From contig CALVRV010000009.1 in the NCBI GenBank assembly GCA_944358865.1, positions 1 to 46,682 on the forward strand: a stretch of 46,682 bases of DNA, read 5' to 3'. Positions 1 to 46,682 of the stretch are shown here, one piece after another (position 1 is the stretch's first letter; each line of letters begins with the position of its first letter). The position numbers were made by a program, and so were the translations under genes. The stretch comes from an uncultured Bacilli bacterium (GTDB lineage: Bacteria; Bacillota_I; Bacilli_A; RFN20; CAG-826). The notes beneath the pieces were generated by a model that was given only the letters and a program-made list of their open reading frames with translations, ran no database searches and was not told the DNA's origin.

Positions 1-30
1 TTCAAGTTTGAATTCCCATGAATATTTCAT

Positions 31-70
31 AAAAAAGTACCCCTTTCCTAATGTCTAGGATTTGGGGTAC
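31..70 (-). terminator. Intrinsic terminator of the tldD-tldE-mscL operon
   Basis: The arms GTACCCC (37-43) and GGGGTAC (64-70) pair perfectly. An inner CCTA/TAGG pairing lies between them. Read on the minus strand, the hairpin is followed by six T (31-36). It sits 36 bp past the mscL stop codon. Confidence 0.85.
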
Positions 71-105
71 CTCTCAATTTGTATCCGTGTGTTTTGTTTA
101 ATTCA

Positions 106-783
106 TTATTTATCTTTTGTTTCAGTTTTTTCTAATTGCTGTTTTTCTAGTAAAGTTTTAATTTGTAATAATACATCTAATTCAGTTGGTTTAACTTCTT
201 CAGGAACAACAATTGGTCTTTCTTCTGGATGTTTTTGATAATATTCTTCTTTTAATTTTTCTTGAATCTGGTTTTTCTTACTAATAATACTTGTTACTAC
301 TTTAATTACTATAAATAAGACAATAGCAATAATTAAAAATGAAATGACTGCATTAATTATAGAACCCCAATTAATAACTGCAGCACTATTAGAAACATAA
401 ACTGAACCATATAAAGTATATTTAGATAATATTTCAGATTTTAGTGATTGCACTAAAGTATCTTCAACCCCTGCCCCATATAAACTTTCAGCGTATTGTT
501 GTGCGATATCTTGTAGTTGTCCACTGTCAAATGTTTGTCCAATGCCAGCCATACCTTTTTGTAAATCGTTAGCGGGTGGTAAGACAGTAATTAGACCATT
601 TAATCCGCCTGGCACACCCCATGTACAAATGGCCATTAAAACATTTGTTAATGCAGTAACTATGGCTGTAAACGCTCCACCTATAACAACACCAACAGCT
701 AAATTTAAAGCGTTGCCACGATTGATGAATGCCTTGAATTCATTCCAAGTGCTTTTTAATGATTTTTTCACATTCTTTTTCAT
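106..783 (-). CDS. mscL: Large-conductance mechanosensitive channel MscL, long-loop form
   Basis: MscL is a pentameric inner-membrane channel that opens under high membrane tension and releases solutes during hypo-osmotic shock. The N-terminal signature is clear: F16-x-x-F-I-x-R-G-N24, then the glycine-rich TM1 AVGVVIGGAF (about residues 24-53). TM2 is about 139-162 (GSIINAVISFLIIAIVLFIVIK). A charged cytoplasmic helix rich in K/E closes the protein. At 225 aa it is far longer than the usual 120-150 aa. The extra length is an external loop of about 85 residues (54-138). A TGGGAG Shine-Dalgarno precedes the ATG and lies across the end of tldE, 2 bp upstream, so mscL is the last gene of the tldD-tldE-mscL operon. 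The family call is firm; the role of the long loop is unknown. Confidence 0.93.
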   Translation of the reverse strand: MKKNVKKSLKSTWNEFKAFINRGNALNLAVGVVIGGAFTAIVTALTNVLMAICTWGVPGGLNGLITVLPPANDLQKGMAGIGQTFDSGQLQDIAQQYAESLYGAGVEDTLVQSLKSEILSKYTLYGSVYVSNSAAVINWGSIINAVISFLIIAIVLFIVIKVVTSIISKKNQIQEKLKEEYYQKHPEERPIVVPEEVKPTELDVLLQIKTLLEKQQLEKTETKDK

Positions 784-785
784 GA

Positions 786-2111
786 TTAACTCCCACTAAT
801 TGATAGAGATTTAAAATAAATGGATGGAACAAAATAACCATTAGATAAAAGTTTAGCGTCCCCTCCAATTTCACCAATATTATTAAATAAATCTAATATA
901 TTACCGCTGATGGTAATTAAAGAAACAGGTGCATCTTTTTTACCATCTTTAATAAGAAATCCTTGTGCTTGTAATGAGAAATCTCCACTTGTAGAATTGA
1001 TTCCAGCATGAGCGCCTTGTAAATCAGTAATATAAATGCCGTTTTCTACCTTTTCAAATAATTCTTCAAGACTTTTCTTTGAAGGTTTTACATAAATAAG
1101 TGTCGGCGCTGCTACTATTTTAGAGCCTGCATTTACACCATTTCCTGTTGGTTCTGTATTATCTTTTTGCGCTGTTTCTAAAGTGTAAAGATAAGTTTTT
1201 AAAACACCATTTTTAATAATAGGTTTGTTATAAGTTGCAACACCTTCATCATCAAACCATTTTGCGTATACTGTTTTCATTAACGGCATATCGTAAACAC
1301 TTAATTTATTTGATGCAATTTTAGTATTTAATTTGCCTTCAAATAAAGAAACATGTTTTTGAATTTGCTCAGCATCACACCAACTAGTGTAAACACTAAG
1401 AAGCGTTGCGATGCATTCTCTATCAATAATGGTTTTCATTTTTTTACTTTGACATGGTTTTGCATTTAATTTTTCGATTGCTTTATCGACAATATTTTTA
1501 GCAAATTCTTTCATATCAAAATTTTCAAATTTATTATCGATAAAAACATCATAATTAACTTGTTCATCTGAATCGTTTTTAACAACTACACCAGCAGAAA
1601 TTATAAAATAATTGGACTTTTGCCTTAAATTTAATCCATTTGAATTAATTATTATAGTTTCACCAACCGATTCACTAAAAGCAACATCTACAACATCTTT
1701 TATTAAATTAGATTGTTTTTCTACCTCTTTTTCTAAATTGAATAAGAGATCTTTTTTCTCTTTTAAAGATATTTTTTCATAATCTTTATTATATGTTTTT
1801 ACTTTGTGATATTTTTCGCTTCCTAAAAATAATTTTGCTTCTTCATTTTTTTCAATGACTTTTGAATTATTTATTATGTCATTAATAATGTCTAATGTAT
1901 TATCTTTAGTTAAATTTGTACATGTTGCAGTGCCAAATTTACCATTATATATACCACGGAAGTTTGTTGTTATATTAGTGTTAACACCATAATTTTCTAT
2001 TTCGTGGTGGTACAAAGATAATTCAAAACTAGATGATTTGTTAACTGTGATTTGTATATCATTAATCCCTTTTTCTTTAGCAAGAGATATAAATTTTTGA
2101 TAAATATTCAT
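786..2111 (-). CDS. pmbA: TldE/PmbA-family metalloprotease subunit
   Basis: TldE (PmbA) is the partner of TldD in a heterodimeric zinc protease. In Enterobacteria the pair trims microcin B17 and degrades unfolded peptides; in Firmicutes the substrate is generally unknown. At 441 aa it is of normal family length. It lacks the HExxxH zinc motif carried by TldD, as expected for the E subunit. It keeps the family C-terminal region with GVNAGSKIVAAP, DLQGAHAGINSTSGDFSLQAQGF and a final ISGNILDLFNNIGEIGGD block. The start codon overlaps the tldD stop by one base (TAATG at 2109-2113), which suggests translational coupling and equal expression. mscL follows 2 bp after the stop. No peptide-toxin gene is seen nearby. 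Confidence 0.92.
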   Translation of the reverse strand: MNIYQKFISLAKEKGINDIQITVNKSSSFELSLYHHEIENYGVNTNITTNFRGIYNGKFGTATCTNLTKDNTLDIINDIINNSKVIEKNEEAKLFLGSEKYHKVKTYNKDYEKISLKEKKDLLFNLEKEVEKQSNLIKDVVDVAFSESVGETIIINSNGLNLRQKSNYFIISAGVVVKNDSDEQVNYDVFIDNKFENFDMKEFAKNIVDKAIEKLNAKPCQSKKMKTIIDRECIATLLSVYTSWCDAEQIQKHVSLFEGKLNTKIASNKLSVYDMPLMKTVYAKWFDDEGVATYNKPIIKNGVLKTYLYTLETAQKDNTEPTGNGVNAGSKIVAAPTLIYVKPSKKSLEELFEKVENGIYITDLQGAHAGINSTSGDFSLQAQGFLIKDGKKDAPVSLITISGNILDLFNNIGEIGGDAKLLSNGYFVPSIYFKSLSISGS

Positions 2112-3508
2112 TATTGTAATTGACCTCCTCTTCCACCGACAGTAATAGAAGAAATTCTTAATGTTGGTTGTCCTACATTAACTCTAATTGATCCACTTGA
2201 AGCACCACACATACCTTGGCCTAAATCTAAATCATTTCCGACCATATCAATTTTTTCTAATATTTCGTTTCCTTTACCAATAAGTGTTGCACCTTTGACT
2301 GGTTCTGCTATTTTACCATCACGAATAATATATGCTTCAGAGCAAGAAAAATTAAATTCACCAGTAATAGGATTAACGCTTCCACCAGTAAACCCTACTG
2401 CATATAAACCTAATTTTGTCGCTTTAATAATTTCTTCTGGCGTTGATTTTCCATTTTCAATATATGTATTTGACATTCTGGAAGTAGGATTATATCTAAA
2501 ACTTTGTCTTCTAGATGAACCATTAGGTTTCTTGTTCATTCTTCTACCATTAAATTCATCAATCATATAATCTGTTAAAATGCCATTTTTTATTAATTGT
2601 CTTTTAACACCTTTAACGCCTTCATCATCATAATCAATTGAACCCCAAGCATTAGGAATAGTTGAATCATCGACAGCGCTGACGACATCGCTTGCTATTT
2701 TTTGGCCTAGTTTTCCTGAAAAACAAGATAAACCTTTACTTACAGAACTTGCTTCTAATGGATGACCACAAGCTTCATGGAATAAAACTCCACCCCAGCC
2801 GTTACCTAATACAACTGGCATAACACCAGATGGGCATTCTTTAGCAGTTAAATTTTGAATTGCCACTCTAGCAGCGTTTAAGGCAACTTTTTTAGGATCT
2901 ATTTTGGTTTTAAAATAATTTATATCATCTTGAGCACCTGGGCCTTCAAAACCTGTTTCTAAAGATTTTCCATCACTAGCGACAACTAAATAAACTAATC
3001 GTCCATATTGAGTAGAATTTTTAATAATTTCACCTTTTGAATTATAAATAACAGTACTTCTATGTGTATCAGAAAAACTGCCTTTTGTTTGAATTATTCT
3101 TGGATCATAATCTTTTATTGCTAACAATCCTTCATTAACTAACGCTATTTTTTCTTCACGAGAAACATCGTTATAATCAATTTTAATTGGATTGATAGTT
3201 TTGTATTTTTTAATTTTTAAATTTGTGACAGTTATTTTTCTTTCATCTACAAAACCATTTGCTAAATCACTAGCGAGTTTTAATAATGATTTTCTAGATA
3301 GATCACAAGTATAACCATAGATGCATTGTAAATTGTTTAATAATCTTATCCCAACACCTTCATTTATTTGATTATAAGAAATATCAACTTTGTTGTTTTC
3401 TATACCTAATGTATAACCGTATGTGTTTTCATAAAATATTTCGGCAAAATCTGCACCAGTTTTTAAACCTTCATTTAAGACATCGATTGCTAACTTTTTA
3501 CTTAACAT
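2111..3508 (-). CDS. tldD: TldD-family zinc metalloprotease
   Basis: This is the catalytic subunit of the TldD/TldE protease. The zinc-binding helix is intact as HEACGH within VLFHEACGHPLEAS, and a third-ligand region lies near FNFSCSEAYIIRDG toward the C terminus. The length, 465 aa, matches the family. A Shine-Dalgarno AGAAAGGA lies about 6 bases before the ATG. It is the first gene of the operon with tldE (one-base overlap) and mscL. The 93-bp gap upstream holds the hairpin that ends the hemolysin III-like gene, so this operon is probably transcribed separately. Confidence 0.94.
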   Translation of the reverse strand: MLSKKLAIDVLNEGLKTGADFAEIFYENTYGYTLGIENNKVDISYNQINEGVGIRLLNNLQCIYGYTCDLSRKSLLKLASDLANGFVDERKITVTNLKIKKYKTINPIKIDYNDVSREEKIALVNEGLLAIKDYDPRIIQTKGSFSDTHRSTVIYNSKGEIIKNSTQYGRLVYLVVASDGKSLETGFEGPGAQDDINYFKTKIDPKKVALNAARVAIQNLTAKECPSGVMPVVLGNGWGGVLFHEACGHPLEASSVSKGLSCFSGKLGQKIASDVVSAVDDSTIPNAWGSIDYDDEGVKGVKRQLIKNGILTDYMIDEFNGRRMNKKPNGSSRRQSFRYNPTSRMSNTYIENGKSTPEEIIKATKLGLYAVGFTGGSVNPITGEFNFSCSEAYIIRDGKIAEPVKGATLIGKGNEILEKIDMVGNDLDLGQGMCGASSGSIRVNVGQPTLRISSITVGGRGGQLQ

Positions 3509-3561
3509 ATTTTTTCCTTTCTTTTACTATATACGATTATACTTAATAATGCGTATTTTTC

Positions 3562-3597
3562 AATAAAAGCAAGAAAAATATGAATTAATATTCATAT
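3562..3597 (-). terminator. AT-rich hairpin after the hemolysin III-like gene
   Basis: ATATGAAT (3578-3585) and ATTCATAT (3590-3597) form an 8-bp stem with a 4-base loop. On the minus strand it is followed by TTTTTCTTGCTTTT. It begins a few bases past the stop codon at 3602. The stem is weak (AT only), so confidence is moderate. Confidence 0.55.
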
Positions 3598-3601
3598 ATG
3601 A

Positions 3602-4288
3602 TTAAAGTAAAAACATAATGCCTATTAATTGTAAAATTGTTCCTACTAAAACAAATAGATGAAAAACACTATGCATCCATTTTTTCTTTTTTCCAACTGC
3701 ATAAAAAATAACACCAAATGTATATGCAAGACCACCTAATAAGATGTATATCATCGCGTTAAAATCTAATATTGTTATAGCCGGATAACAAAATGCGACT
3801 AGCCAACCCATGACTATATATAAAACAACTGTTATTACTTTAATAAATTTGTTGTTTAAATTAACAAAATTTAAAATTGAACCAATTAATAAACACCCTA
3901 CTTCAATTAAAATCATAGTTAATCCGATATTAGGAGAACTTGAAAATCCTAATGCACATACTGGGGCGTAAGTTCCTGCAATTAAAACGTATATGGTATT
4001 ATGATCTAATAATCTAAATAAACGTTTCCAAGGAGAATTTTTATCTATCGCGTGATAAATCATGCTGACAGAATATAAAAACATAATTGAAAAACTATAT
4101 ATTATTAACGATGCACTTTTTAAAGGATCATAATTAAAGATGATTGATAATGTTATAAAAAATATTAATAAACCAAAACCTAATAACGCTCCGATAAGGT
4201 GTGACACCCAGTTAAATATTTCTTCGCCTTTACTGTAATTAGGTATTGGTTGTGAGATTAGTTTTGCTTTTAATTGATTGACAGACAT
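3602..4288 (-). CDS. Hemolysin III / PAQR-family membrane protein
   Basis: A polytopic membrane protein of 228 aa with about seven hydrophobic segments. It has the family markers: EEIFNWVSHLIGALLG at the N terminus, SMIYHA in the second segment, LDHNTIYVLIAGTYAP, and HSVFHLFVL near the C terminus. The conserved Ser, His and Asp residues in these blocks form a metal site in the adiponectin/progestin-receptor superfamily. The name hemolysin III comes from one Bacillus cereus protein; most bacterial members have no proven hemolytic role and are thought to act in membrane lipid homeostasis. A strong AAGGAGG lies before the ATG. It is divergent from the glycolipid-type glycosyltransferase at 4517, which loosely fits a membrane theme. 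Confidence 0.9.
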   Translation of the reverse strand: MSVNQLKAKLISQPIPNYSKGEEIFNWVSHLIGALLGFGLLIFFITLSIIFNYDPLKSASLIIYSFSIMFLYSVSMIYHAIDKNSPWKRLFRLLDHNTIYVLIAGTYAPVCALGFSSSPNIGLTMILIEVGCLLIGSILNFVNLNNKFIKVITVVLYIVMGWLVAFCYPAITILDFNAMIYILLGGLAYTFGVIFYAVGKKKKWMHSVFHLFVLVGTILQLIGIMFLL

Positions 4289-4360
4289 AATATTTGCCTC
4301 CTTATGTGAGCAATTTTAAACAAAAAATAAATAAAAAATACCTACTCTTTAAATATTTTT

Positions 4361-4464
4361 TTCCACTTATGAAACCTTTATAGTAGATTAAAAAAATCAA
4401 CTCTACTTTTAGTGGAATACTATATTTTTTTAACTACTGTTACCAAAGGTAACAAATTGTAGAG
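4361..4464. promoter_or_regulatory. Divergent intergenic region with nested hairpins and a palindrome
   Basis: Between two divergent genes, TTCCACT (4361-4367) pairs with AGTGGAA (4411-4417). Inside it, AGTAGA (4382-4387) pairs with TCTACT (4402-4407). A T-run follows at 4425-4431. The palindrome GTTACC-AAA-GGTAAC lies at 4439-4453, and GTAGAG (4459-4464) could pair with CTCTAC (4401-4406) instead. This could be a leader attenuator for the gene at 4517 or an operator region. The transcription start is not known, so neither reading is secure. Confidence 0.35.
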
Positions 4465-4516
4465 TTACATAATTTTAATGATTTTTTATTTGATTAATAA
4501 TACACTATGAATAGAT

Positions 4517-5533
4517 ATGAAAGTTTTACTTTATTTTGAAGCGGAAGAGAAAATTAAAAAATCTGGTATAGGTAGAGCTTTAAAACATCAAATTGAAGCT
4601 CTTACAAGTGCGGGTGTTGATTATACTTTATCAAGCAAAGATAGTTTTGATATTGCTCATATAAATACTTATTGGCCCAAATCTAAAAAGTTATTAAAAA
4701 AATTAAAAAAGAAACATATTCCAGTTATAGTTCATGGGCATTCTACAATTGAAGATTTTAGATATTCTTTTGCCTTATGGAAAGTCATGGCATTATGGTT
4801 TAATCCTAATTTAATGTGGTTTTATAAAAATTGTGATTTTATTATCACACCTACTTTATATTCAAAACAGGTAATCGATTCTTATAATTTAGGTACCCCA
4901 GTTATTCATGTTTCAAATGGTATTGATATAAATGAATACACTTATGATGAAGAAAAAGTAAAAGCTTTTAAAAAATATTTTAATTTAACAGATGATGATA
5001 AAGTTGTCATTGGTGTTGGATTCCCATTTCAAAGAAAAGGCATTATTGATTTTTTTGAAATAGCTAGACAAAGACCAGATGTTAAATTTATTTGGTTTGG
5101 TTACTTACAAAAAATATTAACTTCAAACATTGTTAAAAAAGCCATCAAAAACAAACCAAACAACGTCATTATGCCAGGTTATATTGATAATAGCATTATC
5201 AAAGGAGCATACCATTTTGCAAAATGTTTATTATTTCCTTCTTATGAAGAAACAGAGGGTATTGTTGTTTTAGAAGCACTCGCGTCATCTTGTCCAGTTT
5301 TAATAAGAGATATAGGTGTGTATAAAGATTGGTTAGAAGATAATAAAAATTGTTATAAAGCAAATAATAACGAAGAATTTTTATTAAAATTAGATAAAAT
5401 TATTAATTCTAATAATAAAGAAATCATTAATAATGGTTATCTTGTTGCAAAAAGTAAAAATTTAGACATTATAGGTAAAGAATTAAAATTAGCCTATGAA
5501 AATTTATATCAAAAATTTTATAAAAATAATTAA
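4517..5533 (+). CDS. GT4-family glycosyltransferase, CpoA/diglycosyl-diacylglycerol synthase-like
   Basis: A 338-aa retaining glycosyltransferase of the GT-B fold. The N terminus MKVLLYFEAEEKIKKSGIGRALKHQ is, from memory, close to streptococcal CpoA and the Acholeplasma diglucosyl-diacylglycerol synthase, which add a second sugar to monoglycosyl-diacylglycerol at the membrane. An HGHST block sits at about residue 75. The nucleotide-sugar end has GFPFQRKGI and the family E-x7-E-like signature FPSYEETEGIVVLEALASSCPVL. It has basic, amphipathic stretches but no transmembrane helix, as expected for a monotopic enzyme. The usual partner, a monoglycosyl-diacylglycerol synthase, is not adjacent. No Shine-Dalgarno precedes the ATG. 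The exact sugar donor and acceptor are inferred from the family. Confidence 0.8.
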   Translation: MKVLLYFEAEEKIKKSGIGRALKHQIEALTSAGVDYTLSSKDSFDIAHINTYWPKSKKLLKKLKKKHIPVIVHGHSTIEDFRYSFALWKVMALWFNPNLMWFYKNCDFIITPTLYSKQVIDSYNLGTPVIHVSNGIDINEYTYDEEKVKAFKKYFNLTDDDKVVIGVGFPFQRKGIIDFFEIARQRPDVKFIWFGYLQKILTSNIVKKAIKNKPNNVIMPGYIDNSIIKGAYHFAKCLLFPSYEETEGIVVLEALASSCPVLIRDIGVYKDWLEDNKNCYKANNNEEFLLKLDKIINSNNKEIINNGYLVAKSKNLDIIGKELKLAYENLYQKFYKNN

Positions 5534-5537
5534 ATCA

Positions 5538-5566
5538 TTGATTTAATATCTTAATTTTGGTAATAT
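5538..5566 (+). promoter_or_regulatory. Sigma-70-type promoter of rpmE
   Basis: TTGATT (5538-5543) and TAATAT (5561-5566) are separated by exactly 17 bp. This predicts a start near 5573, just before the structured rpmE leader. Confidence 0.65.
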
Positions 5567-5572
5567 CTAAAA

Positions 5573-5625
5573 GCACGACTTACTTTGGTTAAGTAAAATC
5601 CAAGGCGGAAGGAGTAAAAAAGACT
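5573..5625 (+). ncRNA. Probable L31 ribosomal leader (autoregulatory 5'UTR)
   Basis: The predicted 5'UTR contains TTACTT (5580-5585) paired with AAGTAA (5591-5596) around the loop TGGTT. The loop-side TTTGG can also pair with the downstream CCAAG (5600-5604), a pseudoknot-like arrangement just before the AAGGAG Shine-Dalgarno (5609-5614). L31 leaders are a known class of ribosomal-protein leader in Firmicutes. Whether this one matches that covariance model could not be tested here. Confidence 0.45.
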
Positions 5626-5844
5626 ATGAAAAAAGGAATTCACCCAAATTATCAACGTTGTACAGTTACATGTGTCTCTTGTGGTGCGACATTTGAAACA
5701 GGTTCTGTTTTAAAAGAAATCCGTGTTGATACATGCAGCAACTGCCACCCATTCTATACTGGCAAAAGAAGATTTGTTCAAGCTGAAGGTAGAGTTGATA
5801 AATTTAATAAAAAATACGGTCTTACATCTAACGAAGACAAATAA
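5626..5844 (+). CDS. rpmE: 50S ribosomal protein L31, zinc-binding type
   Basis: A 72-aa ribosomal protein at the base of the 50S central protuberance that bridges to the 30S subunit. It is the zinc (C+) form, with Cys16, Cys19, Cys37 and Cys40 arranged as two CxxC knuckles. It starts MKKGIHPNY and has [23 protein letters not shown] at the C-terminal side, all typical. It has its own promoter, a structured leader and a terminator, so it is monocistronic. Firmicutes often carry a zinc-independent L31B used under zinc limitation; none is seen in the window. Confidence 0.97.
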
Positions 5845-5858
5845 AAATTATCATTATA

Positions 5859-5884
5859 AGATGGATTTAGTTCCATCTTTTTTT
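5859..5884 (+). terminator. Intrinsic terminator of rpmE
   Basis: AGATGGA (5859-5865) pairs with TCCATCT (5872-5878) over a 6-base loop, followed by seven T. It starts 15 bp after the rpmE stop. Confidence 0.9.
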
Positions 5885-5963
5885 AACAAATAACAACTAT
5901 TTATAATTTAGATTAAAAAAACTAAATTTTAATATATAATATTAGCACGAGTGAGGTTTTATT

Positions 5964-7547
5964 ATGAAAAAGGCTTTTTATATTACAACACCAATTTATT
6001 ATCCAAGTGCAAAATTACATATTGGTCATGCTTATTGCACGACATTATGTGATATTTTAGCAAGATATCATCGTTTAAAAAAAGAAGATACATTCTTTTT
6101 AACTGGAAGCGATGAACATGGAATGAAAATTGAAAAAAACGCTCTTGCGAATAATAAAACACCAAAAGAATTTGTCGATGAAATTGTTGTTTCTTTTAAA
6201 CAACTTTGGAAGGCTTTAGATATTTCTAATGACGATTATATAAGAACTACCGATAAAAGACATGTTGAGACTGTTCAAAAAATATTTTCTAAATTTTTAG
6301 AAAATGGTGATATTTATTTAGGAGAATATGAAGGATGGTATTGCAAAGAATGTGAAGCTTTTTGGACCGACATTCAAGTTGGCGAAGAACACCTTTGCCC
6401 AGATTGTCATCGACCAGTTAATAAAGCTAAAGAAGAAGCTTACTTTTTTAAAACCTCGAAATATTTAAATCGCTTATTAAAATTATATGAAGACAATCCT
6501 AAATTTATCATTCCAGAATCAAGAAAAAACGAGATGATAAATACATTTATTAAACCTGGTTTAGAAGATTTATGTGTCTCAAGAACTTCTTTTACCTGGG
6601 GAATTCCAGTAAAAGAAAATCCTAAACATGTAATTTATGTTTGGTTAGATGCTTTAGTAAATTACATTTCTGCATTAGGATATTTACAAGAAGACGATAG
6701 TAAATTTAAAAAGTTTTGGTTAAATGAAAATTGTGAAAAAGTTCATATTTTAGGCGCAGATATTACAAGATTCCATTCTATTTATTGGCCAATGTTTTTA
6801 ATGGCGTTAGATTTGCCTTTCCCTGATAGAGAATTTGTCCATGGTTTATTAATGACAAAAGATGGCAAAATGTCAAAATCTAAAGGAAACACAATTGATC
6901 CATATCCTTTAATTGAAAGATATGGTGTTGACTGTGTTAGATATTATTTAGCTAGAGAAATTAATTTTGGAAGTGATGGTCAATTTACACCTGAACAATT
7001 TGTTGAAAGAATTAATATGGATTTAGCAAATAATATTGGCAATTTATTAAATAGAACACTATCGATGATTAATAAATATTTTGATGGCATTATTCCTGAA
7101 TTTGTCACAAACATTAATAATCCTTATGATAGTGATTTAGATGACACGATTAAATCATGCATTGCTTTATATCAATCTTGTTTAGATGATTTAAGAGTTA
7201 CCGATGGAATAATTGCTGCAACAAAAATAAGTGCAAGAGCAAATAAATATATTGATGAAACAACACCATGGGTATTAGCAAAACAAGAAGATAAACAACC
7301 TTTAAAATCTGTTATCTCACACCTAGCTTATAGCATATATGTGACTGCAATTTTATTAAGTGTTGTCTTGACAAGAAAATCAAAAGATATTCTTTTACAA
7401 TTAGGTCTAGATGGCAGTGTTGATTTTGAGACAATCAATAATCAACACATATTAGACAATGTTAAAATCAATAAGGGAGAGCCAATTTTCCCAAGACTCG
7501 ATGAAGCAAAAGAAGTAGAAGAAATCGTTAATATGATGAAAAAATAA
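5964..7547 (+). CDS. metG: Methionyl-tRNA synthetase
   Basis: A class I aminoacyl-tRNA synthetase that charges tRNA-Met. The HIGH motif is present as LHIGHAY near residue 19, and KMSKS lies at residues 302-306 (DGKMSKSKGN). The connective peptide carries a four-Cys zinc knuckle (CKECEAF...LCPDC). The C-terminal anticodon-binding helical domain is present (LANNIGNLLNRTLSMINKYF). At 527 aa it is the short form; the C-terminal EMAP-like tRNA-binding domain of longer MetG proteins is absent. A GAGTGAGG Shine-Dalgarno precedes the ATG, and TATAAT sits at about 5935-5940. No T-box leader fits in the 119-bp gap. A shared terminator follows. Confidence 0.97.
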   Translation: MKKAFYITTPIYYPSAKLHIGHAYCTTLCDILARYHRLKKEDTFFLTGSDEHGMKIEKNALANNKTPKEFVDEIVVSFKQLWKALDISNDDYIRTTDKRHVETVQKIFSKFLENGDIYLGEYEGWYCKECEAFWTDIQVGEEHLCPDCHRPVNKAKEEAYFFKTSKYLNRLLKLYEDNPKFIIPESRKNEMINTFIKPGLEDLCVSRTSFTWGIPVKENPKHVIYVWLDALVNYISALGYLQEDDSKFKKFWLNENCEKVHILGADITRFHSIYWPMFLMALDLPFPDREFVHGLLMTKDGKMSKSKGNTIDPYPLIERYGVDCVRYYLAREINFGSDGQFTPEQFVERINMDLANNIGNLLNRTLSMINKYFDGIIPEFVTNINNPYDSDLDDTIKSCIALYQSCLDDLRVTDGIIAATKISARANKYIDETTPWVLAKQEDKQPLKSVISHLAYSIYVTAILLSVVLTRKSKDILLQLGLDGSVDFETINNQHILDNVKINKGEPIFPRLDEAKEVEEIVNMMKK

Positions 7548-7580
7548 ATTAAAAAGTTGAGTTTTGCATAAAATTTGTAA

Positions 7581-7607
7581 AAAAAGATGGCATTTAACCA
7601 TCTTTTT
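7581..7607. terminator. Bidirectional terminator between metG and the DUF2188 gene
   Basis: AAAAAGATGG (7581-7590) pairs with CCATCTTTTT (7598-7607) over a 7-base loop. The T-tracts are built into both arms, so it can end transcription from either side of this convergent pair. Confidence 0.9.
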
Positions 7608-7610
7608 AAT

Positions 7611-7880
7611 TTAGAATTTTTGAATTTTACCTTTGTTTTTTCCTTTACTTGGTCTTGTAACAACATTAATGCCTTGGTTTTGCGCCATTTGTTTTACATA
7701 AGCACTAGCTTCATCTTTAGTTTTAAATAACTTGATTGCACGGTCACTACCACGGCGTTTTACCTGCCACATGTTGTCTTCACTTCGTTTTTCTAAAACA
7801 TAAAGGTTTTGGGATTTTTTAGTTTTCTCTTCATTAACCGTTTCTGGTGCAGGAGAAACCTCTTTTTTCTTTACCGCCAT
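7611..7880 (-). CDS. DUF2188 domain protein
   Basis: A basic 89-aa protein. After a charged, Pro/Lys-rich N terminus (1-24) it matches the DUF2188 pattern: a W in NMWQVKRRGSDRAIKLF, then a TKDEASAYVKQMA helix, then a strand with VVTRPSKGKNKGKIQKF. In other family members the C-terminal end normally reads like a GKDGKIQ motif; here it is Lys-rich. The function of DUF2188 is unknown. AGGAGGGC precedes the ATG with good spacing. It is convergent with metG and shares its terminator. Confidence 0.8.
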   Translation of the reverse strand: MAVKKKEVSPAPETVNEEKTKKSQNLYVLEKRSEDNMWQVKRRGSDRAIKLFKTKDEASAYVKQMAQNQGINVVTRPSKGKNKGKIQKF

Positions 7881-7932
7881 TAATTTTGCCCTCCTATATA
7901 TTAATTATCGTATATTTTTAAAAATAAACAAT

Positions 7933-8874
7933 TTAAGATTTTAAAAATAAGACAATTTCATCCATTATTTGTTTATCTAATTCACATAAAGAAGCAAAAT
8001 CAGTTTTATCAGCAAGTAGATTTTTTTCTTTAATTGTTTTTAATTTATTTAACTCGTGTAAGTACGCAGTTAGTTTTTTAACAGCGTCATAAGTATATTG
8101 AGGATTATGATTTTTATTATTAACACTAATAAATTTAATATGAGTGTTTTTAGATGCTTTTTTAGGTTTTAAAAAATTATATTTATATGAGACAATCTTA
8201 TCATCGATTGAATGAATAATTAAACTGGATAAATCATCTCTTTTATTAATTGTTTCAATCGCATTGCAATTAAAATATTTTTGGTGGAGCGATTTTTCAT
8301 AATTTAAAAGTGAATTTTTAAAAATACAAGCATACCAAGGAACATATTGATCAAAAGCGCTTTTAATAGATATCAAGCCAGATATCATAACTAACTTTTT
8401 AATATCTTTATGAAAATGACAGGCACTATGAGCGACAAAACCACCCCAAGAATGTCCAACGATATATTTATCAATGTATTTGTATTCTTTAAAGCTGTTT
8501 ATATGATTTATAAATAAATCAATATCTTCAGCAGGTTGAAGAAAAGAATTAACATTATCTCCTTCTGATAATACACACCCTTGGTAATCAAATGTAGCAA
8601 CTTTAAAGCCGTTATCACATAAATAATTTATTTCATTTATATAAGCTTGATGTCCACCGCCCATTCCATGGCAAAATATTATTAATTTGTCTTTTATATA
8701 ACCATCTATAAAATAAAAATATCCATTTAGTTGATAACCATTTTTATTTATAAAAGACAATTTTTCAGCTTTTAAATTATTAAAATCTTTATATGAAAAA
8801 TATTTTATTCCAGGTCTAGCATCCATCCTAATACCATAGACACTTTGGTGTAATTTTGCTATAAGTTTTTTCAT
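7933..8874 (-). CDS. Alpha/beta hydrolase (serine hydrolase)
   Basis: A cytoplasmic alpha/beta-hydrolase fold protein of 313 aa. CHGMGGG is the oxyanion-hole strand-turn and VGHSWGGF the nucleophile elbow (GxSxG). A late Asp (SIDDKIVS) and His (NKNHNPQ) complete a plausible catalytic triad. No signal peptide is visible. The reading frame is open 8 codons further upstream to a TTG at 8898, but that TTG falls at the base of the fba terminator hairpin, so I place the start at the ATG at 8874. Neither start has a clear Shine-Dalgarno. The substrate is unknown; the overall arrangement resembles lysophospholipase or esterase-type members. Confidence 0.82.
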   Translation of the reverse strand: MKKLIAKLHQSVYGIRMDARPGIKYFSYKDFNNLKAEKLSFINKNGYQLNGYFYFIDGYIKDKLIIFCHGMGGGHQAYINEINYLCDNGFKVATFDYQGCVLSEGDNVNSFLQPAEDIDLFINHINSFKEYKYIDKYIVGHSWGGFVAHSACHFHKDIKKLVMISGLISIKSAFDQYVPWYACIFKNSLLNYEKSLHQKYFNCNAIETINKRDDLSSLIIHSIDDKIVSYKYNFLKPKKASKNTHIKFISVNNKNHNPQYTYDAVKKLTAYLHELNKLKTIKEKNLLADKTDFASLCELDKQIMDEIVLFLKS

Positions 8875-8900
8875 AATAATAAATAAAAAAATAGGCAAAT

Positions 8901-8930
8901 TAAAAGCGGAATTAAGTAAATCCCGCTTAA
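8901..8930 (-). terminator. Terminator of fba
   Basis: AAGCGG (8904-8909) and CCGCTT (8923-8928) form the stem. On the minus strand it is followed by TTTAATTTG and then a long T-rich run. It lies 14 bp after the fba stop. Confidence 0.7.
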
Positions 8931-8943
8931 AATTTCATTAAAA

Positions 8944-9885
8944 TTATAATTTGTCAGCGCTTCCTAAGACGTCCTTAATTTTGTGTTCAACAAGATTTCT
9001 AACATTGTCTCTTCCATCACCAACATATTGACGAGGATCAAAATGTTCTGGATGATCGATAAAGTGTTTTCTAATACCTGCAGTCATAGCAAGTCTTAAA
9101 TCAGAGTCGATGTTAATTTTACAAACTGCCATTGAAGCAGCTTTTCTTAACATTTCTTCTGGAACACCTATTGCATCATCTAATTTGCCACCATTTTCAT
9201 TAATGATTTTGACATATTCTTGATTGACTGAGCTAGCGCCATGTAAGACGATAGGGAATCCAGGAAGACGTTTGCTTACTTCTTCTAAAATATCAAATCT
9301 TAATTGTGGTTTAGTTCCTGGTTTAAATTTATAAGCACCATGACTTGTTCCGATTGCGATTGCTAAAGAATCAACACCAGTTCTTTTTACAAATTCTTCA
9401 ACTTGATTTGGATCAGTATACATGGCTTTGTCATGATCAACTTTAACATCATCTTCAACACCAGATAATGTACCTAATTCTGCTTCAACAGTAACATATG
9501 GTACATGAGCGTGAGCGTATTCAACAACTTTTCTTGTAATAGCGATATTTTCTTCAAATGATTTGCTAGAAGCATCAATCATAACTGAAGTAAATCCGCC
9601 ATCGATACAATCTTTGCAAATTTCAAAATCTGCACCATGATCTAAATGTAAAACGATTGGTAAACCAGTATCTTCCACTGCTGCTTCTACCAATTTTCTT
9701 AAATAGACTGGTTTAGCGTATTTTCTTGCTCCAGCACTTACTTGTAAAATGACAGGTGAATTACATTTTTTGGCTGCTTCAGTAATTGCTTGAACAATTT
9801 CCATATTGTTGCAATTAAAAGCCCCAATTGCGTATCCGCCTTCATAAGCTTTTTTAAACATTTCTTTAGTATTTACTAATGGCAT
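8944..9885 (-). CDS. fba: Class II fructose-1,6-bisphosphate aldolase
   Basis: A zinc-dependent glycolytic enzyme that cleaves fructose-1,6-bisphosphate to DHAP and glyceraldehyde-3-phosphate. Zinc ligands are visible in LHLDHGAD, in GTSHGAYK and in VLHGASS. The phosphate-binding region AIAIGTSHG and the C-terminal NIDSDLRLAMTAG (substrate Asp/Arg block) are conserved. The frame is open to 9909, but AAGAGGT lies 8 bases before the ATG at 9885, and MPLVNTKEMF is the usual family start, giving 313 aa. It has its own terminator and no glycolytic neighbour. Confidence 0.96.
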   Translation of the reverse strand: MPLVNTKEMFKKAYEGGYAIGAFNCNNMEIVQAITEAAKKCNSPVILQVSAGARKYAKPVYLRKLVEAAVEDTGLPIVLHLDHGADFEICKDCIDGGFTSVMIDASSKSFEENIAITRKVVEYAHAHVPYVTVEAELGTLSGVEDDVKVDHDKAMYTDPNQVEEFVKRTGVDSLAIAIGTSHGAYKFKPGTKPQLRFDILEEVSKRLPGFPIVLHGASSVNQEYVKIINENGGKLDDAIGVPEEMLRKAASMAVCKINIDSDLRLAMTAGIRKHFIDHPEHFDPRQYVGDGRDNVRNLVEHKIKDVLGSADKL

Positions 9886-9949
9886 TTTTATTACCTCTTC
9901 TTTCTTCATATCTATTTTAACAATAATTTTACTTTATTAAAGAAAAATA

Positions 9950-9977
9950 TTATTTCTTTAAAAGTTGTTGCTATAAT
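9950..9977 (+). promoter_or_regulatory. Promoter of the rRNA methyltransferase gene, possibly leaderless
   Basis: A perfect TATAAT lies at 9972-9977, with only six bases between it and the ATG at 9984. The expected transcription start therefore falls on or next to the start codon. The -35 is weak (TTATTT). No Shine-Dalgarno is present. Confidence 0.6.
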
Positions 9978-9983
9978 TTTATT

Positions 9984-11330
9984 ATGCTAAAAATTAATTC
10001 TATTGTTCATGGTGTTTGTAAAGACCTATCTAGCGAAGGAAAAGGTGTTGTTAAAATTAATGATGACGTTATTTTTTGTAATGGATTATTTATTGATGAA
10101 GAAGCTGATATTTTAATTGAATATCAAAGAAGTAAAGTTTATTATGGCAAAATTAAAAAACTATATAAATTATCTAAATATCGTATTCAACCTAAATGTA
10201 AAATATGTACATCATGTGGAGGCTGTCAATTCCAGCAATTAAGTTATGAAGGCCAAATAGAGTATAAATATAATCGTGTTAAACAGGCTTTTAAACGTAT
10301 CGCACATCTAGATGTAAAAATTGATGATGTAATAAAAATGGATGATCCATATTTTTATCGTAATAAAGCTCAAATGCCAATTGGTTATGATAAATATAAA
10401 AATATCATATATGGTATGTTTAAAGAAAAGACGCATCAAATAATTCCAGTTGATGTTTGCTATATTGAAAATCAAAAAACAGAAAAAATATTTAAAACTA
10501 TTACTTACTTAATGGAAAAGCATCACATCTTACCTTATGACGAGGATAAAAAAGAAGGTATTATCCGTCATGTTTTAATTAGAACATCGTACCACTTTAA
10601 TGAAATAATGGTTGTCTTAGTAAGCAATGTTTTAAATTTTAAAGGACAAAGAAATTTTATAAATGAATTAATAAAATTGTGTCCTGATATTACTACAATT
10701 GTAGAAAATATTAATTCAAGAACCACTAATGTGATATTAGGTGAAAAAGAAAAAACATTGTATGGAAAAGGATATATTAAAGACACAATATGTGGATTAA
10801 CTTTTAAAATATCCGCTTCTAGTTTTTTTCAAATTAATCCTATACAAGTTGAAAAATTATACAAAAAAGCTTTAGATTTGCTTGAATTATCTCCAAATTG
10901 CACGCTTTTAGATGCTTATTCTGGAGTCGGAACGATTGGATTAATTGCAAGTAAAAAATGTCAAAACGTCATATCTGTTGAATTAAATAAAAACGCTTAT
11001 TTAGATGGAATAAAAAACGCTAAAAACAATAATATAAGCAATGTTTATTTTGTTAATGATGACGCTAGTGATTATATAAATAAATCTGATATTTCTTTTG
11101 ATGCAGTAATTATGGATCCACCTAGAAAAGGTAGCGATGAGAAATTTTTAAACGCTTTAATAAACAACAAAGTTAAAAAAATATGTTATATATCATGTAA
11201 CCCTGAAACTTTGGCTAGAGATGTTTCTTATTTGAGTAAATATTATAAAATCACTAATATTACCCCTGTTGATATGTTTCCTATGACAAGCCATGTTGAA
11301 ACTATCGTGGGATTATTCTTAAAAAAATAA
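9984..11330 (+). CDS. rlmCD: 23S rRNA (uracil-C5)-methyltransferase, RlmCD/RumA type
   Basis: A SAM-dependent enzyme that makes m5U in 23S rRNA. It has an N-terminal TRAM-like domain (about 1-60) and an Fe-S cluster motif with Cys72, Cys75, Cys78 and Cys81 in the order CxxCxxCGGC. The C-terminal Rossmann methyltransferase domain has YSGVGTIGL, then the MDPPRKG block, then the catalytic Cys405 in ISCNPETLARD. In Bacillus the single orthologue RlmCD modifies both U747 and U1939, whereas E. coli has two enzymes; only one copy is seen here, so the dual-site assignment is inference. The length, 448 aa, is typical. The gene looks leaderless. It marks the left edge of the accessory region. Confidence 0.92.
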   Translation: MLKINSIVHGVCKDLSSEGKGVVKINDDVIFCNGLFIDEEADILIEYQRSKVYYGKIKKLYKLSKYRIQPKCKICTSCGGCQFQQLSYEGQIEYKYNRVKQAFKRIAHLDVKIDDVIKMDDPYFYRNKAQMPIGYDKYKNIIYGMFKEKTHQIIPVDVCYIENQKTEKIFKTITYLMEKHHILPYDEDKKEGIIRHVLIRTSYHFNEIMVVLVSNVLNFKGQRNFINELIKLCPDITTIVENINSRTTNVILGEKEKTLYGKGYIKDTICGLTFKISASSFFQINPIQVEKLYKKALDLLELSPNCTLLDAYSGVGTIGLIASKKCQNVISVELNKNAYLDGIKNAKNNNISNVYFVNDDASDYINKSDISFDAVIMDPPRKGSDEKFLNALINNKVKKICYISCNPETLARDVSYLSKYYKITNITPVDMFPMTSHVETIVGLFLKK

Positions 11331-11436
11331 AGTATATTGTTTATATTTTCGTTATATCTTTATAAACTTAAAATCTTTTAAAAACACTGTTTTTTAACAA
11401 ATCCTTTTAAGAAATGTTTTGTCCTTAGCGTTAATG

Positions 11437-11519
11437 TTGAGTTAGCAACGTGTTTTTATATAATATCTAATAATATGTTTCGACTAAAAGTACAATGCAA
11501 TGTTGAAACAGTCGAACAT
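11437..11519 (+). promoter_or_regulatory. Promoter and hairpin leader of the AAA_14 ATPase gene
   Basis: TTGAGT (11437-11442) and TATAAT (11459-11464) are 16 bp apart. The presumed 5'UTR then holds ATGTTTCGACT (11475-11485), which pairs with AGTCGAACAT (11510-11519) with one bulged base. The real Shine-Dalgarno follows near 11540. The hairpin may be a transcript structure or an operator. Confidence 0.5.
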
Positions 11520-11549
11520 CTGTGGTATCATATAGATGAGGTGATAACA

Positions 11550-12812
11550 ATGTATTATCCAAGGACAATTGAAAAGAAAATAAAAAGTATTAAAGATGAC
11601 TACGCCGCTATTACGATTTATGGTGCTAGACAAGTTGGTAAATCAACGGTGGTAGATCATATTTTTGGTGATGAGTATGTAAGTGTTACTTTGGATGACT
11701 TAGATGAAAAACGCTTAGCAAATGATAATCCTAAATTGTTTTTAGAGACACACCCATGGCCACTTATTATTGATGAGATACAAAAAGGAGTTCCTTTGCT
11801 TGAACAAATAAAAATAAAGATAGACGATGAAAAGAAAAGATGTCTTAAAGAAAACAAAAGAGTGCCGCTAATGTATATTCTTACAGGTTCAAACCAGTTT
11901 GAATTGCAAAAGGCAGTTTCTGATTCCTTAGCAGGAAGAACAGCGATTTTGACAATGTCCTCACTATCAAATAACGAAATTGAAAAAAAAGAAGGCTCTT
12001 TATTTAACCCTGATTTAGAAGTAATTAAAGAGAAGTATAAAAAAATTATTCCTAAAGATATGTACAAAACAAGAAAAGAGATTTTTAAAAAGATATTCTT
12101 AGGAGGAATGCCTGAATATATTGATAAAGGTTTAAATCGAACAACTTTTTATTCTTCCTATATAAAAACATATATCGAAAAAGATGTTATGAAACTTATT
12201 GCTGTCGATAAAGAAAGAGATTTTTTAAGATTTCTTGATTACATGGCTTTAAGAACTGCTCAGCAAATTAATTATGATGATATAGCTCGAAACATTGGAA
12301 TCGATGCAAGAACAGTAAAAAGCTGGATATCAATTTTAGTAACATCTGGTATTGCAATAACATTAGAACCATACGCTAAAAACCTATCAAATAGAGTTAC
12401 GAAAATGGAAAAGTTTTATTTCTTAGATACGGGGTTATGTGCGTATTTATGTAAATGGCCAAACGCCGAGATGATTGAAAACGGTGTGATGAACGGTGCT
12501 TTTTATGAAACATACGTCATCAGCGAAATTGTTAAGAGTTTTATGAATGCTGGAGAAGATTACAGACAATTTTTATATTATTATCGTGACAAGGATAAAA
12601 AAGAGGCTGATTTAATTATTGAAGGCTCTGATTGTATTTATCCACTCGAAGTTAAAAAAGGTATTAATCCAGTAAGTAGTAACTTTAATTTCAATTTCTT
12701 AGAAAAATATGGCAAACAAGTTATGAAAGGACTAGTAATAGATTCTAGAGAAGATTTATTTCCAATAAATGAGAACAACTGGTATTTACCTATCTATATG
12801 ATTGGAATTTAA
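11550..12812 (+). CDS. AAA_14/DUF4143 family ATPase
   Basis: A 420-aa P-loop ATPase of the common prokaryotic AAA_14-DUF4143 type. Walker A is GARQVGKS (25-32); Walker B is LIIDEIQ with Asp75-Glu76; a sensor-like ILTGSNQF follows. The C-terminal DUF4143 region is visible as FYETYVISEIVKSF, then YYYRDKDKKEADLIIEGSDCIYPLEVKKG, which has the spacing of a PD-(D/E)xK nuclease-like core (E-A-D...LEVKK). Such proteins are widespread in accessory regions and their cell role is unproven. The open frame reaches 11475, but GAGGTGATAACA fits the ATG at 11550 well. It stands alone, next to the convergent AbiE pair. Confidence 0.88.
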   Translation: MYYPRTIEKKIKSIKDDYAAITIYGARQVGKSTVVDHIFGDEYVSVTLDDLDEKRLANDNPKLFLETHPWPLIIDEIQKGVPLLEQIKIKIDDEKKRCLKENKRVPLMYILTGSNQFELQKAVSDSLAGRTAILTMSSLSNNEIEKKEGSLFNPDLEVIKEKYKKIIPKDMYKTRKEIFKKIFLGGMPEYIDKGLNRTTFYSSYIKTYIEKDVMKLIAVDKERDFLRFLDYMALRTAQQINYDDIARNIGIDARTVKSWISILVTSGIAITLEPYAKNLSNRVTKMEKFYFLDTGLCAYLCKWPNAEMIENGVMNGAFYETYVISEIVKSFMNAGEDYRQFLYYYRDKDKKEADLIIEGSDCIYPLEVKKGINPVSSNFNFNFLEKYGKQVMKGLVIDSREDLFPINENNWYLPIYMIGI

Positions 12813-12936
12813 TCAATTTAAATACAAACGTTTAGAGAATGTGTTAATTTAAAAAAGTTTGTCTCTTGTTTTAAAAAGATTAATGCCTAAAAAAGAATTT
12901 GAAGCCGAAATTTTAAAACCTCACATTTTTAGGAAG

Positions 12937-13908
12937 TTAATGCGAATTATTTTTGGTTGATATTATCCATAATGCCATCGGATGATTTTTTATTCTATTA
13001 ATAATTTCATTGTCATCAAATAAAAGCTCAGGACAATAATTATTCTTTTCAAACTCGTTAATGAATTTAGTTTCGGATTCGTTTAATTTCAGTAAATTTG
13101 AAACAAAACATTTAATCATATTTACTGCATCAATCATTGAAAATTTATCATCTTTTTTAAGAGTTGAAGAAAGATACTGTGGTATTTTATCTACCATATA
13201 TGCACTGATTTTAATTTCAAAATCGGTTAGCACCTCGTTAAACAATCTATCAGTAGTTTTGCCTATTACCATATAGAATATTACACATTTCTTTACTAAA
13301 TCAAATTCTGATTCAGTAAACAAATTTTCTTTAAGCATATGGTAAACATCATACACGTCTCTAATGGTACATCTTTCAATAAGAGCCTTAATTTTAGAAC
13401 CATACAACTCATATTTATTCAGGGTTAGTATTTTAAAAGAATTTAAAAAAGGTATAGAAATACTTCTTATAATTGGTTTATAGACATGTGTTCTATTCAT
13501 ATAATTAATTTCAATTTTTAGATTATCTTTATTTCCAAAATTGTTATTGTAATTGAACACAAACGAATCTAATGCGTGTTTGGATTTAGTTTCATCACTT
13601 AGATTATAGTTGTTAATTTCCATATATCTTCTAATGATAGTTGTAATTTCTTTTCTTTTTTCTAGCATTTCATCTTTAGTGCCGCTAAAGGAAAAATCTA
13701 AATCTATATCAACACTTAATCTAGGAAGATTAAATATAGTAAAGTTAATTGACGTGCCTCCCTTAAGAACTAAATAAGGAGAAAGTTCATCTGTTTTGCT
13801 TATAAAAATTAATATGTCAATTAGTCTGAGAACTTTTTCTAAACTTTCACTTCTAAAGCCGTTTTCTTTTGCTAAAGCAACTATTTCATGTTTTTTGTAA
13901 TTAAACAT
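12937..13908 (-). CDS. abiEii: AbiEii-type nucleotidyltransferase toxin
   Basis: The toxin of an AbiE (type IV-like) toxin-antitoxin and phage-defence system. AbiEii/MenT proteins are nucleotidyltransferases that bind or transfer nucleotides and stop growth. The family motifs are present: KGGTS at 49-53, then LPRLSVDIDLDF with Asp67 and Asp69, the metal-binding pair. Further on, LYGSKIKALIERCTIRDVYD carries the conserved Lys and the late Asp. The length is 323 aa. The gene begins 4 bp after the antitoxin stop, and its Shine-Dalgarno AAGGAG is formed by the last two codons of the antitoxin, so translation is probably coupled. An 8-bp inverted repeat (CCTAAAAA 12886-12893 with TTTTTAGG 12926-12933) lies just past the stop. 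Confidence 0.9.
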   Translation of the reverse strand: MFNYKKHEIVALAKENGFRSESLEKVLRLIDILIFISKTDELSPYLVLKGGTSINFTIFNLPRLSVDIDLDFSFSGTKDEMLEKRKEITTIIRRYMEINNYNLSDETKSKHALDSFVFNYNNNFGNKDNLKIEINYMNRTHVYKPIIRSISIPFLNSFKILTLNKYELYGSKIKALIERCTIRDVYDVYHMLKENLFTESEFDLVKKCVIFYMVIGKTTDRLFNEVLTDFEIKISAYMVDKIPQYLSSTLKKDDKFSMIDAVNMIKCFVSNLLKLNESETKFINEFEKNNYCPELLFDDNEIINRIKNHPMALWIISTKNNSH

Positions 13909-13912
13909 ATGA

Positions 13913-14653
13913 TTACTCCTTATTAATGTAATTTTTTAAGTCTTTGTAAATAAATATTTTCCACTCGGAATTATATACATGAGCGCTTTTGTTTTTGTCA
14001 AAATGTCCTTTTATAGAATCTGATATCTCGTGACATTTATCAAAGAAAGAATCAGGAATATTTAGTTTATCTTTGAATAGTGATAAAATGATTCCAACTT
14101 TTTTATAAAGCATTTTGGAATCAATTTGTTCTAAATACTTTAAAATATCTTTTATCGAGATATATGGAACCATATTGATGCAATTTAATGTTTCCTCCAA
14201 CTCGCAATATTTGCCAGAATCTTTAATTGAATCTACTATAGTTCTCTCGATTGAAGTAACTTTAATGCCACGAATCTCTTCAACAAAGTGTGTGGAAGAT
14301 GTTTTAATTAAAGAAAATGAGTTTCCTTCAAATTCAAAAGTATTAAATCTAGAAATAGATGATACATTTACATTGTTATAAACTTGATTATAGTAGCCGT
14401 AAAATTCAAATGCAGAATGATGTGATATATAAGAAGTATCGGTAATATGAGAAGCAATTAAAAATTTATCGGCAATACACTCATTAGTTTCTAAACTCAC
14501 AACGCCATACAAATTATGTTTAATACGTTTTATATAGCCTTTTTTTAAATAGTTTTGTAGAAGCATTTTTGCTAGATTGTCATCTTTTATCATAGTTGCA
14601 AAATCTTTTCTATTAAAAACTTTATATTTTGTTAATTCATTTAAATACTTCAT
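13913..14653 (-). CDS. abiEi: AbiEi-type antitoxin and transcriptional regulator
   Basis: The antitoxin of the pair, 246 aa. It opens with a winged-helix region (about 1-55: KVFNRKDFATMIKDDNLAKMLLQNYLKKGYIKRIKHNLYGVV), followed by the AbiEi core SHHSAFEFYGYYNQVYNNVNVSS and the KVTSIERTIVDSIKD block. In known AbiE systems this protein binds inverted repeats in its own promoter and represses the operon; the toxin is neutralised without a stable complex. TATAAT (14670-14675 on the minus strand) and a GGTGG ribosome site precede the ATG. A long imperfect inverted repeat (14700-14771) just upstream is the obvious operator candidate. Confidence 0.85.
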   Translation of the reverse strand: MKYLNELTKYKVFNRKDFATMIKDDNLAKMLLQNYLKKGYIKRIKHNLYGVVSLETNECIADKFLIASHITDTSYISHHSAFEFYGYYNQVYNNVNVSSISRFNTFEFEGNSFSLIKTSSTHFVEEIRGIKVTSIERTIVDSIKDSGKYCELEETLNCINMVPYISIKDILKYLEQIDSKMLYKKVGIILSLFKDKLNIPDSFFDKCHEISDSIKGHFDKNKSAHVYNSEWKIFIYKDLKNYINKE

Positions 14654-14699
14654 CTATACCACCAAAAATATTATATCAAATTAAAAACAATAAATTCAA

Positions 14700-14771
14700 A
14701 TAAAAAGGTTAAAATTCTACTTTCTAGGGTAATTTTTATTACCTTCTAGAGATTTTTTTAAACCTTTTTAT
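14700..14771. repeat. Long imperfect inverted repeat upstream of abiEi
   Basis: The outer arms ATAAAAAGGTT (14700-14710) and AACCTTTTTAT (14761-14771) match over 11 bp. The inner arms TCTAG-GGTAAT (14723-14733) and ATTACC-tt-CTAGA (14738-14750) match with a two-base bulge. It could be an AbiEi operator or a bidirectional terminator that insulates the locus. Confidence 0.6.
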
Positions 14772-14937
14772 ATTCGAGGATATTTTTTAAAAATTAATTG
14801 TTTATATTTAGCAATATATATATATTAAAACAATTCTCTTCTGTTAGAAATGATTTAAATATTTCTTATTTTCAATAGTGTGTAACAAAAATAGTGAAAA
14901 TATTTCACACTCAAAATAAATGGCGCTATTACAATTA

Positions 14938-14976
14938 ATTTACTGCATAAAAATATGCAAAAAATATGCAGTAAAT
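14938..14976. repeat. 12-bp perfect inverted repeat with internal TATGCA copies
   Basis: ATTTACTGCATA (14938-14949) and TATGCAGTAAAT (14965-14976) are perfect inverted copies separated by 15 bp. The loop contains another TATGC. It lies about 200 bp before the HNH gene. It may be a protein-binding site or an RNA hairpin. Confidence 0.55.
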
Positions 14977-15177
14977 CAATAACTTAATATTGTAAAAATT
15001 CAAATCTAAGTTTAACTAATACACCACAATATTAAAGTAGATATAACTATCTTTTTTTGTGGATTATCTAATGCATCACTACATAGCAAAATCTTTACGA
15101 ATAAAGGAAAAATTAAACGCAACAAATAGGAATTAATAATTTCTTTCTTTTCCCCTATTTTAAGATAAAATAAAAAT

Positions 15178-16029
15178 ATGATTTTAAGTTTGCTTGATTT
15201 ATTTGAAATAGGAATGTTGATATTTTCTATAGTTTTAATAGTTATTTTTCTTGTAATAATTATTTCAACTTTAATTGTTAGACGAAATAATAAATATAAG
15301 GATTTTGTCTTACAACATAGTGCTGCTTTAAGGCAATTAAATGAAATTAATAGGCACTATCAATTTAAAGATATTCCTAATTTTGATATGAAAAATTCAT
15401 ACGACAACGAACATTTTTATGAAGATATTTCGTGTCGAGACTATCTAACCTATCAACTTGTTTATATTCAAAAGAAAGTTAGTATTGCCTTAAAAGACAC
15501 TCTCGAAAATAATAAATTATTTGATGAATATAGAAAAGAAATTGGAGATACTTGTGTTATGAACCAATACGACACTTCTAATTTATTAAAAAATAGAAAC
15601 AAACTCACTAGAATTGAAAATAATCTTTTTAATAAAAGTATTAAAAAACCAACTACATTATTTTCAATAAAAGTTAGACTAATATTAACTAATATCAATG
15701 GTGAATACCGTGATTCAAAAAGTGATGAATTTGTTCCTAAAGAGATTAAAGACATTATTTTTAGAATTAATCAAAGAAACGGAAGCTTTTACGTAAACGA
15801 TGATATATGGAAATCCATATGCAGAGTCGAACGCGGCAAAGTCTCTAATAAGATGAGATTTGCTGTTTATGAAAGAGACCATTATAGATGTAGAAAGTGT
15901 GGCAGAAAAACTAACGATTTGGAAGTTGATCACATTATTCCCATTGCAAAAGGCGGCAAATCTACATTTGATAATTTACAAACCTTATGCCATAGATGTA
16001 ATTATGAAAAAGGCTCTAAGATTGAATAA
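15178..16029 (+). CDS. Membrane-anchored HNH endonuclease
   Basis: A 283-aa protein with one N-terminal transmembrane helix (about 8-35, IGMLIFSIVLIVIFLVIIISTLIV), then basic residues, so the rest should be cytoplasmic. The middle (40-220) is charged and unrecognised. The C terminus is a complete HNH domain: CxxC at Cys238/Cys241, Asp251-His252, Asn266, His272, with a second CxxC (Cys271/Cys274) holding the structural zinc. This bba-metal fold cuts DNA. Membrane tethering suggests action at the envelope, for example on incoming DNA, but that is inference. No Shine-Dalgarno is seen; TAAGAT (15161-15166) sits just upstream. Confidence 0.82.
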   Translation: MILSLLDLFEIGMLIFSIVLIVIFLVIIISTLIVRRNNKYKDFVLQHSAALRQLNEINRHYQFKDIPNFDMKNSYDNEHFYEDISCRDYLTYQLVYIQKKVSIALKDTLENNKLFDEYRKEIGDTCVMNQYDTSNLLKNRNKLTRIENNLFNKSIKKPTTLFSIKVRLILTNINGEYRDSKSDEFVPKEIKDIIFRINQRNGSFYVNDDIWKSICRVERGKVSNKMRFAVYERDHYRCRKCGRKTNDLEVDHIIPIAKGGKSTFDNLQTLCHRCNYEKGSKIE

Positions 16030-16112
16030 ACCAATATAACGTTAAAGATAATCATAAAAACAAAAACTTAGACTAAATAAGACTATGTTATAAAAGAGAT
16101 ATTAAAGAAAGA

Positions 16113-17003
16113 TTAGCTAAGTATTTCGATATATTTGCTAAGTCTTTCATAAAGGTATCTTGAAAAGAGTTGGACCATTGGTTTTAAATCACCTTTGACA
16201 TGATATGCATCAAAAGCATCGTAATAGGATTTATGGTCAGTATATTTGATATCAATTGGAGGATATCCCAATTTCATCAATTCTAGATTTATAAGAAGTC
16301 TTCCAGTTCTTCCATTTCCGTCAATAAATGGGTGGATGGCTTCAAATTCGATATGGAATTTTGCTAATTTGGTAACAAAGTCTACATCAGTGTTTTTATA
16401 CCAATCAAGGAGTTCGTGTAATTTTGGTTCTATAAGATATGGTTGAACAGGAGTGTGTTTTGCTCCAACAATAGTGACAGGAATTTTACGATAAACACCT
16501 CTATCTTGAGGCTTGTTTGCTAAAACTAGGTAGTGAATTTGTTTGATGACAGATTCAGATAATTCCTTTTTTTCTTTTGCTATATCAGAAATATAATCAA
16601 ATGCTTCTTTATGGCCAATAGCTTCCATATGATCCTTAAGAGGTTTTTTATCAATCGTTAAACCGCGTAATACTAAATCAGTTTCTCTAAGAGTAAGAGT
16701 GTTGCCTTCAATTGCGTTGCTGTTATATGTATATTCGACAGCAAAATCATAATTAAGTCTTTGAAGTTCACATTCAGTTAATGGTCTTTTTTTATCAAGC
16801 GCTATTTTGAGTTTTTCTATTTTAGATAAGTATGCATTAGGAGATTTAATTCTTCCATCAGCAGGTTTAACTGCATTATCAGGAATATACCAGGTTTTAC
16901 CAATTAATTCCGCTCCTTCAATTTTGCCCTTCGCACACAAAATTCTCACTCTTCGATCAGAAATACCCCATAATTCACTAGCTTTTTTAGTAGTTATTGC
17001 CAT
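16113..17003 (-). CDS. Fic-family protein with N-terminal HTH, class II
   Basis: A 296-aa Fic (FIDO) enzyme, expected to transfer AMP or a related group to a protein. The catalytic loop is complete: HPFIDGNGRTGR at 224-235, with His224, Asp228, Asn230 and Arg232. An inhibitory helix sits upstream with Ser95...Glu99-Gly100 (SNAIEGN), making this a self-inhibited class II Fic. Residues 1-48 form a MerR/excisionase-type HTH (TKKASELWGISDRRVRILCAKGKI...TWYIP), so the protein probably also binds DNA. AGGAG sits 9 bases before the ATG. Three TATCGGAAT repeats cover its promoter, strongly suggesting autoregulation. It is divergent from a second, different Fic gene. Confidence 0.92.
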   Translation of the reverse strand: MAITTKKASELWGISDRRVRILCAKGKIEGAELIGKTWYIPDNAVKPADGRIKSPNAYLSKIEKLKIALDKKRPLTECELQRLNYDFAVEYTYNSNAIEGNTLTLRETDLVLRGLTIDKKPLKDHMEAIGHKEAFDYISDIAKEKKELSESVIKQIHYLVLANKPQDRGVYRKIPVTIVGAKHTPVQPYLIEPKLHELLDWYKNTDVDFVTKLAKFHIEFEAIHPFIDGNGRTGRLLINLELMKLGYPPIDIKYTDHKSYYDAFDAYHVKGDLKPMVQLFSRYLYERLSKYIEILS

Positions 17004-17017
17004 TTGACATATTCTCC

Positions 17018-17069
17018 TATCGGAATAATTATAACACTTATCGGAATAATAAAAAACATTTATCGGAAT
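17018..17069 (-). promoter_or_regulatory. Three TATCGGAAT direct repeats over the HTH-Fic promoter
   Basis: TATCGGAAT starts at 17018, 17039 and 17061; the first two extend to TATCGGAATAAT. The spacings are 21 and 22 bp, two turns of the helix, so all three sites face the same side of the DNA. The minus-strand -10 TATAAT (17033-17028) lies between repeats 1 and 2. Repeat 1 overlaps the expected start, repeat 2 lies in the -10/-35 spacer, and repeat 3 is upstream of -35. Confidence 0.7.
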
Positions 17070-17200
17070 GAAATATAAGTAATATAAACAAGCGTTTAGC
17101 GGTATCGTAGAATTAGAAAATATTTAATATAAGAAGTTTATTTCTTTCTTTGTTTTGAAAAGCGAATTTAATAAATGGGTAAAGCGGCACATAGTTTACT

Positions 17201-17243
17201 AATAGTGAAAAATAGTGAAAAAATAATGAAATTATGTTATCAT
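17201..17243 (+). promoter_or_regulatory. Tandem decamers and extended -10 before the second fic gene
   Basis: AATAGTGAAA occurs at 17201-17210 and 17211-17220, and AATAATGAAA at 17222-17231. They directly precede an extended -10, TGTTATCAT (17235-17243). The one-turn phasing resembles a direct-repeat operator. The same 10-mer is found at 14890-14899. Confidence 0.4.
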
Positions 17244-17261
17244 TATGGCACGAGGTAATTC

Positions 17262-18311
17262 ATGATTAAAATTGTATTAACTAATGAAATGCTAAATGCC
17301 ATTTTAAATATTGAAAAGAGCAAAGATTCTCTTAATCGAATCAAGATTCCCACTTCTTTATCCAATAGATTTAGGAAGAATACAAAAAAAAGAAGTACAT
17401 ATGCATCAAATAAAATTGAAGGTAATCCATTAACTTTTGAACAAGCCGACAAAGCTATTGAAAACAAAAATAGGCATTTATTAAAACCAGAACAAGAAAT
17501 CAAAAATTATTATCTTGCTTTAGAAATGCTCGAAAAAAAATTAGAAAAGCAAGAACCTCTCTCTTTAAAACTTATTTTAGATGTTCAAAAACAAATTTGT
17601 GAAGGAGAGCCAAAAGAAATGATTGGATTGCGAGGCGCTATGCCTTGCGGAGTTTTGTTTGCTGTCTGGAATGATGATGGTACCCCCACATACATACCAC
17701 CTGATCATAGCGAAGTTAAGGCTCTATTAAATGAACTAATTTCTTATGTAAATGATTCAGATGATCATCCAATTCTTAAAGCAGCAGTTATTCATTATCA
17801 ATTAGTAACAATTCACCCGTTTGAAGATGGCAATGGTAGAACTGCTAGAATCATATCTAATTATTATTTATCTTTAAGCGGTTATGGCTTTAAAAATATT
17901 GGATCATTAGAAGAATACATGTCATACAATATTGATGAATACTATGATTCACTTCAAATGAATCTTCCTGTCTTATATTATGATGGCAGAAACAATCCTC
18001 CTCATCCTGAAATTTGGATTAATTATTTTTTAAAGATTTTCACACTTTATACTTCTAAAGTCTTATCTATTGCTTTAGATGAAACACACGCTAATGAGAA
18101 TAAAAGAATGTCTCACCTATCTTTTAAAGCAAAAGCATTTTTAGAATATTTAAGAAAACATAATATTGAATTATTCACGCCTATTGAGTTGTCTAGAATA
18201 ATGAATGTTACAAATAGGACAATTATTAATTGGTGTATAGAACTTTCAAATAATGGTTTTGTTGAGCCAATTATTGTAAATAAAAGGATTAGACGTTATA
18301 AAGTCTTATAA
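17262..18311 (+). CDS. Fic-family protein with C-terminal HTH, class II
   Basis: A 349-aa Fic enzyme unlike its divergent neighbour in architecture. The catalytic motif HPFEDGNGRTAR is complete at 185-196. The inhibitory helix carries Ser49...Glu53-Gly54 (SNKIEGN), so this is also class II. GLRGAMPCGVLFAVW and YIPP are the flap and core segments common to Fic proteins that have a C-terminal winged helix. The C terminus (about 285-349: ELFTPIELSRIMNVTNRTIINWCIELSNNGFVEPI) is a winged-helix DNA-binding domain. GAGGT precedes the ATG. It is convergent with the helicase gene at 18368. Confidence 0.92.
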   Translation: MIKIVLTNEMLNAILNIEKSKDSLNRIKIPTSLSNRFRKNTKKRSTYASNKIEGNPLTFEQADKAIENKNRHLLKPEQEIKNYYLALEMLEKKLEKQEPLSLKLILDVQKQICEGEPKEMIGLRGAMPCGVLFAVWNDDGTPTYIPPDHSEVKALLNELISYVNDSDDHPILKAAVIHYQLVTIHPFEDGNGRTARIISNYYLSLSGYGFKNIGSLEEYMSYNIDEYYDSLQMNLPVLYYDGRNNPPHPEIWINYFLKIFTLYTSKVLSIALDETHANENKRMSHLSFKAKAFLEYLRKHNIELFTPIELSRIMNVTNRTIINWCIELSNNGFVEPIIVNKRIRRYKVL

Positions 18312-18367
18312 AGACATATTTTTACTAACTTTTATTATTTCAGTAAGTAGAATGAATTTATTATTAT

Positions 18368-21300
18368 TTATTCTTCATCAAATAAACTCATCTGCTCATA
18401 TGCATCATCAATGCTAGGCAAGCCTTTAACAACAAATTCAAATAAGCTAATGATTGATTCATAATCTTTAACAACACTATTGGGAATTCTTATTAATTTA
18501 ATACCATATTGTTTGCATATATTTTCTTTTTCTCTATCAAGTATTGCTGTTTTTCTACTGCCAATATGTTCACCACCATCAATTTCAAAAGCAACAATTG
18601 TGTGGTATTGTCTATTTAAAAAACCGCTGCTGACTTGAACAATTACATCAAATTCTTTTTTGCCAAATAATTTTAAATCGTTATCGTTAACTTTTTTAAT
18701 TGCCTTTTTAAGAGGAACATTTCTTTCAACTCTAAATTTAGAACCACGTCTATTAAAATATGGCTGCACAGTATCAAAAAAGTCTTTTTCGTTTTTAGAA
18801 TCGTTTGAAAAATCATATGAAATTATCGCGTCACTTTTTGGAACTATAATCTCACCATTTTTATAAACGTAATCAGAGAGCACTTTGATATCATTTTTCT
18901 CATCCCCACTTAGTTTATCAATTGCTTCTTTATCGCCTACAAAAATGAATTTTTCTTTTGCTCTTGTGACACCAACATTAATAAGCTCATGGTTATTTTT
19001 AATCCATTCCATTGTCTTTTTAGCAGTTTTAATTGATAAGGCAGCAGACATAATAATTACTGATTTTTCTGAACCTTGCAAAGTATGGATTGTTCCTGCT
19101 CTAACATCATTTATTCCTAATTTTATTAAATTTTTGTTTATTAATGCAGCTTGATTAACAAATGGAGTAATGATTCCAGCGTCTTTATAATTATTTTCTT
19201 TAATGATTTTTGCAATCTCATTTGCTTCTTCGTTATAAGAGTTTCTTGCATTTGGATTATACATATTTTTAACATTGTAATAAATCAAATCACCAGGTTT
19301 TTCATTAAGCAATTTTAATTGATCGTCATAAAATCTTTGGTTAACAAAACTAACTATTTTTTTGCCACATCTATAGTGATATCTAAGAAGGATATTCTTT
19401 GAATTGTTATCTTTTCTTAGCATTGTCGAAAGAATGGAATTTTTAATATAGTCATATTCTTCACTTATACCATATTTTTCCATCAGATGTTCATTTACAT
19501 TTTGTTCTATAACAGTGACTGGTTGTAGTTGATTTGTGTCGCCTACTAAAAGCAAATCTGCACCTCTTACAATAGGTATAAGAGATGTTGCAGTGTTACA
19601 CTGCCCTGCTTCATCCATAATTACAAGATCAAATTGTGGTTTTGGACTGCCTAATTTTTCACATGAGATGTTTGTGCAAATAACAATAGGAAAAATAGAT
19701 AATAGTCGTCTTAGATTAATATCGTTTCTAAGCCATTTGTTAAATCGTCTAACACCTTCACTTATATCTTTAGTTTCGATGATATCAATTAATTCTTTAT
19801 ATGTATCATTAAATAGTTTTTTAAATCTTAATAAAGAGGAATAATAAAGATAATTTTTAAAATTTTTATCCTCAGATGCTGATATTGCGTATTTAAGAAT
19901 ATCGCTATCACTGATGATTCTAGCGGTATTTAATTTATCTTGATACGCATCAATCTGACTATCTAATTTATTATTGATTTGGCTTATTGTCGTGAGCCTT
20001 CTTATTTTTTTAAGCGTTTCTATCCTATCTTTTAAATCTAATTGCCCCTCATATTCCATGATTAAATCTTTTAATTCTTTAAAATTAGATAATGATTTAC
20101 TTTTACTTGCTTGAGTTAATTCTTCTTTAACTTTTAACTTTTCATGTTTAGAAACAAATTGTATTATTTCTCTTAATTTTAATATTGTTTCTTGCATTTC
20201 TATATTGTTACCTAGACGAATCATTGGGAAAATAATCTTTTCTTCTTCGTTAGCATAAGGTCTAGTTATACTTAATGAATTATCTAATTTTGTTAAAATA
20301 TCTGAAACAGGATGATTATTATTAGAACATACTAAAACTGTCTTATCGTTAGCGTAAGCAGATAAAATAACATTGAATATTGTTTCTGTTTTGCCAGTGC
20401 CTGGTGGACCTTTTACATATGTAACATGATTAATCATTGAATTATAGACAACTCGAATTTGATCAATATTGATTTTATTTCTATTAAAAACAACAATATT
20501 TGCTTCTTTAGATGATTTACTTTTACTTTTGTTCCTACCAAAAAAAGCCTTAATTGGTGTTGATAATTTGCCATCTAAATCCATTTGATGAATAGTTTCA
20601 AATGTTTCATCCACACCATGTTGGTTGTTTCTTGCTAAGAAAAAAATAGTTGGGCGAGTATTTATTAATTCCCCATTACGAAAATTTTGTTCTATTAATT
20701 CGATATATTCGTTTTCGTTTTTATCATAATTTGTAGTGAAATCATCTGGATCAATATCTAAATACATTCCAAGTGTTATTTTCTTGTCTTCGTTAATAAG
20801 AAAAGATTTATTAATAGATGATTTTTGTGACATTTTAAGTGTTTTATCTTTAAAATTTAACGTTAAACCACGATATGCGACAACATATTGTTTATCATTG
20901 ATATCTATTGAAAATTTATTAATTGCTAGAATTTGGTAGCGATTAATTATTTCTGCTTCATACTTAGGTTTTTTAAATACTTTCTCTAAAAGAATATTAA
21001 ATTGTTTATCATCTAATCTATATTTACCACTTTCAGTTAAAACATGAGTGTCTATCCCATCTACCATTACTATTTCTTTTAAAAATGGATCATTATCTAA
21101 ACGATAACAATCTGATAAATATCTTAAAATATTATTATCAAAATTTATTACCTCAAGATATTCTTCTATATTTTTGTTATTAGAAACTTTTAATAATAAT
21201 TCTTTAGAAGTTTCATAATAACTTTGCTCTAATATTTGAGCAGATTTAATTCTTCCAATATATATGAAAATGTCTTTGTTTTGGCGTTCTTCTAATATAT

Positions 21301-21475
21301 TGTTGCTTTTAAAAGCATTAAAAATATCACATATAATTATTCCTTTATCAATATCAATATCTTTTATTCCAATATAATAGTTTGTAGATTCACCATTTTT
21401 ATTGGTGTATGAAACATCTAGCCATTTATTGTTTATAATAGCTTGGTATATTGAATTTTTAATAGATAGTTTCAT
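18368..21475 (-). CDS. SF1 helicase with WYL-like N terminus and C-terminal DUF2726/Vsr-like nuclease
   Basis: A 1035-aa multidomain protein. Residues about 1-90 look like a WYL ligand-sensing domain (IYQAIINNKWLDVSYTNKNGES). The SF1 (AAA_11/AAA_12, Upf1-like) motor has Walker A GPPGTGKT at 356-363 and motif II at 621 (MDEAGQ). Later motifs follow: GDTNQLQPV, RYHYRC, AGTIHTLQGSEKSV and NVGVTRAK. A helical insertion lies between motifs Ia and II. The C terminus (about 900-1010) has a DUF2726-type restriction-like core: EFDVIVQV, then FEIDGGEH with Glu964/Asp966, then a Lys and LIRIP. All key residues appear intact. AGGT lies close to the ATG. Similar helicase-nuclease fusions occur in single-gene phage-defence systems; a defence role here is inference. 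It is alone, with the MATE gene divergent. Confidence 0.85.
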   Translation of the reverse strand: MKLSIKNSIYQAIINNKWLDVSYTNKNGESTNYYIGIKDIDIDKGIIICDIFNAFKSNNILEERQNKDIFIYIGRIKSAQILEQSYYETSKELLLKVSNNKNIEEYLEVINFDNNILRYLSDCYRLDNDPFLKEIVMVDGIDTHVLTESGKYRLDDKQFNILLEKVFKKPKYEAEIINRYQILAINKFSIDINDKQYVVAYRGLTLNFKDKTLKMSQKSSINKSFLINEDKKITLGMYLDIDPDDFTTNYDKNENEYIELIEQNFRNGELINTRPTIFFLARNNQHGVDETFETIHQMDLDGKLSTPIKAFFGRNKSKSKSSKEANIVVFNRNKINIDQIRVVYNSMINHVTYVKGPPGTGKTETIFNVILSAYANDKTVLVCSNNNHPVSDILTKLDNSLSITRPYANEEEKIIFPMIRLGNNIEMQETILKLREIIQFVSKHEKLKVKEELTQASKSKSLSNFKELKDLIMEYEGQLDLKDRIETLKKIRRLTTISQINNKLDSQIDAYQDKLNTARIISDSDILKYAISASEDKNFKNYLYYSSLLRFKKLFNDTYKELIDIIETKDISEGVRRFNKWLRNDINLRRLLSIFPIVICTNISCEKLGSPKPQFDLVIMDEAGQCNTATSLIPIVRGADLLLVGDTNQLQPVTVIEQNVNEHLMEKYGISEEYDYIKNSILSTMLRKDNNSKNILLRYHYRCGKKIVSFVNQRFYDDQLKLLNEKPGDLIYYNVKNMYNPNARNSYNEEANEIAKIIKENNYKDAGIITPFVNQAALINKNLIKLGINDVRAGTIHTLQGSEKSVIIMSAALSIKTAKKTMEWIKNNHELINVGVTRAKEKFIFVGDKEAIDKLSGDEKNDIKVLSDYVYKNGEIIVPKSDAIISYDFSNDSKNEKDFFDTVQPYFNRRGSKFRVERNVPLKKAIKKVNDNDLKLFGKKEFDVIVQVSSGFLNRQYHTIVAFEIDGGEHIGSRKTAILDREKENICKQYGIKLIRIPNSVVKDYESIISLFEFVVKGLPSIDDAYEQMSLFDEE

Positions 21476-21805
21476 ATAAATACCTAAACGACGCCTTTAA
21501 TAAAATGATAATCTTTTTTAAAAAATAATTGAAAAATAATTTATATTTAGAATTTATAAATATATATTACACTAAAAAAAGAAAATTTTTAAATAAAGTA
21601 AAGTTTTTAATATTATATATTATTATATTTTTGCTGTATTATTTGGTTATTTTTTAAAACCCATTATTTAAAAACTAAAAATAAAATAGTAAAATAAATC
21701 ATTAGAAATTCTAACTTACGAACTTAACTTTAATGTTTCTCCTCGTTTTGGTTGGTTCGGCCTATTTGGTGTTACGAATTTCTAAAATGAAAGGAGAATT
21801 TTTTT
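21476..21805 (+). other. 330-bp intergenic region with the MATE gene leader
   Basis: The left part (21476-21690) is extremely AT-rich. It must hold the divergent promoters of the helicase and MATE genes. TAAAAT-like -10 boxes near 21683 are possible but not distinctive. The right part (21702-21805) is the structured leader described separately, which has clearly more G and C than its surroundings. Confidence 0.5.
21702..21798 (+). ncRNA. Riboswitch-like structured leader of the MATE transporter
   Basis: TTAGAAATTC-TAAC (21702-21715) pairs with GTTA-c-GAATTTCTAA (21771-21785), 14 bp with one bulged C. Inside, CGAAC (21719-21723) pairs with GTTCG (21755-21759). TTCTCCT (21737-21743) in the inner loop is a perfect complement of the gene's Shine-Dalgarno region AGGAGAA (21792-21798). 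Thus the ribosome site could be masked by an alternative fold. It matches no riboswitch consensus that I recognise. Confidence 0.55.
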
Positions 21806-23125
21806 ATGAAAACAAAATTGAAGAAGTTTTTATTGAACTTCAAACAATTTGACTGGAAGATGTACTTTGCATTATGCCTTCTAGCACTTATACCCGCCAT
21901 TTATCAAACAGTAATTACTGGTTTGATTACTACTGAAACAAGCCCTGGAAATTTAGATATTATTGGGCAAATGGAATGGTTTGATCTCATTAATGAAACG
22001 ATATGCGCGTTTCTAATTGTTCCAATGTATTCAATACTTAGTAAAGCCAAAAAAACAGAAAATTTTAACAAAATAGTCTTTAAATTAGGAATTATAGTAA
22101 TAATGCTTTACACTTTGTTTACAATTGGGACATTTTTTTATGGGATTTATTTGGTTGAATATATGAATCCTAATGAGATTGATGTTGTGGCTGCATATCG
22201 CTATTTATCATTAGAAACAATTGCGTTTATGATAGGCATTGTATTCAGTTATGTTTCAGTTGTATTTGTTGTCATTGATAAATCTAAATATATGTATGCT
22301 TTTTTAGTTGGAAAAATTATTTTAGCATTAATATCTGATTTCATCTTAATTCCTTATTTAGGTATAGATGGTATTGCAATAGGTAATATTATTTCGAATA
22401 CAACAATTGGTATTTTGGGTATTATATTTCTTATTTATGGTAAATATATAAAAATAGATAAATTTAATAAGGAAGACAAAACTTATTTTAAAACCTGGGC
22501 AAAAATAGGACTATTTGCAGGAGGCCAGCAGTTTCTAGACAACATTATCTATGCTTTAATGATAGTTAGAATGGTTAATGCAGTATCTGAATCGGGTAAC
22601 TATTGGGTATCTAATAATTTTATTTGGGGATGGTTATTAATCCCTGTTACATGCTTAAATGAGATAATTAGAAAAGACGCAGGACAAGATGGCTATAATC
22701 TCAAACAATCAAATTATTATTCTATTACAATATTTGTACTTCTTATATGGTTTGCATTAATACCTACATATCAATGGTTTTTTAAAGATATTGAAAAGCT
22801 TGATAATCCACAAGTAATTTTTGAAATAGTTATAAAAAATCTAGGATTTTATGTGGCTTATGCATTCTCTCAAATCCCAGATGCAATATTTGTTGGTTTA
22901 GGAAAGACAAAATATAACGCTATCAATTCGTTAATTTGTAATATTGTTTATTATGGTATTTGGTTTATTGTATATCAAACCGCAGCAATTACTATGAATA
23001 TGGATATGATAATTATTATGTTTGGCTGCGGAAACATTGTTCATTGGTGCGTTTCTCTTATAGAGGAAAAGATATTTCTGCGTATAGAATTAAAGAAAAA
23101 GCCGATTGTTATGGCAAAACAATAA
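21806..23125 (+). CDS. MATE-family multidrug/cation antiporter
   Basis: A 439-aa integral membrane protein with about twelve transmembrane segments in two halves, as in MATE exporters driven by Na+ or H+. The first half starts at MYFALCLLALIPAIYQTVITG. Segment pairs with GLFAGGQQFLDNIIYAL and GIDGIAIGNIISNTTIGILGIIFLIYG match MATE helices 7 and 6. The substrate cannot be read from sequence. The AAGGAG ribosome site lies 8 bases before the ATG, directly after a structured leader, so expression is probably controlled at translation. A strong terminator follows. Confidence 0.82.
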   Translation: MKTKLKKFLLNFKQFDWKMYFALCLLALIPAIYQTVITGLITTETSPGNLDIIGQMEWFDLINETICAFLIVPMYSILSKAKKTENFNKIVFKLGIIVIMLYTLFTIGTFFYGIYLVEYMNPNEIDVVAAYRYLSLETIAFMIGIVFSYVSVVFVVIDKSKYMYAFLVGKIILALISDFILIPYLGIDGIAIGNIISNTTIGILGIIFLIYGKYIKIDKFNKEDKTYFKTWAKIGLFAGGQQFLDNIIYALMIVRMVNAVSESGNYWVSNNFIWGWLLIPVTCLNEIIRKDAGQDGYNLKQSNYYSITIFVLLIWFALIPTYQWFFKDIEKLDNPQVIFEIVIKNLGFYVAYAFSQIPDAIFVGLGKTKYNAINSLICNIVYYGIWFIVYQTAAITMNMDMIIIMFGCGNIVHWCVSLIEEKIFLRIELKKKPIVMAKQ

Positions 23126-23202
23126 ATAATATGCAAGGCGCTGTTATAGGAGAGACAGTGGTTTTTTAAATTTAAAGCAGAATTTTATTTACTGAAATTA
23201 AA

Positions 23203-23248
23203 AAAACAGTGCAAAACCTTATTTTTTTTATTAATTTTGCGCTGTTTT
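23203..23248. terminator. Bidirectional terminator between the MATE and hydrolase genes
   Basis: AAAACAGTGCAAAA (23203-23216) pairs with TTTTGCGCTGTTTT (23235-23248) over 14 bp with one T-G pair. T-rich tracts occur on both strands. It serves the MATE gene on plus and the hydrolase operon on minus. Confidence 0.88.
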
Positions 23249-23269
23249 GATATTTTTTATAATGATTAT

Positions 23270-24235
23270 CTATATATGACTTTTAATAAATGATTCTATT
23301 TTATCAAAAGGAATTTTATCATGATTAACACCGCCATCATATAAATCTGTATGTGTCGCTTCATCAACAATATAAAGTTCTTTATTGTCGCCTTTTAATA
23401 ATTTAAATGTATCTTCACTCATATATCTTGAATGTGCTTTACTACCATGTATTAAAAGAACTGCACTTCTTATCTCGCCTGCGTAAGTAAATAATCGATT
23501 ATTTAATAAAGAAGTACTAGCAGTAATCGCCCATCCGTTATTTGAATTTAATGAACGTGGATGATAGGCACGATTTTTATAATAAACAGCGTATTCATGA
23601 ACAAAATCAGGAACATCTTTTAAATTAGGATCAACTACTCCACCCGCTAATTGGTAGGATTGATTTTTAAAATCTATCGTTCTTTGATTATTAATATTTA
23701 CCCTTAATTGATGTCGCGATTCTTCATTGTTAGCGTTATCAAAATATCCATTAGCGGTCACTCTAGACATATCATACATCGTAATTGCTATAGTGGCTTT
23801 AATTCTTGTATCGATACAAGCAGTTTGTAATGCCATACCGCCCCAACCACATATACCAATAATCGATATTTTATTAGAATCAACATTATCTAAATTAGAT
23901 AAATAGTCAACAGCAGTTTGAAAATCTTCTACATTGATATCAATTGAATTCATATATCGAGGAAATCCACCAGATTCACCTGTAAATGATGGATCAAACG
24001 CAATTGTTAAAAACCCTCTTGAAGCCATTTCTTGAGCGTATAGACCAGAATGTTGCTCTTTAACCGCTCCAAAAGCGCCAGCACATGCTATTGCAGGTAA
24101 TTTTTTATCACAATTTTTAGGCCAAAACATATCTGCCACTAAATCAATGCCAAAGTGATTTTTAAATGTTACTTTTTTATGATTTACTCTTTCATTTTTT
24201 GGATAACATTTGTCCCACGTGTTTGCTAATTCCAT
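23270..24235 (-). CDS. YcjY/dienelactone-type alpha/beta hydrolase with Cys nucleophile
   Basis: A 321-aa hydrolase. KVTFKNHFGIDLVADMFWP, GAVKEQHSGLYAQEMASRGFLTIAFDPSFTGESGG and the elbow IGICGWGGMAL are typical of the YcjY-like group. The residue at the nucleophile position is Cys (G-x-C-x-G), as in dienelactone hydrolases, not Ser. The late acid and base are likely in VLLIHGSKAHSRYMSED and DEATHTDLYD. AGGAGGGG precedes the ATG. It is the last gene of the operon with the flavodoxin (10 bp upstream), MerR and RibD-like genes, which suggests action on a reactive small molecule. The substrate is unknown. Confidence 0.85.
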   Translation of the reverse strand: MELANTWDKCYPKNERVNHKKVTFKNHFGIDLVADMFWPKNCDKKLPAIACAGAFGAVKEQHSGLYAQEMASRGFLTIAFDPSFTGESGGFPRYMNSIDINVEDFQTAVDYLSNLDNVDSNKISIIGICGWGGMALQTACIDTRIKATIAITMYDMSRVTANGYFDNANNEESRHQLRVNINNQRTIDFKNQSYQLAGGVVDPNLKDVPDFVHEYAVYYKNRAYHPRSLNSNNGWAITASTSLLNNRLFTYAGEIRSAVLLIHGSKAHSRYMSEDTFKLLKGDNKELYIVDEATHTDLYDGGVNHDKIPFDKIESFIKSHI

Positions 24236-24245
24236 TCTTCCCCTC

Positions 24246-24812
24246 CTATAAATTAATTAAATCTTCTTTTGTATAATTATTTAATTTTTTACCTTCTATA
24301 ATTTCACAACTAGAAGGTACGCTTACTCTTAAATCTTTTATTACATTACCAAACGAAGAACCACCTGAAGTAATAAATAAGACTACTTTTTTGTTTGAAA
24401 AATCATATGATTCTAAAAATGTATTAATAATTGTAGGAGCTGTATACCACCATACTGGATATCCTATATAAATAACATCATAATCTTCAATATGGGCATC
24501 ATGATTTGCTAATTGTGGTCTAGAGCTTTTATCTTTCATCTCTACAGTGCTTCTAGAATTTTTATCCATCCAATTTAGATCAGCGTCACTATAAGGTATT
24601 TTTGGAGCGATTTCATATAAGTCTGCTCCTTTTGCTTTAGCAAGTTCCTCTGCTAGTTTTTTTGTATTGCCAGTAACTGAAAAATACGCTACTAAAATAT
24701 TAGATTCACTAGTGCTTACGCTGTTAGTTGTTTGGCTACTGTTACTTAAATTATTGTTACATCCAGCAAGTAAAATTAAAGATAATAACAACAAAGAAAA
24801 TCTCTTTTTCAT
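24246..24812 (-). CDS. Flavodoxin-like lipoprotein
   Basis: A 188-aa protein with a lipoprotein signal (MKKRFSLLLLSLILLAGC, lipobox LLAG-Cys18), a Ser/Thr/Asn linker (19-37), and a flavodoxin fold. The FMN phosphate loop is YFSVTGNTKK, and IGYPVWWYTAP and FITSGGSSFGN are the flavin-contact loops of the flavodoxin_4 group. It should carry electrons with FMN on the outside face of the membrane. That is unusual, since flavodoxins are mostly cytoplasmic. The ATG overlaps the merR stop (ATGA, 24809-24812), and no separate Shine-Dalgarno is seen, so translation is coupled. Confidence 0.87.
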   Translation of the reverse strand: MKKRFSLLLLSLILLAGCNNNLSNSSQTTNSVSTSESNILVAYFSVTGNTKKLAEELAKAKGADLYEIAPKIPYSDADLNWMDKNSRSTVEMKDKSSRPQLANHDAHIEDYDVIYIGYPVWWYTAPTIINTFLESYDFSNKKVVLFITSGGSSFGNVIKDLRVSVPSSCEIIEGKKLNNYTKEDLINL

Positions 24813-25246
24813 TTTGCTTTTTCTGGTAATTTATCTACATCTAGTGTAGGTTTTTTATTAATCCAATCTTTAACAGCGTTTTCACTACCAGCCTCAATAG
24901 CCTTTTCATAATATGCCTTTTTAAAATCAATTTGTTTTTTATAATATTTGAGCTGATTTATTTGATTTTTAATGTTTTCTTCTTGTTCTAGAATTAGTTC
25001 ATATCTTTCTTTTAAGGTTTTGTCACCTTCAAGAACTAAATCAACGTATTTTTTAATCTTTTTAATAGGCATATTAATGTTTTTTAAGCAATTTAAAAGT
25101 CTTAGCCAAGGAAAATCTTTTTCTTCAAAAATACGAACGCCATTTACTCTTTTAACATTAGGAAATAAACCTTCTTTATCCCAATATCTAATTGTATAAA
25201 CAGAAACATTCATCATTTTTGCAATATCACTTATCGTATGAGACAT
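24809..25246 (-). CDS. MerR-family transcriptional regulator
   Basis: A 145-aa regulator. The N-terminal winged HTH is ISDIAKMMNVSVYTIRYWDKEGLFP, followed by the wing RVNGVRIFEEKDFPWLRLLNCLKNINMPIKKIKKYV and a long dimerisation coiled coil (about 75-125). It has no cysteine cluster in the C-terminal part, so thiol or metal sensing is not obvious. I chose the ATG at 25246 because AAAGGAAG lies 8 bases upstream. A GTG at 25255 would overlap the upstream stop but is too close to that ribosome site. The operon promoter carries the 19-bp spacer and dyad that MerR proteins use, so autoregulation is likely. Confidence 0.9.
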   Translation of the reverse strand: MSHTISDIAKMMNVSVYTIRYWDKEGLFPNVKRVNGVRIFEEKDFPWLRLLNCLKNINMPIKKIKKYVDLVLEGDKTLKERYELILEQEENIKNQINQLKYYKKQIDFKKAYYEKAIEAGSENAVKDWINKKPTLDVDKLPEKAK

Positions 25247-25251
25247 ATTAA

Positions 25252-25938
25252 TCACTTCCTTTCAAAAATAAGATGAACCGCCCCATCTAAGAGCGGTTTA
25301 GCTGACTTATAAACATATTTATAATTCTTAAAATCAGCTAGTTCTGCATAACCTTTTAACTCGTGATTTCCTTCAATATAAGGTGCTATCACTAATGACA
25401 ATTCATCAAGTAAACCTAAAGCATGAAAAGCACCATTTATTTGCGCTCCACCACACAAAATAAGATTATCAATATTAAATAATGTTTTTAATTTTCTTAA
25501 GGCAAGTAATAAATCAAGATCATCGTCACCCGCGATAATGTAGGAAATTCCTATGTTTTTAAGATGCGCTAAATAAGATTTTGTTACTTGTTTTGTTAAA
25601 ACTTCGACCACAAGTGCAGTTTTTCCACCATAATTAACCTTATTTACATTCCAATTACACTTCCCTTTTCTATCAAAAATAACCCAATAATAATCACTTT
25701 TAATGACATTATCAGAATAATCTATTTGATGTGTATCATACTTACTATAATCGATGTTTTCATGCGCAAAATACATTTCAGCGGTGTTTCTACCATTTGC
25801 GTTAGCGTTACCCATTTGCCATATAGTTTTATCATAATATTCGCCTGATATATCACATCCGCTTTCATCCATATAATGTCCATCTATTTTTCCATCTATA
25901 GATAGATACATATGGCATATTACTTTACTTCTATCCAT
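25252..25938 (-). CDS. RibD C-terminal/dihydrofolate-reductase-like reductase
   Basis: A 228-aa NAD(P)H-dependent reductase of the RibD_C fold. It begins with VICHMYLSIDGKIDGHY, the usual first strand and substrate loop. GRNTAEMYF, then LILCGGAQINGAFHALGLLDELSLVIAPYIEG, is the dinucleotide-binding and late-strand region; GGAQINGAF replaces the common GGGxLxxxL pattern. Stand-alone RibD_C proteins are often not riboflavin enzymes and reduce various substrates. GGAGGTGA precedes the ATG. It is first in the MerR-controlled operon, with the flavodoxin and YcjY-like hydrolase, so a redox or detoxification task is plausible. Confidence 0.88.
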   Translation of the reverse strand: MDRSKVICHMYLSIDGKIDGHYMDESGCDISGEYYDKTIWQMGNANANGRNTAEMYFAHENIDYSKYDTHQIDYSDNVIKSDYYWVIFDRKGKCNWNVNKVNYGGKTALVVEVLTKQVTKSYLAHLKNIGISYIIAGDDDLDLLLALRKLKTLFNIDNLILCGGAQINGAFHALGLLDELSLVIAPYIEGNHELKGYAELADFKNYKYVYKSAKPLLDGAVHLIFERK

Positions 25939-25956
25939 TTAATCACCTCCGATTTT

Positions 25957-25987
25957 ATTTAAAACCTTAGACCTAACTCTAAGTCAA
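25957..25987 (-). promoter_or_regulatory. MerR-type promoter with a 19-bp spacer and dyad operator
   Basis: On the minus strand, -35 TTGACT (25987-25982) and -10 TTAAAT (25962-25957) are 19 bp apart. The perfect dyad CTTAGA-CCTAAC-TCTAAG (25966-25983) lies almost entirely within the spacer. This overlong spacer with a central dyad is the hallmark of MerR-activated promoters. Confidence 0.8.
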
Positions 25988-26072
25988 GTCGTTTTTCTAA
26001 TTATTTTAAAATTTTATTTAAAGATTTAAAATTCGGTGTCTAAGAAAGTGTTTAAAAAATATATAAAAGTGA

Positions 26073-26124
26073 TATAATAATGTTAATCATTTAACTACAA
26101 AAAAATAAAAAATGGTTAAATGAT
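26073..26124 (+). promoter_or_regulatory. TATAAT and a 10-bp inverted repeat before the degenerate Fic gene
   Basis: TATAAT lies at 26073-26078. The inverted repeat ATCATTTAAC (26086-26095) and GTTAAATGAT (26115-26124) begins at the expected transcription start. It could be an operator or a hairpin at the 5' end of the mRNA. Confidence 0.5.
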
Positions 26125-26150
26125 AAACAAAAATGTAAAACCTTTAACCT

Positions 26151-27155
26151 ATGAATGACAACAACAAAATAAACAAAAGTGATAGTAATCTAATACTGTT
26201 TGAAATCGAAAAAACACTTTTTTACTCACGTCAAATATTGTCTATCTACCCTAGATTATCGCCAGTATTGACAAATAGTTGCTTTGAAGATGAAATTCAT
26301 TACATTTTCTATAACTTCGGGTTTACAACATATAACAAGGAATCAGCTTTGGATTTTCAACGCAAAATAGAAAATAAACGCCTTTTAGAAGGAATTAAAA
26401 AATGCCTAGAATATGTGAATAGTTCAAACAAAAACATCGTTTTAGACATAAATTTGATCAAAAAATTTCACCAAATTTTACTTTCTAATACAAATTATTT
26501 AAATATTGGCGAATTTAGAAATTCTGATTCGTTAGTTATTAATATGTCTTCAACCAAAATTAAATCTATATTGCATGAGCAAGCGCATCTAAGTTTAGAA
26601 AAACAAGCTAATGATTTGATAGAAGATTTTAATCAAAATTTAGTTAACAAAAAGCAGAATATTCTTATTAAAATTTTAGAATTAATTTTTAGATTATGTA
26701 AACTAGAATTATTTGAGAATTTTAATGCTTTAGTTATATATTTTTTGTTTCTTTATCTTTTTAAAAACTATGTCAGTGATTTGATTATGTATGAGAGCCT
26801 ACAGAAATCAATTTATTTGAATAAAACTAAATATTTCGGTGCATTATATGCAAAAAATGCAAGTTTTAATATAGATAATTTAATAGATATTTCTTTGAAT
26901 ATTTTATATGATAATTTTGCAAATTTTCGCTTAAGATATAATATTTGCAACGGAAAGAAAATGTTAAAAAATGATCGGATAAAAAATTGTTTTTATATTA
27001 CAAATGATTCGTTAAATAAAAAAGATATTCAAACATTATGGCCCGATATTTCTTATAATGCGATAGAGGCGGAACTGTCTTTGCTTTTAAAAGATAAAAT
27101 AATTTCAAAATCAGGAGTTACTAATGGTGTATCTTATACTTTGACTTTAAAATAA
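26151..27155 (+). CDS. Fic-fold protein with eroded active site and C-terminal winged helix
   Basis: A 334-aa protein that I place in the Fic superfamily by layout. The segment LIKKFHQILL...NIGEFRNSDSLVINMSS (about 104-132) matches the Fic helix and the G-x-(F/Y)-R flap. About 65 residues later comes ELFENFNAL (186-194), exactly where HPFxDGNGR should be. Only Phe188 and Asn192 survive; the catalytic His, Asp and Arg and both glycines are gone. The inhibitory S/T-x3-E-G motif is also absent (YNFGFTTYN at the equivalent place). The C terminus (about 280-334) looks like a winged helix. It may be a DNA-binding regulator derived from Fic. The frame is open and long, so it is not obviously a pseudogene. 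No Shine-Dalgarno. The MazG and DUF2075 genes follow. Confidence 0.6.
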   Translation: MNDNNKINKSDSNLILFEIEKTLFYSRQILSIYPRLSPVLTNSCFEDEIHYIFYNFGFTTYNKESALDFQRKIENKRLLEGIKKCLEYVNSSNKNIVLDINLIKKFHQILLSNTNYLNIGEFRNSDSLVINMSSTKIKSILHEQAHLSLEKQANDLIEDFNQNLVNKKQNILIKILELIFRLCKLELFENFNALVIYFLFLYLFKNYVSDLIMYESLQKSIYLNKTKYFGALYAKNASFNIDNLIDISLNILYDNFANFRLRYNICNGKKMLKNDRIKNCFYITNDSLNKKDIQTLWPDISYNAIEAELSLLLKDKIISKSGVTNGVSYTLTLK

Positions 27156-27197
27156 ATTTATAAATTTTAATTAGTAGACAATGGCTCGGGAGGGTTT

Positions 27198-27518
27198 ATG
27201 AAAAAAGAAACGATTAAAAGGATTAAAAAATTTTCTAAAGATAGAGATTGGGCTAAGTTCCATACTCCTAGTAATTTAGCAAAAAGTATTAGTATTGAGG
27301 CAAATGAGTTATTAGAATGCTTTCAATGGTCAGAAAATGACTACAACATTGAACATGTTAAAGAAGAATTAGCGGATGTATTAATTTATTGTTATGATTT
27401 ATTAGAGAAATTAAACTTAAATGAAGATGAAATAATTAATACAAAAATGGATAAAAACGAAATTAAATATCCTGTTGATAAATGCAAAGGTAATGCAAGA
27501 AAGTACGATGAATTATGA
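27198..27518 (+). CDS. MazG-like nucleotide pyrophosphohydrolase
   Basis: A 106-aa all-alpha NTP pyrophosphohydrolase of the short RS21-C6/dCTPase type, which hydrolyses (d)NTPs to NMP and pyrophosphate. RDWAKFHTPSNLAKSISIEANELLECFQW is the family signature, with the metal-binding pair in IEANELLE and a second site in VKEELADVLIYCYDL (E-E-x-x-D). A C-terminal KYPVDKCKGNARKYDEL segment is usual. It begins with GGGAGGG and overlaps the helicase start by ATGA, so the two are translated together. The pairing with a nuclease-helicase suggests nucleotide depletion or editing in a defence context (inference). Confidence 0.92.
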   Translation: MKKETIKRIKKFSKDRDWAKFHTPSNLAKSISIEANELLECFQWSENDYNIEHVKEELADVLIYCYDLLEKLNLNEDEIINTKMDKNEIKYPVDKCKGNARKYDEL

Positions 27519-29383
27519 TAATTTATAGCGGTAACAAAAAACAATTTAATGACGCGGTCGTTAATAACCAAATAATCAATGAAATCGAGCTCTGTTTTGC
27601 TAAAAATGGTATTAGACATGAAAATTTAAGGGAAGAAAACGCCTGGCGGAACTCTTTAAATTTTATGAGAAATGTTTTAGACGATACTAATATTCCTAAT
27701 GATGTTAATATCGCAATTGAATATCAAATTCCTCAAACAAGCAAACGAGTTGATTTTATGATCGCTGGCTGTGGAAGTAATGATACTGATAATGTTGTTA
27801 TAATTGAATTAAAGCAGTGGTCTAATGTTTCCGCTATAAATAATGATGGAAATGATAATACAATTAAATGTGACTTATTAGGTGGAAGAATTGTCGCACA
27901 TCCTTCCTATCAAGCCTATTCTTATAAAACTTGTATTAAAAATTATTGTGAATATGTTAGTAAAGAAAATATTGAATTATATCCATGCGCTTATTTACAC
28001 AATCTTAATGAGAGATATAGAAGCGAAATTAGTAATAAAAAATATCAACAATGGCTTGATGAAGCACCAGTATTTTTAGAACAGGACACCATTAATCTTA
28101 GAAACTTTATTAAAAAATATATCAAAGCAAAATCTAAAAATGGTGATATTTTATATAAAATTGATCACGGAAAAATAAAACCACAAAAAGCATTGCAGGA
28201 TTCAATTCATTCTATGATAAAAGGCAACAAAGAATTTTTATTACTTGATGATCAAATTGTTGCTTATGATAAATCATTAGAGATAATAAAATTAGCAATA
28301 AGAACAAATAAAAAACATACTATTATCATTCAAGGTGGGCCAGGTACTGGAAAGTCGGTGCTAGCAATTAATTTATTGGCTAATTTAATCACTAATTATG
28401 GTTATATGGCTTTATATGTAACTAAAAATGCTGCTCCTAGAAACTGTTATCATTCATTGCTTGCCAAAAGCTCTATGGCCAAAGCTGATATAGAACATTT
28501 ATTTCCTAGTGCGCATAAATTGTCAGAATTTCAAAAAAATGATATACAAATTGGATTATTTGATGAAGCTCATCGTTTACAAGAACACGCTTATATGTAT
28601 AAAGGCGATAGCATGTTAGAAGACGCTATTGATAAATCGTTAGTGTCTATCTTTTTTATAGATGAGAATCAAATAGTAACAACTAAAGATAAAGGAACAA
28701 TAAATAAAATTATTGAAGTTGCTAATAAGTTTAATAGTGAAGTACATTATGATGACGAATTAAAGCTTACTGCACAATTTAGATGTAATGGTTCTGATGA
28801 ATATATTGCATTTTTAAATAATCTTTTAGAAATAGAAAACACTGCAAATCTCAAATTAAATACCAAAGATTTTAATTTTAAAGTCTATGATGATATCTTA
28901 AAAATGCGTGAGGATTTAAGAATTTTAAATAATATAAACAATAAAGCGCGTTTAGTGGCAGGGTATTGTTACGATTGGAATTCAAAAAAAGATCCTAATG
29001 CTTTTGATATCATTCTTGATAATGGTAGATTTAAAGCAAAATGGAATTTATCAAATGATAAAATATGGGCTATTAATGAAAATTCATTTGATGAAGTTGG
29101 CTGTATACATACATGTCAAGGCTTAGAATTTGACTATGTTGGAGTAATTATCGGAAAAGACCTTTGCTATAAAAATGGTCATATTGTTGTTAATAGGGAC
29201 GCTATTTCTAAAGATGACAAATCATCAGGCGTTAGAAATAAAACTACATCAGATGAACTTGCAAAACAAATTATAAAAAATACATATAAAGTATTACTTA
29301 CAAGAGGACAAAAAGGATGTTTTGTTTATTGTGAAGATAAAAATTTAGCTGATTATATCAAGTCAAAACTAATTAATGATTAA
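27515..29383 (+). CDS. Nuclease-DUF2075 helicase fusion
   Basis: A 622-aa protein. The N-terminal part (about 1-200) has a PD-(D/E)xK-like core: Asp80 in KRVDFMIAG, then Glu98 and Lys100 in VVIIELKQW. The motor domain is DUF2075 (Schlafen-related SF1): Walker A QGGPGTGKS (273-281), motif II FDEAHR (Asp350), QFRCNGSD, a GCIHTCQGLEFDYVGVIIG block (motif V) and VLLTRGQKGCFVY (motif VI). DUF2075 proteins are common in accessory and defence regions; most have unknown activity. It is translated with the MazG-like gene (4-base overlap). All motifs look intact. No terminator is obvious before the convergent tetR gene. Confidence 0.88.
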   Translation: MIIYSGNKKQFNDAVVNNQIINEIELCFAKNGIRHENLREENAWRNSLNFMRNVLDDTNIPNDVNIAIEYQIPQTSKRVDFMIAGCGSNDTDNVVIIELKQWSNVSAINNDGNDNTIKCDLLGGRIVAHPSYQAYSYKTCIKNYCEYVSKENIELYPCAYLHNLNERYRSEISNKKYQQWLDEAPVFLEQDTINLRNFIKKYIKAKSKNGDILYKIDHGKIKPQKALQDSIHSMIKGNKEFLLLDDQIVAYDKSLEIIKLAIRTNKKHTIIIQGGPGTGKSVLAINLLANLITNYGYMALYVTKNAAPRNCYHSLLAKSSMAKADIEHLFPSAHKLSEFQKNDIQIGLFDEAHRLQEHAYMYKGDSMLEDAIDKSLVSIFFIDENQIVTTKDKGTINKIIEVANKFNSEVHYDDELKLTAQFRCNGSDEYIAFLNNLLEIENTANLKLNTKDFNFKVYDDILKMREDLRILNNINNKARLVAGYCYDWNSKKDPNAFDIILDNGRFKAKWNLSNDKIWAINENSFDEVGCIHTCQGLEFDYVGVIIGKDLCYKNGHIVVNRDAISKDDKSSGVRNKTTSDELAKQIIKNTYKVLLTRGQKGCFVYCEDKNLADYIKSKLIND

Positions 29384-29405
29384 AAAATATATTGATAGGG
29401 AATTA

Positions 29406-29939
29406 TTAATGAATTTGTTTTAATTTATCGATAATTATTTCTACAGTTTGATCAATATCAGCGCTACATTTATGCAAAATATAGTCTTTTATAAACATAT
29501 CTAAAATACCTGCACGAGCAAGATAAATATATCTTAACTCATATGTAGTAATTACTTTTGAAACAAGCAATTCGTTTATATACGCAGGAGCGTGCATCTT
29601 TTCAAACAACATATAAAAATTTTCTCTTAAAACTTTACTAAAAAATTTTTTATTAGCGTTAACATTTGTTAACATTTTTTTAAGCAACAATTTAGCTTTA
29701 TTTACATCATCTAATTTAACTATTACATATAAATTATTACCTAGTGTTACTTGTAAACTATCAACTATAGAATTAAATAATTGATCAATGCTATCAAAAT
29801 AACGATAAAATGTCGCTCTTGCTACACCAGCTTTATTTATTACATCTGTAACATTTATTTTTGGAAGAGGCTTCTTGCATAATAAGAATAGAAACGCCTC
29901 TTTTATATAACCTTTGCTCTTGTTTTCCTTTTCTAACAT
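29406..29939 (-). CDS. TetR-family transcriptional regulator
   Basis: A 177-aa regulator. The N-terminal HTH is visible: IKEAFLFLLCKKPLPKINVTDVINKAGVARATFYRYFDSIDQLF, the standard TetR three-helix unit. The C-terminal ligand domain is short and shows no recognisable pocket. The frame is open upstream to a TTG at 30002, but AGAGGT fits the ATG at 29939. The promoter TTGCCA-17-TACACT (29993-29965) gives it its own transcript, and the palindrome CAAAATATTTTG (30004-30015) just upstream could be its operator. No obvious target gene is adjacent other than pepC upstream. Confidence 0.87.
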   Translation of the reverse strand: MLEKENKSKGYIKEAFLFLLCKKPLPKINVTDVINKAGVARATFYRYFDSIDQLFNSIVDSLQVTLGNNLYVIVKLDDVNKAKLLLKKMLTNVNANKKFFSKVLRENFYMLFEKMHAPAYINELLVSKVITTYELRYIYLARAGILDMFIKDYILHKCSADIDQTVEIIIDKLKQIH

Positions 29940-29964
29940 TTTAATAACCTCTTTAAATGAGACA

Positions 29965-30015
29965 AGTGTATCAAAAGAATGTTTTAATGGCAAGAAAAAC
30001 AAACAAAATATTTTG
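29965..30015 (-). promoter_or_regulatory. Promoter of tetR and a nearby palindrome
   Basis: On the minus strand, TTGCCA (29993-29988) and TACACT (29970-29965) are 17 bp apart. The 12-bp palindrome CAAAATATTTTG lies at 30004-30015, ten bases upstream of -35. The operator role is a guess. Confidence 0.5.
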
Positions 30016-30049
30016 GTTTTGCGATAAAATTAAAATAAATTAAGCGGTT

Positions 30050-31399
30050 TTAATCTGCTAGAGTGCCCATTGGATCCCATGGTGCATATTCTTTAGGTTC
30101 TTGTTTTAATGCAGATAGTTGTTCATCATTAAAATACTTTTCTAAAATGACGGCTTGGTAAACAAAACGATTAAAGAAATCATCTGACATGATGTAATAA
30201 CCTTTATTTCCAACATCTTCTCCCCAAGAATTTTCTATTTTCCATTTTGTTGGTTTATCATTAACTAGATTTACTCCTGTGATAACCATTGCATGATTCA
30301 TCGCGCTGGCAAAAAAGTCTAGCATATCTGCTTTATCAAATTTGATATCTAATCCAAATGTTGATACATAATCATAACTATTGCTATCCCATACACCAGT
30401 ATCTCTATCTCTATAAAAACTAACATCAGAACCAAACCATACAGGTTTATTATCTTTTAGTTGTTTAATAATTAGTTGTTTCATATCTTCCATTGAAAGA
30501 TTTAGATGGGTCACCTTTTTACCTTCGATAACATTACCTAAATATTTGATTGTGTATGTTTTAAGATAAGGTTTATCTTTAGTTGGTGAATTAGTAATTG
30601 AATGATATTTATCAATTTCTTCTCCAATATATGTATTAAAAAATTGTAGTGGTGTTAAATCTTTGACTAAGTGATATTTATTTTCTTTATCAACATATTC
30701 TAAATCAAATTTATTTGGGACAACACCAAAACAATTGACTAATAGATTGTATAATTTAGAAAGGGTCTCGTTTCTTAAAGCTATGATTTCATCATATTTA
30801 CTTTCTTTATATAATTTTGAAGCCTGGCTAGCAAAATTTCTAATCGCTGAATTAATCAATTGATTAGAACTTGCAGTAGCGCTTGATTGACTTGTTTCCA
30901 TCATGGCTGATTTTGGAACTATACCATATTTTTTAACTAAATTAGCAAACATATCCCATTGACCGCCATCACTGACAGCGTTTGTTAAAAGATGCATTAA
31001 AACACGATCATCATGTTCTTTATCTAATAATTCCATTATTGCAGTCATGGTAAAATTGATTTTTTCTAATTTGTCAAAAAATGCAACATAATTTTGTGAT
31101 AATTCAAAAAATTCAACATTTATTTTTTCGCCAATTATTTCTCTTAATATATTTAAACCTGCAAAAATCCAACAACGGCCAGATTGTTTTTGATTACATA
31201 CTCGCATTGTTTTTATATCGATAGAGAATTTGTTTTCTATTTCATTGTTATTTTCATTAACATAAATAATGTCTAACAATTTTGATTTTGATAAAGCGTG
31301 TCTTATCACATCGTTTTTCTTATCGTCTTTATAATTTTTGTTTAATTCTGATAATGTTTCTTTATCTAATGGATAATCTTTCATATTGAATTTACTCAT
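30050..31399 (-). CDS. pepC: Aminopeptidase C, bleomycin-hydrolase family (C1B)
   Basis: A cytoplasmic cysteine aminopeptidase that forms a hexameric self-compartmentalised barrel and degrades oligopeptides. Catalytic Cys76 lies in QSGRCWIFAG, His in AMNHAMVITGVN and Asn in KIENSWG. The C-terminal tail EYAPWDPMGTLAD ends in Ala-Asp; in the family the C terminus reaches into the active site. The length is 449 aa. GGAGGT sits before the ATG at 31399; a TTG at 31414 is ignored. It is divergent from the aldo/keto reductase gene, with back-to-back promoters. Confidence 0.96.
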   Translation of the reverse strand: MSKFNMKDYPLDKETLSELNKNYKDDKKNDVIRHALSKSKLLDIIYVNENNNEIENKFSIDIKTMRVCNQKQSGRCWIFAGLNILREIIGEKINVEFFELSQNYVAFFDKLEKINFTMTAIMELLDKEHDDRVLMHLLTNAVSDGGQWDMFANLVKKYGIVPKSAMMETSQSSATASSNQLINSAIRNFASQASKLYKESKYDEIIALRNETLSKLYNLLVNCFGVVPNKFDLEYVDKENKYHLVKDLTPLQFFNTYIGEEIDKYHSITNSPTKDKPYLKTYTIKYLGNVIEGKKVTHLNLSMEDMKQLIIKQLKDNKPVWFGSDVSFYRDRDTGVWDSNSYDYVSTFGLDIKFDKADMLDFFASAMNHAMVITGVNLVNDKPTKWKIENSWGEDVGNKGYYIMSDDFFNRFVYQAVILEKYFNDEQLSALKQEPKEYAPWDPMGTLAD

Positions 31400-31428
31400 A
31401 ATTTTTACCTCCAATGTTATCTAAACAT

Positions 31429-31465
31429 ATTATACTTACAGTGTTAAAAAATAAATAAATATGAT
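31429..31465. promoter_or_regulatory. Divergent promoters of pepC and the aldo/keto reductase
   Basis: For the reductase: TTACAG (31436-31441), an 18-bp spacer, TATGAT (31460-31465), only 11 bases before its ATG. For pepC: TATAAT on the minus strand (31434-31429). The two promoters overlap, so their expression may interfere. Confidence 0.5.
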
Positions 31466-31476
31466 AATATTTTTTT

Positions 31477-32364
31477 ATGGAAAAGAAAAATTTTATTTTA
31501 GGTTTAATGTCATTTAATAAATTAGATTTAAATCACGCTGAAGAATTATTTTTACATGCCTACAGCAAAGGAGTTAGGTATTTTGATTTAGCAGATATTT
31601 ATGGTGAAGGGCAATGTGAAAAAACATTTGGAGAAGTTTTAGCTAGACATCAAGATTTAAGAAATAATATCATTATTCAGACTAAATGTGGTATTAGGGA
31701 AGGGTATTATGATTTTAGCTATTCTCATATTGTTAATAGTGTTAAAAATTCTTTAAAAAGATTATCTACTAATTACATCGATGTATTATTGTTTCATCGC
31801 CCTGACATTTTATGCGACTTTGATGAATTTAAAAAAGCTTTAATATATTTAAAAGAAAATGGTCTAGTTAGATCTTTTGGTGTTTCAAATATGAATAGTG
31901 CTTATATTAAGCTATTAAAAGAAAAAACTGGTTTTGATTTTATTATTAATCAAGTCGAATTTTCAATAACATCAACCCAATTAATTGATGACATTTTAAA
32001 TATGAACACTGACAATTTATTAGCGTATGATAAAAGTGGTGATGCTTTAGTTTATTGTTATCGACATAATATTGCATTACAAGCCTGGTCACCATTAAAG
32101 ATATCACTTTCAAAAGGAAGTTTTATCAATAATGATTCTTATAAAGAATTAAATAAATATTTAGATGAACTTGCTAATATTTATAACACTAATAAAGTTG
32201 CAATTGCATTAAGTTTTATTTATCGCTTGCCTTTTAATATAACACCAGTTGTGGGTGTATCTTCCATTAAACATTTAGACGAATGTTTAGATGCTTTAAA
32301 TATAAAATTAGATAAAAAGGAGTGGTATAAATTGTATTTATTAGGAGGGCATATTTTACCTTAA
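31477..32364 (+). CDS. Aldo/keto reductase
   Basis: A 295-aa (beta/alpha)8 NADPH-dependent oxidoreductase. The catalytic tetrad is visible: Asp and Tyr in YFDLADIYGEGQCEK, Lys in IIIQTKCGI, His in LLFHRPDI. The cofactor end is VAIALSFIYRLPFNITPVVGVSSIKHLDE. It is nearest the YdhF-like subgroup. The substrate is unknown. There is no Shine-Dalgarno and the -10 lies 11 bases before the ATG, so the mRNA may have an almost absent leader. Convergent with the ABC exporter gene. Confidence 0.92.
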   Translation: MEKKNFILGLMSFNKLDLNHAEELFLHAYSKGVRYFDLADIYGEGQCEKTFGEVLARHQDLRNNIIIQTKCGIREGYYDFSYSHIVNSVKNSLKRLSTNYIDVLLFHRPDILCDFDEFKKALIYLKENGLVRSFGVSNMNSAYIKLLKEKTGFDFIINQVEFSITSTQLIDDILNMNTDNLLAYDKSGDALVYCYRHNIALQAWSPLKISLSKGSFINNDSYKELNKYLDELANIYNTNKVAIALSFIYRLPFNITPVVGVSSIKHLDECLDALNIKLDKKEWYKLYLLGGHILP

Positions 32365-32405
32365 TTTTGTAAAAATAAGCCTGATTTAAAGAGATTTAAT
32401 TTAAA

Positions 32406-34175
32406 TTAGCCATTAATTTTAAGTTCTTGATTTAAAAATATGTGATCATTTTCATCACCATCTTTAAATTGCAAATCATATAATAATTTATAAGCACCAT
32501 TTAATTTTATTAATTGTTCATGGCTTCCTTTTTCTTTAATTTGGCCATCACTTATAACGATAATTTCATCTGCATTTCTAATTGTAGATAAACGATGCGC
32601 TACAACGATAGTGGTTCTTCCTTTACACAATTCATCTAAAGCATTTTGAATTAATAATTCTGTCGTATTATCTAATGCACTTGTAGCCTCATCTAAAATT
32701 AAAATAGAAGGATTTTTTAAAAATATTCTTGCTATAGATAATCTTTGTTTTTGCCCACCTGATAATTTAACACCTCTTTCACCAATTTCGGTATCAAAAC
32801 CATTAGGTAAACTCATTATATATTCATATATATTTGCCTTTTTAGCAGCATCAATAAGTCTTTCTTCATCTGCATTTAAATCACCATATAATATATTGTC
32901 TTTAATTGTTCCGCCAAATAAAAATACATCTTGTTGAACAATACCAATTTGTTTTCTTAAAGATTCTAAAGTAAATTCTTTTATATTTTCACCATCAATT
33001 GTAATACTACCATCACTTACATCATAAAATCTTGGAATAAGATGACAAATTGTTGTTTTGCCTCCACCAGAAGGACCTACCAACGCTATTTTTTTACCTT
33101 GTGGGATGACAAATGAAACATCTTTTAATATTCCTCTTGATGATTTGTAATGAAAATTTACATGATCAAAAATGATTTCACCTTTCACTTTTGGACATAT
33201 TTTATTTCCTTCGTGTAGATTTTCTTCTTCCTCATCCATAATTTCAACAAAACGTTTAAATCCTGTTGATCCATTTTGAAATTGTTCAACAAAATTAATT
33301 AATTGATTAATAGGAGTTATAAACATATTTACTGAGATAATAAAAGTAGAATAATCAGCAAAATCAATATAATCATAAAACAAAAATAAACCACCCGCTA
33401 AAAGAACAATGACATTAAAAACATCTGTTATAAATTGACTAGATGCAAAAAATTTGCCCATTGCTTTAAAAGCAGAACTTCTTGCTTTTACAAATTCTTG
33501 ATTTGTTTTATCAAATTTTTCTTCTTCTTTTTCGATGTTTGTAAAAGCTTTTGTCACTCTTATACCAGATATTGATGATTCTAATTGTGAATTAACTTTA
33601 GCAATAGCGACTTTTGATTCCATCATGGCGACACGCATCTGATGTCTAAAATGACTGGTAACAAAAAATAACAAAGGTATGCAAGCAAAAATAATTAAAG
33701 CTAAAATCCATTGAATAAAGCAAAGATAAATAAAACTGGCAATTAAAGTAAATCCAGCAATAAAAATATTTTCTGGTCCATGATGCGCGATTTCAGAAAT
33801 ATCAAATAAATCATTTGTCATTCTTGACATAATTTTTCCTGTTTCGTGTTCGTCATAATATGTATAAGGTAGTTTTTCTAATTTATCAAACATATCTTTT
33901 CGCATTTCGGCTTGCATTCTAACACCCATGACATGACCAAAATATTGAATGTAATATCTAAGCAACATTCTAATTAAATAAATAACCAATAACGATACAC
34001 CACATATGATAACTAAATCTAGTTTTTGATTAGGAATAAAATCATTGAGCATATATCTTGTAATTATTGGATATCCCATACCTATAACTGCAACTAAAAA
34101 AGCCGCACTCATATCAAGAATAAATATTTTTTTATGTGGTTTATAATATTTAACAAATCTTTTTAATAGGTTCAT
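32406..34175 (-). CDS. ABC exporter half-transporter (MdlB/MsbA type)
   Basis: A 589-aa fusion of a six-helix membrane domain (about 1-320) and an ATPase domain (about 340-570). Walker A is GPSGGGKTT, the signature LSGGQKQR, Walker B ILILDEATSALD, and the H-loop VAHRLST. It should dimerise and export a lipid, drug or peptide; a homodimer is likely because no second half-gene is adjacent. The coupling helix and the D-loop look normal. There is no clear Shine-Dalgarno, but TATTAT/TATAGT sits about ten bases before the ATG. No regulator is adjacent except the XRE gene divergent at 34351. Confidence 0.92.
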   Translation of the reverse strand: MNLLKRFVKYYKPHKKIFILDMSAAFLVAVIGMGYPIITRYMLNDFIPNQKLDLVIICGVSLLVIYLIRMLLRYYIQYFGHVMGVRMQAEMRKDMFDKLEKLPYTYYDEHETGKIMSRMTNDLFDISEIAHHGPENIFIAGFTLIASFIYLCFIQWILALIIFACIPLLFFVTSHFRHQMRVAMMESKVAIAKVNSQLESSISGIRVTKAFTNIEKEEEKFDKTNQEFVKARSSAFKAMGKFFASSQFITDVFNVIVLLAGGLFLFYDYIDFADYSTFIISVNMFITPINQLINFVEQFQNGSTGFKRFVEIMDEEEENLHEGNKICPKVKGEIIFDHVNFHYKSSRGILKDVSFVIPQGKKIALVGPSGGGKTTICHLIPRFYDVSDGSITIDGENIKEFTLESLRKQIGIVQQDVFLFGGTIKDNILYGDLNADEERLIDAAKKANIYEYIMSLPNGFDTEIGERGVKLSGGQKQRLSIARIFLKNPSILILDEATSALDNTTELLIQNALDELCKGRTTIVVAHRLSTIRNADEIIVISDGQIKEKGSHEQLIKLNGAYKLLYDLQFKDGDENDHIFLNQELKING

Positions 34176-34350
34176 AAAATTACTATAATATAAAATATCT
34201 TTTTATTCAAAAAAATTAATTAAAATATTTTTAGCAAAAAAATATAGTCCTATGCTTTAATTTTTTTATATCTATTTTTAGTAGACTAATTTGTAATAAC
34301 TTAAAATGACTGACTATATTATATTAAAATTAAAAAAGGAGGCATTATTT

Positions 34351-35421
34351 ATGGATCCGTTAACTGTTGGCAAATTCCTATATCAATTAAGAATAGAAAA
34401 AAGACTTACACAGGAACAATTAGCAGATTTGTTAGAAGTAACAAATAAAAGTGTTTCAAGATGGGAATGTGGTGAAGGCTATCCTAGCATAGAAATATTA
34501 GTTAAATTATCAACGATATTTAACGTCAGTGTTGATGAAATATTAAAAGGCGAAAAAAATATACCATTACAAGAATCTTATAATGAAAATCCAAACTATA
34601 AAAACGCTAGTTTAATAGGCAACATTATTTTAAATAGTGTAAGCATCTTATTTTCTTTTCTTGGATTTATATTATTTTTAATTTTTATGTACGCTTATAA
34701 TGATACAAGCATGTCAAGCATTTTACTTGGTTTATTTTTGATACCATCTCTTGTTTGTTTTATTATGGTATTAGTTAAATTTAAATATAAAAATTTATCT
34801 TATTTGACATTAATTTCATATATTTTCTTTTTTATTAATAGTGCAATATTTTTATGCGTAATTATATACGCGATGTTAGTTGGTAACAGAATTGATTTAT
34901 CTATACTTAAAATCGGGTTTGAAGTTTTTGCCATAGAACTTTTTAGTGTTGCTTCAGCTTTAGTTTTATCTAGTATTTATTTGAATAAAATATTAAAACA
35001 AGAAATAAGTTTTAAAGAAATTTTAAAAGATAAATTTATCTACATTCAATCAAGCTCGATTATTTCGTATATAGCTGTTTGTATTTATATATTTATCGCG
35101 GGATTATCAAGTTACCACGAACCTGTCCTTAATATAAATGTAATTAATTACGCAGTTATTCCTTTAACTGTTGTCATAATTTTAGGTCAAATTGCATACG
35201 CTATTAGTAATTTAATTATCAAAAGAAAGAGTTATTTAACAATTACAATTATTAATTTAATCGTAAATATTTTGTTAAATTGTTCATTTTTCTTAATGTT
35301 TGCCTCTTTATATCCTCTAACGATATTAATGACATTATTTTCAATTGCAAATCTTGTTTTTAGTGCAATGGCTTATAAATATAAAAAAGAAGAAAATAAT
35401 CAACTTTCAAAGGAAATTTAA
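34351..35421 (+). CDS. XRE-family regulator with multi-pass membrane C terminus
   Basis: A 356-aa protein. Residues about 5-65 are a Cro/CI-type HTH (LYQLRIEKRLTQEQLADLLEVTNKSVSRWECGEGYPSIEILVKLSTIFNVSVDEIL). After a short linker come about eight hydrophobic helices that form a membrane domain, so this is a membrane-bound transcription factor or one that senses membrane state. The ATG at 34351 is preceded by GGAGG at good spacing; an upstream in-frame ATG at 34306 would add an unsupported 15-aa tail. It is divergent from the ABC exporter, which makes that gene a possible target. Confidence 0.88.
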   Translation: MDPLTVGKFLYQLRIEKRLTQEQLADLLEVTNKSVSRWECGEGYPSIEILVKLSTIFNVSVDEILKGEKNIPLQESYNENPNYKNASLIGNIILNSVSILFSFLGFILFLIFMYAYNDTSMSSILLGLFLIPSLVCFIMVLVKFKYKNLSYLTLISYIFFFINSAIFLCVIIYAMLVGNRIDLSILKIGFEVFAIELFSVASALVLSSIYLNKILKQEISFKEILKDKFIYIQSSSIISYIAVCIYIFIAGLSSYHEPVLNINVINYAVIPLTVVIILGQIAYAISNLIIKRKSYLTITIINLIVNILLNCSFFLMFASLYPLTILMTLFSIANLVFSAMAYKYKKEENNQLSKEI

Positions 35422-35497
35422 TTTATTTTGCAATAAAAAAAGCATATCATTTTATCTTTTGATTGAAATGTAATATCATAATAGAGGAGGTAAAATT

Positions 35498-35983
35498 ATG
35501 TTAAACGAAAAATTATTAAATTTATTAAATCAACAAGTAAATAAGGAACTTTATTCTTCCTATTTATATTTTACAATGTCAAACCATCTTCATGAATTAA
35601 GTTTTTATGGTGCAAGCAATTGGTTTAAAAAACAAGCCAGCGAAGAATTTGAACATGCGACTAAATTAATGGACTACATTCATCAAGAAAATGGTAAAGT
35701 TCATTTAGAAGCAATTAAAGTTGAACAATTTAAATTTCAAACATTAAAAGAAGCTTTTGAAATAACTTTAAAACACGAACAATATGTTACTTCTTTAATT
35801 CATGATTTATTTGCATTAGCTAGAGAATTAAAAGATTATCGTAGCGAAGTATTCTTAACTTGGTTTGTTAATGAACAAAGTGAAGAAGAAAGTAGTGTCA
35901 ACACATTATTAGAAAAAATAAATCTAATTGGAGATTGCAAAAACTTGTTATTAAAATTCGATAGTGAATTAGCAAGTAGATAA
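35498..35983 (+). CDS. ftnA: Ferritin
   Basis: A 161-aa non-haem ferritin that forms a 24-subunit shell, oxidises Fe2+ and stores it as a mineral core. The ferroxidase ligands are in place: Glu in NKELYSSYLYF, Glu and His in EEFEHATKLMDYI, Glu in LKHEQYV, and Gln/Glu in NEQSEEESS. There is no haem-ligand Met typical of bacterioferritin. GAGGAGG sits before the ATG. Own promoter region and own terminator, so monocistronic. No clear Fur box was found in the 76-bp upstream gap. Confidence 0.95.
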   Translation: MLNEKLLNLLNQQVNKELYSSYLYFTMSNHLHELSFYGASNWFKKQASEEFEHATKLMDYIHQENGKVHLEAIKVEQFKFQTLKEAFEITLKHEQYVTSLIHDLFALARELKDYRSEVFLTWFVNEQSEEESSVNTLLEKINLIGDCKNLLLKFDSELASR

Positions 35984-35989
35984 AATTAG

Positions 35990-36016
35990 CCATAGGTTAA
36001 TGCCTATGGTTTTTTA
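35990..36016 (+). terminator. Intrinsic terminator of the ferritin gene
   Basis: CCATAGG (35990-35996) pairs with CCTATGG (36003-36009) over a 6-base loop, followed by seven T. Confidence 0.92.
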
Positions 36017-36032
36017 TTAAATAAAAAAGTAT

Positions 36033-36061
36033 TTGAAAACCATATTTATTTTTAATACAAT
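36033..36061 (+). promoter_or_regulatory. Promoter of the first lipoprotein gene
   Basis: TTGAAA (36033-36038) and TACAAT (36056-36061) are exactly 17 bp apart, 25 bp before the ATG with AAGGAGG between. Confidence 0.75.
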
Positions 36062-36086
36062 CTAAAAGACACAAGGAGGTCTTTTT

Positions 36087-38429
36087 ATGAAGAAAAATAA
36101 ATTATTAATGCTCTTACCAATATTAGCATTAACTATCAGTGGTTGCGAACCAAGTAATAATTCAAGTTCTACAACAAGCCAACCTGGTTCCACTACAACT
36201 ACAGAAAGTACACCTACTGTCAGTGTTAGTAGTGTTATTAGTAAACTTCAATCTGATCCTTTAATTTTTAAAGGTGATTATTCAAGTGTTATAAGACTTC
36301 AAGCTGACAATTCTACTTTATATAGCGCTAAGTCGACTATTGAAAGTTATATTTCTCAAGAAAGATATTATTATAGTGAAATCGATTCACAAAGCGGCGA
36401 AATCTTGATGACACTTGATTATTTTGCTAATCAAGAAACTGGTAATACTGAAGCAAGATATATCAATCCATTAACTAATGAAATTATTTCTCAACAATTA
36501 ATTTCAAATCAAACAGGAAAACCAGTTGTTTTCCAAACCATGTATTATAATCCATTCTTATTATTAGAACCTAATATGGGTTCATTAGTAAATAATGTCG
36601 TTTCATTTGAACTTGATTCTCTTGCAGGAAGTGAAATATTTGAAATATTAACTGGATATACAGGTGTCGCTAATAAGTTAGAAGTTACAGTTGATTTAAC
36701 TAATGGTGATATAGAAAACATTGTTCTTGCTATTGAAAACATGGCAACAAGTGTTGATATTGGTCTTGGTATTCCTGTTCCAGTATATTTAGATAGTGAA
36801 TTTAATTTTACTCTTGTTAGTGAAAACGATTTGCAATATTTACCTGATGTTCAACCAAGAAACTATACAAGTGATCACGATGCTTTAAAAGAAGCATTAA
36901 ATCAATTAAAAGAAGGTAATTTTACCTACGATTATTATGAAATCGATTCTAATAGTCCTACTACTAAAATTAACAATATCCATATGATTGCAGATCAAAA
37001 TGGAATCGTAGTTAATAATTTAAGTGGTGTTATTTTATTAGATGAAGGTGTCGCAGAATTTGAAATTGGTGAAAATAATGAATTATTAGGTTCTTCTTTA
37101 CCAGATAGTGAAAGCACATTAAGCGATTACATCCCACCATTTTCTATTCTTCCTGAAATGTTTGATTTAGTAGGAGAAAATACTTACCGATTTGCAATAA
37201 ATGGTATGGAATCAGCACTTATTTTAATGGAACCAGAAGTTTTAATGGGTCTTTCTAACACACCTGATCTTGGCACTTATGAAATTACCTTAAATTCTGA
37301 TTCTATTTCTATTACCTATTTATATTCTTATTCATACACTGATAATTTAACTGGTGAAACTTATACCGGTAGACGTTTAATTGAAGCCACATTTAGTAAT
37401 ATTGGCACAAGTGTTTTCCCATACGATGCAGATAATTTAATTCCATATGTTGAACAAACAAGTTGGTCAGATGTTACTGGTTTAGAAGCTTTATTAGAAG
37501 AATATGGTATGGATTTAAATACACTTCCATGGTGGTTACCAGATCATGGTGAATGGAATATCCAACAAGATACTTTTGATGTTATCTACAGTTATTCTAA
37601 TAGTGACGCTGATACATTGTTTAACCAAGCTGACAAAGCATTTAAAGATGCTGGTTGGACTTATCTTGGTATCAACGCATATAGTGAGTATTCTTATACA
37701 ATTACAAGAAATAACATTAAGTATAATGTTAGCTTTGTTTGTGAAGATGGATTAATTATTATTTATTTATATTCATCTTATCAAATAACTGCATTAGATA
37801 ATTATATCAGTGAACATTTTAGTGATTTATCTACTATAAATTACACAATTGAAGCTAAATTTTTAGCTACGACTAGACCAGCTTATATTGATGAAAATGG
37901 CCAACCACATGTTGAAGAGGGTAGTGAACCTACAACTTTACAAGAAGTTAGTTCTTTAGTAAAAGTTGATGGCGATGTCTTAAATTTAAATAATCAATAT
38001 TTAGTCAATAACGCTGATGGAAATTTATATGTATATTCACAAAACTCTTTAACTGGTAACTATGAAGTTGATCAAATATTAGAAAATAAAACCTGGGATA
38101 GTGTGTTTTATAATCTTCATGATTTGGTAGGTGGACAAGCCTTTAGTCAAATCGAAGGAGAAGAAAATTCATTCTTAATTAATTATCTTGGAAGTGCAAT
38201 CTTAGCGGGTTGTGCAGGATTTTCATTTGATAACTTAAATCCATTAGATTTCAGCGGTGTTGCTACATTAGATACTTCTAATAATACACTTACTATCGTT
38301 ATTGATTTAGGATCTGGATATGGCTATTTAGATAGTGCACAAGCTGACTTATTATATGTTGAGCAAACTGTAACATTAACTATTAGCAATATTCACACAA
38401 CCGAGATCGATACCTCTTTTTTAGGCTAA
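36087..38429 (+). CDS. Large paralogous lipoprotein A
   Basis: A 780-aa surface lipoprotein. The signal peptide ends in a lipobox with Cys20 (TISGC), followed by a Ser/Thr-rich linker (about 23-45). Four parts can be told apart. Domain 1 (about 48-250) contains YFANQETGN, YYNPFLLLE and ILTGYTG. Domain 2 (about 265-445) starts TSDHDALKEALNQLKEGNFTYDYYE and ends in SNIGTSVFPYD. A Trp-rich module (about 460-570) contains SWSDVTGLEALLEEYG, LPWWLPDHGEW and DAGWTYLG. Domain 3 (about 585-780) ends VEQTVTLTISN. No Pfam-like domain is recognised. The layout is the same as lipoprotein C at 41241. The function is unknown; the location outside the membrane is clear. Confidence 0.88.
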   Translation: MKKNKLLMLLPILALTISGCEPSNNSSSTTSQPGSTTTTESTPTVSVSSVISKLQSDPLIFKGDYSSVIRLQADNSTLYSAKSTIESYISQERYYYSEIDSQSGEILMTLDYFANQETGNTEARYINPLTNEIISQQLISNQTGKPVVFQTMYYNPFLLLEPNMGSLVNNVVSFELDSLAGSEIFEILTGYTGVANKLEVTVDLTNGDIENIVLAIENMATSVDIGLGIPVPVYLDSEFNFTLVSENDLQYLPDVQPRNYTSDHDALKEALNQLKEGNFTYDYYEIDSNSPTTKINNIHMIADQNGIVVNNLSGVILLDEGVAEFEIGENNELLGSSLPDSESTLSDYIPPFSILPEMFDLVGENTYRFAINGMESALILMEPEVLMGLSNTPDLGTYEITLNSDSISITYLYSYSYTDNLTGETYTGRRLIEATFSNIGTSVFPYDADNLIPYVEQTSWSDVTGLEALLEEYGMDLNTLPWWLPDHGEWNIQQDTFDVIYSYSNSDADTLFNQADKAFKDAGWTYLGINAYSEYSYTITRNNIKYNVSFVCEDGLIIIYLYSSYQITALDNYISEHFSDLSTINYTIEAKFLATTRPAYIDENGQPHVEEGSEPTTLQEVSSLVKVDGDVLNLNNQYLVNNADGNLYVYSQNSLTGNYEVDQILENKTWDSVFYNLHDLVGGQAFSQIEGEENSFLINYLGSAILAGCAGFSFDNLNPLDFSGVATLDTSNNTLTIVIDLGSGYGYLDSAQADLLYVEQTVTLTISNIHTTEIDTSFLG

Positions 38430-38454
38430 TAGATTCTTCTATTTAACAATAATT

Positions 38455-38490
38455 GAAAACAGGACTAGATTGGTTCTGTTTTCTTTTTTT
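38455..38490 (+). terminator. Terminator after lipoprotein A
   Basis: GAAAACAG (38455-38462) pairs with CTGTTTTC (38476-38483), extended by a few wobble pairs, then seven T. Confidence 0.9.
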
Positions 38491-38509
38491 GCAAAAAAAT
38501 AAAAAATAT

Positions 38510-38538
38510 TTTCAATTTTAAATAAATTGTGCTAAATT
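38510..38538 (+). promoter_or_regulatory. Cassette promoter of lipoprotein B
   Basis: TTTCAA (38510-38515), 17 bp, TAAATT (38533-38538), with an extended TG before -10. The same block, with one or two changes, stands before lipoprotein C. Confidence 0.55.
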
Positions 38539-38579
38539 TATTCCATAATTTTTTTAATAACAACAACAGGAGGACTTTT

Positions 38580-41096
38580 ATGAAAAATAAAAAATATTTG
38601 TTATTAATTCCAGTTGTTGCTTTAGGTCTTACAGCTTGCCAAGACCCTACAACAACAACTACAACAAGTGATCCTGGATCTACTACCACAACTAGTGAAC
38701 CAGATCCTACTACAACAACTGAGCCGCCTGCGCCAGTTGGACCAACAGCTGAAGAAGTATTAGCTTTACTTCAAGGTGATCTAGCCTTAAGTGGTACTTT
38801 AAGTATTACACAAACAACCACAGTTACTGGTGAAGAACCAACTACATCAACATCTACAAGCAACATTAAAACATTTGTTTCAGAGACAGAATATGTTTTA
38901 AGCGAAGTTGATGCTCAAACCGGTTCAGTTATTGCTGATGAACATTATTTTGCTGGCACTGCCGAACAAGAATTAGAAGGTGTATTGACTAGCGAAGTGT
39001 TAAATTATGATAACACTGTTGGTGTATTGCATTACACTTATAATGAAAGCGGTGACGATGTAATGTTTGTTGCCGAATACTATAATCCATTTATTTTATT
39101 AGAAGAAAGCGCAATTACTATAAGTGGAAATACTGCCACTATTGATGTAACTGAAATAGGGGCAGAAGTTATGTATATTTTAACTGGATATACCAATCCA
39201 GTTGAAACAATGACTGTTACATTAAGTGATGGCGCATTATCAAGCGTTGCATTTGATATCGCTTTTGAAGACAGTGCTGAAATTAGTGAAGGCGTTGTTA
39301 TGTCTGTAAGTGGTACTGCTTCTTATGAAGCTTCATTTGTAACCGCTGCTGAAGCTGGTTCAGGTCATTTACAACCAATGGCAACTTTACCAGAACACGC
39401 AAAATTAAAAGAAGCCATCGCTAAAGTTCAAACTGGCAATTATACAATTAACACTGTTGATCATGATATCACTGATCCTACAACCGTATATGCTGATGTT
39501 ACTGCTCAAATTAGTGATGATGGCGCGATATTCTATGACACACCAGAAGAAGGTGCTGCTGCATCTGATATTTCTGGATATTTAGCTGGTGGAACAGCAG
39601 AAGAGCCAACATTAACTCCTATTACTGCTGAATCTTTAGAAAGCGAACCTGTTCAAGATGGTGGATATCCTGTATTAAGTTTAAGTATGGATGATTACCG
39701 CGCACCATTTAATATTGCAGCAGAATTATTTGTTCCTACTGAAGAAGCAAATACATTTGTTGTCAGCGCTGATCTATATAATGGTTATATCGCTAACGAT
39801 ATCGTTAGTTATAATTATTATTCCAGTATGTATGATGGAACATATGGTGCTTATCTTGATGGTACATTAACCATTTCATTTAATGATGATTTAAGTGAAA
39901 TTACTGTTTCTATTGATTATGAAGATGAATATGGTGTATCTAGAATTACAGATACAATTACTAATATTGGCACTACAACATTACCATTTACGATTGGTGA
40001 TGTGGTAGTTCTTCCAACAACTTGGGATGAATTTGACCCTGATTTAGCAGGCGTATTAGATACATTTGTTGGTGATGCTGATTTAATTCCATTTGTTTAT
40101 TATGAATATTGGCAATATGCTGGACAAATATCATATAACGCTATTCAAATTTTTGGCCCAATGTTTGCAACACAAGAAGAAGTGTTAGAATGGGCCAATA
40201 GTGTTTTACTTCCAGCTTTTATAGAAGATGGATGGACATTCTCTCAAGAAGAACAAACATTAACAAAAGGTAATCTTACTGTTTTACCTTATATTTATTA
40301 TGATGACTATAATGGCGGCTATTGTGCTGACTTAATTATTTATAATAACGCTATTCCAATGCCAACAACATGGGAAGAAGTTGATCCAGAATTAGCTAGC
40401 GCTCTTACTACATTATTTGATGGTGAAGATGTTGTTCCATTTATGTATTCAACATGGACATTAAATCCTTGGGATTCAAATGAATATCAAGTCTTATTTG
40501 ATAGTGGCACTTATACATCAAGCGAACCTCGTGATGAATTAATGGATGCTTATGTTGAAGTTTTAATTGCAGCAGGATTTACATCTACTGAAGAAGGTGT
40601 CTATACTAAAGGCAATGTTGAAATTACTTTTTCAACTGATGATTATTTTGCGCCATATTATGGATATTATTTCACTGTTACAGTTACTAATTTAGATAAA
40701 GCACCAGAACCAGTTGACGTTACTAGCGCTCTTACAACCTGGGCCGCTATTGATGAAACATATGGTACAAATATTGTTGAAGCTTTAGAAGCTATCTTTG
40801 GTGAAGGAAATGCTGATACAATTCCTGCACTTGATGTTGGTAGTGAATGGTTTGATAATACTGCAAATCAATCTTATTATGATTTTATTGCCTTCTGTAC
40901 TCTTCCTGCTGGAACCCAATGGGATAGCGAAGAAGTTTATAGTGCACTTAGTGAACTTATTGATGCTAAATTAACTGAGGCAGGTTTTACAACTACTGAT
41001 GGTTATGAATATGTTAAGGGTAATATTACAGTTTACTTTGATACATGGTCTCAAATAAGTTTCATGGTTAAGGTTAGTGATTCAACTGCCGAATAA
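38580..41096 (+). CDS. Large paralogous lipoprotein B with three tandem Trp modules
   Basis: An 838-aa lipoprotein with Cys20 as the lipid anchor (GLTAC) and a Thr-rich linker with Pro repeats (TTTT, SDPGS, SEPDP) up to about residue 58. Domain 1 resembles lipoprotein A (HYFAG, YYNPFILLE, ILTGYTN), and domain 2 has HAKLKEAIAKVQTGNYTINTVD and APFNIAAELFVPTEEANTF. The C-terminal half is a threefold repeat starting at Trp482, Trp598 and Trp721: TTW-D/E-E-x-D-P-x-L-A, then (V/I)PFxY, then G(W/F)T, then TKGN. Each copy is about 116-123 aa. The frame is open upstream, but CAGGAGG fits the ATG at 38580. The function is unknown. Confidence 0.88.
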   Translation: MKNKKYLLLIPVVALGLTACQDPTTTTTTSDPGSTTTTSEPDPTTTTEPPAPVGPTAEEVLALLQGDLALSGTLSITQTTTVTGEEPTTSTSTSNIKTFVSETEYVLSEVDAQTGSVIADEHYFAGTAEQELEGVLTSEVLNYDNTVGVLHYTYNESGDDVMFVAEYYNPFILLEESAITISGNTATIDVTEIGAEVMYILTGYTNPVETMTVTLSDGALSSVAFDIAFEDSAEISEGVVMSVSGTASYEASFVTAAEAGSGHLQPMATLPEHAKLKEAIAKVQTGNYTINTVDHDITDPTTVYADVTAQISDDGAIFYDTPEEGAAASDISGYLAGGTAEEPTLTPITAESLESEPVQDGGYPVLSLSMDDYRAPFNIAAELFVPTEEANTFVVSADLYNGYIANDIVSYNYYSSMYDGTYGAYLDGTLTISFNDDLSEITVSIDYEDEYGVSRITDTITNIGTTTLPFTIGDVVVLPTTWDEFDPDLAGVLDTFVGDADLIPFVYYEYWQYAGQISYNAIQIFGPMFATQEEVLEWANSVLLPAFIEDGWTFSQEEQTLTKGNLTVLPYIYYDDYNGGYCADLIIYNNAIPMPTTWEEVDPELASALTTLFDGEDVVPFMYSTWTLNPWDSNEYQVLFDSGTYTSSEPRDELMDAYVEVLIAAGFTSTEEGVYTKGNVEITFSTDDYFAPYYGYYFTVTVTNLDKAPEPVDVTSALTTWAAIDETYGTNIVEALEAIFGEGNADTIPALDVGSEWFDNTANQSYYDFIAFCTLPAGTQWDSEEVYSALSELIDAKLTEAGFTTTDGYEYVKGNITVYFDTWSQISFMVKVSDSTAE

Positions 41097-41125
41097 TTTA
41101 TAATTTATTTAAAAATCTTACAATT

Positions 41126-41148
41126 AGAGATGCGTAAGCATCTCTTTT
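41126..41148 (+). terminator. Terminator after lipoprotein B
   Basis: AGAGATGC (41126-41133) pairs with GCATCTCT (41138-41145) over the loop GTAA, followed by T residues. Confidence 0.92.
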
Positions 41149-41167
41149 AATTTGTTTTAAAAAATAT

Positions 41168-41196
41168 TTTCAATTTTAAATAAATTGTGATAAATT
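41168..41196 (+). promoter_or_regulatory. Cassette promoter of lipoprotein C
   Basis: TTTCAA (41168-41173), 17 bp, TAAATT (41191-41196). It is the near-copy of the block before lipoprotein B. Confidence 0.55.
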
Positions 41197-41240
41197 TATT
41201 CCATAATTTTTTTTAATAACAACAATAGGGAGGTATTTTT

Positions 41241-43646
41241 ATGAAAAATAAAAAATATTTGTTATTAATTCCAGTTGTTGCTTTAGGTCTTACAGCATGT
41301 CAAGACCCTACAACTACTACAACAAGTGATCCTGGATCTACTACAACTACTAGTGAGCCAGATCCTACTACAACAACCACTGAGCCGCCTGCGCCAGTAA
41401 TTAGTGTTGCTAGTGTCTTAGCTAAATTACAAGAATCTGATGTCGCTATAAGCGGTGTTTATGATTATTCTGTCACCACTATTATTGATGGTGAAGAATA
41501 TCCACAGGTTTATTCTACTATCGATTGTTTTGTTTCTAATGAAAGATATTACAATGTAGAAACAGACATTACAACTGAGACTGTAGTATGGTCTATTGAT
41601 TATTTTGCTAATCCAGAAACTGGTAATATTGAAGCAAGATATCTTGATCCGACAACAAATGAAGCCACATCTTCTGAATTATATGATCAAACAACAGGCG
41701 AACCAGTATTATTTGCTTCACAATATTATAATCCATTCCTCATGATTGAAGAATCTAGTGGTCAATTAGTAAATGACACAGTTTCTTTTGCTCTTGATGA
41801 ATTAGCAGGCGGAGAACTTTGGGGCATTTTAACTGGATATGAGGGAATTGCTGAATATTTAGATGTCAAAGTTGATTTAGCAACCGGAGATTTAATTAGT
41901 GCTTCTCTTGGTATGGAACCAGTCGTGCAAGAAGGTCAATTCGAAGGTGATGAGACCGTTTATGAAATGCGTGTTGAACAAACATTTGATTTTGATTTTG
42001 TAAGTGAAAGCGAATTAAATATGCCAAGTATTGAACCACGTACAAAAACTAGCGATCATACAGCTTTAGAAGAAGCTTTTGCAAGTTTACAAGCTGGAAA
42101 TTACACTGTTGATTATGTTGCAACAGATACAGAAGATCCAACTTCTGTAATTGAATACCACATTGTTGTTACACAAAGCGGTATTGAAATAGATGAATCT
42201 TATGGTGTTATTGCAACTGATGAAGGTTCTGTTGAATACGAAATTAATGCTTCTAATGAAGTAGTTGCAGCTTCAACACCTGATGCAGAAGTTGATGTAT
42301 TAGATTACGCTGCACCATTTAGTATTCTACCTGAAATGTTTGATTTAGTAGGTGAAAATACTTATGTTTACGCTGTCAGTGGAACAGAAGATTTATTACC
42401 ATTAACAATGCCAGAATATGTCGCGGGTTTAATTAATACACCTTATGAAGGCACTTTTACCATTACATTAAATAGTGATGACACAATTACTATGTCTTAT
42501 ATTTATGGTGTTGAATTCTTTGGAATGATTTTATATGAAGAAGAAGTAGAAGTAACAATTTCAAATATTGGTTCTACTGTTTTCCCACATAGTCCAGATG
42601 ATTTAGTGCCATTTACTCCTGCTGATAGTTGGGAAGATATACCAGAAGCAGTGGAATTTTTAAATGAACTTGGCTTACCTGTAGAAGATTTCCCATGGTG
42701 GTTGCCTGAAGGCGCAGATACTTGGGAAGTTAGTTATTCATATTTCTATACCACAACAACTGCGACTGAAGATGAATTCTTACAACAAGCTCAAGAAGTC
42801 TATGAAGCCGCTGGTTGGGTTTACACTGGTTTAAATGACTATGATGAATATGAATTTACATATCAATTAGACGCATCAACAATTATTCCAATCGGATTAG
42901 TGTATGATGGTGGTGATGTTCAACTTTGGTTATATGATCCAGAAATTATCTACGAAGATACAGCAATTGACACCTGGTTAGAAACTAATTTTGCTAATCA
43001 AGAAGAACAAAATTATACTTTATCAGTAACACTTACTGAAAGTATTACCCCAGCTCAACTTGATGCTGATGGATATCCAAGCCTTGTCGAAGGTGCTAAA
43101 CCAGTTACTACTGTCTATGAAACAACATTACAAGCAGATGGAGACGTCGCGCGTATTGTTTCTGGCAATGGCGATGAAAGATATTACACTAACGATGCAG
43201 AAGGTGGAGTATCTAATTGGACACTTGCTGATGGTACATGGTCTAGTCAAAAAGTAACTGACTATGATGGTAGCCAACTAGATTCATGGCAACAAAATGT
43301 ACTTTATACCCCATATGATTTAATTGGAATGGAAGGATTTTCTGCTACAGATGATCCTAATGTAGTCGATATTAAAGACACCACCTCTGATTCATATGCG
43401 ATGGATTATATAATTGGTTTAGGCAATATTTCAATTGAAGCCGCTGTTGGGGATAGCGATTTAGCATCTGGTACTGCTACTCTTGATCCAGAAACTAATA
43501 CTTTAACATTTGATATTGCTATAGCTGGTGCTTACTATTATCTTGATGAAACAGAAACAACAGTGGGTTATGTTGAACAAACATTAGAAATTGTTGTTTC
43601 AAATGTTGGTACAACCGAAGTTACAGTGCCATTTACTCTTGCATAA
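41241..43646 (+). CDS. Large paralogous lipoprotein C (mosaic)
   Basis: An 801-aa lipoprotein. Its signal peptide, Cys20 lipobox and Thr/Pro linker (1-54) are almost identical to lipoprotein B, at DNA level too. The body, however, follows lipoprotein A: ISVASVLAKLQESD, YFANPETGNIEARYLDP, YYNPFLMIEE, APFSILPEMFDLVGENTY, one Trp module (Trp464, DFPWWLPEGADTW, AAGWVYTG) and the final VEQTLEIVVSNVGTTEV. The break point is therefore near residue 54. GGGAGG precedes the ATG. The function is unknown; probably an exposed surface protein. Confidence 0.88.
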   Translation: MKNKKYLLLIPVVALGLTACQDPTTTTTSDPGSTTTTSEPDPTTTTTEPPAPVISVASVLAKLQESDVAISGVYDYSVTTIIDGEEYPQVYSTIDCFVSNERYYNVETDITTETVVWSIDYFANPETGNIEARYLDPTTNEATSSELYDQTTGEPVLFASQYYNPFLMIEESSGQLVNDTVSFALDELAGGELWGILTGYEGIAEYLDVKVDLATGDLISASLGMEPVVQEGQFEGDETVYEMRVEQTFDFDFVSESELNMPSIEPRTKTSDHTALEEAFASLQAGNYTVDYVATDTEDPTSVIEYHIVVTQSGIEIDESYGVIATDEGSVEYEINASNEVVAASTPDAEVDVLDYAAPFSILPEMFDLVGENTYVYAVSGTEDLLPLTMPEYVAGLINTPYEGTFTITLNSDDTITMSYIYGVEFFGMILYEEEVEVTISNIGSTVFPHSPDDLVPFTPADSWEDIPEAVEFLNELGLPVEDFPWWLPEGADTWEVSYSYFYTTTTATEDEFLQQAQEVYEAAGWVYTGLNDYDEYEFTYQLDASTIIPIGLVYDGGDVQLWLYDPEIIYEDTAIDTWLETNFANQEEQNYTLSVTLTESITPAQLDADGYPSLVEGAKPVTTVYETTLQADGDVARIVSGNGDERYYTNDAEGGVSNWTLADGTWSSQKVTDYDGSQLDSWQQNVLYTPYDLIGMEGFSATDDPNVVDIKDTTSDSYAMDYIIGLGNISIEAAVGDSDLASGTATLDPETNTLTFDIAIAGAYYYLDETETTVGYVEQTLEIVVSNVGTTEVTVPFTLA

Positions 43647-43677
43647 TTGCTTGTTAAGTAAAAAAATATTTAAATTT

Positions 43678-43711
43678 AAAGTGGTGTGTCTTAGTGATAC
43701 ATCACTTTTTT
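43678..43711 (+). terminator. Terminator after lipoprotein C
   Basis: AAAGTGGTGTGTC (43678-43690) pairs with GATACATCACTTT (43696-43708) with two G-T pairs, then T residues to 43711. Confidence 0.9.
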
Positions 43712-43822
43712 AAAAAAAACTTAACTTTTGCATAAATTGATTAAAATTTTAAAATGATTTTGATTTGAAATTGTTAAAATTTAAACAATATTTGTTGGTT
43801 AATTAAATTAAATGGATTTAGT

Positions 43823-43852
43823 TTTTTTAACCCCGCAGGATTTTACAGTTTT
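43823..43852. repeat. 30-bp direct repeat, copy 1
   Basis: Starts with six T, then AACCCCGCAGG, then ATTTTACAGTTTT. It is identical over all 30 bp to copy 2 at 43982-44011, 159 bp away in the same orientation. The flanks do not match. Confidence 0.9.
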
Positions 43853-43957
43853 GCTTAATATGTAAAATAAAGACATTTAATTAAATTATGTTATTGCAAA
43901 AGAAGTTTATACATAAATCTTTAGACAATTTGTAAATATTGATATCTTTTTATAAGG

Positions 43958-43987
43958 AAAAGCATGAGAATTAACCCATGCTTTTTT
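43958..43987. terminator. Bidirectional hairpin terminator in the lipoprotein gap
   Basis: AAAAGCATG (43958-43966) pairs with CATGCTTTT (43977-43985). Six T follow on plus, and TTTTCCTTAT on minus. It most likely ends lipoprotein D, transcribed from the right on the minus strand. Confidence 0.8.
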
Positions 43988-44011
43988 AACCCCGCAGGAT
44001 TTTACAGTTTT
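43982..44011. repeat. 30-bp direct repeat, copy 2
   Basis: An exact copy of 43823-43852. Its first six T are also the T-run of the terminator at 43958-43987. It lies in the 3' untranslated region of lipoprotein D. Confidence 0.9.
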
Positions 44012-44065
44012 AACAAGTTATAATCTTATCAAGAAGATAAACCACGTCTAATTAACAGTGCCTTT

Positions 44066-45892
44066 TTATTGTAATAAATTCATATTATAAATATAGAATG
44101 TAAAGAAATAAAAACCAAATCCATCATCTGGATTATAAGCAACTTCGATATTAGGTAATTCTTGATGGGTATATGTTACTTCACCAATAGAATCTTCCAT
44201 CAAAAATTTCCATCCATATCTATTTAATAAATTTGATACTGCATCAACGTGTTCTTGCATTTCTTCCATATCATAACAAGCCTTTTCAAAAAAGACATAT
44301 CTTAAATTAGATGTACCATAAAATTGATAGTTGCTCCAACCACCTGGAATGTTATAAAACGGAATTAAATCTATTGAATAACCAATATATTCTTCAATTT
44401 CTAATGTAAATTGAGAATCAAAATTTAACCATGCTTCTCTATTGTTGTATTCAATTATTTCATAATCATCATAAGTCCAACTAGCGTTACCTAATGATGT
44501 AACAACAACTTCCACACTTCCTTCTAGTTGACCAAGAAAATTATAATTGTATCTTAAAACAATTCTTGCAAAACTTTCATCAAAATTAATTTTAAAAGAT
44601 CCTTCTTCTATCATTGCATAATTATCAGTAAACATAGATTCAATACATAATTCTTTAACAAAATCATAAGCATCTAGTAGTGTATATGTTTGACTGCTTT
44701 TATTAAATAAATCCTCACTAAAATCAAAGCTAGGACGAATATTATTTATACTACCTATTAATGGTTCGCTGATACTAGTAAGAGTTTTATTTTCATCATC
44801 AATGTATGTTTGATAATAATATTGATCATCAATTTTAATATAAGCAATATTTTCTTCAGGAGTATATAAAGCAATACCATTATCTGTTACTCTCCCGTTA
44901 GCGTGAACTGGTTCATAACCTTTTGCAGTATCTGTATAAGTAAAAGAATATGATTCTTTTGCTAAGCGTGAAAATAATGTTTTTAATATTTCTGTTTCTG
45001 GATTATCAGGATAAGGAACTGAATCAATTATTCCTAAATCTTCCTTAGATTTAAATTCACCATTTAATTCAACTTTAACTGCACTTCCATCAGAATATTG
45101 CATTAATTCTGAATCTATAGAAAATGAAATTGGATTTGCTAAATTATCTAATTTAATATTTAAATTATTAGCAACAACACCATTTAAAGAAAGACCGCTG
45201 AAATCTTCTATAAATTCATCATAAGCAATGATTGTTAAATTAAAATTGTTGTCATAACTTAAATCATCAATTTTAAAATTATAAAAAGGATTAATAAAAT
45301 TAGCGTCAAATAAGGCAGGCTCACCCTCTCCATTTAAAATCGTTTCTTTTTTAATTGTATTATGATTATCATAGATGTTTGTATAAATTGTGTCATCACT
45401 ATCTCTAAGATAATCAGTTTTACTTGAAGATGAACTACCTTGTTTTAAACCGACGTAGTAGCGATTATCATTTTGTAATCTAACCAAATCATAATGTGTT
45501 ATTTCTTGTTGGCCATCGTTTAAAGAAACAATATAATCTAATGTGGCAGAGAAAGAAAATTCATTTTGTAATGAAGTTAATATTAATTCATAATTTGGAA
45601 CAACATCAATTGTAATTGAAACAACATCTTCTTCATTAAGCGGATTGATACATAAAATATCAGCGCTTCCTAATTGGTTAGCGATAACTTCATTTTGATT
45701 TAAAGTTATAATATCATTATTTTCACTAGTAAATATTGTATTTTCAATATTACTATTCAATAGTAAAGAATCACCAATAGTTATTGTATAATCATCGTCA
45801 TCACTTGTAATAACTAGTTTTTCAATATTTTCTGTTTGGCAGCCTGTTAAAATTAAACCTAAAATAGGCAAAAGCAATAAATACTTCCTCAT
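44066..45892 (-). CDS. Large paralogous lipoprotein D with N-terminal Big_2-like domain
   Basis: A 608-aa lipoprotein (lipobox LTGC, Cys18). Residues about 22-95 resemble a bacterial Ig-like group 2 domain (ITIGDSLLLNS...IFTSENNDIITLNQNEVIANQLGSADI). The rest follows the same family as lipoproteins A-C: FINPFYNFK, DNPETEILKTLFSRLAKESYSFTYTD, PSFDFSEDLFNKSSQTY, then one Trp module (AWLNFDSQFTLEIEEY, LIPFYNIPGGWSNYQF, RYGWKF). It has no Thr linker, unlike A-C. GAGGTGAT precedes the ATG at 45892; a TTG at 45907 is ignored. It is downstream of the small membrane protein at 45942, 49 bp apart, so the two may be cotranscribed. Confidence 0.85.
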   Translation of the reverse strand: MRKYLLLLPILGLILTGCQTENIEKLVITSDDDDYTITIGDSLLLNSNIENTIFTSENNDIITLNQNEVIANQLGSADILCINPLNEEDVVSITIDVVPNYELILTSLQNEFSFSATLDYIVSLNDGQQEITHYDLVRLQNDNRYYVGLKQGSSSSSKTDYLRDSDDTIYTNIYDNHNTIKKETILNGEGEPALFDANFINPFYNFKIDDLSYDNNFNLTIIAYDEFIEDFSGLSLNGVVANNLNIKLDNLANPISFSIDSELMQYSDGSAVKVELNGEFKSKEDLGIIDSVPYPDNPETEILKTLFSRLAKESYSFTYTDTAKGYEPVHANGRVTDNGIALYTPEENIAYIKIDDQYYYQTYIDDENKTLTSISEPLIGSINNIRPSFDFSEDLFNKSSQTYTLLDAYDFVKELCIESMFTDNYAMIEEGSFKINFDESFARIVLRYNYNFLGQLEGSVEVVVTSLGNASWTYDDYEIIEYNNREAWLNFDSQFTLEIEEYIGYSIDLIPFYNIPGGWSNYQFYGTSNLRYVFFEKACYDMEEMQEHVDAVSNLLNRYGWKFLMEDSIGEVTYTHQELPNIEVAYNPDDGFGFYFFTFYIYNMNLLQ

Positions 45893-45941
45893 ATAATCAC
45901 CTCGCAAATTTTAAATATTTTAAGCAAAAGTTAATTAATTT

Positions 45942-46526
45942 TTACCATTGTTGAGCCTTACTAACGTAGTAAGAACCAACACCAATTAATCCTAAAGATG
46001 TAATAAATAAAATTGACATAAACATATCTTTTACATTGAACGCGCCACCATTGACAAGATCAATAATAAGACATGTAACATAGCTTGCTAAGACAAATAA
46101 TCCATAAATTAAGGTAGACCAAGTAAAGACAATACCTACAATTTTATTATGAATAAATAAATAGACAAATCCACAAATCAAAATTAAAATCCAAAGCATA
46201 TCAGCAATACCAATAAAATATTGCGCTACCGCATTTGCGTCATTGCCAAATGAAATACTATATTGGCCAAATATAATAAATAACAATAGACATGGCGCTA
46301 AAGCTCTAATTGTGGAAGAGCATCCTTTTGCGCCAAATAAGAAGAAACAATAAAAGCCAATAACAAGTATTAATTTAAAAATACTAACAATAAATTCTAA
46401 AACATTATCAGCAGAAATATTTGTTACAAAATCTGGACCTAATAAATATTTAATAATAAGTAATAAGCCAGCAACATAAAACAAAATATGTGCGATGCTT
46501 AACGTTGAAAATTTTCTTATAGCCAT
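45942..46526 (-). CDS. Small polytopic membrane protein, unknown
   Basis: A 194-aa protein with five or six hydrophobic helices (for example IAHILFYVAGLLLIIKYLL, FIVSIFKLILVIGFYCFFLFG and ILFITSLGLIGVGSYYV) and very short loops. No motif or family is recognised. AAGGAAGGT precedes the ATG. It is transcribed towards the lipoprotein D gene, 49 bp away, and may be in one unit with it. Confidence 0.7.
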   Translation of the reverse strand: MAIRKFSTLSIAHILFYVAGLLLIIKYLLGPDFVTNISADNVLEFIVSIFKLILVIGFYCFFLFGAKGCSSTIRALAPCLLLFIIFGQYSISFGNDANAVAQYFIGIADMLWILILICGFVYLFIHNKIVGIVFTWSTLIYGLFVLASYVTCLIIDLVNGGAFNVKDMFMSILFITSLGLIGVGSYYVSKAQQW

Positions 46527-46682
46527 AATTTTTTACCTTCCTTATATTTAAAGATTAGCAAAGTTAATTTAAATATTAAACTTAAAAATATACATTTTTA
46601 AAAAAATGTACTAATTCAAATGATGTGAGACTAAATTAAAGCATAAAAAATAGTCCTCGCTTATAATTAAGTTATCCAATAC

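Follow-up and report, generated by a model that had tools for sequence, protein, structure and literature searches.

Some DNA methyltransferases autoregulate through an N-terminal helix-turn-helix (HTH). For potentially toxic Fic enzymes, the means of restraint are known for few bacterial cases. The class II Fic protein CccR of Yersinia pseudotuberculosis represses its own gene via a fused HTH (PMC9755527). In CbFic2 of Coxiella burnetii, binding to DNA alters the oligomer state and turns AMPylation activity into deAMPylation (PMC10628234).

The window (the whole 46,682-nucleotide stretch of DNA analyzed here, from an uncultured Bacilli bacterium) encodes a Fic protein with an HTH at its N-terminus, and the promoter of its gene carries a tandem array of a short word. 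The features at and around this gene are as follows:

15178-16029, plus strand: HNH nuclease-like protein adjacent to the Fic genes; its N-terminus is hydrophobic and membrane-like
16113-17003, minus strand: HTH-Fic gene, 296 aa, comprising a winged HTH (residues 1-41), a linker (about 42-54), and a class II Fic domain
16881-17003, minus strand: N-terminal winged HTH, with helices at residues 5-12 and 16-24 and, at 32-41, a wing of two strands
17014-17017, minus strand: putative ribosome-binding site GGAG, from sequence
17018-17026, minus strand: candidate operator copy, exact ATTCCGATA, just downstream of the -10 element, over the presumed transcription start and abutting the ribosome site
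17028-17033, minus strand: putative -10 element TATAAT with TG before it (extended -10, written TGT-TATAAT), from sequence
17039-17047, minus strand: candidate operator copy in the -35/-10 spacer, within the full TATTATTCCGATAA
17061-17069, minus strand: candidate operator copy upstream of the -35 position
17262-18311, plus strand: second class II Fic gene (SNKIEGN and HPFEDGNGRTAR; SoFic profile E 1.6e-46), divergent from the HTH-Fic gene

A preliminary description of this DNA had reported three repeats starting at 17018, 17039, and 17061, 21 to 22 bp apart, and had held such a triple to be unexpected by chance. Both points were confirmed. The word TATCGGAAT was found without mismatch at 17018-17026, 17039-17047, and 17061-17069, with start-to-start distances of 21 and 22 bp, and no further exact copy was present in the window; read on the minus (gene) strand, the unit is ATTCCGATA, whose consensus form is TATTRTTCCGATAA. 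At least three copies of TATCGGAAT occurred in none of 100 dinucleotide shuffles (expected number, 0.35). When the window was simulated with a second-order Markov model, no 9-mer with at least three G/C was found three times within 60 bp (0/100), and any such 9-mer triple at all was seen in 3/100. A separate triple in the window, CTACTACAA at 41314-41374 with 24- to 27-bp spacing, lies within an 801-aa open reading frame and is probably a coding repeat. Across the source genome (1,193,275 bases in 39 contigs), the spaced TATCGGAAT pair was found at this locus only, and single copies with one mismatch were not enriched (106 versus 164 for the reversed control), indicating that it is the array that is special and not the word. 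Since single copies were not enriched and the spaced array was unique in the genome, we ruled out the word as the mark of a genome-wide regulon. Among the papers listed by a literature search with the letters of the motif, the matches were only primers and unrelated sequences.

With the ATG of the HTH-Fic gene at 17003 (minus strand), the copies were found to lie over the presumed start, in the -35/-10 spacer, and upstream of the -35 position, as had been described, but the -35 element itself is weak here and strong in the homologues: the window has a poor TTTTTT or TTTTTA, which was not called by a consensus scan. The distance from motif to -10 is as in the homologues. The scanner also called a plus-strand promoter, TTGACA-17-AATTAT, at 17004-17032, which points in the direction opposite to the HTH-Fic gene and overlaps the repeats.

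The search of homologous HTH-Fic promoters that the preliminary description had proposed recovered the same spaced motif. The promoter set (n = 81) comprised the window and 80 homologues, 53 to 82% identical over nearly the whole chain, with hosts including Clostridia, Lactococcus, and spirochaete MAGs. The upstream regions of the homologues are otherwise dissimilar, yet the same array is present: at least three copies within 200 bp were found in 62/81 HTH-Fic promoters versus 0/700 control 200-bp stretches, and at least two copies in 73/81 versus 8/700. The homologue consensus is TATTRTTCCGATAA. Its TTCC was required in defining a site, and the G after it is conserved at 99%. Consecutive spacings fell between 19 and 24 bp in 150 of 175 cases, with peaks at 20 and 22 to 23 bp, and the copies ran forward in 169 instances and in reverse in 4. 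Some HTH-Fic promoters carry palindromic or near-palindromic copies and not a pure direct array (TTATTCCGATATCGGAATAA in L038, TTATTCCGATAACGGAATAA in L076, and TTCCGATATCGG in L221). Two more members of the subfamily of the window protein, from its own order, also have TTCCG arrays. One relative (L108) is without the motif, and in the more distant L220 to L222 the sites are weaker or rearranged.

The homologues have a 17-bp spacer and good -35/-10 hexamers, and the last copy sits in the spacer, which is the most constant position. The commonest register, counted from the -10 (a TATTAT inside the following repeat was not accepted as one), places copies at -16, -36 to -38, and -58 to -60. In most relatives the copies sit further upstream, without a copy over the start, while a copy after the -10 as in the window was matched at six positions of the homologue set, at offset +5. 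The three copies belong to a wider array, which occupies up to four positions in relatives; this amends the earlier account. Copies A, B, and C have a common logo, even though just one of them overlaps promoter elements; a single logo at different promoter positions indicates that the motif is more than a promoter element.

Across 35 homologue genomes, 27 of the 31 array matches were HTH-Fic promoters (16 genomes). The other four (L119, L124, L126, and L144) were read as chance; L119, L126, and L144 lie inside open reading frames, as does L113 from the scan of the window's class, and L124 lies within or antisense to one. Among 296 genomes of this class, two had the array, i.e., the genome of origin and the one with the match in coding sequence (L113). 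A 398-genome phylum sample around one homologue gave, apart from the matches in that homologue's own genome, 6 single matches in the 397 others versus 9 for the reversed control. In the scanned genomes, the array outside HTH-Fic promoters therefore occurs at the background rate only, and not as the common motif that would have spoken against a link with this gene.

By motif, the HTH-Fic protein is a class II Fic. The Fic motif HxFx(D/E)GNGRxxR is present as HPFIDGNGRTGR at residues 224-235 (H224-PFIDGNGRTG-R235), with most columns invariant in 33 homologues, and the inhibitory motif (S/T)xxxE(G/N) is present N-terminal to the Fic core (S95-NAI-E99-G100), with S95 kept in at least 90% of these homologues and E99 and G100 invariant. 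Pfam matched Fic (PF02661, E 1.2e-21) and HTH_17 (PF12728, E 4.4e-5); for the latter, the cut-off being 27 bits, the whole protein scored 24.1 bits, the first 66 residues alone 27.7 bits, and the HTH of one homologue 40.6 bits. The 361-position SoFic profile of PADLOC was matched by residues 62-269 only (E 3.1e-33), which leaves the protein outside SoFic. An AlphaFold model (pLDDT 88.9) showed the HTH helices and wing, a less certain linker, and then the Fic fold, and the full chain matched FICD in Foldseek (E 4e-12), so that an AMP-transferase (AMPylation) role is predicted from motif and fold. The recognition helix is S15-DRRVRILC23. The HTH alone gave phage Xis and the MerR-type HiNmlR as top matches (probability 0.96-0.97, E about 0.2-0.4); with such E values, the excisionase/MerR-type assignment made earlier is supported as a fold resemblance only.

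The stretch 12937-21475 resembles a defense island, with AbiEii, AbiEi, the HNH protein, the two Fic genes, and a Mokosh-like helicase, and the neighborhood of the HTH-Fic gene reads as such an island from its predicted gene content. The second Fic gene has no repeat motif on its own upstream side.

A search with the HTH alone found the same HTH in many architectures. Stand-alone HTH proteins of 60 to 75 aa have TTRTTCG in the -35/-10 spacer (16/38 within 150 bp), and one more has TTRTTCCG (total, 17/38), against backgrounds of 1.6% and 0.5%, respectively, in control 150-bp stretches (together about 2%). TTRTTCG also lies in the promoter spacer of HTH fusions to D12 and Eco57I-type methyltransferases (L172, L185, and L212; the domains of L185 were assigned by eye). 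In a second HTH-Fic branch, with a helix of the SVRNYC type, TTGCCG (TTGCCGATAA) was found in 12/12 spacers, namely 5/5 at first (one a 119-aa truncated frame) and 7/7 from genomes fetched afterwards. Four Fic relatives without the HTH had no such site.

Some of these promoters show further arrangements. Second-branch members L173, L199, L214, L224, L227, L230, and L231 have TTGCCGATAA in the spacer and an inverted TATCGGCAAA or ACGGCAAA further upstream, an arrangement that is inverted and not direct. HTH-AAA-ATPase/PDDEXK and HTH-LuxR-type fusions (L193, L194, L160, and L190) show distinct repeats of their own close to the -10 (TTCGGAA/TTCCGAA; TACGAA-N2-3-TTCGTA).

The type of site depends on the type of HTH. 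With Arg at HTH residue 20, the site was TTCCG in 76/77 cases (TTCG in one), and with any other residue it was TTCG in 21/22 (TTCCG in one), an association with a Fisher P of 3e-19 that ignores kinship. One protein, L156, has the same kind of helix, yet TTRTTCG and not TTCCG. The three site classes can be placed on a tree of 94 HTHs with only four changes, indicating that the site goes with the HTH lineage and has switched independently few times. Judging from the compared sequences, the site tracks the HTH and not the Fic domain. What this adds is that the operator appears to belong to the HTH module and to be shared, with variants, by other enzymes bearing the module. A broader reading is quite possible, although we lean slightly against it: the winged HTH may be a portable self-regulation cassette that reads its own promoter spacer in Fic, DNA methyltransferase, and AAA-ATPase/nuclease fusions or alone, by a code that can be read in part (Arg20 for TTCCG, Gln and others for TTCG, and the SVRNYC helix for TTGCCG), and where a Fic enzyme is the fusion partner, tandem-site assembly may also set the oligomeric state and hence AMPylation or deAMPylation.

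Since the word stands before nearly all relatives and changes with the DNA-binding part, the repeats are very probably the enzyme's own landing site. We hold with good confidence that they form the operator of the HTH-Fic gene, to which the HTH would bind on tandem same-face repeats in direct negative autoregulation, as the most parsimonious reading. The earlier suggestion that a Fic enzyme is directly autoregulated by its own DNA-binding domain thus gains support from the phylogenetic footprint of the sites, their specificity, and the HTH-linked changes. In the mechanism we propose, several protomers would bind the tandem TATTRTTCCGATAA sites via the N-terminal excisionase/MerR-like winged HTH. 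The sites, 20 to 23 bp (two helical turns) apart and in one orientation, would present roughly one face of the DNA, as these spacings deviate from 21 bp by at most about 70 degrees, and the protomers would assemble cooperatively, head to tail. Once occupied, the sites would cover the promoter spacer together with the start and the DNA upstream of the -35, RNA polymerase would be excluded, and a potentially toxic AMP-transferase would be kept at low synthesis. The data show that the sites are conserved, that they keep their position and orientation, that they are specific to this gene family, and that they depend on the HTH type. Physical binding, cooperative assembly, and repression rather than activation are what we infer; self-repression of a class II Fic protein via a fused HTH is plausible given the CccR precedent (PMC9755527).

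The positions of the sites alone are compatible with activation as well as repression. The HTH-Fic protein might bind the repeats and activate the promoter by MerR-like realignment, in positive feedback, as the spacer copy lies where MerR activators bind and the -35 is poor in the window. We regard this as improbable, because the homologues have a standard 17-bp spacer with good hexamers versus 19 to 20 bp in MerR-activated promoters, the copy over the start favors blocking, and CccR represses. A shade less probable again is that the repeats are read by another host regulator, or by a stand-alone HTH relative in trans. Such relatives of 60 to 75 aa do exist, with related sites in their own promoters, but the genome of the window has no other HTH of the family, the site is kept in groups as far apart as Clostridia, Lactococcus, and spirochaete MAGs, which have only the gene in common, and it changes with the gene's own HTH.

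The similarity of the HTH fold to phage Xis and the location in a putative defense island would also fit repeats that serve a mobile element as excisionase-like or integrase arm sites. This is very unlikely, given the fixed register with the -10/-35 across homologues, the lack of any tRNA in the window, and the equivalent sites in methyltransferase-fusion promoters. The chance of a mere coincidental repeat in AT-rich DNA is negligible: one other 9-mer triple does occur in the window, at 41314, but the simulations argue against coincidence and conservation in 80 homologues already refutes it. Self-repression by the HTH-Fic protein is thus the reading we retain.

The widespread HTH-Fic family appears to have an operator of defined sequence, spacing, and orientation. 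Natural operator variants paired with HTH variants make DNA recognition, autoregulation, and a possible link between DNA binding and AMPylation testable in laboratory strains, and the array may act as a sequence signature by which further HTH-enzyme fusions with self-regulation, several of them defense-like, could be found.

Like the autoregulating DNA methyltransferases, the HTH-Fic protein is an enzyme with its own N-terminal putative DNA-binding regulator; those enzymes use other HTH families and operators, while D12 and Eco57I-type methyltransferases also occur fused to the HTH family of the window protein. RptR likewise represses its own promoter through three direct repeats, of which two are needed, and lies in a defense island, but it is an unrelated 9-kDa protein with a 6-bp palindromic core and not an enzyme (PMC12255303). 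CbFic2 is also an HTH-bearing class II Fic, although its HTH is C-terminal and of DeoR type, its role is different, and the available part of its description gives no specific operator (PMC10628234). MerR proteins proper, which dimerize through a coiled coil, differ in both partners: in the model, the HTH runs into the Fic domain without the MerR coiled-coil effector region, and the promoter has a 17-bp spacer with direct repeats in place of a palindrome in a 19- to 20-bp spacer. BldC of Streptomyces is closer, being a small MerR/Xis-like winged HTH on same-orientation repeats, AT-rich plus CG and variable in number; it is, however, a stand-alone protein of 68 aa on adjacent 9-bp units, AATTXXXX(C), whereas here the HTH is fused to an enzyme and the units are 20 to 23 bp apart (PMC5859096), so that the contiguous direct repeats of about 9 bp typical of the BldC family, in which the HTHs touch head to tail, are not found. 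CccR shares the combination of class II Fic and HTH, direct binding near the -35/-10 of its own gene (here, a predicted and conserved operator that overlaps the gene's own promoter), and the lack of a separate antitoxin regulator, but it is a secreted effector whose HTH is C-terminal and of another type, and as a dimer it binds a single inverted repeat, AGATAATCAT-N26-ATGATAATCT, as its operator (PMC9755527). Here, the HTH is N-terminal and the repeats are tandem and direct, with 169 forward and 4 reverse copies. By the features compared, the HTH-Fic protein is a member of neither the MerR, the BldC, nor the CccR group, and it would appear to work like BldC and CccR combined.
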